DNA from: a virus
IMG/VR virus record: IMGVR_UViG_3300043119_000065
Span: 1 to 46,580 of that record
Strand: one strand, 5' to 3'
DNA: 46,580 bases
Part shown: piece after piece, positions 1-46,580 of the stretch
Position numbering within the stretch: the first letter of the stretch is position 1
Layout of the letters: each line of letters starts with the position of its first letter
Notes under the pieces: generated by a model
Seen by the model: the letters and a program-made list of their open reading frames with translations, nothing else
What the model was told of the DNA's origin: nothing
Database searches by the model: none
Made by a program: the position numbers and the translations under genes

Positions 1-127
1 GCTATCGTATCTCAATCTTATGCAGAAGACATCGAACACTATAATGATGCTATGGAACGTATGCGATGGAAGTTTCGACACAATAAACGTAAAAGTCCAT
101 ACTATATTGGATTTGAAGGAAACCATG
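1..127. repeat. 127-bp terminal direct repeat (left copy)
   Basis: Bases 1-127 match 46454-46580 exactly, and the reading frame of the metallophosphoesterase continues through the join. The length 127 equals a common maximum assembly k-mer, so this is most simply the overlap left when a circular or circularly permuted genome was assembled, not a biological terminal repeat. Confidence 0.95.
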
Positions 128-606
128 AGAACCGTATCAAAAAAGCCATTGCTGTTGACCCACGACTAGAAGGTTCTAAATATGGTATCTCGTTCAGTCA
201 TCTGCAAACTGACCATTGGTTTGATGACTATCACGAATACCACAATTCGGCACCATCCATTGCTGATTACGATGGTATCTCTTACGCCCACTACTTTAGT
301 TCTGGGAACTACGGAACTGCTACCTCTGGAAAACACCATGCCTATAGTGTGATCAGTAATCGTAATCATAGTTCTACTTGTGGTCACAGTCATAAGCGCA
401 GCCTGTACTTCAAAGACTCTGCCCATCCTCGACCTATCATTGGTCTTGTGGCTGGGTGTTTTAAGGGCGCGGAAGAAGGATGGGCTGGTCAGGCGAATCT
501 TGAATGGGCTAAAGGCATCTTTGTGAAGCGTGAAGTTGAGAATGGTGTCTATGAACCCCAGTGGATTAGTCTTGAGGCACTAGGGCGACAGTATGGGAAA
601 ACGTAG
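1..606 (+). CDS. Metallophosphoesterase, C-terminal part (continues from 46277)
   Basis: This is the larger part of a 260-residue calcineurin-like phosphoesterase whose first 59 codons lie at 46277-46453. Metal-binding motifs are visible in order: a GD pair in the part at the far end of the window, then GNHE (in EGNHENR) and GHSH here. These are the usual dimetal ligands of the family, which hydrolyses phosphomono- or diesters; the phage substrate is unknown. The stop overlaps the start of the methyltransferase gene. It belongs to the rightward replication and nucleotide operon. Confidence 0.85.
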   Translation, partial: AIVSQSYAEDIEHYNDAMERMRWKFRHNKRKSPYYIGFEGNHENRIKKAIAVDPRLEGSKYGISFSHLQTDHWFDDYHEYHNSAPSIADYDGISYAHYFSSGNYGTATSGKHHAYSVISNRNHSSTCGHSHKRSLYFKDSAHPRPIIGLVAGCFKGAEEGWAGQANLEWAKGIFVKREVENGVYEPQWISLEALGRQYGKT

Positions 607-1132
607 TAACTTCGAGAGGGTTGAACGGGACTACTACCCAACACCAATCGAAGCAGTTATGCCACTAATCGACCATCTTCCGTATACATTTGATTATGTA
701 GAACCTTGTGCGGGGGATGGTCGTCTAGTTAAACATATCTGGGATTTGACAGAAGGTCATGGAGAATGCCTGTATCAGTCTGATATTGAACCACAAGGGT
801 CTGGTATCTACAAGGCTGATGCTTTAACCCTTGACTTTGGTGGCTACGGTGTTGTAGATATGTGTATCACTAACCCACCTTGGGAGAGAGACTTCTTGCA
901 CCACTTCATTGACCACTGGATTGATATATGCCCGACTTGGTTGTTGTTTGATGCTGACTGGATGCACACCAAGCAATCTGCTGTTTACATGACTTATTGT
1001 GCTAAGGTAGTCTCTATTGGTAGGGTTAAGTGGATTGAAGGTAGTAAGGGAACAGGTAAAGATAACTGCTGCTGGTATTTGTTTGATGCACACAAGAAAG
1101 GGCAGACAGAGTTTTATGGAAGATCAGTCTAA
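593..1132 (+). CDS. DNA adenine methyltransferase-like protein
   Basis: The 179-residue protein has a YPTP motif near residue 16, an EPCAGDG SAM-binding loop near residues 38-44 and a catalytic NPPW motif near residue 94. This order is typical of small amino-methyltransferases (N6-adenine type) found in phages. No target-recognition domain is obvious. The start overlaps the preceding gene by 14 bases. A likely role is protecting phage DNA from restriction or marking it; the recognition site cannot be read from the sequence. Confidence 0.8.
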   Translation: MGKRSNFERVERDYYPTPIEAVMPLIDHLPYTFDYVEPCAGDGRLVKHIWDLTEGHGECLYQSDIEPQGSGIYKADALTLDFGGYGVVDMCITNPPWERDFLHHFIDHWIDICPTWLLFDADWMHTKQSAVYMTYCAKVVSIGRVKWIEGSKGTGKDNCCWYLFDAHKKGQTEFYGRSV

Positions 1133-1180
1133 TGTCTGCATCAAATGTTTATCTGCTGCACACAACAGGAGAACTGTCAG

Positions 1181-1603
1181 TTGATTACTGCTAAAGACAT
1201 CGAAGACATGGACGACAACAATATCATGTGGCAATACTATAATCAGCCAACAAAAGAGAAGGAAGAACAAGTGTCAGTTATGGAAATGGTGAAAGAGTTT
1301 AGTAAAGTTCTGGATCAGAAGCCTGATTATTATCTTTATCAAAAGCTGATTTCAGAAGAATACCAAGAGTGGACAGAAACTGCCTATGGTGAAGATGAAC
1401 TTAAAGAACTTGCTGATCTGGTCTATGTAATCTATGGTTATGCTAATGCCAGACGTTATGACCTTGATGAAGCCCTTCGTCGTGTCCATGTCAATAATCT
1501 TGGTCGTTGTATTCAACCTGATGGCACTATCCATCGTCGGGAAGATGGTAAGATTATCAAGAACAAAGACTATCCTAAAGTGAAACTGGATGATATTGTA
1601 TGA
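1181..1603 (+). CDS. MazG-like nucleotide pyrophosphohydrolase
   Basis: The 140-residue protein carries a helical acidic pattern EEYQEWxE followed by ELADLVYVIYGYA, matching the metal-binding ExxE...ExxD arrangement of MazG-like and dUTPase-like pyrophosphohydrolases. These hydrolyse (d)NTPs to NMP and pyrophosphate. I chose the TTG at 1181 because AGGAGA at 1167-1172 lies 8 bases upstream; an in-frame ATG at 1145 has no ribosome site, and ATGs at 1208 and 1226 are later options. The stop overlaps the next gene. Confidence 0.7.
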   Translation: MITAKDIEDMDDNNIMWQYYNQPTKEKEEQVSVMEMVKEFSKVLDQKPDYYLYQKLISEEYQEWTETAYGEDELKELADLVYVIYGYANARRYDLDEALRRVHVNNLGRCIQPDGTIHRREDGKIIKNKDYPKVKLDDIV

Positions 1604-1809
1604 AAAAACTTCTTAATCAAAGTTGGGTAATCCGTTGGCTACGCTATGTGAAGACTTGGCGTAAACATCGTGCAGTTATCAAAGAACTGAATGCTATGGA
1701 CGACAAAACACTACGAGATATTGGTATCAGTCGCTGTGATATTGATATGCTGATCTGGCTGGAACACGATTTGGAAAAACGAGGAAAGAAAAAGAATGAA
1801 CAACAATAA
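1600..1809 (+). CDS. DUF1127 (YjiS-like) small protein
   Basis: This is a basic 69-residue protein. Residues 28-50 contain the DUF1127 core, with LNAMDDKTLRDIGISRCDID. In Alphaproteobacteria such proteins are often linked to RNA turnover or phosphate and carbon metabolism; a role in phage is not established. The gene overlaps both neighbours (stop-start overlap with the MazG-like gene, 14 bases with the RNR gene), so it is translated as part of the same operon. It is a host-like gene and supports an alphaproteobacterial host. Confidence 0.8.
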   Translation: MKKLLNQSWVIRWLRYVKTWRKHRAVIKELNAMDDKTLRDIGISRCDIDMLIWLEHDLEKRGKKKNEQQ

Positions 1810-2819
1810 CTATTTGCCAACTGACTACCAGTCCTTCATTGCAACTTCTCGTTATGCTCGTTGGATTGAGGAAGAAGGTCGTCGTGAGAATTGGGGAGAG
1901 ACTGTCGCACGTTACATCAAGAATGTGGTTGCCCCAGCTATTGAAAAAGCCCAAGTAGATAATCAAGACAACCCTGACTACTCTTGGCTTTTGCCTGAGA
2001 CAGAAGGGGAGATTGAAGCTGCTATCCTTAGCCTAGACGTTATGCCATCTATGCGGGCTGTAATGACTGCTGGTCCTGCCTTAGAGCGTGACAATACTGC
2101 TGGCTACAATTGCTCCTATATGCCTGTAGACGACCCCAAGTCCTTTGACGAGGCTATGTTCATCTTGCTCTGTGGCACTGGTGTAGGCTTCTCTGTAGAG
2201 CGTCAGTTCATCAGTAAGCTGCCAGACATTCCTGAGAATATGTTTATGTCTGAGACTGTCGTAGTAGTCAAGGATAGCAAAGAAGGTTGGGCTAAGGCTC
2301 TGCGTCAAGTGATTGCTTTGCTTTACTCTGGTGAAATCCCTAAGTGGGATGTATCTCTGGTTCGTCCTGCTGGTGCTAAGTTGAAGACCTTCGGTGGTCG
2401 TGCATCAGGTCCAGCACCACTGATTGACTTGTTTAACTTTGTTATCAATACCTTTATTACTGCTAAGGGTCGTAAGCTGTCTTCTCTTGAATGTCACGAC
2501 ATTATGTGTAAGATTGGTGAAGTTGTTGTAGTTGGTGGTGTTCGTCGTTCAGCTATGATTTCTCTATCTAACCTGTCAGATGATCGTATGCGCTATGCTA
2601 AGTCTGGCAACTGGTGGGAGAACAACCCTCAACGTGGTTTGGCTAATAACTCTGTAAGCTATACTGAGAAACCAGATGCTGTTAGCTTCATGCGTGAATG
2701 GATGGCTCTAGTAGAATCTGGTTCTGGTGAGCGTGGCATCTTCAATCGTCAGGCATCTAAGAAGCAAGCAGCTAAGAACGGTCGTCGCAAGACTGATTAT
2801 GACTTTGGTACTAATCCGT
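1796..2819 (+). CDS. nrdJ: Class II ribonucleotide reductase, exon 1
   Basis: This is the 5' exon of an adenosylcobalamin-dependent ribonucleotide reductase, which makes deoxyribonucleotides for phage replication. It encodes residues 1-341 plus the first base of codon 342. The NCSYM motif supplies Cys106, one of the redox cysteines, and CGTGVGFSVE follows. The apparent stop TAA at 2819-2821 is an artefact of reading into the intron. Joining T2819 to G3595 restores the active-site motif NPCSE. The spliced gene has 652 codons including the stop (651 residues), close to single-chain RTPR-like enzymes. Confidence 0.9.
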
Positions 2820-3594
2820 AAGCGTCTATGTGCGGATTGAAAACCCCTTCTGATTGACTTGGAAGTCTGTAGCAAGACGACAGGGCGCAAGCGTAATGGT
2901 AGCGTGAGAGACTAAGCGAAGGGGACACTATGATGATTGTCTATTGGATCAGAGAAAAAGAACACTCAGACCTCTACACACAAGGTTACATTGGTATTAC
3001 CAAGAAAGCCTTAAAAGAGAGAGTTCGGGAACACAAGAAGAATAAAGGCAACAGTATTGTAGCTGGAAAACTTCGTAATCATACGGACCTTATTTGGTCT
3101 GTAATCCATGAGGTGTCTTCTTTACAAGAAGCCCTTGCCCTAGAAGCAAACTATCGACCAACGCAAAACATTGGTTGGAATTTACAAAAGGGTGGAGAGA
3201 TTGGTGTTGAGCCTGAGTGGTATGCTGATCGAACTAACAGTCTAAGACACAGCAAGAAAACGTCAGAGGGAACTCTACGTGGGATTGCCACCAAAGATAC
3301 TAAGGAAGCCCGTTCTGAAAGGGCCAAACTTAACCACAAGAATAATCCTGAAAGCTACAAGGATATTGTCAAAGGGGAAAAGAACCCCAAAGCAATCCTT
3401 AGCGAAGCAGATGTGGTTAAGATAAAGTATGAACTGTTTGACAAGGGGTTAAAGAACCCAGAGATTGCAGTTATGTTTGGTGTAAAGCCATATGTTATCA
3501 GCTTCATTAGAACTGGTAAGAATTGGAAAGACGTGTAGTGTATGCGATAGTCCAGCGCACGAGTGGGTATGCTAATGTAACCCCACAGTGTGAG
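2820..3594 (+). ncRNA. Group I self-splicing intron in nrdJ
   Basis: The core pairings are visible. P1 is exon AATCCGT (2813-2819) with internal guide GCGGATT (2832-2838), including the conserved U-G wobble at the 5' splice site. P3 is CCCCTTC (2844-2850) with GAAGGGG (2918-2924). P7 is GACTA (2910-2914) with TAGTC (3548-3552). The intron ends in G3594 (omega G). Strand order P3, P7, P3', long P8 loop, P7' is that of a group I intron, and the endonuclease gene fills the P8 loop. Splicing restores the RNR frame exactly. Confidence 0.93.
2930..3538 (+). CDS. GIY-YIG homing endonuclease, intron-encoded
   Basis: The 202-residue protein has an N-terminal GIY-YIG nuclease domain: VYWIR replaces the GIY strand, YIGIT is the YIG strand, and LKERVREHKK carries the catalytic Arg region. 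A glutamate in LEANYRP near residue 72 may be the metal ligand. Residues 153-202 form a helix-turn-helix DNA-binding tail of the kind common in phage homing enzymes. It sits in the P8 loop of the group I intron and presumably cuts intronless nrdJ alleles at NPCSE to spread the element. Confidence 0.88.
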   Translation: MMIVYWIREKEHSDLYTQGYIGITKKALKERVREHKKNKGNSIVAGKLRNHTDLIWSVIHEVSSLQEALALEANYRPTQNIGWNLQKGGEIGVEPEWYADRTNSLRHSKKTSEGTLRGIATKDTKEARSERAKLNHKNNPESYKDIVKGEKNPKAILSEADVVKIKYELFDKGLKNPEIAVMFGVKPYVISFIRTGKNWKDV

Positions 3595-4526
3595 GCAGTG
3601 AAATTATTCTTCGACCATACCAATTTTGCAACCTAACCGAGTGTGTTGTTCGTGCAACAGACACCTTAAAAGATTTAGAAAGGAAAGTTCGTCTAGCTAC
3701 CATCTTGGGTACGATCCAGTCAACCTACACCAAGTTCCCTTACTTGCGTAAGATTTGGCAAACCAACACAGAAGAAGAACGCTTGTTGGGTGTCTCACTG
3801 ACGGGGATTATGGACAACCCCCTGATGACAACAAAGAATGCTGGCCTCTCTCAAACATTGGAGCATCTAAAGAATGTTGCTATTACTACAAACGCTGAGT
3901 GGGCTGAACGTCTTGGCATCCCTGTTGCTGCTGCGATTACTTGTGTCAAACCTTCTGGGACAGTCAGTCAGTTGGTTGATAGTGCTTCTGGTATCCATGC
4001 ACGTCATAGTCAGTATTATATCCGCACTGTTCGTGGTGACAATAAAGACCCTCTGACGCAGTTTATGAAGGACCAAGGTATTCCATCTGAGCCTGATGTG
4101 ATGAAGCCTACACAGACTACCGTGTTCAGCTTCCCTATGAAGGCACCAGAGGGGGCAGTAGTAACGGCTGACCTAAGTGCTATCGACCAGCTAGAGATGT
4201 GGCTGGCCTATCAGCGTCATTGGTGTGAGCATAAGCCTTCTGTCACTATCAACGTCAAGAAGGATGAATGGTTTGAGGTAGGTGCTTTCGTCTATAAGCA
4301 CTTTGATGAAATGTCAGGTGTGTCGTTCTTGCCATACAATGAACACACTTATCAGCAAGCCCCCTACCAAGAGATTGGTAAAACAGACTATGAAACTTTG
4401 TTGTCTGTAATGCCAGAATCTATTGACTGGGCCAAACTTTCAGAGTATGAAGGTGAGGACAATACGTCAGGATCACAGACACTAAGTTGCGTCTCTGGTT
4501 CTTGTGAGATTGTTGACTTGACCTAA
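3595..4526 (+). CDS. nrdJ: Class II ribonucleotide reductase, exon 2
   Basis: This is the 3' exon. It starts with GC AGT GAA, so the junction codon is TGC for catalytic Cys342, followed by SEIILRPYQFCNL with Cys353 as the likely partner of Cys106. The C-terminal tail has CVSGSC (Cys640 and Cys645), the shuttle pair that is re-reduced by thioredoxin or glutaredoxin. Internal ATGs such as 3705 are not the true start. A hairpin terminator follows the stop, and a glutaredoxin gene lies about 330 bases downstream. Confidence 0.9.
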
Positions 4527-4537
4527 TTGTTACAAAC

Positions 4538-4566
4538 CCTAGGACAGGATTAGTTTTTGTCCTAGG
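4538..4566 (+). terminator. Hairpin terminator after nrdJ
   Basis: CCTAGGACA (4538-4546) pairs with TGTCCTAGG (4558-4566) across an 11-base loop and is followed by TTTC. A run of A precedes the stem, so it can act on either strand. The weak T tract suggests partial read-through into the tRNA and glutaredoxin genes. Confidence 0.65.
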
Positions 4567-4754
4567 TTTCATATCAAAGACAGATAGAAAGTAAAGAATA
4601 AGCGTCTAACCGAGGGCTGACTATTTGGTCCTAAACTGTGGATGTCTACACAGTGAGTGGAGTTGATCGCCCACAAGGGAATTAGGGATGGGTCACTGGC
4701 GTAATGAGCCTCTGGCCTAGGGTTATAGCGCCCCTTGTCCTGCTAGTAAAGATA
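4567..4754 (+). other. Structured non-coding segment upstream of tRNA-Arg
   Basis: No open frame is convincing here. Several complementary segments are visible: ACTGTG 4635-4640 with CACAGT 4649-4654, GTGG 4657-4660 with CCAC 4671-4674, CCTAA 4630-4634 enclosing both with TTAGG 4682-4686, and CAAGGG 4674-4679 with CCCTTG 4732-4737, which would form a pseudoknot. This may be an RNA or part of the tRNA precursor. I do not recognise a known family. Confidence 0.35.
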
Positions 4755-4831
4755 CTACTCATAGCTTAACTGGATAGAGCAAGAGATTTCTAATCTCTAG
4801 GTTCGGGGTCCGAGTCCCCGTGAGTAGACCA
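4755..4831 (+). tRNA. tRNA-Arg (anticodon TCT)
   Basis: The cloverleaf is complete. The acceptor stem is CTACTCA with TGAGTAG (7 bp). The D arm is GCTT...GAGC. The anticodon stem AGAGA/TCTCT encloses loop TTTCTAA with anticodon TCT. The T arm CGGGG/CCCCG closes TCCGAGT. The 3' CCA is encoded. It reads AGA, a codon used by this AT-leaning phage and usually rare in GC-rich alphaproteobacterial hosts. Confidence 0.95.
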
Positions 4832-4857
4832 ATTATATACAAGGGAAACTAAAGGGT

Positions 4858-5088
4858 ATGTACACAATTATTGGTCGTCCTAATTGCAAATGGTGTGATA
4901 AAGCAAAGGACTTGCTCTTTAATAAAGGAGAAGAATACAAATATTTAGACCTCGATACTAATAGGTGGCTTGTAAACCTTATGGCAAACTCTGGGTTTAC
5001 CACAGTCCCTTTGATTTTTGATAAAAGTAATCGGCCAATCGGCGGATACACAGCACTAGAAGAATTGTTCAAAGAAGGTCCGCTATGA
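4858..5088 (+). CDS. Glutaredoxin
   Basis: This is a 76-residue glutaredoxin or NrdH-like redoxin. The active-site dithiol is CKWC (Cys10 and Cys13), the cis-proline is in TTVP near residue 50, and GGYTAL near residue 62 is the glutathione- or target-binding turn. It most likely re-reduces the C-terminal CVSGSC pair of the nearby RNR. The gene overlaps phoH by four bases (ATGA), so the two are translationally coupled. Confidence 0.9.
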   Translation: MYTIIGRPNCKWCDKAKDLLFNKGEEYKYLDLDTNRWLVNLMANSGFTTVPLIFDKSNRPIGGYTALEELFKEGPL

Positions 5089-5795
5089 TCCCTGATGATG
5101 AAGGCCAAGGTTCTCGTAAGTCTAAGCGTGTCACTAAGTATAAGAACGCTGATGTTAAAACTGTTTCAGGTCTTGTCCCTCGAACAGAGAAACAGAAAGA
5201 GTTCCTAGATGCCCTAAAGACTAGTAGTCAAGTCTTTGTATTGGGGCCAGCAGGAACTGGCAAGACTTACGTTACAGCGACATATGCTGCTGATCTTTAT
5301 ACTCTTAAGAAGATCGACAAGATTGTGATTACCCGACCACATATCGCTGTAGGGAAGGACTTGGGGTTCCTTAAGGGCGACCTAGAGGAAAAGACTAAGC
5401 CTTGGGCCTTGCCTGTCCTAGACGTGCTAGAGAAGCATCTGGGAAAGGGTGCTGTAGATACTGCCATTAAGTCTGGCAACATTGAAATGGCCCCTCTAGC
5501 CTTGATGCGGGGACGTTCTTTTGATAATGCCTTTATCATTGTTGATGAAACTCAGAACATTACTACCCATGAATTGAAAATGCTATTGACACGGGTAGGA
5601 GAAAACTCTACTATCGTTCTCAATGGGGATGTGCAACAATCTGATCTTAAAGAAGCTGATGGCTTATCTAGAGTTATCCACTTGGCTAAGAAGCATCTGT
5701 TGCCTATTCCTATTATTGAGTTTGGACTTGAGGATATTGTTCGCAGCGACATTTGCGCACAGTGGGCTAGAATCTTTCATATGGAGAAACTATAA
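5085..5795 (+). CDS. phoH: PhoH-like ATPase
   Basis: The 236-residue P-loop protein has Walker A GPAGTGKT at residues 54-61, a Walker B IIVDETQN near residue 152 and a sensor NGDVQQSD near residue 180. This is the layout of PhoH-like ATPases, which are very common in marine phages. Their function in infection is not settled; RNA helicase or nuclease-linked roles have been proposed. The start overlaps the glutaredoxin stop. Confidence 0.88.
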   Translation: MIPDDEGQGSRKSKRVTKYKNADVKTVSGLVPRTEKQKEFLDALKTSSQVFVLGPAGTGKTYVTATYAADLYTLKKIDKIVITRPHIAVGKDLGFLKGDLEEKTKPWALPVLDVLEKHLGKGAVDTAIKSGNIEMAPLALMRGRSFDNAFIIVDETQNITTHELKMLLTRVGENSTIVLNGDVQQSDLKEADGLSRVIHLAKKHLLPIPIIEFGLEDIVRSDICAQWARIFHMEKL

Positions 5796-5796
5796 T

Positions 5797-6282
5797 ATGG
5801 CTAAACGGAAACTTGGTGAAACTCTTAAAGATTTTGATGAACAGGCTTGGAGAAAAGTTGATATTTATCTCCCAGATTTGGTTAAGGTGATTGAAGAAAA
5901 GTCCCCTGAAGACCTTGACAGCACTTTTGTTTTTAGTGAAACACCAGAAGGTATTGATTTTTGGTGGGGTATGCTTGATAACAATGTTCCTTTGGACTTG
6001 CCTCGACTAAAGAAAGTCTATAAGGTTGTCACTGGGAATGACTACGATGATGCAACAAAAAGTAAGGATGCTGTAAATAGTCCACCCCACTATGGTCAAG
6101 GCACCATCGAATGTATCGAATACATTGAAGACTTCCTTACTAAAGAAGAATATATCGGATACCTTCGTGGTAACATCGCTAAGTATCTGCATCGCTGGCG
6201 TTGGAAAGGTAAACCCAACGAAGACTTGGATAAAGCGGCTTGGTATCTAGACCGCCTTCAAGGGGTTGTAAAAGATGATTGA
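5797..6282 (+). CDS. DUF3310 protein (T7 gp1.7-like domain)
   Basis: Residues from about 90 onward form the DUF3310 domain: VNSPPHYGQGTIECIEYIED, then a YLRGNIAKYLHRWRWKGKP block and DLDKAAWYLDRL. In T7 this domain belongs to gp1.7, a nucleotide kinase. The N-terminal 80 residues are not recognised. The ATG at 5797 follows the PhoH stop directly; the upstream in-frame extension to 5623 lies inside phoH and is rejected. A role in nucleotide supply fits the neighbours. Confidence 0.75.
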   Translation: MAKRKLGETLKDFDEQAWRKVDIYLPDLVKVIEEKSPEDLDSTFVFSETPEGIDFWWGMLDNNVPLDLPRLKKVYKVVTGNDYDDATKSKDAVNSPPHYGQGTIECIEYIEDFLTKEEYIGYLRGNIAKYLHRWRWKGKPNEDLDKAAWYLDRLQGVVKDD

Positions 6283-6427
6283 GATTTGGTATGTAGCTGT
6301 AATCGTCCAGCTTGTTGTTTCCCTCTATCTATGTTGGAAAGTAGCAAGTCTGACCCAAGAGGTTGACGACACTCAGGTTGTAGTAGGCTCAATCCTATAT
6401 GACCTAGATAAAGACCCCCAGAAATAA
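6275..6427 (+). CDS. Small single-span membrane protein
   Basis: This 50-residue frame has a hydrophobic segment at about residues 4-22 (WYVAVIVQLVVSLYLCW) and an acidic tail. It overlaps the preceding gene by eight bases, consistent with coupling, and ends a few bases before the central terminator. The product is unknown. Confidence 0.6.
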   Translation: MIEIWYVAVIVQLVVSLYLCWKVASLTQEVDDTQVVVGSILYDLDKDPQK

Positions 6428-6431
6428 ATGA

Positions 6432-6469
6432 AGCCGCAGGTATCCACTCAAGGACGCCTGCGGCTTTTT
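6432..6469. terminator. Hairpin terminator between convergent arms
   Basis: AGCCGCAGG (6432-6440) pairs perfectly with CCTGCGGCT (6457-6465), followed by TTTTTC. It closes the rightward replication and nucleotide arm. Read leftward, the stem is followed by TTCATTTATTT, so it may also end the late transcript. Confidence 0.9.
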
Positions 6470-6868
6470 CTATTTAACTTTACGCTTAAAGAGACTTAGT
6501 ATCCATCTGCCAATCTCATTAGGTGATGGGAGTAACCACCCAAGGATAAGCAGCAGGATCATCCAAGGTTCTGTGTTACTAACCTCAACAGTCCCTACAC
6601 TCTCAGCCTTGACCTTAGTAGTGTCACTAGACTGAACAAGGTCACGACTGATGACAGGTGCTTCTACTCTTTGTTCAACATTATTCGTGGTTCCTATCGT
6701 CTGGGAGACGGTTTTCCCCACTTGGGTATTCGCTGCTATCTTGGGTCCGCCCCCCATTAGAAACCCCGTCAAACCGCTGCTGCAACTGCTTAGAGTAAGC
6801 ATCAAGACCAAAGGCAGCACCAAGGAACGCAAAGATCGGCCAGATAATGACTTCAACGACAGAGACAT
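6470..6868 (-). CDS. Unimolecular spanin (u-spanin) candidate
   Basis: The 132-residue protein has an N-terminal lipoprotein signal ending in a lipobox (LTLSSC, cysteine near residue 29), a periplasmic stretch rich in Val, Thr and Ser, and a C-terminal transmembrane segment (WMILLLILGWLL near residues 102-113) with a basic end. Both membranes would be linked by one protein, as in T1 gp11, which is almost the same length. It would fuse inner and outer membranes in the last step of lysis. GAGGTGA lies before the ATG. It overlaps the holin gene by 188 bases in another frame. Confidence 0.75.
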   Translation of the reverse strand: MSLSLKSLSGRSLRSLVLPLVLMLTLSSCSSGLTGFLMGGGPKIAANTQVGKTVSQTIGTTNNVEQRVEAPVISRDLVQSSDTTKVKAESVGTVEVSNTEPWMILLLILGWLLPSPNEIGRWILSLFKRKVK

Positions 6869-6947
6869 CTTTCACCTCTACTACATAAGCAAGCCATAGT
6901 AATAGGGCTACAGCTATTTCCCTTTTGAAAGTCTTCTTGATAGGCAC
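6681..6947 (-). CDS. Holin-like membrane protein
   Basis: The 88-residue protein has two hydrophobic segments (about residues 11-24 and 31-47), the second ending in FGLDAYSKQL, a pattern I associate with phage holins, and a polar charged tail. It lies between the XhlA-like gene and the spanin, the usual place for a holin. Its 3' half is read in a different frame by the spanin gene. The polar C-terminal half could be a by-product of that overlap. Confidence 0.7.
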   Translation of the reverse strand: MPIKKTFKREIAVALLLWLAYVVEVKDVSVVEVIIWPIFAFLGAAFGLDAYSKQLQQRFDGVSNGGRTQDSSEYPSGENRLPDDRNHE

Positions 6948-6956
6948 AGATTATCC

Positions 6957-7193
6957 TTACTTGATTAGACCGCCGCTGATAACCCATCCTAGGATAGCAG
7001 AGATAATCCCACCAACAACAAATAAGATTGACTTGTCCCTAAGTTCTGCCCTACGCTTTTCAGCTAGGCTCATACTCTCTACTGTCTTATTCAGAACAAC
7101 AATAGTCAGGTTCAATTCATTGATTGTCGCACAAAGTCTAGAGATTTCTTCTTCTAGCTTCTCAATGCGCCTGAGAGTATCTTCCTCACTCAT
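6957..7193 (-). CDS. XhlA-like holin-associated protein
   Basis: This 78-residue protein has an N-terminal coiled coil (residues 5-45, heptads of Leu and Ile such as IEKLEEEISRL) and one C-terminal transmembrane span (ILFVVGGIISAILGWVI). This matches haemolysin XhlA-type cell-surface proteins that act with holins. It overlaps the endolysin stop by four bases. Confidence 0.65.
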   Translation of the reverse strand: MSEEDTLRRIEKLEEEISRLCATINELNLTIVVLNKTVESMSLAEKRRAELRDKSILFVVGGIISAILGWVISGGLIK

Positions 7194-7573
7194 GCTGGAT
7201 ATTCCTTGTGGGGGAGTTGGAAGTGTGGCATATCGACAAAGGTAGTCCAGTCACCACCCCAGTCTAGGGGAATCTTAAGGTCTTTAGCAGCCTTCTTCAT
7301 AGCTGTAGCAATGGCCTCAAACTTGTCTTTGTCGTTCCAATCAACAGGACTAGGGCAGATGTCTACAGCATGACCAGTCAGATGACGGGAGTTCATAGTC
7401 TTAGACTTACCAGCCTTGACAAGTTCTCTTTGACGGTTAATATTACGGATACCCTCAATCACAACAAAGTCTTGCTTAGTGATCTTAATAGCTGCTTGGA
7501 CAACAGCAACTAGGTCTGGGTGGACCCCCGATAGGTTCTGTAGGCTTCTGGTGTTTAGTTTATATTGGGTCAT
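7190..7573 (-). CDS. Endolysin, M15 family L-Ala-D-Glu type peptidase
   Basis: The 127-residue enzyme has the M15 zinc motif SRHLTGHAVD (His64 and Asp71) and the downstream MPHF motif (His117, with Asp114 as probable catalytic base). It resembles phage T5 Lys and other VanY-like peptidases that cut the peptide stem of peptidoglycan. No signal peptide is present, so release depends on the holin encoded just downstream in the same leftward cassette. Confidence 0.9.
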   Translation of the reverse strand: MTQYKLNTRSLQNLSGVHPDLVAVVQAAIKITKQDFVVIEGIRNINRQRELVKAGKSKTMNSRHLTGHAVDICPSPVDWNDKDKFEAIATAMKKAAKDLKIPLDWGGDWTTFVDMPHFQLPHKEYPA

Positions 7574-7578
7574 GTGTG

Positions 7579-7980
7579 CTACTCTGGTTTAATGGGCCAA
7601 GTTACGTTAGTAGGGAAGCCAGACTGTTGAGGAACATCCAACAAGGCACGACGATAATCAGCCCATGCCTCTTGTTGTTCTACAGACAAATCAGCCCAGC
7701 GTAGTGGGTTGCTGACTAGAGGGTCAACTACTACTGCAAGAATACGGTCTCTTTGAAGACGAACTTGCTTTTCTGCTGCTGCATTTACTTCTTCCTGTGT
7801 TGGGGGAACATAAGCGGCTGTGGCAGGGTCAGCGTTAAGGCGTCTGTAGAGTTCTTTATTGTCGAACTGCTCACCAACCTCTCTTGCGTCACACGTGAAA
7901 GGAACCCATCCAAGGGTAGGATGATTGATTTCACAGTCAATACGGTTCTGACCGATGTGTTTTGAGTTACGGTATTCCAT
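7579..7980 (-). CDS. Tail fibre assembly or tail chaperone protein
   Basis: The 133-residue protein ends with a conserved pattern (EQQEAWADYRRALLDVP, then GFPTNVTWPIKP) typical of phage tail assembly chaperone proteins encoded after fibre genes. The ATG at 7980 overlaps the stop of the fibre gene (TAATG), so the upstream extension to 8055 is rejected. It probably helps fold or attach the upstream fibre protein. Confidence 0.7.
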   Translation of the reverse strand: MEYRNSKHIGQNRIDCEINHPTLGWVPFTCDAREVGEQFDNKELYRRLNADPATAAYVPPTQEEVNAAAEKQVRLQRDRILAVVVDPLVSNPLRWADLSVEQQEAWADYRRALLDVPQQSGFPTNVTWPIKPE

Positions 7981-8648
7981 TATCCTGCTACCTTCAAAAA
8001 TAGACTGGTAAAGTTGTTTCTGGCACCAGTGAACGAATCCCCCATCAGCTTCCAAGTTCCAGATGGTGATGTTGCACTTATCTCAAATTGCGCGGCACTT
8101 GTCCCACCAGCGTAATATTCTGACCGAAGGGATGCGTATTTCAGGGCGCTGCCGCTGACATTGTTACCCGAAGTCTGGTTTATATTATTAAGACCCACAC
8201 TTAAAAACGCATATGTCCCCACGGCGTTAAGGGTTCCATCAGCAAGTTTATCAGTGAGTTTAGCTTGAAAATTTGTATCCGTTAAAATATCACCTTGATC
8301 AGAACTATCAATTTGGACTTTTAAGTTAGTGCCTGACCAACCAAGATAGATTTTATTGGTATTTTGCCCCGTACCACCACCTTGTTGAACTGGGGTAAAA
8401 GTTAGAGAACTTGGAGTAAAAGTGTTAGCTGTCTCGTCTACAGTACCAAGATTAACCCATCCACTATCAGCCTCGTTTCTCTTATAGAAAACATTATTTG
8501 TAGTGTTGTAGTAGATCATATTGGCATATGTAGTTGAAGGGGCGCTTCCGCCAGAAGAGGTAGATGCCAGAGCCTTTAGGGCATTGTTAATATCTGCTCT
8601 GGCATTAGGTGCAGTAGCATTTGCAATATCATAGTCATGTTGACTCAT
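7980..8648 (-). CDS. Tail fibre-like protein
   Basis: This 222-residue protein begins with a short helical start (YDIANATAPNARADINNALKAL) that resembles the particle-binding end of phage fibres, then a Gly, Ser, Thr and Asn-rich beta region. It lies between the J-like tip protein and the assembly chaperone. Receptor binding is an inference from position and composition. Confidence 0.6.
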   Translation of the reverse strand: MSQHDYDIANATAPNARADINNALKALASTSSGGSAPSTTYANMIYYNTTNNVFYKRNEADSGWVNLGTVDETANTFTPSSLTFTPVQQGGGTGQNTNKIYLGWSGTNLKVQIDSSDQGDILTDTNFQAKLTDKLADGTLNAVGTYAFLSVGLNNINQTSGNNVSGSALKYASLRSEYYAGGTSAAQFEISATSPSGTWKLMGDSFTGARNNFTSLFLKVAG

Positions 8649-8663
8649 ATCAGGTGATCCTTA

Positions 8664-11186
8664 TTAGTATTCTACGACGACACTAAGTGCCGTGATATTC
8701 GGGGTATAATTCGTATTAGTGCTGCTAAGAACAGCTTTGAATCTGAAACCTCTCCCGATAAAGAAAGAGCCAGAAGCAAGGTAATAATTAGACCAAACAG
8801 CCCCACCACTTGCAGGATCGTCATCAGTATAAGATACATAAATTTGAACATCTACCCCACCAAAAGAGGCAGTTGGATCAGTCCAATCATCCCAAACATT
8901 TGGCCAACTATCCCAGAGGTTTGGAATAGTATCCCAAGACAAACTTGCACCATCGTATATACGACTAAAGGTTACATAACCAGTAACCCTAGCGTTTCTA
9001 ACTAGAGTAAGGTCTGCCTTATTATTAAAGAAATAAGTTCCTGTTGGAGTAGCAGCAGTTGTATTATCAATCTGAATACTATTAGATACCAGAACTACGT
9101 TAGTCTTAGTTCCAGCAAAAGTTGGGTTTTCAGTTTTTGTTGTTGATGTCCCCAATGGTGGAATAAGGGATGCAGCTACAACAAAAGACCCATCTTGTTC
9201 ACTTAAAAAACCCTCTTTATCAAAGGCTCTAATAAGATAAGTTCCAGAACGAGCAGGGACAGCTACGCTTGTAGAGGGTCTTGCTACTTTTTGGACCAGA
9301 GTAGAGGAGTTGTTCCATGTAGCCCCAGTGGTAGCAGGGTTGTGTTTAATAATATAGTGAGACAAGTCAGGGTCTGGAATAGGTTCCCATTTAAGAAAAG
9401 CACTATTACCAGCTATCTCAATAAAGAAACCTGTTACATCAGAAGGTGGTCCTGTAAAGGGATTAATTTCAACTTTCGTAAGGGTAGTTAAATCACCTCG
9501 AATACCAAAAGTATTTACTGCCCTAGCCCTAAAGTCATAGAAATCTACTTCAAGACCAACTATCTCAAAGACGCCAAGAGGTCCATTCCCAGCAGATTTC
9601 CACACAGACGAGGAATTTTTCTTGAACTCCAATTCAACTTTATCAACAAATTCGGGACTGTCTGAGGTAACTAGAATCTCAGCAATGTTAGTTATCTTCT
9701 GATTAGAAACTTGTGCGCTGGCAGTTACGTTTACCCCAACAGCAGGGACAAAGAAAGGTGATGGAAGGGTTGTGTTGTCTCGTTCATAGACAATCCCGTC
9801 ATTGATTTCATCAAATACGTTAGCTGAGACTTCCCTTAGTGTCATATTAACTTGAAGGTCAAGTCCATTAACTAAACCAAAAGTCCAAGCTACAACTTCA
9901 AATGCCTTATTATCCCAACCAAATCTTGTGTTGTCTAGATAGACATTATCCCCAATTTGAACTTCAAAGGCACGAAGACCAAAACTTGCAGAGACTGTTA
10001 GTTGCTGTCTATTTCTTTCAAGAACAATACGAGAGATACGGCGGGCTTCAATAGAGTTGTCAGTGAAAGGTAACGACAAATCAACTACAGAACTCTGTCC
10101 ATTGTCTGCTGTAACAAAGGCTGAGTTAGTTACTGCTGGAAAATCTGTTGTCTGCCAATTAGATTCTTCTCCCCTAAAAGTTCCCTTTACAGAGTTAAAG
10201 TTGTCTCTACGAGAATGCCGTGTAACAAGGCTGATAGAAGAACGTAAATCGTTTTCATCTAAGGTTAATACAGGAGTTGTCCAATAGGCAGGTTTCATTC
10301 TCCATTTACCCTGAGCATACCACAGAGTTCCCCCCATAGAGGTCAACAAAGAAGACAACATATCGTAAGGGGTGGCACTTGTCGTAAATGCACCATTACA
10401 AGTATAACGAGTTGTACCCGCAGTAGTATTAGTTTGGGCGCAAACATTGGCAGCAGCAATAACTAAATCATCATCAATGTTAGCTGCAAGTTCCCCCATT
10501 CCATAGCCAGTCTGGGTCAAATAGTCTCTGATACACAGGGCAGGATTGTCTGACCAAGCTGTCAGTCCTGATCTTGGGTCATATATCTTTTTGCCTTTGA
10601 TAACAGCAGTTATTTCTGGAACACCATTAGGGAAAACGTCAGCATTAAAAGTGTATCTAACATATAGATAAGAAATCCCACGAAGTCTATGTTCTGAGGT
10701 CCATTCAGAAATGTCTGCAACCATATTAGAATCAGCCGTTTGGTTACTAGCACCAAGGTGTTTGTTGATTTTAACATAGCCGTTGTAACGAGCAGGAGAG
10801 GTTACATTACCAGAACCATCAAGGGTCAGAAGTTCATCATTTAGGTAAATCTGATCAAAAGATTGAATTTCATGCCCAGAAAAAGCTAATACCCTGTGTA
10901 AGATTTTGTTACCAGTTCCAGTGGTTTTATCATATACCCTAGCGCCAGCAATTTTAACACGGCCATAAATAATTTGATGATCTAGTGCAGTACCATTGGC
11001 TGTTACATTATACCCACCAGTGTTTGTAGCAGAACTTGGTTTTGGTGTTAAAGCCCTAAGAATCACATTTGTAACGGCTGTGGTAGCAACAAAACCCACT
11101 GCATAGACTGTAAAAGCCCCATAAGTGGCCACAGCAGCAGCCGTACTAGCAGAACCTAAAATAAACGCCCCAGCAGCCATAGCCAT
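8664..11186 (-). CDS. Tail tip (J-like) host specificity protein
   Basis: This is the second-longest protein (840 residues) and the largest of the tail tip region. It opens with a hydrophobic Ala-rich segment (residues 1-45), then a region resembling lambda J and gene-transfer-agent tip proteins (LDHQIIYGRVKIAGARVYD, IRDYLTQTGYGMG, MLSSLLTSMGGTLWYAQGKWRMK). Fibronectin III-like beta repeats follow around residues 500-670, then a variable C-terminal part likely to meet the receptor. Position after minor tail proteins fits a central tip fibre. Confidence 0.8.
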   Translation of the reverse strand: MAMAAGAFILGSASTAAAVATYGAFTVYAVGFVATTAVTNVILRALTPKPSSATNTGGYNVTANGTALDHQIIYGRVKIAGARVYDKTTGTGNKILHRVLAFSGHEIQSFDQIYLNDELLTLDGSGNVTSPARYNGYVKINKHLGASNQTADSNMVADISEWTSEHRLRGISYLYVRYTFNADVFPNGVPEITAVIKGKKIYDPRSGLTAWSDNPALCIRDYLTQTGYGMGELAANIDDDLVIAAANVCAQTNTTAGTTRYTCNGAFTTSATPYDMLSSLLTSMGGTLWYAQGKWRMKPAYWTTPVLTLDENDLRSSISLVTRHSRRDNFNSVKGTFRGEESNWQTTDFPAVTNSAFVTADNGQSSVVDLSLPFTDNSIEARRISRIVLERNRQQLTVSASFGLRAFEVQIGDNVYLDNTRFGWDNKAFEVVAWTFGLVNGLDLQVNMTLREVSANVFDEINDGIVYERDNTTLPSPFFVPAVGVNVTASAQVSNQKITNIAEILVTSDSPEFVDKVELEFKKNSSSVWKSAGNGPLGVFEIVGLEVDFYDFRARAVNTFGIRGDLTTLTKVEINPFTGPPSDVTGFFIEIAGNSAFLKWEPIPDPDLSHYIIKHNPATTGATWNNSSTLVQKVARPSTSVAVPARSGTYLIRAFDKEGFLSEQDGSFVVAASLIPPLGTSTTKTENPTFAGTKTNVVLVSNSIQIDNTTAATPTGTYFFNNKADLTLVRNARVTGYVTFSRIYDGASLSWDTIPNLWDSWPNVWDDWTDPTASFGGVDVQIYVSYTDDDPASGGAVWSNYYLASGSFFIGRGFRFKAVLSSTNTNYTPNITALSVVVEY

Positions 11187-11188
11187 GT

Positions 11189-11647
11189 TTAGTCTCCCAA
11201 ATACTTAGAATAAACCCTCTCGACCAAATCAAATCTAAGCCTACTTAGAATTGGATCAAAAGGTTGATGAACTGTAGTGTTGATGTTAAGAATAGATACC
11301 CCATTCTCTCTCAAACACTTTTCTGCAAACTTAATTAGTTTAACCCCAATAAAGCCTTTACGAAAATCTTTGTGTAGATAGATTACATCACTGGATGCAA
11401 ACAGATGGTCTTTGTAGTGGGGGTTTTTTGCTGTAAAGACAGAAAAGTAACCAATAAGTTTTCCGTTGTGTCTAGCAGTAAAGATGTTTAATGCACCTTG
11501 TTGCTCTAGATAATGATAGGCTTCCCAGTCTGGGTCAAGTTTAATCTTATCTTTGTTTAAGGCAATTTCTTCCCAATGCAACCTAATCAGTTCTTGACAT
11601 TCTTCTTCTACTTGAGATAAGAACTCTTGCTTAAACTCAATTCTCAC
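11189..11647 (-). CDS. GNAT-type acetyltransferase domain protein
   Basis: This 152-residue protein resembles GCN5-like acetyltransferases: IGYFSVFTAKN is the central beta pair, FRKGFIGVKLIKFAEKCL resembles the acetyl-CoA-binding loop and helix, and VSILNINTTVHQPFDPILSRLRF is the C-terminal part. I start it at GTG 11647; the frame also runs to 11692 inside the upstream gene. It overlaps the upstream tail gene. Such enzymes appear in the tail clusters of some phages; the target is unknown. Confidence 0.6.
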   Translation of the reverse strand: MRIEFKQEFLSQVEEECQELIRLHWEEIALNKDKIKLDPDWEAYHYLEQQGALNIFTARHNGKLIGYFSVFTAKNPHYKDHLFASSDVIYLHKDFRKGFIGVKLIKFAEKCLRENGVSILNINTTVHQPFDPILSRLRFDLVERVYSKYLGD

Positions 11648-12269
11648 TCTTTTTACCCCAAGCAAAGACTTTAGTTTGAAGGCTCTCAACAAAATTTAAT
11701 CCACGGTCTGCTGGGTAAAGGGACTTCTGATAAGAGTGTGTGTAGCGGGCAACCCTTGCTCTTTCGAGGTCAACAAGTTTATTCTCTAGGTTTAACTGGA
11801 TAGTTGAGGTTTCCCCAGTTTCTTCAATGTTCATCTGGTCCATATAACCAGAAAAGATGTTCGCAAAACCTGTCTCAGTTCTTTCAAGAAGGATTATTGA
11901 ATCGTCTTCTAAAAGAATAAAGTCAGAACCCTCAGTCTTAAGCTGACCAGACGAGAAGGTTCCGAAGTAAATGTTAGCAACCCGCCCTTGGTAAGGCTCT
12001 GAGAGGGCCAGTGATAGGACTTCTGAGGGAACTCCGCTAAGAGTAACAGATGCACCCTTAGCTGAAATTTCAGAGGTTTCCTGAACAGATTCAATGTTTA
12101 GCATATTACCAGTGCCAAACCAACTGTTGCCTTCATAGATAAGTGTCCCTACACCTGTCCAGAGACGGAGTGTTTGGTTGCCATCAAAAAGCATTTCAAG
12201 AGCAAAGAAAGGGTAGATTACTTCATTGTTTAGAGCCTCAATAATATGAGGTAGTAAATCTCTGCTCAC
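11637..12269 (-). CDS. Minor tail protein
   Basis: This 210-residue beta-rich protein has YPFFALEMLFDG, LRLWTGVGTLIYEGNSWFGTG and LENKLVDLERARVARYTHSYQK, a pattern found in minor tail or distal hub proteins related to lambda L and gene-transfer-agent tail proteins. It lies among the tail fibre and tip genes, consistent with assembly at the tail tip. The family assignment rests on pattern memory and position. Confidence 0.6.
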   Translation of the reverse strand: MSRDLLPHIIEALNNEVIYPFFALEMLFDGNQTLRLWTGVGTLIYEGNSWFGTGNMLNIESVQETSEISAKGASVTLSGVPSEVLSLALSEPYQGRVANIYFGTFSSGQLKTEGSDFILLEDDSIILLERTETGFANIFSGYMDQMNIEETGETSTIQLNLENKLVDLERARVARYTHSYQKSLYPADRGLNFVESLQTKVFAWGKKSEN

Positions 12270-12306
12270 AGTCTGTCTCCTATCGGGTCATTTAGATTTT
12301 AGTTAG

Positions 12307-13914
12307 TTAAACAAATTTTGCTTCAAGTGCGGCTATACGAGCCTCAAGTGCAAGGATCACCACTTGTTGCTCTTGGATAGCTTTAGTCAAGGCAGCAGTC
12401 ACAGCACGGTCATAGAAGCCGTAATATCCATCGTTACCCATTGGAGCAGCAGAGGGGATAATGTCTTTGACTTCATCTGCGAAGAAACCAATTTCAACGG
12501 CAGCATTGTCCCCACGGTTTTCAATATCATCAAGCCACTTGTATGCTCTTGGCTCAAGCTGCATGACTTCTGCCAATCCCGGAATTGGAGCAGTTGGAAC
12601 CTCTTGCTTTAGGCGACTATCGGATGCGGCAGAAAGAACGCCTGTTGCACTTGCGTTCACTGCACGAGAGCCAGTACCAGCCAAGTTTGAGATAGTGACA
12701 ACACCAGTAGCGCCAATGGATATACGTGGCGTACCAGTAGTATCTAGACTCAGGACGGCAGCATCAACCGTTTCTATGGTCATGGTGCTGGTTCCCCGAT
12801 GGGAAATCGTAGTGGCCCCACCGCCAGACCTAATAAACCGAGTACCAAAAGCAGGATAGGTGGCGTCGTTAATAAGGTCCACGTAACTATTGCCCGTACC
12901 TGTCCTACCAACACCAATTTTTATTGTTTTATCTCCCGTTGCGCCAGCGGGCATTGAGATAGCAGAAAATGAACCAGCCGCAGCAGCAGTAGTACCAATA
13001 TCGGGGGGAGAAGCTAGGTAGGTAGAGAAACCAGTCCCAGACACTGTGCTAGAGGCCGACAGGGTAGTGAATGCTCCAGTAGATGCAGTAGTAGCACCTA
13101 CTGTTCCATTGATAGCACCACCTGTTGAGGTTAGGGTAGTGAATGCACCAGTATCAGCAGAAAGAGTGCCAGTAACATCAGCACCAGTAGCTGTAGTAGC
13201 AAACTTTAAGGAATTATCGTGATAGAGTTGAGCCGCACCGTTAGTGATAAATTTTGCTTTTAATTCGCTATTTGCACCATTTACAAAAGTAAGGTCATCT
13301 GCTGCGATGAGCAAATCTCCTACACCCGTATGCCAAATAAAACTAGCAGCCCCACTATGATAAATTGAAAGGTCATCAGAAGCACCAAAAAGGGCTTTAT
13401 CATTATCTCCAAAACTCATATCACCAGAAGATACAAATGAAGTGCCAGTGATAGTTGTGCCAGTAATAGCAGCAGCAGTAGTACCCCCAATAACAACGCT
13501 GTCGATAGTTCCATCGTTAATATCAACAGTGTCTGCAATTAGAGAATCAATATTAGCAGTTCCAGTAACGTATAGATTACGCCACTCTCCACCAACAGCG
13601 CCAAGATCGTAAAGATTGTCTGCCGAAGGGTTCAAGTTAGATGCTACCTCGGCAGTGATAGTCACTGTATCAGTAGTTGCATTACCTAGGGTGCTATTGC
13701 CAGTTACAGTAACAGAAGGCGCAACAAGGGTTCCCGTCATAGTGTCGCCAGTAAGACGAACAAAACCTGTGCTAGTATCTAAGGCATTCTTAAACTCAGC
13801 AAAAGTAATCTTCTTAGTCTCTGAGACACTAACGTCTACAACAGGAATAAGGTCAGTGTCACTTAGGACAGCACCTGTAATAGAAGTTAGTTCTGAAATC
13901 TTCTTATCGGTCAT
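12307..13914 (-). CDS. Tail fibre with S74 self-cleaving chaperone
   Basis: The 535-residue protein starts with KISELTSI and DTDLIPVVD, typical of virion-bound fibre ends. Repetitive Thr, Gly and Ala-rich beta segments follow (such as TGAFTTL, repeated). The C-terminal 110 residues form a Peptidase S74 intramolecular chaperone: SDSRLK carries the Ser-Lys dyad that releases it after trimer folding, and the domain ends in a coiled coil. The start overlaps the upstream stop. It is a likely receptor-binding fibre. Confidence 0.85.
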   Translation of the reverse strand: MTDKKISELTSITGAVLSDTDLIPVVDVSVSETKKITFAEFKNALDTSTGFVRLTGDTMTGTLVAPSVTVTGNSTLGNATTDTVTITAEVASNLNPSADNLYDLGAVGGEWRNLYVTGTANIDSLIADTVDINDGTIDSVVIGGTTAAAITGTTITGTSFVSSGDMSFGDNDKALFGASDDLSIYHSGAASFIWHTGVGDLLIAADDLTFVNGANSELKAKFITNGAAQLYHDNSLKFATTATGADVTGTLSADTGAFTTLTSTGGAINGTVGATTASTGAFTTLSASSTVSGTGFSTYLASPPDIGTTAAAAGSFSAISMPAGATGDKTIKIGVGRTGTGNSYVDLINDATYPAFGTRFIRSGGGATTISHRGTSTMTIETVDAAVLSLDTTGTPRISIGATGVVTISNLAGTGSRAVNASATGVLSAASDSRLKQEVPTAPIPGLAEVMQLEPRAYKWLDDIENRGDNAAVEIGFFADEVKDIIPSAAPMGNDGYYGFYDRAVTAALTKAIQEQQVVILALEARIAALEAKFV

Positions 13915-14507
13915 TATACGATTACCTCTACAGCTTCAAAGCTAATACCATATGCACTAGCATTATTTATAGACCACTCACTCACATTTTTATTTAGTCT
14001 GAAAAGACCTTTAGCATTGTTAAAGATAGCAGCTTGACTTGTATAGGTATTACGCAGATTAGGCCAAATTTCTAAGTAACCATTTCCAGTCTTGTCAAGA
14101 AGAACTTTATGCAGTCTAGCAGAACTCCCAGCCCCCAACTGAATATAGTCCCCAGCTTTAAGTGTTCCTGTCATAACAACAGAAGCAGTTTCACTTCCAG
14201 CAGTTCCAGTAACAACACAACTAGACACATTCCCCCTTGGGGTAGCATAGTCAGGGTCGCCAAGAAGGAAGGTTCCAGTCTGGCCTTTAAGTGCCACTAA
14301 CATAGCGGTCCACTCAGCAGACAAGACTCTACGAGTAGAGGGGATAGAGACAGAGGCTTCCCATCGTTGTCCTTGGTGGGAAACTATCTGTTGTTTATAG
14401 GTAAAGGGGGACTGAGAAGTAGCCACAGCATTAACTGCTCGGATTGTAATGCTCTCAATCCCTATAGTAGTTGGAGTACTTAGGGGATAGTAGGAACTCA
14501 TAGCCAT
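13914..14507 (-). CDS. Minor tail protein, distal tail region
   Basis: This 197-residue protein lies directly after the tape measure gene, the usual place for distal tail proteins. The segments WEASVSIPSTRRVLSAEW and GQTGTFLLGDPDYATPRG are reminiscent of minor tail proteins of siphoviruses. The gene ends in a TAATG overlap with the fibre gene. The exact structural role is inferred from gene order. Confidence 0.55.
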   Translation of the reverse strand: MAMSSYYPLSTPTTIGIESITIRAVNAVATSQSPFTYKQQIVSHQGQRWEASVSIPSTRRVLSAEWTAMLVALKGQTGTFLLGDPDYATPRGNVSSCVVTGTAGSETASVVMTGTLKAGDYIQLGAGSSARLHKVLLDKTGNGYLEIWPNLRNTYTSQAAIFNNAKGLFRLNKNVSEWSINNASAYGISFEAVEVIV

Positions 14508-14516
14508 GTTATATCC

Positions 14517-16748
14517 TCAACCAAATGCTGCTTTCATAGAGCCGCCACGACGACGACTATCCATGATTTTTTGTTGTGTCATTTGAGCAATCTGTGGTGC
14601 AGCTTGAGCAATGATCTTCTTAACACTTTCGTCACCATTAGCAGAGAAGTTGAAAGTCTGATTGACAACCACACTACCACCACTATTACCGTCTACTTGA
14701 ACACCAAGTTTACCATTAGAACCACGCTTAAGAGGCATAATAGCTTCTGGACCAGCTTCACCCATCAGACCTGTCTTACCACCTGACATCGGGAAGTAAG
14801 TAGGAGAACCAACAACACCACCATTAGCATACGCACTAACATGACTACCGCCTTGAAAGACGTTACCATTAGCGGATGTAAACAACCCACTAAGAAAGTT
14901 TCCAATACCAGTGGCAGCAGTTTTAGCAACTTGCTCTTGATAGATTTGCAAGATAATGTCTCTTAACATACCTTTGAAGGCATCCCCAACAGACTTAGTT
15001 CCGTCCACAAACGACATAAACATATTCTCAAGCGAACTCGTTACAGTACTCATAATAGCAGCTTGTTTTTCAGCAGCAGCATAAGCATCGTAAGCTGCAA
15101 TAGTCCTCTGTTTCTCAGTCTCGATTTCTACCTCAGACCGCTTAGTCTTCATGTCAGCTAGTTTTTCATCTAGGCTAAACAAAAACTCAGTGCGTTTGAC
15201 TTGTTCGTCTGTAAGTCCAAGAGACTTCTTCTTCATGTCGTATTCACGAACAAGTTTGGCAATGTATTCTTCTTGGGTTTCACCCCCAATACCTGCACCT
15301 CCGCCACCACCACCAGAACTGCCGACAACACTAATGTTTTTAGGAGTATTCCTATCAGCAAAAGCCTGTTGCTCAGGGGTTAAGGTAGGTGATCTAGAGC
15401 CATACTTCATCATAGTCTGTCCGCCCGGAGAAAACTCAATCTTCATCTGATTTAGGGCGTTTATGGCGTTTGCAGTTTCTTGTGCTAATCCAGCAGCTTC
15501 TAGCCTAGTCTTGGCATAAATTTCATGGGCTTTTGCTAGTTTCCTATTAAACTCGTCTTGAAGTCTTTGCTGTTCTTCTAGGTCACGGATGCCTTGTTCG
15601 TTCTGGGCATCAATTTGAGCGTTAATACGTTCTCTAGCATAAGCAAGCCCAACTTCTTGTTGGTAAGCATCTAATTTTTCTTTTGCAGCTTTTAATGCAA
15701 TATCAGCCGCTATTGCTTCTTGTTTAGCAGCTTCTATTGCTGGTTGTGCTTGACGCCTTCCTTGTAAGGACTGAAACCCATTTTCTAAATCTTTTACTTT
15801 TTGAGTGGCAACATCATAAGCATCTGCGAGTTCTTTTAACTTATCTTTAGTTCCAACCAAGTTTTCATCAAACTTAGGATCATTGAGTTTCATACGTTCT
15901 ACCCAAAGCTGATTAGTAGCTTGAGCAAGTCTTTGGAATATATCAACAGATGTCTCAGCAGATTCATTAGCTTTGTAGTTAGCACTTGACATTGTTATAA
16001 AAAGAGACGCTAATGAAGTAATAACAGGTATGGCAATACTTAAACCCATAGTAAGTTGGGCCATAGTAATACTTGCACTTATGCCCAAGGCTTTCAGAGA
16101 GATATTAGCAGCCATACCCGCCTCTGGGATAAGATACATCATCCCGACCATCTGAGTGGCTTGTTGACTAAAGGCAGTTAGGATGCTAGTTCCAGATTGA
16201 ACTTGAACAAAGAAGTCCCCTGCTTGATAGCCAGCTTGTTGATAAACAACACCCATACGACTAGCGGAACTTCTTGCTTGGTTTGCATAAGTAGAAAAAA
16301 TTCCAGTCCCTTTAGCAAACTGATCATTCAAAAGTTGTTGACTAGCAATGCGTTGTTTATCAGAAAGCACCCCAAGTTCTTGCGCCCTATCTAGTTTTTC
16401 TAGTTCTTGTTCATAAAGTTTTGACTGTGCATACAAAGGGACAAAAGATTTAGCTAGTCTATCTTTTTCAGCAACAAGTCTTTCTGTGGCTAAAGCCTCT
16501 TTATCAAGCATTTTGATAAAAACACCAGCAGAAGAAGATGCAGATTTTACCTCTTTATCTAACTTAAGAAGCGAACCATAATAGTCTTGATTGGCTTTGG
16601 CAGTCTTAACTAAGGCACGTTCAACCTTGTTATATTCGCGTTCAAATACAGAAGCAGAACTTTTAGCATCTTTAGCAACACCAACAAGTTCCCTTCGGAG
16701 CGTTTGGATGTCTTCATAGCCTACGCTTACTTCAATATCATTTGCCAC
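14517..16748 (-). CDS. Tail tape measure protein
   Basis: The 743-residue protein has long coiled-coil regions (residues about 10-150 and 260-420), a hydrophobic segment near residues 205-255 and a C-terminal lambda-type tape measure domain (ENMFMSFVDGTKSVGDAFKG, GLMGEAGPEAIMPLKRG). It sets tail length during tube polymerisation and is probably injected with DNA. It follows the frameshifted chaperone genes, the standard siphovirus order. Confidence 0.93.
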   Translation of the reverse strand: MANDIEVSVGYEDIQTLRRELVGVAKDAKSSASVFEREYNKVERALVKTAKANQDYYGSLLKLDKEVKSASSSAGVFIKMLDKEALATERLVAEKDRLAKSFVPLYAQSKLYEQELEKLDRAQELGVLSDKQRIASQQLLNDQFAKGTGIFSTYANQARSSASRMGVVYQQAGYQAGDFFVQVQSGTSILTAFSQQATQMVGMMYLIPEAGMAANISLKALGISASITMAQLTMGLSIAIPVITSLASLFITMSSANYKANESAETSVDIFQRLAQATNQLWVERMKLNDPKFDENLVGTKDKLKELADAYDVATQKVKDLENGFQSLQGRRQAQPAIEAAKQEAIAADIALKAAKEKLDAYQQEVGLAYARERINAQIDAQNEQGIRDLEEQQRLQDEFNRKLAKAHEIYAKTRLEAAGLAQETANAINALNQMKIEFSPGGQTMMKYGSRSPTLTPEQQAFADRNTPKNISVVGSSGGGGGGAGIGGETQEEYIAKLVREYDMKKKSLGLTDEQVKRTEFLFSLDEKLADMKTKRSEVEIETEKQRTIAAYDAYAAAEKQAAIMSTVTSSLENMFMSFVDGTKSVGDAFKGMLRDIILQIYQEQVAKTAATGIGNFLSGLFTSANGNVFQGGSHVSAYANGGVVGSPTYFPMSGGKTGLMGEAGPEAIMPLKRGSNGKLGVQVDGNSGGSVVVNQTFNFSANGDESVKKIIAQAAPQIAQMTQQKIMDSRRRGGSMKAAFG

Positions 16749-16775
16749 AGCAAGTTCTCCGTTCTCTTACTGGGG

Positions 16776-17153
16776 CTATAAATTAACCCCTAAATATGTC
16801 TTATCAAGCCTAATGATAACTTCGGCTTCCCATGCTTTTAGTGGGTATTCCGTAATTTGTTTCCATGCAGCTATCTGTTCATAGCTAATTGGGTTTGGTC
16901 CAGAAAAGCCTGATGTTCGGCTATTGTTCAAACTAATAAAGGCAGACCAGACGTGTGATAAAAGCCTAGGGAAGTCTCTAGGAGATTCCAATGCCTCGAT
17001 CTTACGTCCAGTCTGCCTTTCAACTTGTTCTAGGTGGCTTCTCTCAGAGACACCATCTTTGTCTACTTTATTTAGCTTGAACTGATGCTCTGCCCATTGG
17101 CAAAGGTCGTCTATCAGGCTTTCATAAAATCCATAGAGGTTTCTACAGCCCCT
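16776..17153 (-). CDS. Tail assembly chaperone, T-like frameshift extension
   Basis: This frame is open from 17153 to 16776 but has no good start (only a TTG at 16991 in the middle). It reads on from the end of the upstream chaperone gene in the -1 frame: ESLIDDLCQWAEHQF, then ERSHLEQVERQTG and SPRDFPRLLSHVW. Its place just before the tape measure gene and its lack of a start are those of the lambda T part of a G-T fusion made by ribosomal frameshifting. The slip must happen between 17153 and 17117; T-TTT-ATG at 17129-17123 is a candidate. Confidence 0.75.
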   Translation of the reverse strand, partial: RGCRNLYGFYESLIDDLCQWAEHQFKLNKVDKDGVSERSHLEQVERQTGRKIEALESPRDFPRLLSHVWSAFISLNNSRTSGFSGPNPISYEQIAAWKQITEYPLKAWEAEVIIRLDKTYLGVNL

Positions 17154-17515
17154 TCAATCTGAGCCTTAATCCAGAATACTTTGTCATATACCTCTTTAGC
17201 CTTTGCCTCAGTCAGTTTAGGAACTTCACCGCCATAGGTAATATTCCATTCTTTAGTGGTCTTAGCAAGGCTTTCCAGAGCAGCTTCTTCAAGTTCTTCC
17301 ATAGTGTAGTCTAGGGATTTCTTGTTCTTAGAAGCAGCTTGGAGGCGCTTATTAGCAATCCCGTGGACAACAGCTTTATACTCTTTAGTGTATGGAGCAT
17401 ATACTGTAATCGTCATAGGAGAACCATCTTCATTCTTGAGAGGTTCTTCTGTGGAAGGGTGCTTAATCGTAACAACAATAATATCAGTCTTAGGGGTTAG
17501 GTCCATCAAGTCCAT
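17114..17515 (-). CDS. Tail assembly chaperone, G-like
   Basis: This 133-residue alpha-helical protein (VVHGIANKRLQAASKNKK, EELEEAALESLAKTTKEW) follows the major tail protein, the position of lambda gpG. It coats the tape measure protein before tube assembly. The last codons (MDFMKA, then TGA) overlap a second open frame that can be reached by a -1 shift, giving a longer G-T form. Confidence 0.8.
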   Translation of the reverse strand: MDLMDLTPKTDIIVVTIKHPSTEEPLKNEDGSPMTITVYAPYTKEYKAVVHGIANKRLQAASKNKKSLDYTMEELEEAALESLAKTTKEWNITYGGEVPKLTEAKAKEVYDKVFWIKAQIEGAVETSMDFMKA

Positions 17516-17566
17516 GTCGGGGTATCCTTATTCGGGTTAAATTGTAGTCGGGTTATAGTTAAATCA

Positions 17567-17598
17567 GGAAGACGCAAGACCCGACACCTGCGTCTTCC
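17567..17598 (-). terminator. Hairpin between major tail protein and chaperones
   Basis: GGAAGACGCA (17567-17576) pairs perfectly with TGCGTCTTCC (17589-17598) across a 12-base loop. It lies after the major tail protein stop. There is no strong T tract, so it may attenuate downstream transcription or stabilise the mRNA 3' end of the highly expressed tail protein. Confidence 0.6.
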
Positions 17599-17644
17599 CT
17601 ACCCTATCTCTAGGGATTACTGGGTAGCCTTAGCTACGATCTAG

Positions 17645-18556
17645 TTATGCTGGGCGCGTAATCTTCAAGTTAGTTGCCTGAGTTGTATCAAACAGCGACA
17701 CAAACGACATACTGATAATACGGCTAGTTGGGCCATCGACACCAACATCAGCGGAATTGATCTTGACACGAGGGAACAAGAAGGTATAAGCATTGACACC
17801 AGTTGGGTCATTGACAGATACAGAGATTTCACTTTCGGTTTCATTCAAGAAGCGGTTAATCAAAGAGTCGTTCTCAAAGTAAACGCTCATAGTACCTTCA
17901 ACTTCTGCCCGACCATATTCAAGGCTAGGAGCCGAATCATCACCAATCACGAAGGTAGGTGCGAAAGAGTTATTCAGGGTGAAGTCCAGACCAGTCACAA
18001 TAGCCACAGCAGACGATCCAGCCACGTTACCGATAGCAATGTCACCCGAATAGGCATCAAAAGGAGCAGCACCAGAAGCAGCAGTCTGGGTCTTCTGGGT
18101 TTGGCTCATGGTCATATTCTTACCAACCATACCAAAAGTCGTAGTGACCATCTGGTTAGGGGCCAGAGAGATAGCCATAGTCGAAACCGACATACCAGCA
18201 AACAAACGGGCTTGGTCGATGTCAGCAGCATAGTCTTCAATAGAGAAGAATTTAGGGGTCGTGCCAACTTTCAAGACATTAGTGGACCAAGTATTCAGCA
18301 TAGCAGATTCTAGGAAAGCGTCATAGTCTGCGTCACGCAAGTCAACAACAATATCACCAGAAACTTGACGATTCCCGTGACGGTCTACACGAGGCATACG
18401 GTCAGATTGGATGTCGTTACCAGCTACGCGGTCTTTGGTCAGGTTCAGCGAGTGAGTGCTAAAGGGAAGGTTAGTGAAGTTACCAGCAGGGGTAGTCCCG
18501 AAGGTGCTTTCAACAATATACGAGAGGCTAGAACGAGAGCCTTGAGAAAATGCCAT
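17645..18556 (-). CDS. Major tail tube protein
   Basis: The 303-residue protein opens with SSLSYIVESTFGTTP, a common start of phage tail tube subunits. It contains RQVSGDIVVDLRDADYD and MSVYFENDSLINRFL, typical of lambdoid and gene-transfer-agent-like tube proteins. Gene order (tail terminator region upstream, hairpin then chaperones downstream) agrees. It polymerises into the tail tube. Confidence 0.85.
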   Translation of the reverse strand: MAFSQGSRSSLSYIVESTFGTTPAGNFTNLPFSTHSLNLTKDRVAGNDIQSDRMPRVDRHGNRQVSGDIVVDLRDADYDAFLESAMLNTWSTNVLKVGTTPKFFSIEDYAADIDQARLFAGMSVSTMAISLAPNQMVTTTFGMVGKNMTMSQTQKTQTAASGAAPFDAYSGDIAIGNVAGSSAVAIVTGLDFTLNNSFAPTFVIGDDSAPSLEYGRAEVEGTMSVYFENDSLINRFLNETESEISVSVNDPTGVNAYTFLFPRVKINSADVGVDGPTSRIISMSFVSLFDTTQATNLKITRPA

Positions 18557-18581
18557 TTTTTAGTATCTCCGATTAGGAATT

Positions 18582-19136
18582 TTATTTATAGGTGTTGGAT
18601 TTAGACATATTAAGGTCAGCCCTAAGAACTTGTAAGTTTTCTGGTACATGTAAACCGCAAACATTCTCTCCTTTAAGGGGGATTATGTGATCCACATGAT
18701 ACTTTACACCTGTTATATCTTCCATAAGAGCCGCAAGTTTATAGGTGCGCTTAATGTGTGCTTTTTGACCATCAGTCAACCAAACTGGGGTAGCTTGAAC
18801 TTTTGTAGAGCGGCGTTTTGCAGACTTCTCTCTGCTATAGGCTTTGTTTTCTTTAGACCATTGCCTATTTCTTTCGTTGTGCTTGTCCCTATTCTCTACA
18901 ACCCAAACCCTAGCCCGCTCTTTATTGTCGGGGTTTAATAGTATCTTCTCTTTATTGTTATAGTAATAGTTTTTGCTGTAATCTTTTACTTTAACATTAC
19001 CAACACGGGATTTTCTACTGCTGTTTGAACAAACCCTGCACTTAGGTAGAACACCGTATTTGTATCTTTTATGGGGGGTAAACAAATCTAGAGGTAAGTC
19101 TTTTTTACAGCCGTTGCACAACTTAAACTCAGGCAT
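18582..19136 (-). CDS. HNH homing endonuclease (free-standing)
   Basis: The 184-residue protein has an N-terminal zinc finger (CNGCKKDLPLDLF, then CRVC), a basic linker and a C-terminal HNH nuclease core (HVDHIIPLKG...CGLHVPENLQVL...NMSKSN). It closely resembles the HNH protein encoded at 26414-26914. Its start overlaps the end of the upstream tail gene by eight bases, and it separates that gene from the major tail protein, a typical free-standing homing endonuclease site. Confidence 0.88.
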   Translation of the reverse strand: MPEFKLCNGCKKDLPLDLFTPHKRYKYGVLPKCRVCSNSSRKSRVGNVKVKDYSKNYYYNNKEKILLNPDNKERARVWVVENRDKHNERNRQWSKENKAYSREKSAKRRSTKVQATPVWLTDGQKAHIKRTYKLAALMEDITGVKYHVDHIIPLKGENVCGLHVPENLQVLRADLNMSKSNTYK

Positions 19137-19536
19137 ATATAAACCACCCTATGTTAACAGGAATCATGTAGAAAGGACCATCAATGTCAGCAGATTCTCT
19201 CTCAGCGTAACGGATGGATACGGTAGTGCCACCATAGCTTACATCAGTAGCAGCCTCGAAGGCTTCAATGATTTTGTCTGCAAGGTCATCACCAGTGGCA
19301 GGGCCATTACCTTCTGGGACATAGCAGACTACTCTAAAGACCCCTTGATAATACATCTGAGGGTTTGGCCCCATGACAGCGGGTTCACGACGAGTAGGCA
19401 AAAGACGAGGGATAACGTAAGATTGGCCTGTAGTGGGTGAAAACTGCAAGTTCTCCCAACCGATAGAAGGGACACCAGAAACATCATTGAGTTTAGTCTC
19501 TAGAGCAGCGCGGATGTTGTCATAAATAGATGCCAT
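19129..19536 (-). CDS. Tail terminator-like protein
   Basis: The 135-residue protein (YDNIRAALETKLND, GWENLQFSP, FRVVCYVPEGNG, DLADKIIEAFEAATDVSYGG) has the layout of tail terminator or DUF4128-like proteins that cap the tail tube and join it to the head. It lies between a gp10-like neck protein and the major tail protein, which is the usual order. Confidence 0.65.
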   Translation of the reverse strand: MASIYDNIRAALETKLNDVSGVPSIGWENLQFSPTTGQSYVIPRLLPTRREPAVMGPNPQMYYQGVFRVVCYVPEGNGPATGDDLADKIIEAFEAATDVSYGGTTVSIRYAERESADIDGPFYMIPVNIGWFIYA

Positions 19537-19952
19537 TATCTGTGTTTATCCCTTATAATAGCAAAAATCTCACTTGGTTTCAAACCTGTTTTAAGACCTT
19601 TATTACTTTCAATCAAAGGTATGTGAGGTGCACGGTTTGTAATAGTAAAACCATCTAGTTTTGTTGTATCAAAAGACTCAATACGCCCAACAAGTCTAGC
19701 CTTTTCTTGTTCCCTCTTGGCTTGTTTAGCACCAGCAGGTAAGCGAGGTCTACCAGCAGCACTTCTAGCCAAAGCTGTTCTGTCACCACGAGGGTTAACT
19801 TGCCAACTTTCTACAAAGGCACCAGTATCAACAGGGGAAAAATCAACAGCGTCTGAAATAACCTCTATTGCCCTGTCTTTAACAACTTCACCCATTTTGG
19901 CTGTAACAGCATCTATCTTCTTAAAGAAAGATTTTCCAACTGTAACTTGCAT
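19536..19952 (-). CDS. HK97 gp10-like neck or tail completion protein
   Basis: The 138-residue protein has the DFSPVDTGAFVESWQVNP motif found in HK97 gp10-like and other tail completion proteins, followed by a basic segment. It overlaps the next gene by one base. It probably acts at the head-tail interface. Confidence 0.7.
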   Translation of the reverse strand: MQVTVGKSFFKKIDAVTAKMGEVVKDRAIEVISDAVDFSPVDTGAFVESWQVNPRGDRTALARSAAGRPRLPAGAKQAKREQEKARLVGRIESFDTTKLDGFTITNRAPHIPLIESNKGLKTGLKPSEIFAIIRDKHR

Positions 19953-19954
19953 AG

Positions 19955-20305
19955 TTATTCCTCTACACTACAGAGGTAACAAACAGCAGTTCCATTAGAG
20001 AAGATTGTTGTTACAGAGGTGATAGTAACTGTGTCACCACGACCAACAATAAGGTCTTCTTCATCAGGCTCTACAGAGAACCCCAAGGCAGGAATAACAC
20101 ACTTACGACTGCCCTTTAGAACTTGGTCTTTTACACTTGTTTCATAGTTATAAAAGTAACCAGTAAAGGTGTAGTCTGTCGTTGCTGAACCTGTCACAGC
20201 ACCAGTAGAAGGACTATAAGTTCCAGCAGTGGTCAGTTTGCGTAAGGTTAGTGATTCACCGAAGTCTTGAACAAGTCGGAGTAGATCATAAGAGCGAAAA
20301 GACAT
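19955..20305 (-). CDS. Head-tail joining (head closure) protein
   Basis: This 116-residue beta-rich protein (GESLTLRKLTTAGTYSPSTG, YTFTGYFYNYE, LIVGRGDTVTI) has the size and strand pattern of head closure proteins of siphoviruses. It lies between the adaptor and gp10-like genes. The assignment is from pattern and position. Confidence 0.6.
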   Translation of the reverse strand: MSFRSYDLLRLVQDFGESLTLRKLTTAGTYSPSTGAVTGSATTDYTFTGYFYNYETSVKDQVLKGSRKCVIPALGFSVEPDEEDLIVGRGDTVTITSVTTIFSNGTAVCYLCSVEE

Positions 20306-20315
20306 ATCTTAGCCC

Positions 20316-20771
20316 CTATTCATACTCAGGTGTGTTGTAACTAGGTGGGTTCTTAAACTGATCCCTACGGAAGCTGCCTTCGATACGGTTTGTGTCTGCT
20401 CTAGCAGCTTCGATTGAAGTCTTAGTGATGCCACCAGCACGAACACCAAGCGATGCACCAGAAGTCTTACCTTGATACTCTAGGGTATCTGCTAGTTGCT
20501 GGTAGTGCATCATTAGGTCAGAGTAGTCAGCACTCAAAGCACCGTCTAGCTGTGTCGTAACCATACGAGCAAACTTAGAAACGAGTGTCCGACAAGCCCA
20601 AGAAGCTGCCATGTAAGTGTTATTACTATTCTGACCAAGAGCAAAAGTAATCTCTGCATCTTGCATCTGCTGATCAGTAGTGTTAGTATCACCAATCAAT
20701 AGACGGACAATATTGAGACGCCCCGCATCTGTAGTTGGGGTTAAATCTGACGGATTATATGACCAAGCCAA
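20316..20771 (-). CDS. Head-tail adaptor or connector protein
   Basis: The protein is helical with DAGRLNIVRLLIGDTNTTDQ and AEITFALGQNSNNTYMAASWACRTL, typical of head-tail adaptors that bind below the portal. I start it at TTG 20771 because AAGGAG lies 9 bases upstream; the ATG at 20843 would place 52 bases inside the previous gene and give an unlikely basic start. With TTG the product has 151 residues. Confidence 0.65.
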   Translation of the reverse strand: MAWSYNPSDLTPTTDAGRLNIVRLLIGDTNTTDQQMQDAEITFALGQNSNNTYMAASWACRTLVSKFARMVTTQLDGALSADYSDLMMHYQQLADTLEYQGKTSGASLGVRAGGITKTSIEAARADTNRIEGSFRRDQFKNPPSYNTPEYE

Positions 20772-20791
20772 GACAAACGTCTCCTTATTAT

Positions 20792-21217
20792 TTATTGTCC
20801 GAGAATAGTATCTCGCATAGCATAAAAGTCTTCTGTAATCCACTTGTTGCTAACAAGGAAACGACGAATAAGACCTCGTTGCTTGTCGTCTAGGGTAGAT
20901 TGCTTACACCGCTTGTTCTCAAACTCAGCAGTGCTAGAGGTTCGTTTCTTAACCTCTGCGTTAATCAAAGTCACAAGAGTTTTCAGTTGATTGCCATTCA
21001 TTTCAGATAGGCGATCCCCAACTTTAGTCTGGACTTCTAAATCTCTATTATGATGAAGATAACCAGAAGTGTACAATCGGGCTACTTTATCAGCCTCAAT
21101 TCCACGCTCTAACCAGTTAAAGTGTTCATCACGTTTCCACTCTTTGTTATCTGCTGAGAGTGGCATCTTAACGAATACAGGCCAATCGACCTGAAAACCC
21201 AAGTATGAAGGGTGCAT
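20792..21217 (-). CDS. Hypothetical protein between capsid and adaptor genes
   Basis: This 141-residue, charged protein has MNGNQLKTLVTLINAEVKKR and DDKQRGLIRRFLVSNKWITEDFY, suggesting helices. It lies between the major capsid gene and the head-tail adaptor in the head operon and could be a minor head protein. I do not recognise a family. Confidence 0.6.
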   Translation of the reverse strand: MHPSYLGFQVDWPVFVKMPLSADNKEWKRDEHFNWLERGIEADKVARLYTSGYLHHNRDLEVQTKVGDRLSEMNGNQLKTLVTLINAEVKKRTSSTAEFENKRCKQSTLDDKQRGLIRRFLVSNKWITEDFYAMRDTILGQ

Positions 21218-21310
21218 TTGACAATTCCTTGTAAGGACAATATTATGTTCTGTTATGATTGGGTATGCCCAAAGCTATTAACCTTGGACATACCATTAGT
21301 CTATTGCGGA

Positions 21311-22318
21311 TTAGGCAACGATGGTCTTGAAGAACACACCCATGTCAGCGCCAACAACTTTCATGTCGTAGGCCATCTTAACTTGGATCATCTCAGCAAC
21401 CTGTTGACGACGCAGAGCATCATCCGAGAACGATTCCACGGTGATACCGAGGTTGTTAACACCCTGAATGTTGTTCCAAGCGAAGGTAACACCAGCAGCA
21501 GGGGTCATCAGACCAGCAGTACGAGGCGTGTAGGTCAACAGAGCCGACTTACCACCAATGAAAGCATTCGATTCCGAAAGACCTTCGGCAGCAGTGTTCT
21601 TGACAGCTTCCATGACGTAGAAGTTTTCTACTTCAAAGATTTCAGCCAGTTTCGAGTTGGTGATCAGGGCGGTGTTCGAGACGGTTGCGCCGCCATTCAA
21701 ACGAGCCAAGATGTCAGGGTGATTAACCAAGATGTCGCGGACTTCTTTACCAACAACCATCGTGTTAGGCTTAAAGCCAGCCGACTTCAACTGCATGGCG
21801 CGACGAGCAGAGGTCACATCACGAATTGGGGTTGCGTTGGTGTAGTCCGACCACTGCTTAACTTCGCCAGTCGAAGGAGTTCCCGAAACACCAGTGTATT
21901 CCGTACCCCAGACCGAAGCTGCGAAGAAGGTCGAAGCGAACTGTTCTTCACGGTGGATCAGCAGACGATTAACCAGAGTGGTAGCACCAGCCGAACGCAG
22001 TTCCAGCATAGCGTCTTCGTTAGCCAAAGTCTGTTCATCGAAGTCCATACCCAGACCATAAACATCTGCGAAGTAGGAACTGTTCGAGATAGCCAAACCA
22101 ATACGCTCAACTTCGGTGCGAGGGGCCAACAGCTTGACATCGCCAGCACGGTTCTGGTTAGCACGGTCATAGATGTAGTATTTATCCGACTGACGCTGCA
22201 CACCAACGGTGGGGAACACTTTGTCTGCGATAAAATTGGTTTGCTCTTGCACGTAGGCCAGAGTCAAGTTGCTCAAAGGTTGGTCGATATGGACCGACGA
22301 AGGGGTCAAAATAGGCAT
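21311..22318 (-). CDS. Major capsid protein
   Basis: The 335-residue protein follows a decoration protein and precedes head-tail joining genes. YVQEQTNFIADKVFPTVGVQRQSDKYYIYD near residues 22-51 and AWNNIQGVNNLGITVESF near the C terminus are typical of lambda E-type capsid proteins with an HK97 fold. The stronger codon bias and higher GC than its neighbours fit a highly expressed gene. Confidence 0.85.
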   Translation of the reverse strand: MPILTPSSVHIDQPLSNLTLAYVQEQTNFIADKVFPTVGVQRQSDKYYIYDRANQNRAGDVKLLAPRTEVERIGLAISNSSYFADVYGLGMDFDEQTLANEDAMLELRSAGATTLVNRLLIHREEQFASTFFAASVWGTEYTGVSGTPSTGEVKQWSDYTNATPIRDVTSARRAMQLKSAGFKPNTMVVGKEVRDILVNHPDILARLNGGATVSNTALITNSKLAEIFEVENFYVMEAVKNTAAEGLSESNAFIGGKSALLTYTPRTAGLMTPAAGVTFAWNNIQGVNNLGITVESFSDDALRRQQVAEMIQVKMAYDMKVVGADMGVFFKTIVA

Positions 22319-22341
22319 TGTATTATCCTTTAATTTCTAGA

Positions 22342-22710
22342 TTAGGCCGAAGCATTACCACCAGAGATCAGTTCGATCTCGATGACTTGACCATTGACAG
22401 CAGCTTCACGAGCATAACCCATGATGATGTTGCCAGTAGCGGCGGCTTTAGCCAGACCCGAAGCATCAGTAGCAACGGCTGCACCAACAGAAATGGTAGC
22501 ACCAGCAGTGACCATTACGGAGCCACCACGAACAACAGTGACAGCAGCGCCCGAAGCACCACCAACAAGGCATACGCCAATGCACTGTTCGCCAGCAGAA
22601 CTAGCAACAACCACGTTGCCGCTGGAGATTTTAACGAATTTGAACTGAGCAGCCGACAAGTCAGCGCCAGCGGTATAAGTGCGGTTATCGCGCGATTGCA
22701 TAACGGCCAT
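22342..22710 (-). CDS. Capsid decoration protein (DUF2190-like)
   Basis: The 122-residue, low-charge beta protein rich in Gly, Ala and Val (QFKFVKISSGNVVVASSAGE, GVCLVGGASGAAVTVVRGG) looks like DUF2190 head decoration or cement proteins. It sits directly upstream of the major capsid gene, the usual position. Confidence 0.7.
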   Translation of the reverse strand: MAVMQSRDNRTYTAGADLSAAQFKFVKISSGNVVVASSAGEQCIGVCLVGGASGAAVTVVRGGSVMVTAGATISVGAAVATDASGLAKAAATGNIIMGYAREAAVNGQVIEIELISGGNASA

Positions 22711-22712
22711 AA

Positions 22713-23516
22713 TTATTCCCCTTTATAGGATTTAGTGATCAGGTCTTTACCTGCATCTGTTTTAGCTACTGCCGCATAGGCTTTAGCGTAATCGCTCTTT
22801 TTCATGTTGTTAGCGTCCATGTGGGCTTTAACAAGAGCGTCCATTTTGTCGGTTGCATTAGCAAATTCGCCATTTACATCCGATTTACCAACTTCGTCCA
22901 TCTTAGCAGCGAAGACAGCATCAGCAGCTTTGAGAGCAGCTACAATATCAGCGTCTTCCGAGAAGGATTTCAGGAGTGATTTAGCAACATTGACATCAAA
23001 GTTAGGCAGAACTTCGCCAGCTTTCTTCGTCAGTTCAATGTCAGCTTTTTCAATTTCATGTTGCTTCTTAGCAATCTCAGCAGCTTCAAGAGCCTTGAGG
23101 ACGGGAGCAGGAATGTCCGACTTAACGACAAACTCGCCACCAACTTCAATAGTCTCTACTGGTGCTTTCTTTTCAATGGCTTCTGCTTTGACGGTATAAC
23201 CTTCATCAGTCAGAGCCTTAACCAGACGATCATTTTCAACACGCAAGGCTTCAATATCAGCTTTCAACGTATCAATTTCAGAGACAGTCTCGTCTGCCTT
23301 TTTCATATCAGCCCCGCAAGCCTTCATCGCTTCTTCTTCGGAGCAGCTATTGGCCGCCATGTAAGCCTTAACCTTGGCTTTCATTTTAGTATCCATTTTC
23401 TCAATATCCTCTTGAGAGTTGTCGCGCTTAAAGAGAGAAATCATTGCCTGTGCATTTGCTGGACGGTCAACGAGGGAGAGTTCTTCAAGCTGCAAGTTTT
23501 TCAGGAGATTTGGCAA
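22713..23516 (-). CDS. Scaffold protein
   Basis: The 267-residue protein is acidic, Ala, Lys and Glu-rich and largely helical (coiled coil around residues 75-105 and 135-170). It starts with LQLEELSLVDRPANAQAMISLFKR, a sequence often seen at the protease-scaffold border. It lies between the protease and decoration protein genes. It would guide prohead assembly and then be cleaved. Confidence 0.7.
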   Translation of the reverse strand: MPNLLKNLQLEELSLVDRPANAQAMISLFKRDNSQEDIEKMDTKMKAKVKAYMAANSCSEEEAMKACGADMKKADETVSEIDTLKADIEALRVENDRLVKALTDEGYTVKAEAIEKKAPVETIEVGGEFVVKSDIPAPVLKALEAAEIAKKQHEIEKADIELTKKAGEVLPNFDVNVAKSLLKSFSEDADIVAALKAADAVFAAKMDEVGKSDVNGEFANATDKMDALVKAHMDANNMKKSDYAKAYAAVAKTDAGKDLITKSYKGE

Positions 23517-24371
23517 TTAGATTTCCTCCTTGTTGGCGCGACCACCAATACTGAAAGCCGCAAGTTCACCGCTCTTAACCATTTCCCAGACTTTATCATC
23601 GTATACCTTGTATGCGACAACCCATCCTTCACGATCAGATTGGATACCAAGAGCATCACAAATTTCTTTAGTGACGGGGAGAGAGTGAACAACAACACCA
23701 ACCTGTTCCCCAGTGTGCATCGCTTTGCCTACGCGCACATACTCCATAAAATTATTGACTGCCTTTACCAAAGTATCGGCCTCAATTACATCGCCTTGAC
23801 GATCAACGACAGGCACACCTTTTTCAGTGACCACAGAGGCCCAACCATAGACCATTCGTTGTTCGTCATCGACCTTGAGGATTTTACCCTCGAAACTTTT
23901 GTCCACTGATCCCATAGCTAGGACTTCTTGGACGATGGCCCGTAGAGCCTCTAGGCGGGGGTCTACAGCCTCACTGTCACTTTCAGCACCTTCCCCCTCC
24001 AAAGCGTCCATTTCGTCCTCTGTGGGCAGTCCAGCGGCCTGTGAGTAGTAGTCTAGATAAGACTCCTCGTCAGCGGCTGGAAGATAGACAGCTTGACCCT
24101 CATAGTCAGAGACATGAATAACCCCATTGAGGCCCATGTCCATAGAGCGAGAACGGGCTTCTTCGGCGGTAGTGAAGATGTCGTTAGCATATTGTGCTTT
24201 ATTGAAAGCAGGTTTCTTCACAGTTGCCCATGCACCAGCCATAGCGGCACTTTCAGAACGACCTTCGGCAATCATGCTATTGAAGACGTGCATCCACTGA
24301 CGTAGCTTCTTAGGGTCTTTGATTTTGTCTCTGACCGCTTTGGGGAGACTGGCAGTAGTTGCATATGGCAT
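23517..24371 (-). CDS. Prohead protease, XkdF-like, with ChaB-like N terminus
   Basis: The 284-residue protein begins with a ChaB-like domain (ASLPKAVRDKIKDPKKLRQW, then FNSMIAEGRSESAAMAGAWATVKK). From about residue 160 it has an XkdF-type protease region (GWASVVTEKGVPVVDRQGDVIE, MHTGEQVGVVVHSLPVTKE, GWVVAYKVYDDKVWEMVKSG). ATG 24371 overlaps the upstream stop (TAATG), so the longer frame to 24461 is rejected. It processes scaffold and capsid proteins. Confidence 0.75.
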   Translation of the reverse strand: MPYATTASLPKAVRDKIKDPKKLRQWMHVFNSMIAEGRSESAAMAGAWATVKKPAFNKAQYANDIFTTAEEARSRSMDMGLNGVIHVSDYEGQAVYLPAADEESYLDYYSQAAGLPTEDEMDALEGEGAESDSEAVDPRLEALRAIVQEVLAMGSVDKSFEGKILKVDDEQRMVYGWASVVTEKGVPVVDRQGDVIEADTLVKAVNNFMEYVRVGKAMHTGEQVGVVVHSLPVTKEICDALGIQSDREGWVVAYKVYDDKVWEMVKSGELAAFSIGGRANKEEI

Positions 24372-25114
24372 TATGGTTCGCCCTGAATTGTATTTTTGAC
24401 TAGATAGCCTTCGATAACCATACCAACCGCAGAGGTATTCGTATGGGTGCGAGAGCGCCACTGAATGCTAGTTTTCTCTGCATACTTAAAAGGCCCAACC
24501 CGCATAGCTTCATAGACCTGAAAGTAGGGGGATTGTAGGACTGTGTAGCTAACTGAGTTGGAAGCTACGACACTGTAAGTGTTAAAGTTGCCAGAGCCAC
24601 CATCTTGTTGGGCATAGCTATTGACACGAGTGAGATAGAAACTATAACCATTAGGAACGGTATATTGAGACATCTGAGTTTGGCCTACAGATGGCAAAAT
24701 CTTAGCGTAAGTAGTTCCATTATTGCTTACAGTAATAGTGCCTATGTTAGTGATTTGACCTAAGCCAGCAACAGATAGCCTAACATTGTTGATACGAAGA
24801 AAAGCATTTGTTGTAGTGACAGGGTTAGTTCCATCAATATCAACTGATTCTACCAACAAATTATAGTTTTCATCAAGACCTGTGATAAGAACTTTACCTA
24901 GCCCTGTGTCGTCAGAACTGCTTGTGCTAACAACAGTCATAATCACTGCTGTGGTGGGGAACACATAAGGGGCAGCATTCTCCCACACACAGATGTCAGA
25001 AGTTCCAACAGAAGATTGATACCCAAACACGTTTAAGACCGAGTATCCGTTCACTTCACCTTTAGCTATGGCTAAGGCATCGTGTTCATAAAGATGTCTG
25101 GTCCAAGTTGTCAT
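24371..25114 (-). CDS. Virion structural protein, unknown
   Basis: The 247-residue beta-rich protein (WENAAPYVFPTTAVIMTVVS, GLGKVLITGLDENYNLLVES, WRSRTHTNTSAVGMVIEGYL) lies between portal and protease genes and overlaps both. The content of beta strands with VLITGLD-like turns suggests a surface or accessory head protein. I do not recognise a family. Confidence 0.55.
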   Translation of the reverse strand: MTTWTRHLYEHDALAIAKGEVNGYSVLNVFGYQSSVGTSDICVWENAAPYVFPTTAVIMTVVSTSSSDDTGLGKVLITGLDENYNLLVESVDIDGTNPVTTTNAFLRINNVRLSVAGLGQITNIGTITVSNNGTTYAKILPSVGQTQMSQYTVPNGYSFYLTRVNSYAQQDGGSGNFNTYSVVASNSVSYTVLQSPYFQVYEAMRVGPFKYAEKTSIQWRSRTHTNTSAVGMVIEGYLVKNTIQGEP

Positions 25115-26430
25115 TGAACCGCCCCACCCGCATCAGGGTTATACTCAATCTCAGCAATGTCCATGAGGTCTTTAATGACTTCTGGGTGAGAGGACACATC
25201 AATACCAGCACCATTGAGGTTACGCAGGAAGGATGCAATCTCACGAAGATCATGGGGAGCAACATCACCAGCTACGATAGTTGGCATCAGGTCATAATTC
25301 AGACCATTCAGTTGCCAAAGGCTTTCAACTAGCTGTTTGTTAAGAACATCTACGATTGCTTGGATATAACTCTCAAGGGCGCGTAGGAATAGGTCAGTCT
25401 TAGACTTAGACAAAGCATAAGAACCACCAGAAGTCCCTAACAACAAAAACTCAGACAATACTGAACGAGCAATGTCGTGTTGGTAACGATTGATGATGGG
25501 ATTAATGTCGATGTTACGGCTTCCGTTAGAAGACATAAGTTCTACATCGACTAGGCGGATGTTAGTTGGCGCACCATCTTTATCTGGATAGGTATCGCTA
25601 GGCAGGATGATATAACCCTGCTCGTTGAACTTAACATCACGAAGGATTGTCTGTAGGCTATTGACAAAGCTGGCTTGTGCATCAGAAGCATCACCAGACA
25701 AATACTCAGCAGGGATACGGGCAACTGGAATACCAGCAAGTTCCCGTTCCACAGCGATAGCTTCAATAGCTTGTAGATTATTCAAGTATTCGTAAGACGT
25801 ATAAGCATTACGAAGGATAGAACGACCAGAAGGATCACCATTAAGGCTAGTGGTATGGTAATACAGAGATTTGTTTAGGGGGATGTAGTTGCTACCAGTC
25901 AGATTAGTCACGCTCTGTTCAATACCAAGAACATCACCAGTCTGATAATCGACATCAAACTTGTTGATAGTCCAAGGCGCACGAGCAGCAATCTTACGGA
26001 TGCCCATACGACCATCAGCATACTTAGAACGCTTCTTATCGGAACGCTCATAAGGACCAACACGACGCTTATAAACAACCTCAAACCATGCAAAGCCATA
26101 CGACAAGAAAGACAAGGCTTCTGCAACGTGATCGTCTAAGGTATGGTCCATATCATGCAGGACGCTCTTAACGAAGTCAGCTTCGGCAATAGCCTCTGGT
26201 GTATCGTTGACAGGTTTCACATCTAGGCTAACATCGCGGAGGATTTGTTCAACTGCATACATAACAGCGCCGATAGTGCTATCATTGTCCCTCATGGCTC
26301 TATACATACGGATAGCTTTTCTGCCACGAAGTTCTGGAAGAAACTCGTCTGATCTTATTTGCCCGTTACGAGTATTGTCGCCAGCTACGCCTAGTGTAGA
26401 CTTAGCTTGACCTTCAGAAAGTTTCTCCAT
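25111..26430 (-). CDS. Portal protein
   Basis: The 439-residue protein shows portal features: AVMYAVEQILRDVSLDVKP, an LSYGFAWFEVVYKRR strand, SLYYHTTSLNGDPSGRSILR, the long-helix region YTSYEYLNNLQAIEAIAVER and a C-terminal wing. It most resembles DUF935-like or gp6-like portals. It is the DNA entry ring and follows the large terminase, with an HNH gene wedged between them. Confidence 0.85.
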   Translation of the reverse strand: MEKLSEGQAKSTLGVAGDNTRNGQIRSDEFLPELRGRKAIRMYRAMRDNDSTIGAVMYAVEQILRDVSLDVKPVNDTPEAIAEADFVKSVLHDMDHTLDDHVAEALSFLSYGFAWFEVVYKRRVGPYERSDKKRSKYADGRMGIRKIAARAPWTINKFDVDYQTGDVLGIEQSVTNLTGSNYIPLNKSLYYHTTSLNGDPSGRSILRNAYTSYEYLNNLQAIEAIAVERELAGIPVARIPAEYLSGDASDAQASFVNSLQTILRDVKFNEQGYIILPSDTYPDKDGAPTNIRLVDVELMSSNGSRNIDINPIINRYQHDIARSVLSEFLLLGTSGGSYALSKSKTDLFLRALESYIQAIVDVLNKQLVESLWQLNGLNYDLMPTIVAGDVAPHDLREIASFLRNLNGAGIDVSSHPEVIKDLMDIAEIEYNPDAGGAVQ

Positions 26431-26914
26431 TGTAACGGTTACCTTTTGTCATATTAATTTTGGCAGGGAGTAGTTGTAGGTTCCAAGGAACGTGGAGTCC
26501 GCACACATCCTTACCAGCTAAGGGAACAATGTGATCAACATGATAACAAGTATTGCAAAGTCTCTCGAACTTTTTAGCAAGGGCATACATTGCCTTTATG
26601 TCGTCATGCTGCTCTTTAGTAAGCCAGACTGGAGTTGCATCTAAAGTCTCGGCCCTACGTTTTGCAGAGTGATGCGCCCTAACTTCTGGGTTCTCTTTAT
26701 TATATCTTGTATAACGGGCTTTTTCTTTATCAGAGTTACGAGTGCGATAGTTTTTTGTTATTTCACGCGATCTTTTAGGGTCAATATCTCTACGAACTTG
26801 AGAGGCTTTTTTACTGCACTCTAAGCAGCAAGAGGAATATCCAGACTTTTTTGACTTGTCTTTACCAAATAAAGGTAAGTCCTTTTCTGCCTTACATTTA
26901 GTGCATAGCTTCAC
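26414..26914 (-). CDS. HNH homing endonuclease (free-standing)
   Basis: The 166-residue protein has a zinc finger (LCTKCKAEKDLPLF, then CCLEC) and a C-terminal HNH core (HVDHIVPLAG...CGLHVPWNLQLL...NMTKGN). It starts at GTG 26914, overlapping the terminase stop (GTGA), and its last 17 bases overlap the portal start. The two ends are thus fitted exactly between two essential genes. It is a paralogue of the HNH protein at 18582-19136. Confidence 0.88.
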   Translation of the reverse strand: MKLCTKCKAEKDLPLFGKDKSKKSGYSSCCLECSKKASQVRRDIDPKRSREITKNYRTRNSDKEKARYTRYNKENPEVRAHHSAKRRAETLDATPVWLTKEQHDDIKAMYALAKKFERLCNTCYHVDHIVPLAGKDVCGLHVPWNLQLLPAKINMTKGNRYNGETF

Positions 26915-28287
26915 TTTGTAAGTCCTTTAGAACTACTATAAACAAGCTGTAGTTTGGGTTTTGCGTAGCCATTAAGGCTTAAGTCTGTAATCGCCCAAAC
27001 AAGAGCATCAAGTCTATCAGGAGAGCCGATTGAACCTAAAGGCTCGTAAGTCCTCATCTGTGTTTCTAACTCGTTAAGACTTGCACCATCCGTAGGATTA
27101 ACAACGTGCTTTACAAGACCTCTCTCATAAAGAGCAGAGACAGGTTCAGCACGAGCATACTTTCCTCTTGAAGCCCTTACCATCCTAATAGGAACAGTTT
27201 CATCTTCTACTTGCAGGGTGAGTTTAACAAGATCACCGCCTTGGTTGACCTCAGCTACAATCCTGTCTGCTTGGAACTGGTGATAAAGCTGGATAGCCTT
27301 AGCTGCCCATGCCTGAGGAGAAAGTCTGTCTGTGTAATCACCAAGGACGTAAGCTATACCGTTTACATCAATGCCAGCAACAACAATACCTGTCATGTCA
27401 CTCTCAGAATTAGCTGTAACAGCAGGGTCAAGAGCAACAACAATCCTAGTGAGGTCAGGAACTTCTTCTTGCTTAACTGAACAGCTATCTAGCATATCCG
27501 TAGTCCAGAGAGCGCCTTGGGCTTCTTCTAGGACTTCGGCATACAACTCTTGGCGACCAAGACGAGTTCCCTCATATTGCTCTTTAACGGCAGTGAGGTA
27601 AGTTCCTGCAAGGTTAGCAGCATTGTCAAAAGTAGAACCTGTGGTAACATGGGTCTTTTTATCCTTAAGGATTTGTCTGACTAACTTTGTTGGTCGGGGG
27701 GTTGTTGTTACCATAATGCGAGGGTGTTTCCCTAGACGCATACAGAACTGTAGCATAGCCCAAGTGTCTATGTCTTTATTCCAAGATGCAAGTTCGTCGC
27801 ACCATGCTAATTCAAACTGGGGACCACGAAGACGCTCAGGTTCCTCTGCTGAGAAGAATTGAACTTGCGCCCCATTCTCCCAAGTGAGTGTCCGTTTAGT
27901 TGGCGACCATTCAGGGAAACCCATAGCTTTACCAGCATAGGTCTTATCACCCTTCCAGCAGACAGAGAGGAAACCAGATTCACCTTTAACCATAACCCGT
28001 TCAATATCGGAGTTAGTAGAGGCTACAGCAGCGATACGTTTAATGCCGCGCTTAACATTCTCTCTGATCCACTCTACACCAGAACGGGTCTTACCAAAGC
28101 CTCGTCCTGCTAGGATAAACCACACATTCCAATCTTTACCTTCTGGTTCTAATTGGTTGTCCCTAGCCCAGAACTCCCAAGTATGTTTGAGTTCTTCTGT
28201 TTTGACTGGGCCAAGAGCAGCTAGGACAGACTTCACCTTCTCAGGCGGCAACTGTCTCAAGGCTTCTGCGGTTATCTTTCGGGTCAT
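26911..28287 (-). CDS. terL: Terminase large subunit
   Basis: The 458-residue packaging motor has Walker A AGRGFGKT at residues 60-67, Walker B LAWCDELASW near residue 161, a TTTPRP coupling motif, and the nuclease domain beginning VVALDPAV near residue 285 with a late acidic DRLDALVWA motif. It resembles the terminases of gene-transfer-agent and marine siphophage groups. It pumps and cuts DNA with the small subunit encoded upstream. Confidence 0.93.
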   Translation of the reverse strand: MTRKITAEALRQLPPEKVKSVLAALGPVKTEELKHTWEFWARDNQLEPEGKDWNVWFILAGRGFGKTRSGVEWIRENVKRGIKRIAAVASTNSDIERVMVKGESGFLSVCWKGDKTYAGKAMGFPEWSPTKRTLTWENGAQVQFFSAEEPERLRGPQFELAWCDELASWNKDIDTWAMLQFCMRLGKHPRIMVTTTPRPTKLVRQILKDKKTHVTTGSTFDNAANLAGTYLTAVKEQYEGTRLGRQELYAEVLEEAQGALWTTDMLDSCSVKQEEVPDLTRIVVALDPAVTANSESDMTGIVVAGIDVNGIAYVLGDYTDRLSPQAWAAKAIQLYHQFQADRIVAEVNQGGDLVKLTLQVEDETVPIRMVRASRGKYARAEPVSALYERGLVKHVVNPTDGASLNELETQMRTYEPLGSIGSPDRLDALVWAITDLSLNGYAKPKLQLVYSSSKGLTK

Positions 28288-28306
28288 GTGTTATGGTTTT
28301 CTATTT

Positions 28307-28385
28307 TGGAGTATCCGAGAGGAATTGCACCTACTGTCTTCGGAGGGGATGGCCCTGCCGCGTTTTTCTACTAAACTACAGACAC
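28307..28385 (-). tRNA. tRNA-like element, anticodon arm irregular
   Basis: On the minus strand the ends form a 7-bp acceptor (GTGTCTG with CGGATAC, two wobbles) followed by T and CCA. A D-like arm GTTT-AGTAGAA-AAAC and a T-like arm AGG-TGCAATT-CCT are in place. The anticodon region does not form a standard 5-bp stem with a 7-base loop; the best fold is CGG-C-AGGG/CCCTCCG with a bulge and 5-base loop. A degenerate or unusual tRNA is likely; no anticodon is assigned with confidence. Confidence 0.45.
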
Positions 28386-28461
28386 AATAAAAGAGTGGCA
28401 ACCGCTACGCAGTCTTTGGATATAGCAACCGAGAAAAGCCCAGTCGACTTACACCACTAAG

Positions 28462-28860
28462 TTATTCTTCTGGTTCTTGATCATTAAGACTTGTATGCCC
28501 AAGCAACCCCATCAAGGTGTCGATAGCACTTTCGTCTAGGTCAGGATCAACATCTTGCTCAACTTCATTAACCGTATGGGTGGGGGACCAACCCCCTTTG
28601 GAACGAAGGAACAACTCTTGAGACTTGAAGTCACCCTCTAGGGCTTGCTCAATAACTTTCTTACCAACAGCACCATTAATCTTAGCACGTTCAGCTTCAA
28701 TAAAGTTACCATAATGCTTATACAGAGTAGACAAAGATTTAGGAGCATCATTTAGGTGCTGCATAGATGCAATCATCTGTCGGATACCAACACCACCTTG
28801 AATACAGGTTAGGATGTGCTTCTCTACTAGCTTACTATAGTTCAATCTTTCTAGTGCCAT
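28462..28860 (-). CDS. terS: Terminase small subunit
   Basis: This 132-residue helical protein lies just upstream of the large terminase. The N-terminal part (LNYSKLVEKHILTCIQGGVGIRQMIAS) looks like a helix-turn-helix DNA-binding region, the centre is a coiled-coil oligomerisation segment, and the C terminus is acidic, as expected for contact with the motor. AGGAAG lies 11 bases before the ATG. Confidence 0.75.
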   Translation of the reverse strand: MALERLNYSKLVEKHILTCIQGGVGIRQMIASMQHLNDAPKSLSTLYKHYGNFIEAERAKINGAVGKKVIEQALEGDFKSQELFLRSKGGWSPTHTVNEVEQDVDPDLDESAIDTLMGLLGHTSLNDQEPEE

Positions 28861-29077
28861 GATGGTAACTACTTCCTATGGTGGCGTGATTACATCACTT
28901 AACAACAAAACAACTTAAGTGGGTAAGGCGGATTACCAACCCTGATAGTTTATAAATTAACTGGGTCATCGGCAAGACCTCTTTCCTAACAACATTGATT
29001 GTTGAAGTTCGTCTTGGTTAACCCAGTTTTGTCTATACTATAGTTCTATACTATCGTTCTCTAACTTATCCATTTTT

Positions 29078-29176
29078 AACACAGCTAAGTTAAATGACTT
29101 AAGTGAGATACTATAGTATACACTTATGTTTCTTAACCTAGCTGAGTTGAAGAACTTAAGTGAGAAACTATAGTAT
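29078..29176 (-). repeat. Two 42-base direct repeats in the late leader
   Basis: Units at 29078-29119 and 29135-29176 share AGCTRAGTT, then ACTTAAGTGAGA and ACTATAGTAT, at a 57-base period. Both end in a palindrome centred on CTATAG. They lie downstream of the minus-strand promoter at 29195-29223 and so would be in its transcript leader, or act as operators. A related element precedes the primase-helicase gene. Confidence 0.75.
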
Positions 29177-29194
29177 GTTTATCTCTCTCTATAG

Positions 29195-29223
29195 TATATA
29201 AGACCTTTTTTTTGAGTTTGTAA
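29195..29223 (-). promoter_or_regulatory. Late leftward promoter, copy A of the AAAAAAGGTCT family
   Basis: On the minus strand TTACAA (29223-29218) and TATATA (29200-29195) are 17 bases apart, and the spacer ends in AAAAAAGGTCT, identical to copies at 39166 and 43054. It points toward the small terminase and the whole structural and lysis block. Confidence 0.7.
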
Positions 29224-29308
29224 CATAAAAAATCAAACTATTTTATAAGTTATTGAAATCTAACGAAAGAATTATTTGACTAAATGGTAAAAAATCTTCT
29301 TTTTGTTG

Positions 29309-29422
29309 AAATCTGGTAGCATTACTGAACTTGTGTTCTGTTTTGTCGTTACCCAAAGGGTATGTCGTTGGAATGGAACGTAGTCCATAAAGTTCCGAGA
29401 AAATCTTACATTTTCCAGATTT
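29309..29422. other. Possible four-stem folded RNA
   Basis: AAATCTGG (29309-29316) pairs with CCAGATTT (29415-29422). Three hairpins lie between: GAAC/GTTC (29327-29338), TACCC/GGGTA (29350-29362) and GGAAC/GTTCC (29375-29396). The nested arrangement would make a cloverleaf-like junction on either strand. No known RNA family is recognised and there is no coding frame here. Confidence 0.3.
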
Positions 29423-29580
29423 GGAACGAGATTTACAATTCTAAGTAGAGCAACTAATTCTTTGTTTTGGATTTAGGTTGGCCATCCCACGCACATAATT
29501 CCCTATCCGTATGATCCCAAGGGTCCCATCAGTATAGCCCCCCGCCTATACCAAAGGATATAAGCCCAAGACCATGCGAT

Positions 29581-29596
29581 TGTTTCACGTGAAACA
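29581..29596. promoter_or_regulatory. parS: parS-like site (perfect chromosomal parS palindrome)
   Basis: The 16-bp sequence TGTTTCACGTGAAACA is a perfect palindrome and matches the widely conserved bacterial parS consensus TGTTNCACGTGAAACA bound by chromosomal ParB. It lies in the non-coding control region. No parA or parB gene is present in the phage, so any binding would depend on host ParB. Confidence 0.85.
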
Positions 29597-29856
29597 TACA
29601 CTAAGGTATAGCATAGGCATAGACTAAGGTATAGTGTGGCATAAATGATACATAAACTAAAGTTATATATGCTAAAAAAAGATAATGTATACAATAGGAT
29701 AGGGGGAAGCCCGACCCAGCGTTCTGATTCGCAATCCCCCAATGTTACATTATAACAACAAAACCATTGTGCAGAATTGCATATAAACCATTGCAGACTC
29801 TACATAAATGCACAATGACGATAGGCTGCATGACGTGGCCATTAGACAAGCGAAAA

Positions 29857-29894
29857 CCCTTTGCGCTATCCTTACTTAGGACAACGACAAAGGG
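29857..29894 (-). terminator. Terminator of the small leftward cassette
   Basis: CCCTTTG (29857-29863) pairs with CAAAGGG (29888-29894). On the minus strand the stem is followed by TTTTCG. It lies 27 bases after the stop of the last gene of the 31331-29921 cassette. Confidence 0.7.
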
Positions 29895-29920
29895 CTATCT
29901 TGTGACGTTTATATGAGGCT

Positions 29921-30136
29921 TTATCCGTAGTATATCCCCCATTCGTCAATCAAGGTTAGTCGCCTACCATCTCGCCCATTCTCAAAGATAGTAAAGCGTT
30001 CATATTCTAGCCTTGCGTCAATTCCCCTTGCGTTATGCTGGGCCATCAGGTCAAGAAATTCAAATTCAGTAACTTCTTGCCACTGGGGGCCTTCATCGGT
30101 GTTAGGATAGTATTCAACGCCATATTCTAACTGCAT
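29921..30136 (-). CDS. Hypothetical protein (small leftward cassette)
   Basis: The 71-residue protein starts at ATG 30136 in a GGAGTCAATCTAATG junction in which GGAG is the ribosome site and the stop of the upstream gene overlaps the start. It is aromatic-rich and charged (EYGVEYYPNTDEGPQWQEV, DEWGIYYG). No family recognised. The upstream in-frame extension to 30160 lies inside the previous gene. Confidence 0.65.
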   Translation of the reverse strand: MQLEYGVEYYPNTDEGPQWQEVTEFEFLDLMAQHNARGIDARLEYERFTIFENGRDGRRLTLIDEWGIYYG

Positions 30137-30342
30137 TAGATTGACTCCTTGAATTGGCATTTAACTTGGGCAGGGTTGACGCTATACGCCAAGCAATAGC
30201 GTTCTTTTGCGGCCTTAAGTGTCTTGTGCCAAGTGGTTGTGTATCGGTATTTCCAGCCTTCACTTGTTAGCGTCAAAACTTCAATCTTGCGAGATAACTT
30301 GCCAGTCTTTTCATAGTGGCTTTGCGGGATAGGTTGATCCAT
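30136..30342 (-). CDS. Hypothetical protein (small leftward cassette)
   Basis: The 68-residue basic protein (KIEVLTLTSEGWKYRYTTTWHKTLKAAKERYCLAYSV, given here in part) starts with the same 15-base junction as its downstream neighbour and overlaps the stops on both sides. It may be a small beta-alpha protein. Not recognised. Confidence 0.65.
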   Translation of the reverse strand: MDQPIPQSHYEKTGKLSRKIEVLTLTSEGWKYRYTTTWHKTLKAAKERYCLAYSVNPAQVKCQFKESI

Positions 30343-30926
30343 TAGATTGACTCCGTTTCGATATGCACCAAAAACAATTCACTTTCTTGGATTGCGTCAA
30401 ATTCGTCTTCGCTGATTGAATATGCGCTATGGTCGACAATATGCTGGACACGTTCTGCCATGTTACAAGCAACCCAGTCATTCATTTCGCTTTCATCAAG
30501 GAATGCGACGCGGGTAGGGTTAGGGTCAAGGCTATCAATCGCATAAGTTACGACATAGGCTTCCCCATAAGAACGAATGCGACTGGCCAGATTGCTTGCA
30601 GTCCAATCAACCGCAAAAGTGACAAAGTTACAAAGTGAAAAAGGCTTTCCGAATGTCGGCATTTCGCCCACGTTATCTTGGTAATCCTCTATAGCACATT
30701 CAATATCGTTTACCCATTGTTCATCTTGATAGCGTTCTAGAATGTCGCGGGTATAGATCATCCCAGACCATGAGCCATGAGTCGCGCTATTGCGTTCCAA
30801 GTGACTAATCAGACCTTCAACGCTATCAAAGTCATAGGATTCCAAGTTACCCCAGAGATAGTTTGCAATCGCCCCCGTTGGATCAATAGCAAGCTTGACG
30901 TATTCCATGTTGATGCAGTTTTTCAT
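30342..30926 (-). CDS. Hypothetical acidic protein
   Basis: This 194-residue acidic protein (AIDPTGAIANYLWGNLESYD, HLERNSATHGSWSGMIYTRD, SEDEFDAIQESELFLVHIE) is the largest of the small leftward genes. Its strong negative charge could fit a DNA mimic or inhibitor of a host protein, but that is only a guess. It ends in the conserved GGAGTCAATCTAATG junction. Confidence 0.65.
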   Translation of the reverse strand: MKNCINMEYVKLAIDPTGAIANYLWGNLESYDFDSVEGLISHLERNSATHGSWSGMIYTRDILERYQDEQWVNDIECAIEDYQDNVGEMPTFGKPFSLCNFVTFAVDWTASNLASRIRSYGEAYVVTYAIDSLDPNPTRVAFLDESEMNDWVACNMAERVQHIVDHSAYSISEDEFDAIQESELFLVHIETESI

Positions 30927-30952
30927 AGTGTCGTATCCTTTTGTTAGGTTGA

Positions 30953-31108
30953 TTAGATTGCGTGACGATTGATCACAAGCACAGTCTTTCCCCAGCTTGC
31001 GTAGCTATCGCGGGCAGTTTCAGCTTGCGCCAATGTCATAAGAGGCAAGCGGTCAAGTGTCACCAAAGATTGCGCCTTTTCGATAGCCAAGCCATATACT
31101 TTTTGCAT
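30953..31108 (-). CDS. Small hypothetical protein, 51 residues
   Basis: The frame starts with ATG 31108 and has AAAGGG ten bases upstream. The product (VYGLAIEKAQSLVTLDRLPL, then TARDSYASWGKTVLVINRH) looks like a compact alpha-beta protein. It lies between two genes of the same strand with short gaps. Not recognised. Confidence 0.6.
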   Translation of the reverse strand: MQKVYGLAIEKAQSLVTLDRLPLMTLAQAETARDSYASWGKTVLVINRHAI

Positions 31109-31148
31109 AGGGTTTCCCTTTCAAGGATTGATTAGTGATTGCCGCCAG

Positions 31149-31331
31149 TCAGTCGCAAATATTACCGTCGCATGGGTTTTGGTAGGTATTAATCGAAAAC
31201 CCGATACCCGATTCATCAGCCCAAACAGTCAAAATCCCATTAATCACAAGCGTATAGACAAGCGCCATAGTGATCACGATATTGCCCAAGATTGTGGGAT
31301 TGTGCGCCAAGAAGGTTTCAAGTTTTGTCAT
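31149..31331 (-). CDS. Small membrane protein, first gene of leftward cassette
   Basis: This 60-residue protein has one transmembrane span (ILGNIVITMALVYTLVINGILTV around residues 14-36) and a short Cys-containing tail. AAGGAA lies 8 bases before the ATG and a sigma70-like promoter lies just upstream. Unknown role; superinfection exclusion would be one possibility. Confidence 0.65.
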   Translation of the reverse strand: MTKLETFLAHNPTILGNIVITMALVYTLVINGILTVWADESGIGFSINTYQNPCDGNICD

Positions 31332-31367
31332 TGTGTCGGTTCCTTGTGTCTTTGTTTCCTTGATTCG

Positions 31368-31396
31368 GTTATAGCTACATATCGCAATCCCTGCAA
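31368..31396 (-). promoter_or_regulatory. Minus-strand sigma70-like promoter
   Basis: On the minus strand TTGCAG (31396-31391) and TATAAC (31373-31368) are separated by 17 bases, about 35 bases upstream of the first gene of the leftward cassette. The -35 is imperfect. Confidence 0.45.
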
Positions 31397-31934
31397 TCCC
31401 TTATTTTGACCTAAATTCAAGGAAAGCCGAATCGTTGCCCCAGATAAGATAGAATCGGGCGCGCGTTATTTCCGATCAAGGAAAGAGTCAATAAACAATC
31501 GTAAAAACCTATACTAAATAGGCTAGAATCGCGTTGGCAAGTTTTATGACCTAGGATAGCAGAAAGCCTTAAACGCGCTGTAAGGGCCATTCTAGAGGGT
31601 CTGCGGCCCAAGGCGTTTTTGCCGTGCCAGTTATGCAAAATTAATATATCTTATAAGATAGGTTTACTATCCAAAGTATAGAATCGGGCTATACTTCAAG
31701 ATATATTGCCCCAAAAAATTTTTTATGATAATCTGGTGGTTTGGGGAATCAGAGTCTTATCAAAACGAATCACCTATCCTTCAGGATATATTGTTATCCG
31801 ATTGGATTAGTGCTAATCTTAATTCAAATAACAGCACTACCTAGGGGCAGACCGAATCGGTCGAGTTCGCATAAAACGGGGAGGCTGGGCTATACTCAAG
31901 TATAGGATAGGTCGCCTATACTAAAGGGTATTAT

Positions 31935-32014
31935 ATTCAATAACGGTTCTATTCAATAACCGTTCTACTTCATAACGGTTCTACTTCATAACGGTTCTAT
32001 TCAATAATAATACC
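31935..32014. repeat. Tandem 16-bp iterons
   Basis: Four complete head-to-tail units start at 31935, 31951, 31967 and 31983, with a partial fifth at 31999. The consensus is AYTYMATAACSGTTCT. Units 3 and 4 are identical, and unit 2 differs from unit 1 by one base. There are no spacers, so this is not a CRISPR array. It lies about 120 bases upstream of the rightward early promoter. Confidence 0.85.
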
Positions 32015-32130
32015 CTGCCGAGGGAATATAAGATACCCTGCCGTGGAAATATCGGACCCCACTGAGGGAATTTGTGAGGTATCTGGATACCCCACTGTGG
32101 GAATATCGGACGGTTCCGAGGGAATTTGTG
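32013..32130. repeat. Second repeat family, five CTGNGGGAAT-type units
   Basis: Five related units start near 32013, 32036, 32057, 32090 and 32112. Each has a CCCTGCCGAGGGAAT or CCCACTGTGGGAAT-like core followed alternately by ATATCGGAC or TTTGTG. Spacing is 21-33 bases. They run up to the -35 box of the rightward promoter, so an operator array is plausible. Confidence 0.7.
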
Positions 32131-32131
32131 C

Positions 32132-32160
32132 TTGACAATCCTACCGAATCAGTCTAAGTA
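32132..32160 (+). promoter_or_regulatory. Rightward early promoter (CTACCGAATCA family)
   Basis: TTGACA (32132-32137), a 17-base spacer containing CTACCGAATCA, and TAAGTA (32155-32160) lie 60 bases upstream of the first rightward early gene. A second copy with the same spacer core is at 33358. Confidence 0.75.
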
Positions 32161-32219
32161 GAACTCAGCAACAGCAGCTTGCTGCACAGCGCAGCGACAG
32201 CAAATGAGGAACAAACGAT

Positions 32220-32492
32220 ATGGAACTGAAAGACATCATCACTGACATCTACCGCGTCATCAATCAAGCATCTGATGCTAAACGTGATCTTATGCGGGCT
32301 TCTCAAGAGGATATGTATGAATATATGTATCTAGCAGATCAAGTCGATATGCTAAAGAATGAAATCTCTGATGCAGATTATTCCCTTGACAAGATCAAAG
32401 ATGAGCTGTATGCGTTGGCAGACGAACTTGAAACGGCAGTCTTCAATCAAGAAATGGCTGTTCTGTCACCATTCAAAAAAGAAGGAAACTAA
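32220..32492 (+). CDS. Hypothetical coiled-coil protein, first early gene
   Basis: This 90-residue protein is almost wholly helical with heptad-like Leu and Met spacing (YLADQVDMLKNEISDADYSL, ELYALADELETAVF). It is the first gene after the strong rightward promoter, so it is probably made at once after infection. GAGGAA precedes the ATG. Not recognised. Confidence 0.7.
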   Translation: MELKDIITDIYRVINQASDAKRDLMRASQEDMYEYMYLADQVDMLKNEISDADYSLDKIKDELYALADELETAVFNQEMAVLSPFKKEGN

Positions 32493-32495
32493 GCA

Positions 32496-32738
32496 ATGGA
32501 CTGGACTAACATCACAGTAGAAATTCGTGGTCGTGAGTTTGATATTGTTGTCTATGGGCAGTTGAACTCTGGTGGCTCTAACCGTTATGGATCAGACGAA
32601 CCAGCATGGCGTGATGTCGAAATTCTAGACATCCGTGGTCATAACAAGAATAAGTCTGTAAGCCCTCGTTTGTGGGATGCAATCATGGAGCAATACGAAG
32701 ATATTATTGTTGACAAGTTCTTTGGGGAATACTACTGA
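32496..32738 (+). CDS. Hypothetical early protein
   Basis: The 80-residue acidic protein (DWTNITVEIRGREFDIVVYG, DEPAWRDVEILDIRGHNKNK) has a beta-rich start and a helical end. It directly follows the first early gene and overlaps the next by one base. Not recognised. Confidence 0.65.
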   Translation: MDWTNITVEIRGREFDIVVYGQLNSGGSNRYGSDEPAWRDVEILDIRGHNKNKSVSPRLWDAIMEQYEDIIVDKFFGEYY

Positions 32739-32968
32739 TGGATAACCATACCAAGAAAGGAAACCAAGTGAACCCAATGATGATCGGAGACTTCTATGAA
32801 GACGAATACGGATCAATCTACCACATTATCGACATCACCCTAAACACTATCACTTTGTGTCGTTTGCGTGACAACTTGCACATTGAGGTCGAACCTTACA
32901 CAATCAACACTTGGATCAGCAATGGGGCTTTGACTGTATATCTAACCGCAGAAGAATTATCTGCTTAA
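32738..32968 (+). CDS. Hypothetical early protein
   Basis: Reading from ATG 32738 gives 76 residues. A GTG at 32768 with AAGGAAA 5 bases upstream is an attractive alternative start and gives 66 residues beginning NPMMIGDFYEDEYGSIYHI. The core looks like a small beta barrel (SH3-like). Not recognised. Confidence 0.6.
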   Translation: MDNHTKKGNQVNPMMIGDFYEDEYGSIYHIIDITLNTITLCRLRDNLHIEVEPYTINTWISNGALTVYLTAEELSA

Positions 32969-32992
32969 CCTAATCAAACAGGAGACTGACAA

Positions 32993-33361
32993 ATGACACC
33001 ACAAGAAATCTTTAACACTGCTTACTTGGCTATAGTTAAACAAGGTCGCCCCTCGACAAAAGAAAATGGTGGGTGTGCCTATCGTGGAGTAAAAGGTGCA
33101 AAGTGTGCTATTGGTCATCTGATTGATGATGCTACAGCAAAACGGTGGGATATGTATGAAACCGCTGGCATCCGTGCTGTATCACGTAAGGCAAAAATTA
33201 AACCAGACTGGCTAGACAGTAACATTGCACTACTTGAAGACCTTCAAAACGCCCATGATAATTCACACTGGAAAGGTGATGGCTTTATGAAGGACTACAA
33301 ACAAAGAATGTCCTATGTTGCAAGACAGTATTACCTGACTATTCCAGAGTTATCTGCTTGA
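32993..33361 (+). CDS. Conserved phage protein with CAYRGxKGxKCAIGxLI motif
   Basis: The 122-residue protein has GCAYRGVKGAKCAIGHLIDD near residues 26-45, with paired cysteines, and a C-terminal helix DLQNAHDNSHWKGDGFMKDY. I have seen this pattern in many phage proteins of unknown function. AGGAGA precedes the start. The stop codon overlaps the -35 box of the second early promoter. Confidence 0.7.
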   Translation: MTPQEIFNTAYLAIVKQGRPSTKENGGCAYRGVKGAKCAIGHLIDDATAKRWDMYETAGIRAVSRKAKIKPDWLDSNIALLEDLQNAHDNSHWKGDGFMKDYKQRMSYVARQYYLTIPELSA

Positions 33362-33386
33362 CAACTACTACCGAATCACCTATATA
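33358..33386 (+). promoter_or_regulatory. Second rightward early promoter (CTACCGAATCA family)
   Basis: TTGACA (33358-33363), a 17-base spacer and TATATA (33381-33386). The spacer contains CTACCGAATCA at the same place as in the promoter at 32132. The -35 box overlaps the stop of the previous gene. It would boost the paralogue cluster downstream. Confidence 0.75.
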
Positions 33387-33421
33387 GATCATAAGCGAAC
33401 ACAGAAACAAGGAGACACGCT

Positions 33422-33676
33422 ATGCTTACTATCCAGATGGTCAAAGACCTTATCGAAAAGAAAGACACCAAGATTGCCACTGTTACCTTCATCAAGGCTG
33501 ATGGGTCCACACGGGTCGTGAATGGCCTGTTCAAGCCCACCAGCAAGATGGTAGGGTCTGATCGTGGTCTGGCTCAAGGTGAGGCTATGAAGGCCCGTGG
33601 GCAGGTGCCTATCTGGTCTTTGCAAGAGAAGTCGTGGAAGTCGTTCATGTTGGATAAAGTAATGGAGATTAAATGA
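33422..33676 (+). CDS. Hypothetical protein with small beta-barrel core
   Basis: The 84-residue basic protein (IATVTFIKADGSTRVVNGLF, SLQEKSWKSFMLDKVMEI) has a strand-turn-strand start like small nucleic acid-binding barrels. AAGGAGA lies upstream of the ATG. The stop overlaps the next start. Function unknown. Confidence 0.65.
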   Translation: MLTIQMVKDLIEKKDTKIATVTFIKADGSTRVVNGLFKPTSKMVGSDRGLAQGEAMKARGQVPIWSLQEKSWKSFMLDKVMEIK

Positions 33677-33897
33677 TGGAAGCCTACGAACTGTGGAATC
33701 TTTACACTGGAACGCACACTTACTTTAAGGGAAAGCCCTCTGTAGATCAAATACAAGAGTTGTTTGAAAACCTATCTTTTAATGACGCAATGATTGTCTT
33801 GAATGAAGGCAGGCTTGTTGATGAAAGGGTAGGTGATACAGTGTTAATTCTGGAATCATTTACTCTGGTTGATGGCAAACACAAGGAGATTAAATAA
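33673..33897 (+). CDS. Small paralogue 1 (YELWN...GKPSVDQIQEL family)
   Basis: The 74-residue acidic protein shares YELWN, YFKGKPSVDQIQELFENL and TLVDGKHK with the proteins encoded at 34235 and 34460. The family looks like a small alpha-beta fold with a beta hairpin, a helix and a final strand. Function unknown. ATG 33673 and ATG 33676 are both possible starts. Confidence 0.7.
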   Translation: MMEAYELWNLYTGTHTYFKGKPSVDQIQELFENLSFNDAMIVLNEGRLVDERVGDTVLILESFTLVDGKHKEIK

Positions 33898-34229
33898 TGA
33901 CTGACTTCGATGTAACAACGAACCGCATCCCGTTTGATCTGCTGACTGAGGATGAACGGGCGGCGCTGAAATCATGGCCGCACGGGTGGGCCTATTTTAC
34001 CGTAAATGGGTGGGCGGAAATTAACCCTAAGTGGGCGGGTAGTGTTGTCTACCGTGGCAAGCCTGCGCCTGTGGTAGTGTCCCATTGGTTTAATGTTTAC
34101 CCAACGGGTGGTTCTGTCGCATACAAATCCCGCAAGGCTTCCGATGTTGCAGCGGACCCTGACCGCATCGCAGTCCTACGCATCGACACCTGCAACGGCG
34201 TCTCAACAGCACACCTAGAAGGGGTATAA
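33897..34229 (+). CDS. Hypothetical protein, GC-rich
   Basis: The 110-residue protein (IPFDLLTEDERAALKSWPHG, INPKWAGSVVYRGKPAPVVV) is encoded at about 60% GC, far above the flanking paralogues near 40%. It sits between two paralogues and was probably acquired later from a GC-rich source. Function unknown. Confidence 0.7.
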   Translation: MTDFDVTTNRIPFDLLTEDERAALKSWPHGWAYFTVNGWAEINPKWAGSVVYRGKPAPVVVSHWFNVYPTGGSVAYKSRKASDVAADPDRIAVLRIDTCNGVSTAHLEGV

Positions 34230-34234
34230 CGGAA

Positions 34235-34456
34235 ATGCAAGTCTACGAACTGTGGAACACTAACGCTGGAACCTTTTGTTACTTTAATGGGAAACCTTCT
34301 GTAGAGCAAATCCAAGAACTGTGCGAAGGTTTGTCTGACGAAGAAGTAAGAGTAATCATGGATGAAGGTATGCTTCTTGATAAAAGCATTGGCTACATAG
34401 AAGTTCTTCTGAAACCAATCATTCTGGTTGATGGCAAACACAAGCAAGAGGGTTAA
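34235..34456 (+). CDS. Small paralogue 2 (YELWN...GKPSVEQIQEL family)
   Basis: The 73-residue protein aligns over its full length with the paralogue at 33673: YELWN, then GKPSVEQIQELCEGLSDEE, EGMLLDKSIG and LVDGKHKQ. It has the lower GC of the older early region. Function unknown. Confidence 0.7.
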   Translation: MQVYELWNTNAGTFCYFNGKPSVEQIQELCEGLSDEEVRVIMDEGMLLDKSIGYIEVLLKPIILVDGKHKQEG

Positions 34457-34459
34457 ATA

Positions 34460-34693
34460 ATGCAAGTCTATGAACTTGACTGCTGGTCCTTGGATGAAGA
34501 AAATCATTGGTTCTTCTACGGTAAGCCCTCAGAAGCACAGATTAACCGCTGTCTGGCTGAGTTTGGTATTATAGAGGGTCCAATCAAAGAGGGGTTTAAC
34601 ACAACTGAAATCCCAGATACTTATGTTATCCTAAAGACAATCTTTGTGCAGGATGGTGAACACGATCTTGCTGGCCCTATGCCTGTCCTATAA
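34460..34693 (+). CDS. Small paralogue 3, divergent
   Basis: The 77-residue protein keeps MQVYEL, FYGKPSEAQINRCLAEF and a final VQDGEHD, the same framework as the two upstream paralogues, but has diverged between. The gene starts three bases after its neighbour. Function unknown. Confidence 0.65.
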   Translation: MQVYELDCWSLDEENHWFFYGKPSEAQINRCLAEFGIIEGPIKEGFNTTEIPDTYVILKTIFVQDGEHDLAGPMPVL

Positions 34694-34708
34694 CCAGAGG
34701 AGAATGAA

Positions 34709-35050
34709 ATGACTGATATTCTATTGATCGCCAAAATTTGCCATGATGCAAACCGCGAATACTGCGCCCTAAATGATGACCACAGCCAAGTTATGTGGTT
34801 TTCTGCACCCGACTGGCAACGCGACAGTGCCATCGACGGCGTTAAACACGCGCTGAAATACCCAGAAGCCGGCCCAGAAGACAGCCATCAGAATTGGTGG
34901 GCGGGCAAGATCGCTGACGGCTGGGTGTATGGCGAGGTCAAAGACCCCGTGGCCAAGACGCACCCCTGCATGGTGCCATATGACCAACTGCCAGAGTTTC
35001 AGCGCAAGAAGGACGCGCTGTTCTTGGCCATCGTGAGGGCATTAGCATGA
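34709..35050 (+). CDS. RyR-domain protein
   Basis: The 113-residue protein carries a Ryanodine-receptor (RyR) repeat: PEDSHQNWWAGKIADGWVYG followed by VKDPVAKTHPCMVPYDQLP and QRKKDALFLAIVRAL. Such domains occur in phage and bacterial proteins and are thought to be ligand-binding modules. The gene is GC-rich (about 60%), overlaps the Lar-like gene by four bases and has a good AGAGGAG ribosome site. Confidence 0.8.
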   Translation: MTDILLIAKICHDANREYCALNDDHSQVMWFSAPDWQRDSAIDGVKHALKYPEAGPEDSHQNWWAGKIADGWVYGEVKDPVAKTHPCMVPYDQLPEFQRKKDALFLAIVRALA

Positions 35051-35364
35051 CCGCACCTGACCTAAAACCCTGCCCGTTCTGTGGTGGGGACAAGAACGTG
35101 ATCTGCAAGACCGACTATGATGGCCGGGATGCTTATGCTGTGTCCTGCCGATACCATGAATGTCATGGGGCAATCTTTACGTTGGGTTATGGCTATTTTT
35201 CCAACAAGGATGACGCCATCGCCGCATGGAACACCCGTGCTGTTGATCCCGCCGCCATCCGTGAAGCTGCGCTGCGTGAGGCTGCGGCAGTGGCGTGGAT
35301 TTATGGATATGAGTTCACCGATGTTGTGCAGGAACGCATCCTTGCCCTGATTGGAGAGAATTAA
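35047..35364 (+). CDS. Lar-like restriction alleviation protein
   Basis: The N-terminal half has LKPCPFCGG, SCRYHECHG and DDAIAAWNTRA, the zinc-ribbon layout of the Lar restriction alleviation family, which in the Rac prophage modulates type I restriction. The C-terminal half is an extra Ala-rich helix. The gene is GC-rich. It may help the phage survive host restriction together with the methyltransferase. Confidence 0.75.
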   Translation: MTAPDLKPCPFCGGDKNVICKTDYDGRDAYAVSCRYHECHGAIFTLGYGYFSNKDDAIAAWNTRAVDPAAIREAALREAAAVAWIYGYEFTDVVQERILALIGEN

Positions 35365-35709
35365 ATGACTGATGAAGAACTGATCAAGGCGCTGCGGGAT
35401 GCGGACGCCTACAATCGAAAGCACTACGTCCGTGACCCGTTGCACACAGATGCCGCCGACCGCATTGAACAGTTAGTGGCAGAAGTAAAGGAATGGCACA
35501 GCGAGTCACTGGCTTGGATTGAAAAGTGGGGATTGGCAGTAAAAGATCGTAACACCGCAGAAGCCAAGCTAGCTAAGGCTGTAGAGGCGTTGCGGTATAT
35601 GACTCATCCAAAACTTGACGAGAGTGGGAAACTCTTAGTTTGGATGAATGAAAAAGAAATGCGTAAAGCCGCTAAAGCCGTGCTGGCTGAACTGGAGAAA
35701 ACAGAATGA
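35365..35709 (+). CDS. Hypothetical helical protein
   Basis: The 114-residue protein (TDEELIKALRDADAYNRKHY, DAADRIEQLVAEVKEWHSES) is helical and resembles small coiled-coil phage proteins often found beside Lar-like genes. Its first 100 bases are GC-rich and the last part falls back to the local level, so it marks the edge of the island. Confidence 0.65.
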   Translation: MTDEELIKALRDADAYNRKHYVRDPLHTDAADRIEQLVAEVKEWHSESLAWIEKWGLAVKDRNTAEAKLAKAVEALRYMTHPKLDESGKLLVWMNEKEMRKAAKAVLAELEKTE

Positions 35710-36056
35710 TCCTATCAGCATTGTGCCTTGCAGCTAACCTTTACTTTGAGGCTAGGGGTGAGCCTATCGACGGACAAGTCCTAGTGGGTGAAGTTACTAT
35801 GAACCGTGGTGAGGACATCTGTAAAACAGTCTTCAAGAAGGGACAATTTAGCTGGACTAATGACAAGAACTTAGCTATAGATGACCCACAGGCGTTCTTG
35901 ACTGCATACACCCTAGCATATGAATTACTGGATGATGGTTGTATCTTGTGTAGTGATGCTACCTTCTATCATAACAAGACGGTTAAACCTTACTGGGCTA
36001 AACACATGGTCCTGTTGGGTAGTTATGGCAATCATGTGTTCTATAGGGAAGGATAA
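35706..36056 (+). CDS. SleB-like cell wall hydrolase
   Basis: The 116-residue protein has the SleB pattern: LYFEARGEP with the catalytic Glu near residue 15, QVLVGEVTMNR, CKTVFKKGQFSW and ATFYHNKTVKPYWAKHM...GNHVFYR. It is a lytic transglycosylase or amidase-like family acting on peptidoglycan. It lies among early genes, far from the lysis cassette, so its role may not be final lysis. Confidence 0.82.
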   Translation: MILSALCLAANLYFEARGEPIDGQVLVGEVTMNRGEDICKTVFKKGQFSWTNDKNLAIDDPQAFLTAYTLAYELLDDGCILCSDATFYHNKTVKPYWAKHMVLLGSYGNHVFYREG

Positions 36057-36059
36057 ACT

Positions 36060-36281
36060 ATGAGTGACCCTGAAGTGCATCCAGCAGGAACTGCTCGTTG
36101 GATTACTATGATGGCAAAAGAGAACCACGAACTTAACCTTCTGCTAGATGAATTGTGGTATGCAGCAAATAATGTGGTTCATCAAGACCTAAAACCAGAA
36201 TACGAAGGCAAGTATAAAACCTTGCGAGAGGATATTGCGGAACTTGGTCATGTCTTGAGAAAAATAGAAGGTAGCCGATGA
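36060..36281 (+). CDS. Hypothetical protein
   Basis: This 73-residue protein is helical (MMAKENHELNLLLDELWYAA, TLREDIAELGHVLRKIE) and overlaps the next gene by four bases. Not recognised. Confidence 0.6.
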   Translation: MSDPEVHPAGTARWITMMAKENHELNLLLDELWYAANNVVHQDLKPEYEGKYKTLREDIAELGHVLRKIEGSR

Positions 36282-36451
36282 AAGAACCATTCCCAAATGT
36301 TATCAGTGTATTTCGCCAAGATCGGAAACAGACATGGGGAGATGTTATAGACAATAACCCAGAAGATCGAAAAGAATACATCCGTAAAGACTTGTATGAT
36401 GAACTAAAAGAAAAACTGGCCCAGCGCCTGTGGGGTGGTTGGTGTGAATGA
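36278..36451 (+). CDS. Small hypothetical protein, 57 residues
   Basis: The frame starts at ATG 36278 (ATGA overlap with the previous stop) and ends at TGA 36449-36451, overlapping the next ATG. The product is charged and helical (KEYIRKDLYDELKEKLAQRL). The double overlap supports translation. Not recognised. Confidence 0.6.
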   Translation: MKEPFPNVISVFRQDRKQTWGDVIDNNPEDRKEYIRKDLYDELKEKLAQRLWGGWCE

Positions 36452-36666
36452 CTAGCATCTTAGGTTACTTACATAGAGTTTTTGTTGCTCTGAGTGTCTT
36501 GATTAATGTTCTACTAGGCGGTAGTAACAATCAGACATTCAGCGCAAGGAACTATGACTGGCAGCGTAGGGGATACCCTAACATGGTAAAACCTATTGAC
36601 TTCCTGTTCGGAAAAGAGCATTGTATGGAATGTTGGGTGTATTGGAAAGTGAGAAAGAAATGGTAG
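36448..36666 (+). CDS. Small membrane-associated conserved phage protein
   Basis: This 72-residue protein has a hydrophobic start (ILGYLHRVFVALSVLINVLLGG) followed by NNQTFSARNYDWQR and a Cys pair (CMEC) near the end. The NQTFSARNYDWQ pattern recurs in phages as an uncharacterised protein. It overlaps genes on both sides. Confidence 0.65.
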   Translation: MTSILGYLHRVFVALSVLINVLLGGSNNQTFSARNYDWQRRGYPNMVKPIDFLFGKEHCMECWVYWKVRKKW

Positions 36667-36761
36667 ACTTCTTATTGAGTTTTCTTGTTGGCTTTGGCCT
36701 TGGTTTTACAGTAACAACAGTTGTCATGGTCTTATTCAATAAGTGGGGGAAGAAATGGTAA
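36660..36761 (+). CDS. Tiny membrane protein, 33 residues
   Basis: The frame encodes one transmembrane span (FLLSFLVGFGLGFTVTTVVM) with a basic tail (NKWGKKW). It overlaps the previous stop and the next start, in a string of coupled small genes. Expression is likely from context but unproven. Confidence 0.5.
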   Translation: MVDFLLSFLVGFGLGFTVTTVVMVLFNKWGKKW

Positions 36762-36898
36762 GCCATAGTCTAGAGCAACACCTAAAAGAACTTGGTATCT
36801 TTCTAGAGAAGAAACCTTCTGTTAGCTATCGTATCGACCCGATGAAGATACCCTTTAATGACCCCCGTGACCCTATAACTGGAGAGGTTCCATTCTGA
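36755..36898 (+). CDS. Small hypothetical protein, 47 residues
   Basis: The frame runs from ATG 36755 to TGA 36896-36898 and overlaps both neighbours. The product has a helical start (HSLEQHLKELGIFLEKK) and a Pro and Asp-rich end (PFNDPRDPITGEVPF). Not recognised. Confidence 0.5.
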   Translation: MVSHSLEQHLKELGIFLEKKPSVSYRIDPMKIPFNDPRDPITGEVPF

Positions 36899-37020
36899 TG
36901 ACAATGATTACATTTATACTCGAGGTTATGGTATTAACTCTAATTCAATGTGCTGGTGTTGTTACAGTATTTGTAACACTCACTGTCACACACAATCTTT
37001 GGAGGAATTTGTGGAAATGA
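36898..37020 (+). CDS. Tiny membrane protein, 40 residues
   Basis: The frame encodes a hydrophobic peptide (ITFILEVMVLTLIQCAGVVT) with a short basic end. It starts in an overlap with the previous stop and ends by overlapping the thyX start. A second tiny membrane protein in the same string. Not recognised. Confidence 0.5.
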   Translation: MTMITFILEVMVLTLIQCAGVVTVFVTLTVTHNLWRNLWK

Positions 37021-37790
37021 TTACAGCACCGCAAAGCGGTCAAACGGCTATCGCCGCTACATATGATGACCACATGGGTTCAGACCTCAGTGTCGTTAAC
37101 AAAGCACGGGTATCCTTTGGTAAGAAATCTAATTGGGCTAATGCAGACGAAGAGTTCATAATGGTTGAACATTATGGTGGGATGATTAGGGTTAAAAACC
37201 CTAGGTTTGTAGGTGTCCTATCAAACAAAGATGCTAAACTAATCAAATACTTGGCAGAACATAAGCATTTCTCTCCATTTGGTCATGCCTTTGCATCCTT
37301 CCATGTGAAAGCACCTATCTTTGTGGCACGACAACTGGTAAAGCATAAGTTCCTGCGTTGGAATGAAATCAGTCGTCGTTACGTTGATGACGAACCTGAG
37401 TTCTATACACCAGAGGTATGGCGTGGACGTAGTGAAAACAAAAAGCAAGGGTCTTCTGGGGTTATTGATATGTCGGATAGGTTTGTGTGGGGGGATGTCT
37501 CAGATAACCTAACTGGTGTTCTTGAGTGGCACAGGGAAGACTTACTCAGCTTATACAACCAGATGATTGAAGCTAAGGTTGCACCTGAGCAAGCCCGTAT
37601 GGTCCTGCCCCAATCGACAATGACTGAATGGTTTTGGTCAGGATCACTTGACGCTCTAGCTGATATGTGTAAGCTACGCTGCAAGGAAGACACTCAGTAT
37701 GAAACACGGCTGGTAGCAGATCAGATCAGTGTTAAGATGAAACAGCTATTTCCAGTTAGTTGGATGGCATTAGTAAGAGAACAAACATAA
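37017..37790 (+). CDS. thyX: Flavin-dependent thymidylate synthase
   Basis: The 257-residue enzyme contains the ThyX signature region ARQLVKHKFLRWNEISRRYV and ARMVLPQSTMTEWFWSGSLD. It methylates dUMP using folate and FAD and supplies dTMP for replication. GGAGG at 37001-37005 is 11 bases from ATG 37017; GTG 37011 is a possible earlier start at better spacing. The much longer frame to 36948 is rejected because it starts with a Cys-rich segment inside the small upstream gene. Confidence 0.88.
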   Translation: MITAPQSGQTAIAATYDDHMGSDLSVVNKARVSFGKKSNWANADEEFIMVEHYGGMIRVKNPRFVGVLSNKDAKLIKYLAEHKHFSPFGHAFASFHVKAPIFVARQLVKHKFLRWNEISRRYVDDEPEFYTPEVWRGRSENKKQGSSGVIDMSDRFVWGDVSDNLTGVLEWHREDLLSLYNQMIEAKVAPEQARMVLPQSTMTEWFWSGSLDALADMCKLRCKEDTQYETRLVADQISVKMKQLFPVSWMALVREQT

Positions 37791-37999
37791 TGAAAGAAGC
37801 ATGGACTGGGCTGTCAAACGAACAAAAGGCTGAGATTGCCATTGAACTTCTGAGTGAGTTAATTAAAGATGCAGAAGGACATATTGATCAATATGATGAT
37901 TACTCAGACGATATGACAAAAAAGAGCCTTAAGCGTATGAAATACACTCGGAGTTTTCTTGGGGCTTACTATGGTCTTTACTATGGACATGAAAAATAG
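37790..37999 (+). CDS. Hypothetical protein
   Basis: The 69-residue protein starts in a TAATG overlap with thyX. It has an acidic helical start (LSNEQKAEIAIELLSELIKD) and a Tyr-rich end (GAYYGLYYGHEK). Not recognised. Confidence 0.6.
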   Translation: MKEAWTGLSNEQKAEIAIELLSELIKDAEGHIDQYDDYSDDMTKKSLKRMKYTRSFLGAYYGLYYGHEK

Positions 38000-38009
38000 G
38001 AGAACGATA

Positions 38010-38579
38010 ATGATGGATGAAACTTTGGTAAATAAATTGGTGTCTACTATCTATAATTCAGACTTGGCAGACGATCTTCTTGTCTTAAAACTTGAAGACG
38101 AACTTAATAGTCTAGTAGAGGACATTATTAAATTAGGTGGAAAGTCTGCCTTAAAAGACTATGATAAGGAAGACTTAAAACACTATATTGAAAACTGCCA
38201 TGCTCTAATTACAGTCTTAAAATACCACACTACCAAAGAATACACGCATTACATTGAGTTTCTTGTTGATTATGAAGACCTGCTAAAAAATGATAATGAC
38301 AGCAAAGAGCAAAATGTTAATCTAGACCTTGAGGAAGCACTCTATTGTGCCAAAATTGGTCTAGAAGTTCTCCTTTATTGTAATCTTGCTGACATCCCTA
38401 CGACTGAACTACCAGAACTCATCCGATTGCGTGGTGAATACTTGAAACAAGAGCCAGATACTGAGGATAACTATTTTAGTAATATCCCTGAACCAAACGA
38501 AGAAATGAAGAAGATGCGGGAAGAATATGTTGCTGTTCGTAAGGCACAAGCCGAAAAGTCTGGGTATGAACATGGGTGA
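38010..38579 (+). CDS. Hypothetical acidic helical protein
   Basis: The 189-residue acidic protein starts at ATG 38010 with AGGAG 7 bases upstream. It is helical (LEDELNSLVEDIIKLGGKSA, HYIEFLVDYEDLL). Its last 14 bases overlap the sigma factor gene, so the two are probably coupled. A regulator of the sigma factor is possible but unsupported. Confidence 0.6.
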   Translation: MMDETLVNKLVSTIYNSDLADDLLVLKLEDELNSLVEDIIKLGGKSALKDYDKEDLKHYIENCHALITVLKYHTTKEYTHYIEFLVDYEDLLKNDNDSKEQNVNLDLEEALYCAKIGLEVLLYCNLADIPTTELPELIRLRGEYLKQEPDTEDNYFSNIPEPNEEMKKMREEYVAVRKAQAEKSGYEHG

Positions 38580-39153
38580 ACCCGCAGCAGACTTTACCAC
38601 CCTCTGCAAGTCTCTAGCCCGCCGCTATCGGAATACACAGCAGTTTGACGATCTGGTGAGCGAAGGTGTCCTTGCCTGTTATGAAGCATTGGTTGAGGGG
38701 AAGACCACCCCCTCAGACTTCACAGGAGCCGCTCGTAGGGCCATGAACGACTATATCAACGTGAAGACCAAGGCTGTCTCTATCCCCACTGGTGGCAGTG
38801 CTAAGGCTGTTTCTAAGGCCATGTCGTCGGAGACTGAACTTGAATCTCTTACGGGGATGTCAGATGGAACCTTGCTAAGTTTTGTTCAAGCTATGTCGAA
38901 CCTAACAGAAAGTGTGACAGATGACACAGCCTTTACTGTCGATCATGCTATCCTGTTCGAGGAAAAAGAGTATCAAGCCCATGTCATGTCAGTTGCAAAA
39001 AAGATACTGTCCCCAACAGAAATGCAAATTATTGAAATGCGATACTTTCAAGACCTGACACAAGATGAAGTAGCAGACTGCCTAGAAGCAAACAAAATGT
39101 GGGTATCCCGCCATGAAAAAGATGCTCTCGTTAAGTTGCGAAAGATTCTGTAA
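38566..39153 (+). CDS. RNA polymerase sigma factor
   Basis: The 195-residue protein has region 2-like helices (LARRYRNTQQFDDLVSEGVL, then ARRAMNDYINVKTKAV) and a C-terminal region 4-like helix-turn-helix (LSPTEMQIIEMRYFQDLTQD, EVADCLEANKMWVSRHEKDA). This is the layout of group 3 or ECF-like sigma factors. The ATG at 38566 lies in the end of the previous gene. It directly precedes one copy of the repeated phage promoter, so it is a good candidate to read that promoter family. Confidence 0.78.
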   Translation: MNMGEPAADFTTLCKSLARRYRNTQQFDDLVSEGVLACYEALVEGKTTPSDFTGAARRAMNDYINVKTKAVSIPTGGSAKAVSKAMSSETELESLTGMSDGTLLSFVQAMSNLTESVTDDTAFTVDHAILFEEKEYQAHVMSVAKKILSPTEMQIIEMRYFQDLTQDEVADCLEANKMWVSRHEKDALVKLRKIL

Positions 39154-39165
39154 CAATTCGTGATG

Positions 39166-39194
39166 TTACAAGGTCTGAAAAAAGGTCTTATAAG
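39166..39194 (+). promoter_or_regulatory. Rightward promoter, copy B of the AAAAAAGGTCT family
   Basis: TTACAA (39166-39171), a 17-base spacer ending AAAAAAGGTCT, and TATAAG (39189-39194). It lies just after the sigma factor gene and drives the primase-helicase and downstream replication genes. Confidence 0.7.
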
Positions 39195-39220
39195 CAAGAG
39201 TGATACCTACTACAGTTTGA

Positions 39221-39275
39221 ACTATAGTTTCATAACTCAGCTAGGTTGAGAAACAGAAGTATATACTATAGTATA
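39221..39275 (+). promoter_or_regulatory. Leader element with ACTATAGT palindromes before primase-helicase
   Basis: ACTATAGTTTC, AACTCAGCTAGGTT (39234-39247) and the 14-bp palindrome TATACTATAGTATA (39262-39275) occur in the same order as in the late leader at 29078-29176 when both are read from their promoters. The palindrome ends 1 base before the AGGAGA ribosome site of the next gene, so a bound protein could block translation or transcription. Confidence 0.6.
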
Positions 39276-39284
39276 GGAGACTAG

Positions 39285-40862
39285 ATGACAGAAATCACAC
39301 ATCAACCTTGTCCTTTTGTGTCGTGTGCATCGTCAGATGCCTTTAGCTGGAACCCTGACAAGGGAACAGGAAGGTGTCACTCTTGTGGTGAAGGTTATCC
39401 ATCAAGAGAAAGGACTTTCGACTGGGCAAAACAACAATATAAAGTAGGAGAATTTATGAAGGAAGGGTTGTCAACTATGAGTTACACACCAAAAATGATT
39501 GAATCATCTTCTGCTGGACAACATCTAGCTATGCGTGGCCTTACAGTTGCTACCATGAAAGAGTTCAATGTCCTGACCTATGATGATCGTCAAGAGTATG
39601 TCTATCCATCAGGCGGCATTAAGGTTCGTCGTCTAGATGAAAAAGCATTCTATGCTAAGAATAGTTTCAAGGGTGACGAACTGTTCGGCATGAACCTGTT
39701 TACATCTGGTTGTTCCAAGAAGGTAACAGTCACAGAGGGTGAACTGGACGCTCTCTCAGCAGCCCAAATGCTAAAGGGCAGCTACATTACCCCTGTTGTC
39801 TCACTGCCCTCTGCGACCCCTTCCAAGAAGCTGTGGGACAACTGCCATGACTGGTTGAATGGGTTTGACGAGATTGTCTTGTCTGTTGATAACGATGAAG
39901 CTGGAAATGCTATCGCTGACAAGATCGCTAAGATGTTCCCTAACAAAGTCTATCGGGTAGATCACAGCAAGTTCAAGGATGCTAATGACTTCCTAAAGGC
40001 TAATGCTGGTGCAGAATATAAGCAGTCTTGGTGGAATGCTAAGAAATACACACCAGAGAATGTCTTGAATACGACCCAACAGTTCTTGTCTCTATACCAT
40101 GATACACCAGAGCATCAGTATGTGCCAACTGGTATTCAGGCACTAGATGATAAGATCATGGGGCTTATGCAGGGTCACTTCACTGTTATCAAAGCACAGA
40201 CTGGTATCGGCAAGACAGAGATTATGCGGTTTCTAGAGTTCAATATGCTCAAGAACAAAATCCCTATTGCTGCATGGCACTTAGAAGAAACTAAACTTCG
40301 TTCTCTGTTGGGTTTGGTATCTTACGAACTGAACGATAACTTTACCCGCCGTGACCTTATTGAAGAAAAGAAGGCAGAAGAACAAGTCATCAAGGCCATC
40401 ACAGAATTGACTAAAGAGGAACTATTCTATCAGTTCTATCTTGGTGATGGTCAGGGTGCTGATGAACTGATTGAACAAATCAGGTTCTTTAGTCAGGCGG
40501 CTGGATGTAAGTTTGTCTTCTTTGAACCTATCCAAGATGTTGTTGCTGGTTCTTCTGAGGAAAGCAAAGAACAGATGCTTGCTGACTTGTCTGTTCGTCT
40601 ATCTAAGCTGGCTGCTGAACTTAATGTGGGCATCGTTACTATCGCCCACACTAACGACAATGGCGACACAAAATACTGTAAGATGATTGGTCAACGTGCT
40701 TCTGTCATTATCGACTTGCAACGAGACAAGGATGCGCCTACAATGGAAGAACGTAACACGACCTATATTCGAGTAGAGAAGAACCGCCCTTGCTCTGAGG
40801 TAGGTTCTGCTGGAAAGATGCGGTTTAACACTGACACATTTACCCTACGGGAGATAGCCTAA
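39285..40862 (+). CDS. DNA primase-helicase (T7 gp4-like)
   Basis: The 525-residue protein has an N-terminal zinc finger (CPFVSC...CHSCG), a TOPRIM primase domain (VTEGELDALSA and SVDNDEAG near residues 148-205) and a RecA-like hexameric helicase domain with Walker A AQTGIGKT near residue 306. It unwinds DNA and primes the lagging strand, acting with the family A polymerase encoded downstream, as in T7. Confidence 0.93.
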   Translation: MTEITHQPCPFVSCASSDAFSWNPDKGTGRCHSCGEGYPSRERTFDWAKQQYKVGEFMKEGLSTMSYTPKMIESSSAGQHLAMRGLTVATMKEFNVLTYDDRQEYVYPSGGIKVRRLDEKAFYAKNSFKGDELFGMNLFTSGCSKKVTVTEGELDALSAAQMLKGSYITPVVSLPSATPSKKLWDNCHDWLNGFDEIVLSVDNDEAGNAIADKIAKMFPNKVYRVDHSKFKDANDFLKANAGAEYKQSWWNAKKYTPENVLNTTQQFLSLYHDTPEHQYVPTGIQALDDKIMGLMQGHFTVIKAQTGIGKTEIMRFLEFNMLKNKIPIAAWHLEETKLRSLLGLVSYELNDNFTRRDLIEEKKAEEQVIKAITELTKEELFYQFYLGDGQGADELIEQIRFFSQAAGCKFVFFEPIQDVVAGSSEESKEQMLADLSVRLSKLAAELNVGIVTIAHTNDNGDTKYCKMIGQRASVIIDLQRDKDAPTMEERNTTYIRVEKNRPCSEVGSAGKMRFNTDTFTLREIA

Positions 40863-41143
40863 TGTATAATAACAATGGTATTGGTCATCAAGATAATGAT
40901 GCAAGTAAAGAAGCAGCTAGTTTTAACCTTGAAGGTAAGCTAAGTATTCGTCAACAAGTTGCAAATCTATTTGACTTACACGGAAAACTAACAGTAGAAC
41001 AAGTATCTTTGCTGCTTAATAAACCAGAAATTTCTGTGCAGCCCCGTGTAACAGAATTAAAAAACTCTGGGTATGTCAAAAACTCTGGGGACAAAAGGGT
41101 AGGTAAGTGGGGGACTAAAGTTACTATTTGGGAGAAAGTATGA
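40862..41143 (+). CDS. Winged-helix DNA-binding protein
   Basis: The 93-residue protein has a C-terminal winged helix (IRQQVANLFDLHGKLTVEQV, then VQPRVTELKNSGYVKNSG and a wing strand). It is translationally coupled to the primase-helicase (one-base overlap) and to the polymerase gene (ATGA). It may regulate or assist initiation of replication. Confidence 0.7.
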   Translation: MYNNNGIGHQDNDASKEAASFNLEGKLSIRQQVANLFDLHGKLTVEQVSLLLNKPEISVQPRVTELKNSGYVKNSGDKRVGKWGTKVTIWEKV

Positions 41144-42984
41144 CAGTATTTGATTGTGAAACTGACGGACTTCTAGACCAAATGACTAAGATTCATGTCC
41201 TGTCTTGGATGGGGACTGATGGAAATGTTCACCACACCCATGACTATGAAGCTATGCGATTGTTCTTTACTGAGGCTAAAGTTCTTATCGGGCATAACAT
41301 CATCCGATTTGATATTCCAGCAGTAGAGAAAATTCTAGGTATTAAGGTCAAGGCCCGTCTAATCGACACTCTGGCATTATCTTGGTATCTTAACCACGAT
41401 CGTATCAAACATGGTCTTGAAGGTTACGGCGTAGACTACGGGGTTCCTAAGCCTATCATTAAAGACTGGAACTCTCTGACGCCAGAAGACTATGCTCACC
41501 GTTGTGATGAAGATGTTAAAATCAACACTCGACTGTGGCGTGACTTGGAAATCAAACTAAACCGCCTCTATCAAGACGAAGAAGAAAAAGATCGTTTCAT
41601 CGACTATCTTAGCTTCAAGATGGATTGTGCTAGAGAACAGGAAGCCCTGCGGTGGAAATTAGATGTCCCTATGGCACAAAACGCTTATGATGAAATCATG
41701 GTCCTTAAGGAAGAAAAGGTAAAGCAACTGTCTCATGCTATGCCTAAACGTATTCTTACCCGTGTAGTCACACAACCAAAGAATATGTATCGTAAAGATC
41801 GTTCCTTGTCTGCTCATGGTGAGAAGTGGGTAGAACTGTGCAAAGAGTATAAACAACAGACTACAACCCAATCTTTTGTTGTTAAGACAGGCGAGGAACT
41901 TGGTAATCCTAACTCTAACGATCAAGTAAAGGATTGGCTATACTCTCTAGGGTGGCAACCAATTACTTTCAAGTTTGTTCGGGATAAGGATACAGGCGAC
42001 GAAAGGATGATTGCTCAAATCCGTAACGAAAGTGATCTCTGTGAAAGCGTCAAGGAGTTGGCAGAAGTTGACCCTGCTGTTGATCTTCTCGATGGCCTGA
42101 CTGTTCTAACCCATCGTGCTGGCATTCTAAAGTCTTTCTTAGACTGTCATGTAGATGGCTATCTTAAGGCTGAGATTGCTGGCCTGACTAACACTCTACG
42201 CTTCAAGCATTCTAAACCTTTGGTGAACCTACCTAGTGTGGACAAGCCATATGGTGATGTAATCAGGGGATGCCTTACCTGCCCAGAGGGATACACTCTT
42301 GCTGGTGCTGATATGGTTAGCCTAGAAGATACTACCAAACGACATTATATGCAGCCTCTTGATCCTGACTATGTAGAAGATATGTCTCGAAAAGGTTTCG
42401 ATCCACACTTGGATTTGGCTAAGTTTGCTGGAACTGTCACACAAGACGACATTGATGCTTACAATCGTGGAGAACGACCAGACCTTAAGAAAGTCCGTAA
42501 GTCCTACAAGGTTGTGAACTACAGTGCTACATATGGCATTGGAGCCGCTAAATTGGCCCGTGGGACAGGTCTAACTGTTAAGGAAGCTAAGGTGCTACTA
42601 GAAGCCTTCTGGGCGCGTAACTGGGCTATTAAGCAGGTTTCTGAGGGTGTTCGGATCAGGGAACTGTTTGACTCTATGTGGCTACAGAACCCTGTCTCTA
42701 AGTTCTGGTATAGCCTACGTTCTGAGAAGGATCGTTTCTCTACTCTTAACCAAGGCACTGGCGTCTTCTGCTTTGATACTTGGGTTGCTCTATGCCGTAA
42801 GAATGGCATTAAGACTATTGGTCAGTTCCATGATGAGATAGTTGCTCTTGTAGAACTTGGTAAAGAGGAAGAAGTAGACCAACTATTACATTGGGCAGCA
42901 TCTAAACTAAACGAGAAGGTTCAACTGAATGTTCCCCTTGGGGCTGATGTTCAGTTCGGTAAGACTTACGGAGAAATCCACTAG
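41140..42984 (+). CDS. DNA polymerase, family A (T7-like)
   Basis: The 614-residue enzyme has a 3'-5' exonuclease domain (DCETDG, GHNIIRFDIP, HRCDEDVKINTRLW) and a polymerase domain. Motif A is ADMVSLEDTTKRHY, unlike the usual DYSxIELR. Motif B is RKSYKVVNYSATYG with Tyr at the position of Tyr526 in T7. Motif C is QFHDEIVALVE. ATG 41140 overlaps the previous stop; a TTG at 41128 is rejected. It is shorter than T7 gp5 (704 residues). Confidence 0.92.
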   Translation: MTVFDCETDGLLDQMTKIHVLSWMGTDGNVHHTHDYEAMRLFFTEAKVLIGHNIIRFDIPAVEKILGIKVKARLIDTLALSWYLNHDRIKHGLEGYGVDYGVPKPIIKDWNSLTPEDYAHRCDEDVKINTRLWRDLEIKLNRLYQDEEEKDRFIDYLSFKMDCAREQEALRWKLDVPMAQNAYDEIMVLKEEKVKQLSHAMPKRILTRVVTQPKNMYRKDRSLSAHGEKWVELCKEYKQQTTTQSFVVKTGEELGNPNSNDQVKDWLYSLGWQPITFKFVRDKDTGDERMIAQIRNESDLCESVKELAEVDPAVDLLDGLTVLTHRAGILKSFLDCHVDGYLKAEIAGLTNTLRFKHSKPLVNLPSVDKPYGDVIRGCLTCPEGYTLAGADMVSLEDTTKRHYMQPLDPDYVEDMSRKGFDPHLDLAKFAGTVTQDDIDAYNRGERPDLKKVRKSYKVVNYSATYGIGAAKLARGTGLTVKEAKVLLEAFWARNWAIKQVSEGVRIRELFDSMWLQNPVSKFWYSLRSEKDRFSTLNQGTGVFCFDTWVALCRKNGIKTIGQFHDEIVALVELGKEEEVDQLLHWAASKLNEKVQLNVPLGADVQFGKTYGEIH

Positions 42985-43053
42985 TTTGTGAGTCTTTCGT
43001 GCAACAGGTTCTAACATAAGTGTAGAACTTACGTTTTTCTACAAGATTTTGTG

Positions 43054-43082
43054 TTACAAAACCCGAAAAAAGGTCTTATATA
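43054..43082 (+). promoter_or_regulatory. Rightward promoter, copy C of the AAAAAAGGTCT family
   Basis: TTACAA (43054-43059), a 17-base spacer ending AAAAAAGGTCT and TATATA (43077-43082), 30 bases upstream of the probable SSB gene. It would give extra transcription of SSB, exonuclease and endonuclease I genes. Confidence 0.7.
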
Positions 43083-43111
43083 CTATTACACAGCCAAGAA
43101 AAGGAAACCCG

Positions 43112-43663
43112 ATGGCTCGATACACAATGGAAATGGTTCTGGAATACGCACGAGTGTTTCCAGAGAATGCTGATATGGGCAATCCAGACGGCATCAAATT
43201 GCAGAAGGATATTGCAAAGAAAGGTGGCCAGTATGTAGTCAACCTTTACTTCACTGACTACGACCAGATTGAAAAGCTGACGGCAGAAGGTTTGGACCTA
43301 GCACCACTTGGCCATAAGCGCATCATTGATGGCAATGCAAACTACGGTGTTGGCAAATACATGAAAGCCAAGCGTGACGTTAAGGACAACATCAAGACCT
43401 TTGACAACAAAAAAGGTGGAACCACTGATGTAAACTATGGTGGTCCAATCGGTGTTGTTGACTTGCGTGACCCAGCTAATAAGCGTTGGTGGTCCTTCAC
43501 TGATGATGGCGCTTTGGGTAATGGCACTAAGGCTATGGTTCAGTTTGAAACCTATAGCGATGGGGCTGGTATCCGTTTGGTTAATATCGGTATCACTGAA
43601 CACGTTCCTTACGAGAGCAACGAAGGGAACTACTCCAACAACGAACTCTTTAAGGTGGCATAA
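43112..43663 (+). CDS. Probable single-stranded DNA-binding protein
   Basis: This 183-residue protein starts at ATG 43112 after GGAAA; the frame to 43049 is rejected because it covers the promoter. It has strands and aromatic residues suited to an OB fold (GGQYVVNLYFTDYDQIEKL, TDVNYGGPIGVVDLRDPANK, YSDGAGIRLVNIGITEHVPY). Its own promoter and place between polymerase and nuclease genes fit SSB. The fold is inferred. Confidence 0.6.
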   Translation: MARYTMEMVLEYARVFPENADMGNPDGIKLQKDIAKKGGQYVVNLYFTDYDQIEKLTAEGLDLAPLGHKRIIDGNANYGVGKYMKAKRDVKDNIKTFDNKKGGTTDVNYGGPIGVVDLRDPANKRWWSFTDDGALGNGTKAMVQFETYSDGAGIRLVNIGITEHVPYESNEGNYSNNELFKVA

Positions 43664-43664
43664 G

Positions 43665-43865
43665 ATGATTAAAATTAAAACTGAAAAGATGAACCCTTTT
43701 TTGGTTTTTGCTATTGCAATTCTTGTAATTGTGGCTGCACCCCTTCTGGTTATTGCTTCTCTTAATACCTTGTTCCCTGCGCTGTCTATCCCATATACGT
43801 TTGGAACTTGGTTTGCCACAGCGTTTCTTGTGTCTGTATTTAGTGCTGGAAAGACAAAAGAATGA
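43665..43865 (+). CDS. Small membrane protein with two spans
   Basis: The 66-residue protein has two hydrophobic spans (FLVFAIAILVIVAAPLLVIA and TFGTWFATAFLVSVFSAG). It starts one base after the previous stop and overlaps the next gene by four bases. Unknown role. Confidence 0.6.
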   Translation: MIKIKTEKMNPFLVFAIAILVIVAAPLLVIASLNTLFPALSIPYTFGTWFATAFLVSVFSAGKTKE

Positions 43866-44062
43866 AAATCTCTATTACCTTTACTCATACTCAAGAAGAA
43901 GATGGGTTTGATGGGCAGACTGGTGCTGTTCGGGATAACGTGACTGACCTCTATGAGGCTGCACAAGTCCTGACAGACGCCTTTCGAGGGGCTGGCTTCT
44001 CCTATGTGGTGAACGTAGGGTTTGAAAAAGATGATGGCGAAGTCGTTTTTGGTCAGTTTTAA
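43862..44062 (+). CDS. Hypothetical protein
   Basis: The 66-residue acidic protein (DNVTDLYEAAQVLTDAFRGA, YVVNVGFEKDDGEVVFGQF) looks like a small alpha-beta protein. It overlaps the upstream gene and precedes the HNH gene. Not recognised. Confidence 0.6.
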   Translation: MKISITFTHTQEEDGFDGQTGAVRDNVTDLYEAAQVLTDAFRGAGFSYVVNVGFEKDDGEVVFGQF

Positions 44063-44074
44063 GGAAGTAATCAA

Positions 44075-44521
44075 GTGGAAAATAAAGGTAAAGTCTTAGT
44101 AGACGGTAAAACTTGCCCTAAGTGTAGCGTCTTTAAGCCTTTAGACTCATTCCACAAAGACAAAACCTCAAAATTTGGATTGGCATATTACTGTAAAGTT
44201 TGTGCCAATTCTTCTTCGAGAAAGAACCACAAGACACTTTCAGAAAACACAAGTTGGGTCTTGGAAAGACGCCATAGACAAAAAACTGCTGCTAGGGAAT
44301 CTAAACTAAAAGCTATAGAATATATTGGTAATAAGTGTTTGGATTGTGGTAATACTTATCCTTCCTATGTGTATGATATACACCACATAGATGGGGATAC
44401 AAAACTAGATAACCCCTCTAGACTTTTAAGGGGAGATTGGGTTTTGGCAAAGGCTGAGTTAGATAAGTGCGTATTACTATGCGCTAATTGTCATAGGGAG
44501 AGACATTTTGGGGCGCGGTAA
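44075..44521 (+). CDS. HNH endonuclease inserted at the exonuclease gene start
   Basis: The 148-residue protein begins at GTG 44075 with AAGGAAG upstream. It has an N-terminal zinc finger (CPKCSVFKPLDSF, then CKVC) like the other two HNH proteins. Its C-terminal HNH domain differs: CLDCGN, YDIHHIDGDTKLDNP and LLCANCHRERH. Residues 5-11 read GKVLVDG, the same as residues 4-10 of the exonuclease that follows, and 18 of 20 bases match. It appears to have captured or duplicated the start of its target gene. Confidence 0.88.
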   Translation: MENKGKVLVDGKTCPKCSVFKPLDSFHKDKTSKFGLAYYCKVCANSSSRKNHKTLSENTSWVLERRHRQKTAARESKLKAIEYIGNKCLDCGNTYPSYVYDIHHIDGDTKLDNPSRLLRGDWVLAKAELDKCVLLCANCHRERHFGAR

Positions 44522-45212
44522 AGTTTTAGTGGACGGAGACATTATCGCATATAGGGCTGCCTTTTCCACTCAAGATAAAGCCCCTGATGATGCGATAAAG
44601 AAGACTGAGGAAATTATCACTTACATTCTTAACGAGTGTGTTGGTTTTCCTTTCGCATCATCAGATGACTTTCAGGTCTATCTAACAGGTAGTGGTAACT
44701 TTCGGTATGACATTGCTAAATCCCATGAGTATAAAGGGAATAGGAAATATACCGAAAAGCCACAATACCTAGGATTAACACGAGAGTATTTAACTGATAA
44801 TTATGGGGCCATTACAAGTTCTGGGGAAGAAGCTGACGATCTGATTTCAAAAGCTGCTGCTGCACTTGATTATAATTGTGTTGTTGCCTCTATTGATAAG
44901 GATATGCTTCAACTCCCTTGTTGGCATTATAACTTTGGTAAGGGTGAATGGGGTAAGGTAGAACCTTTCGGGGGAACTAAATTCTTCTATACTCAAATCT
45001 TGACTGGTGATAGAGCAGATAATATCGTAGGCATTCATGGCATTGGCCCTGTAAAGGCTGATAAACTTCTACAAGATTGCGACACAGAAGAAAAGCTATG
45101 GGATGCTGTAGTCAAAGCCTATCAGGGTGATACAGAAAGGGTAATTGAGAATGCGAGACTTTTATGGCTAAGGCGATACGACAATCAACTGTGGGAACCA
45201 CCCAAGCCATAA
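44508..45212 (+). CDS. 5'-3' exonuclease (FEN or T7 gp6-like)
   Basis: The 234-residue protein has the FEN-type motifs: VLVDGDIIAYR with the first metal ligand, GEEADDLISKAA, ASIDKDMLQLP and TGDRADNIVGIHGIGPVKADKL with the helix-hairpin-helix. It degrades 5' ends and primers during replication and recombination. It uses a TTG start at 44508 inside the HNH gene, with AGGGAG upstream, probably created by the HNH insertion. Confidence 0.88.
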   Translation: MGRGKVLVDGDIIAYRAAFSTQDKAPDDAIKKTEEIITYILNECVGFPFASSDDFQVYLTGSGNFRYDIAKSHEYKGNRKYTEKPQYLGLTREYLTDNYGAITSSGEEADDLISKAAAALDYNCVVASIDKDMLQLPCWHYNFGKGEWGKVEPFGGTKFFYTQILTGDRADNIVGIHGIGPVKADKLLQDCDTEEKLWDAVVKAYQGDTERVIENARLLWLRRYDNQLWEPPKP

Positions 45213-45583
45213 AGCATGGTTACAGGTCGGGACTTGAGGATAAGATTTCTGAACAACTCAAGTCTCTGTCTGTGCCAGTTAGATATGAAGAACTTAAGAT
45301 TAGTTACTCTGTTCCAGAAAGCCTTCATACTTATACGCCCGACTTTGAACTTCCTAATGGCATCATCATTGAGTCTAAAGGTAGGTTTGTTGCTGCTGAT
45401 CGAAAGAAACACTTGTTAATTAAGCAGCAATATCCACACCTTGATATTCGTTTTGTCTTTTCTAACTCTAGGGCTAAGATAAACAAAGGGTCTAAGACTT
45501 CATATGCGGATTGGTGTAATAAGTTTGGGTTCCTTTATGCTGACAAACTTATCCCAAAGGAATGGATAGATGAAACCGTTTGA
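45164..45583 (+). CDS. Endonuclease I (Holliday junction resolvase, T7 gp3-like)
   Basis: The 139-residue protein has the endonuclease I pattern: YRSGLEDKISEQL with the catalytic Glu, SYSVPES, HTYTPDFELPNGIIIESKG with PDF and ExK, and a final YADWCNKFGF. It resolves branched DNA and debrands replicating phage DNA. It overlaps the exonuclease by 49 bases. Confidence 0.9.
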   Translation: MAKAIRQSTVGTTQAIKHGYRSGLEDKISEQLKSLSVPVRYEELKISYSVPESLHTYTPDFELPNGIIIESKGRFVAADRKKHLLIKQQYPHLDIRFVFSNSRAKINKGSKTSYADWCNKFGFLYADKLIPKEWIDETV

Positions 45584-45773
45584 GATTATCGACCAAAGAG
45601 TTCCATACCAAGTTGACCCAATGACTATTGAGGAAATTGATAACCATGCAGATGCTAAAAGGATTTGGGCAACTATTGCTGAGTGTAAAAAACTTTGTGA
45701 TAAACAAGTTGACTTGGGAACGGAAAGGGTCTATCAACAAGTCTGCAACGTTTTTGATATGGGACGTAGTTGA
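45570..45773 (+). CDS. Hypothetical protein
   Basis: The 67-residue protein (MTIEEIDNHADAKRIWATIA, CKKLCDKQVDLG) starts within the end of endonuclease I and has AGGAAT-like sequence upstream. Helical; not recognised. Confidence 0.6.
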   Translation: MKPFEIIDQRVPYQVDPMTIEEIDNHADAKRIWATIAECKKLCDKQVDLGTERVYQQVCNVFDMGRS

Positions 45774-45981
45774 TGGCCCCTTCTACGTTGATGAGTTAGA
45801 AAAGGCAGAGGTTGATCTTGACGATGACATCAGTGAAGGCTATAACTACATGGTAGTTCTAAAGATCGAAGAAGATGGAGTTGTAAAGCAAATCAACTCT
45901 TGGTATCAAACCGAAGAAGAAGTTATGTATCTTGTCAACTACTTCAAAAGCAACATTCAACCATTAGAGGTCAACGAATGA
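45754..45981 (+). CDS. Hypothetical acidic protein, start uncertain
   Basis: The frame carries a convincing acidic protein (VDGPFYVDELEKAEVDLDDD, NYMVVLKIEEDGVVKQINSW). No ATG lies near its start: TTG 45754 is used here and gives 75 residues, while the frame upstream to ATG 45628 runs through the previous gene. A ribosomal slip from the previous gene is a less likely option. Confidence 0.5.
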   Translation: MIWDVVDGPFYVDELEKAEVDLDDDISEGYNYMVVLKIEEDGVVKQINSWYQTEEEVMYLVNYFKSNIQPLEVNE

Positions 45982-46277
45982 AGACTAAGCAGGAACACAT
46001 TGATGAAGTTATGGATCAGTTTGACTTTGGTAGAGTAGCTAAAGCTATGAAGTCCCTTGACTGGAAGTGGGTTTTAGCAGAAGAAGGCGTCCCTCAAGAA
46101 TGGGAACTCCGTCGGGAAGCGCGAAGACTTCTAGGTTTTGCCTATGATGGCGGGACTGAGTTTAATGTAAGCCCCTATACGACAGGGACAGGTGGTTTTG
46201 AAGCTACATATAGTAAAGAATATGATAATCTTGGACTAAAGTTTATTGTGGCATCTTGGGAAACAGGAGATTTTTAA
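45978..46277 (+). CDS. Hypothetical protein
   Basis: The 99-residue protein begins at ATG 45978, overlapping the previous stop (ATGA). It has a helical start (QEHIDEVMDQFDFGRVAKAM) and a C-terminal beta part (GTEFNVSPYTTGTGGFEATY). One-base overlap with the phosphoesterase gene. A family is not assigned. Confidence 0.65.
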   Translation: MKTKQEHIDEVMDQFDFGRVAKAMKSLDWKWVLAEEGVPQEWELRREARRLLGFAYDGGTEFNVSPYTTGTGGFEATYSKEYDNLGLKFIVASWETGDF

Positions 46278-46580
46278 TGGCAGGTAAAACAGTAGTAGTC
46301 TTTAGTTGCGCCCATAGTGATCCTTCGGTAAGCAACGAACGATTTAGTTGGTTGGGGGAGTTCCTATATGACCTTAAACCTGATTATGTTGTTGACCTAG
46401 GTGATGGCGCTGATATGCGGTCGTTGAATACATACGACACTCGTTACCCACAGGCTATCGTATCTCAATCTTATGCAGAAGACATCGAACACTATAATGA
46501 TGCTATGGAACGTATGCGATGGAAGTTTCGACACAATAAACGTAAAAGTCCATACTATATTGGATTTGAAGGAAACCATG
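46277..46580 (+). CDS. Metallophosphoesterase, N-terminal part (continues at 1)
   Basis: ATG 46277 (TAATG with the previous gene) opens the phosphoesterase. VVVFSCAHSD is the first metal-binding strand and DYVVDLGDGADMRS supplies the GD motif. The frame runs through the circular join into bases 1-606; the last 127 bases duplicate the window start. Confidence 0.85.
   Translation, partial: MAGKTVVVFSCAHSDPSVSNERFSWLGEFLYDLKPDYVVDLGDGADMRSLNTYDTRYPQAIVSQSYAEDIEHYNDAMERMRWKFRHNKRKSPYYIGFEGNH
46454..46580. repeat. 127-bp terminal direct repeat (right copy)
   Basis: Exact copy of bases 1-127. See the left copy: it indicates a closed circular assembly. Confidence 0.95.

Follow-up and report, generated by a model that had tools for sequence, protein, structure and literature searches.

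The exonuclease locus

The window analysed here, from a marine phage, is the whole of a virus record, IMGVR_UViG_3300043119_000065, which is 46,580 bases long. Its replication block contains, in this order, a DNA polymerase gene, a gene of unknown function, a small hydrophobic gene, a gene for a 66-residue protein, an HNH endonuclease gene, a 5'-3' exonuclease gene and the gene for endonuclease I. The features around the HNH and exonuclease genes are listed below, where 'empty' denotes relatives without the HNH gene and loci of the collection carry the letter L.

43862..44062, + strand: conserved 66-residue gene, the left flank; directly 5' of the exonuclease in the empty relatives L005 and L006
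44061..44067, + strand: AAGGAAG ribosome-binding site, ancestrally that of the exonuclease and now that of the HNH gene; found likewise ahead of the exonuclease GTG in L005 and L006
44075..44521, + strand: HNH endonuclease gene, 148 residues, phrog_2255; GTG start, MENKGKVLVDGKTCPKC...; two CxxC pairs and an HH...N...H motif
44075..44106, + strand: left copy, the original exonuclease start and first codons (GTG, MENKGKVLVDG), which today encode the HNH N-terminus; 31 of 33 nucleotides identical to the empty site of L006
44087..44106, + strand: left unit of a 20-bp repeat, GGTAAAGTCTTAGTAGACGG, from a repeat search of the window
44107..44516, + strand: inserted segment between the repeat units, absent from L005 and L006 in a four-way alignment
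44495..44502, + strand: Shine-Dalgarno-like (SD-like) sequence AGGGAGAG, within conserved C-terminal codons of the HNH gene and 5 nt 5' of the new exonuclease start
44508..44546, + strand: right copy, where the exonuclease 5' end is rewritten and begins at a new TTG (MGRGKVLVDGDII), from comparison with the empty L006
44517..44536, + strand: right unit of the 20-bp repeat, GGTAAAGTTTTAGTGGACGG, from the same repeat search
44508..45212, + strand: 5'-3' exonuclease, phrog_107, the target gene; TTG start, MGRGKVLVDGDIIAY...; the N-terminal domain PF02739 scores above the Pfam cut-off and PF01367 below it

The HNH and exonuclease reading frames overlap by 14 nt. The two repeat units are identical at 18 of 20 bases and are the only two occurrences of this sequence on either strand of the 46.6 kb, allowing up to three mismatches. 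A chance repeat was ruled out, as no occurrences are expected from 100 dinucleotide shuffles. The initial annotation, made from sequence alone, had described the two frames, their shared first codons and the 18-of-20 repeat, and these coordinates and starts held as described.

The TTG start of the exonuclease is backed by an ATG at the homologous position of L004, as well as by the SD-like sequence, the L004 counterpart of which is AGGAAGAGG. Both versions are encoded by the C-terminal codons of the HNH gene (CHRERH or CHRKRH), ahead of the new exonuclease start. These codons could thus be a built-in ribosome site for the exonuclease; the site is present in the sequence, and its use is inferred.

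Two more HNH/endonuclease VII-like genes lie elsewhere in the window, at 18582-19136 and 26414-26914, both on the minus strand. Each begins within the end of the preceding gene, and the one at 26414-26914 is directly behind a large-terminase-like gene.

The HNH protein and its family

The window HNH protein matches the phrog_2255 HNH endonuclease profile with E=1.1e-31, and a Pfam search gave no match to a Pfam HNH family. In the family alignment (A3) residues H103, H104, N138, H140 and H144 are invariant, as are the Cys columns. The AlphaFold model of the protein has an overall pLDDT of 90, but its residues 1-10 have a mean of only 51 and the fold begins at residue 11. The ten residues derived from the exonuclease are therefore disordered in the predicted fold and appear to be tolerated, not used. 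A fold search with the model returned only weak matches to HNH domains, the best with E=8e-3.

Single-protein scans with the HNH proteins of the window and of L004 gave few relatives, and the wider set came from alignment scans. Members of the family lie directly 5' of the same exonuclease in Zobellviridae, Grimontviridae, Gordonclarkvirinae, a Vibrio phage and many uncultured phages. Distant relatives of the HNH protein turned up at 55 loci when bacterial and archaeal genomes were scanned; by a profile check, none of these loci has the exonuclease directly downstream. Genes that adjoin the exonuclease cluster on the HNH tree, where the label for not adjoining it requires 8 changes compared to 36 in shuffles. 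The proteins of the window, L004, L101 and L102 form one supported clade. Within it the nearest relative of the window protein is L101, not L004, and the site must therefore have been struck or exchanged more than once. At three loci (L113, L122 and L243) a gene of the same family is found directly 3' of the exonuclease instead of 5'.

The copies at the N-termini of other HNH proteins follow the exonuclease start of their own host phage, such as MRILID, PEVAIVDAD, MKALIDAD or DSVALI. Furthermore, members of the same clade at L091, L092, L104-L106 and L109 precede the exonuclease and carry no copy of its start. The initial annotation would have been refuted had the HNH family always carried GKVLVDG regardless of location, and this is not the case. 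One subgroup (L111, L212 and others) has a native N-terminal module, FLVDGKxVP; LVDG alone is therefore not diagnostic and was not counted as a copy. At L101, L102, L107, L121, L145 and L146 the copies are visible in the proteins, but DNA identity is near background, and at L101 and L102 one copy is difficult to match to the other as DNA. These loci are supporting, not decisive. The exonuclease of L107 (2396-3148) is broken a second time in the middle of the gene, giving two profile matches about 45 nt apart.

Empty and occupied relatives of the window

A scan of viral contigs with the window exonuclease returned 80 loci. By exonuclease, the closest named phages are the Roseobacter phages CRP-6 and CRP-5 and the Lentibacter phage ICBM2, all three of which lack an HNH gene at this point; CRP-5 and ICBM2 belong to the Zobellviridae, Cobavirinae. 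The exonucleases of L005 and L006 are 98-99% identical to that of the window, and the HNH gene is absent from both. Their empty site consists of the AAGGAAG ribosome site, a GTG and MENKGKVLVDGDIIAY, with a single KVLVDG start; in L006 it reads ...TTTTAAGGAAGTAATCAAGTGGAAAATAAAGGTAAAGTCTTAGTAGATGGCGACATAATCGCA. The window HNH gene opens with these same exonuclease codons and departs from the exonuclease sequence straight after LVDG. The initial annotation had proposed that the HNH gene was inserted just after the exonuclease start, taking over its ribosome site and first codons, and had predicted that relatives without the gene would show one KVLVDG start behind AAGGAAG. L005 and L006 fulfil this prediction and support the insertion.

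L004, which is equally close to the window, has a different HNH gene (179 residues, with a body 48% identical) at the same junction and in the same two-copy layout. MENKGKVLVDG heads the HNH protein, and the exonuclease is restarted from an ATG, as MGRGKILVDG, at the HNH tail.

The right copy of the window, counted from GGTAAAG (44517), differs from L006 at 6 of 39 nucleotides, all synonymous, compared to 14 of 657 in the rest of the gene (p=4.5e-4). Near the site, L005 and L006, both empty, likewise show elevated synonymous divergence from each other (5 of 36). The window has the weakest rewriting of the cases (18/20 between its copies); taken alone, it only hints that the rewriting might be protective, and the strong evidence comes from cultured phages.

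The insertion in cultured phages

Salmonella phage PKM.Hi.22.6 and E. coli phages ECBP2 and Bas93 carry the same HNH family in the start of the same exonuclease gene. PKM.Hi.22.6 is occupied and PKM.Lu.22.1 is empty, although the 500 nt upstream are identical in the two (500/500). At this site PKM.Lu.22.1 has ATGCGTATACTTATTGACGCTGACATTCTTCGATATCAG. PKM.Hi.22.6 has ATGCGTATACTTATTGAC, then the HNH gene and then ATGAGGATATTACTGGACGCTGACATATTGCGATATCAG, its left copy being identical to the empty start (18/18). Its right copy differs from PKM.Lu at 9 of 33 nucleotides, compared to 4 in the next 936 (p=1.3e-11). The changes amount to four synonymous codon swaps (e.g. CGT->AGG, CTT->TTA and CTT->TTG) and one Ile->Leu replacement. 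They are confined to the first 33 nt, which are followed by 270 identical nucleotides, and include two-base switches between codon boxes. The insert is also absent from the more distant HNH-free relatives 7-11 and GAP52.

The two E. coli phages reveal what moves. The HNH bodies of ECBP2 and Bas93 are 98.5% identical in DNA and their right copies do not differ at all (0/48), whereas the exonuclease beyond the right copy differs at 192 of 768 nucleotides (25%). Each left copy matches an empty relative of its own phage: ECBP2 matches TH42 at 45 of 45 positions, and Bas93 matches 1-6af at 42 of 45. Because the right copy is common and the left copies are host-specific, the moving unit is the HNH gene together with the rewritten exonuclease start, and the old start of the recipient stays behind as the front of the HNH gene. 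In the collection examined, the right-copy DNA of ECBP2 and Bas93 occurs whole only in HNH-bearing phages and that of PKM.Hi only in PKM.Hi itself. The initial claim that a second copy rebuilt the 5' end of the exonuclease calls for one refinement: in ECBP2, Bas93 and PKM.Hi.22.6 that copy was not rebuilt from local sequence, but is a diverged version that arrived with the HNH gene.

At the position where its neighbour PAS59 has GTGGATGCAGAT, the HNH-free exonuclease of E. coli phage SU7 (L341, 601-650) has GTGGACGGAGAT (VDGD), as does the rewritten copy of ECBP2; this might be a resistance or conversion allele. In Salinivibrio phage CW02 (L333, about 660-701) the exonuclease frame, ...PLIDGDIILYEAG, is not preceded by an ATG, GTG or TTG. 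The codons after the SD sequence AAGGAGGTG are CTT ATT ACG, and the start is perhaps ATT or ACG. The annotated start of this exonuclease is downstream and loses the active-site motif.

Alternative explanations

Occupied and empty alleles thus exist in otherwise near-identical genomes (window and L004 versus L005 and L006, PKM.Hi versus PKM.Lu, ECBP2 versus TH42). Four explanations other than a homing element with its own exonuclease start were considered.

The HNH gene could be a normal resident gene, the N-terminus of which is similar to the exonuclease by chance or through a shared function of the LVDG motif, as the native FLVDGKxVP module of one subgroup might suggest. This is practically excluded: the left copies are identical in DNA to empty exonuclease starts at 31/33, 45/45 and 18/18 positions, and each is specific to the lineage of its own phage. 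The empty and occupied pairs rule out a shared LVDG motif as the source of the similarity at the DNA level.

The window might represent the ancestral state and L005 and L006 might have lost the HNH gene. Recombination between the repeats is possible in principle, and such a loss cannot be excluded for the window lineage alone. It is nevertheless improbable, as nearly all other related exonuclease loci have no HNH gene here and recombination between the repeats cannot turn PKM.Hi into PKM.Lu. PKM.Lu is not a deletion product of PKM.Hi, because its ATTCTT is found in neither PKM.Hi copy.

The 20-bp repeat could be a transposon-like target-site duplication, copied at integration and drifted later, as a short direct repeat exactly flanks the window insert. 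We consider this highly improbable. The flanks of PKM.Hi and PKM.Lu are identical over 500 nt upstream and differ at 4 of 936 positions downstream, yet the copies differ at 9 of 33, and the second copy must therefore have been different already on arrival. Furthermore, the right copy is common to ECBP2 and Bas93 and the left copy is not, and the HNH gene is the sole gene in the insert, without a transposase. A transposon producing identical direct repeats at insertion was rejected on the same 9 differences, the PKM.Hi insertion being very recent.

The most serious alternative is that the right copy is the native exonuclease start of another phage, co-converted with the HNH gene, in which case it has ordinary foreign ancestry and no protective role. 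Homing by repair commonly co-converts flanking DNA (PMC2988022), and GRGKVLIDG starts are native, at the protein level, in L014 and L020-L022. Against this, the divergence in PKM.Hi ends sharply past the target codons (33 nt, then 270 identical), it includes two-base codon-box switches, and the rewritten DNA is present in no HNH-free phage of the collection. Co-conversion remains possible.

A probable two-part homing element

The existence of empty and occupied alleles, the junctions, the match of the left copy to the host, the joint travel of the HNH gene and right copy, and the intact exonuclease frame are shown. The PKM.Hi/PKM.Lu and ECBP2/Bas93 comparisons, the alleles of L004-L006 and the clustering on the HNH tree support the interpretation that we favor, namely a homing element whose two parts, the HNH gene and a rewritten version of the first ~10-16 exonuclease codons, move together. 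This is the probable explanation, in which cleavage, homing and the protective role are inferred. The close relatives with and without the insert also show that this happened in several unrelated phages independently.

The target would be the DNA encoding the start of the exonuclease active-site motif (LVDGD-I), and the HNH protein is inferred to cut or nick an empty exonuclease gene at these codons. Repair off the element-bearing genome would then insert the HNH gene and swap the 5' end of the exonuclease for the rewritten version; the junctions are shown, the route is inferred. The recipient's start codon, ribosome site and first codons remain upstream as an in-frame fusion with the HNH gene and would supply its translation start, an arrangement shown in the sequence. 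The exonuclease would restart from a new initiation codon where the HNH gene ends, mostly ATG and TTG in the window; the codon is seen and its use inferred. The synonymous rewriting would leave the protein the same and alter the DNA target, so that the element spares itself, and/or would block recombination between the copies that would delete the HNH gene; both roles are inferred. The element is thus likely to be a natural 'home-and-rescue' system, with cleavage and protection by the rewritten copy being inferred.

Stop-interrupted exonucleases in a sister group

At some 20 loci that carry this HNH family, a sister group of the HNH genes stands ahead of an exonuclease that is interrupted immediately after LIDGDIL by a short insert containing a stop codon. 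Interruptions of 5-7 nt with a stop codon were noted at this point in L088, L096, L111, L112, L116, L121, L123, L183, L184, L186, L187, L192, L202, L204, L209, L212, L213, L216, L217, L219 and L237; these exonucleases are almost always behind an HNH gene and the interruption is mostly Leu-stop-Leu. A stop with a matched landing codon, as in T4 gene 60, is found in 18 in-frame Leu-stop-Leu cases and in L096 and L123; the inserts of L130 and L155 do not fit this pattern. The insert reads CTT TGAC CTA in Phriendly, the HNH-free relatives of which have an uninterrupted codon string, and GAT TA GAT in L123. The window exonuclease has no stop-containing insert.

When 2.9 million viral contigs were scanned for IDGDIL-stop-L, 13 matches were obtained, 9 of which are this exonuclease. 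Directly upstream of these nine are this HNH family (seven), a different HNH-type homing endonuclease (one) and a contig end (one). The scan demanded CTN on both sides of the stop, and thus tests the link with HNH, not the codon match. The inserts show no consistent RNA structure (z-scores -3.2 to +1.4). At L186 (reverse strand) the stop-interrupted exonuclease is preceded, upstream of 1226, by an HNH-type homing endonuclease of another kind, with the motif VHRLVAKAFIPNP...EVNHLN...DNLEWCT, and a second nuclease family may conceivably target the same site.

Ribosome hopping has matched codons around a stop as its signature and is known from synthetic constructs; according to a 2016 recoding review (PMC5009743), no in-frame case is known in nature. 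The inserts might be natural ribosome stop-hops or might be read through, skipping being inferred from the sequence. Simple readthrough could explain the in-frame stops, but not Phriendly or L123; for Phriendly, +1 frameshifting is another possible alternative to hopping.

A bolder interpretation unites the two groups. One HNH lineage homing to the active-site codons of the exonuclease would have evolved two means of self-protection: type A, a synonymously rewritten 5' end, as in the window, and type B, a 5-7 nt stop-containing insert in the cut site, over which ribosomes would hop between two matched codons (CTT-TAG-CTN, CTG-TGA-CTA, CTT-TGAC-CTA or GAT-TA-GAT). Support comes from the nine exonucleases of the contig scan, eight of them with a homing-type endonuclease, and from the uninterrupted codons in the HNH-free relatives of Phriendly. 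We hold this joint proposal tentatively and would not favor it at present. If true, type B would represent the first in-frame 'stop-hop' from nature, given the 2016 review; the sister group in any case provides candidates for natural ribosomal stop-hopping, of which that review knew none.

Comparison with known systems

No phage precedent for such an element was found in the open literature searched, subscription papers being outside the search. The nearest known mechanisms are the WHO elements of yeasts and mobile ORFs of fungal mitochondria, both of which act at 3' ends. WHO elements occur in Torulaspora and Lachancea (Coughlan et al. 2020, PMC7282813), where cleavage was tested. As in the phage element, the mobile unit is an endonuclease gene plus a piece of the target gene (the WHO piece is cleavage-resistant, whereas in the phages resistance is only inferred), each homing event exchanges one end of the target while the old end persists in the recipient, and divergent endonucleases recur at one site. 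Two hallmarks of a WHO-like system are met: a diverged target piece moves with the endonuclease (0/48 versus 192/768 in ECBP2 and Bas93) and the old end is left behind (left copies 18/18, 45/45, 42/45 and 31/33). A WHO element proper is ruled out, as WHO is an intein-derived zinc-finger endonuclease at the 3' end of FBA1 in a eukaryote, whereas the phage protein is an HNH enzyme at the 5' end of an exonuclease gene. Only in the phages is the left-over piece reused, to provide the endonuclease gene with its start codon and ribosome site. In the fungal mitochondrial mobile ORFs (Allomyces atp6; Glomus atp6, atp9, cox2 and nad3; PMC3630166) an endonuclease ORF likewise arrives with a foreign, diverged end of the host gene that replaces the native one, but the ends are 3', the genomes mitochondrial and the endonucleases LAGLIDADG or GIY-YIG.

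The free-standing HNH genes of T4-like phages (mobA-mobE) are similarly located next to conserved genes of nucleotide metabolism and replication, but they lie between genes and no rewritten target start is described for them (PMC2988022). Where the cleavage sites of free-standing enzymes are known, they lie at a distance of hundreds of bases or more (PMC2988022). The sister group resembles the bypass of T4 gene 60 (PMC5009743), where translation skips a short untranslatable insert that lies near a homing endonuclease and may prevent cleavage. The gene 60 insert is 50 nt long with matched GGA codons, whereas the sister-group inserts are 5-7 nt, mostly Leu-stop-Leu, and their bypass is putative.

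The phage element shows a route by which a free-standing homing gene can enter a conserved coding start without an intron or intein: the start is stolen and a rewritten start is repaid. The cultured pairs that differ by the insertion (PKM.Hi/PKM.Lu and ECBP2/TH42) open cleavage, resistance and homing to direct test. In engineered home-and-rescue gene drives (PMC7968924) a homing nuclease likewise inserts into an essential gene and restores its function. Those drives are CRISPR-based, synthetic and made in insects, whereas the phage element is natural and acts at a 5' end. Its logic would be that of the engineered drives, occurring naturally in phages as a 5' mirror of the yeast WHO elements.
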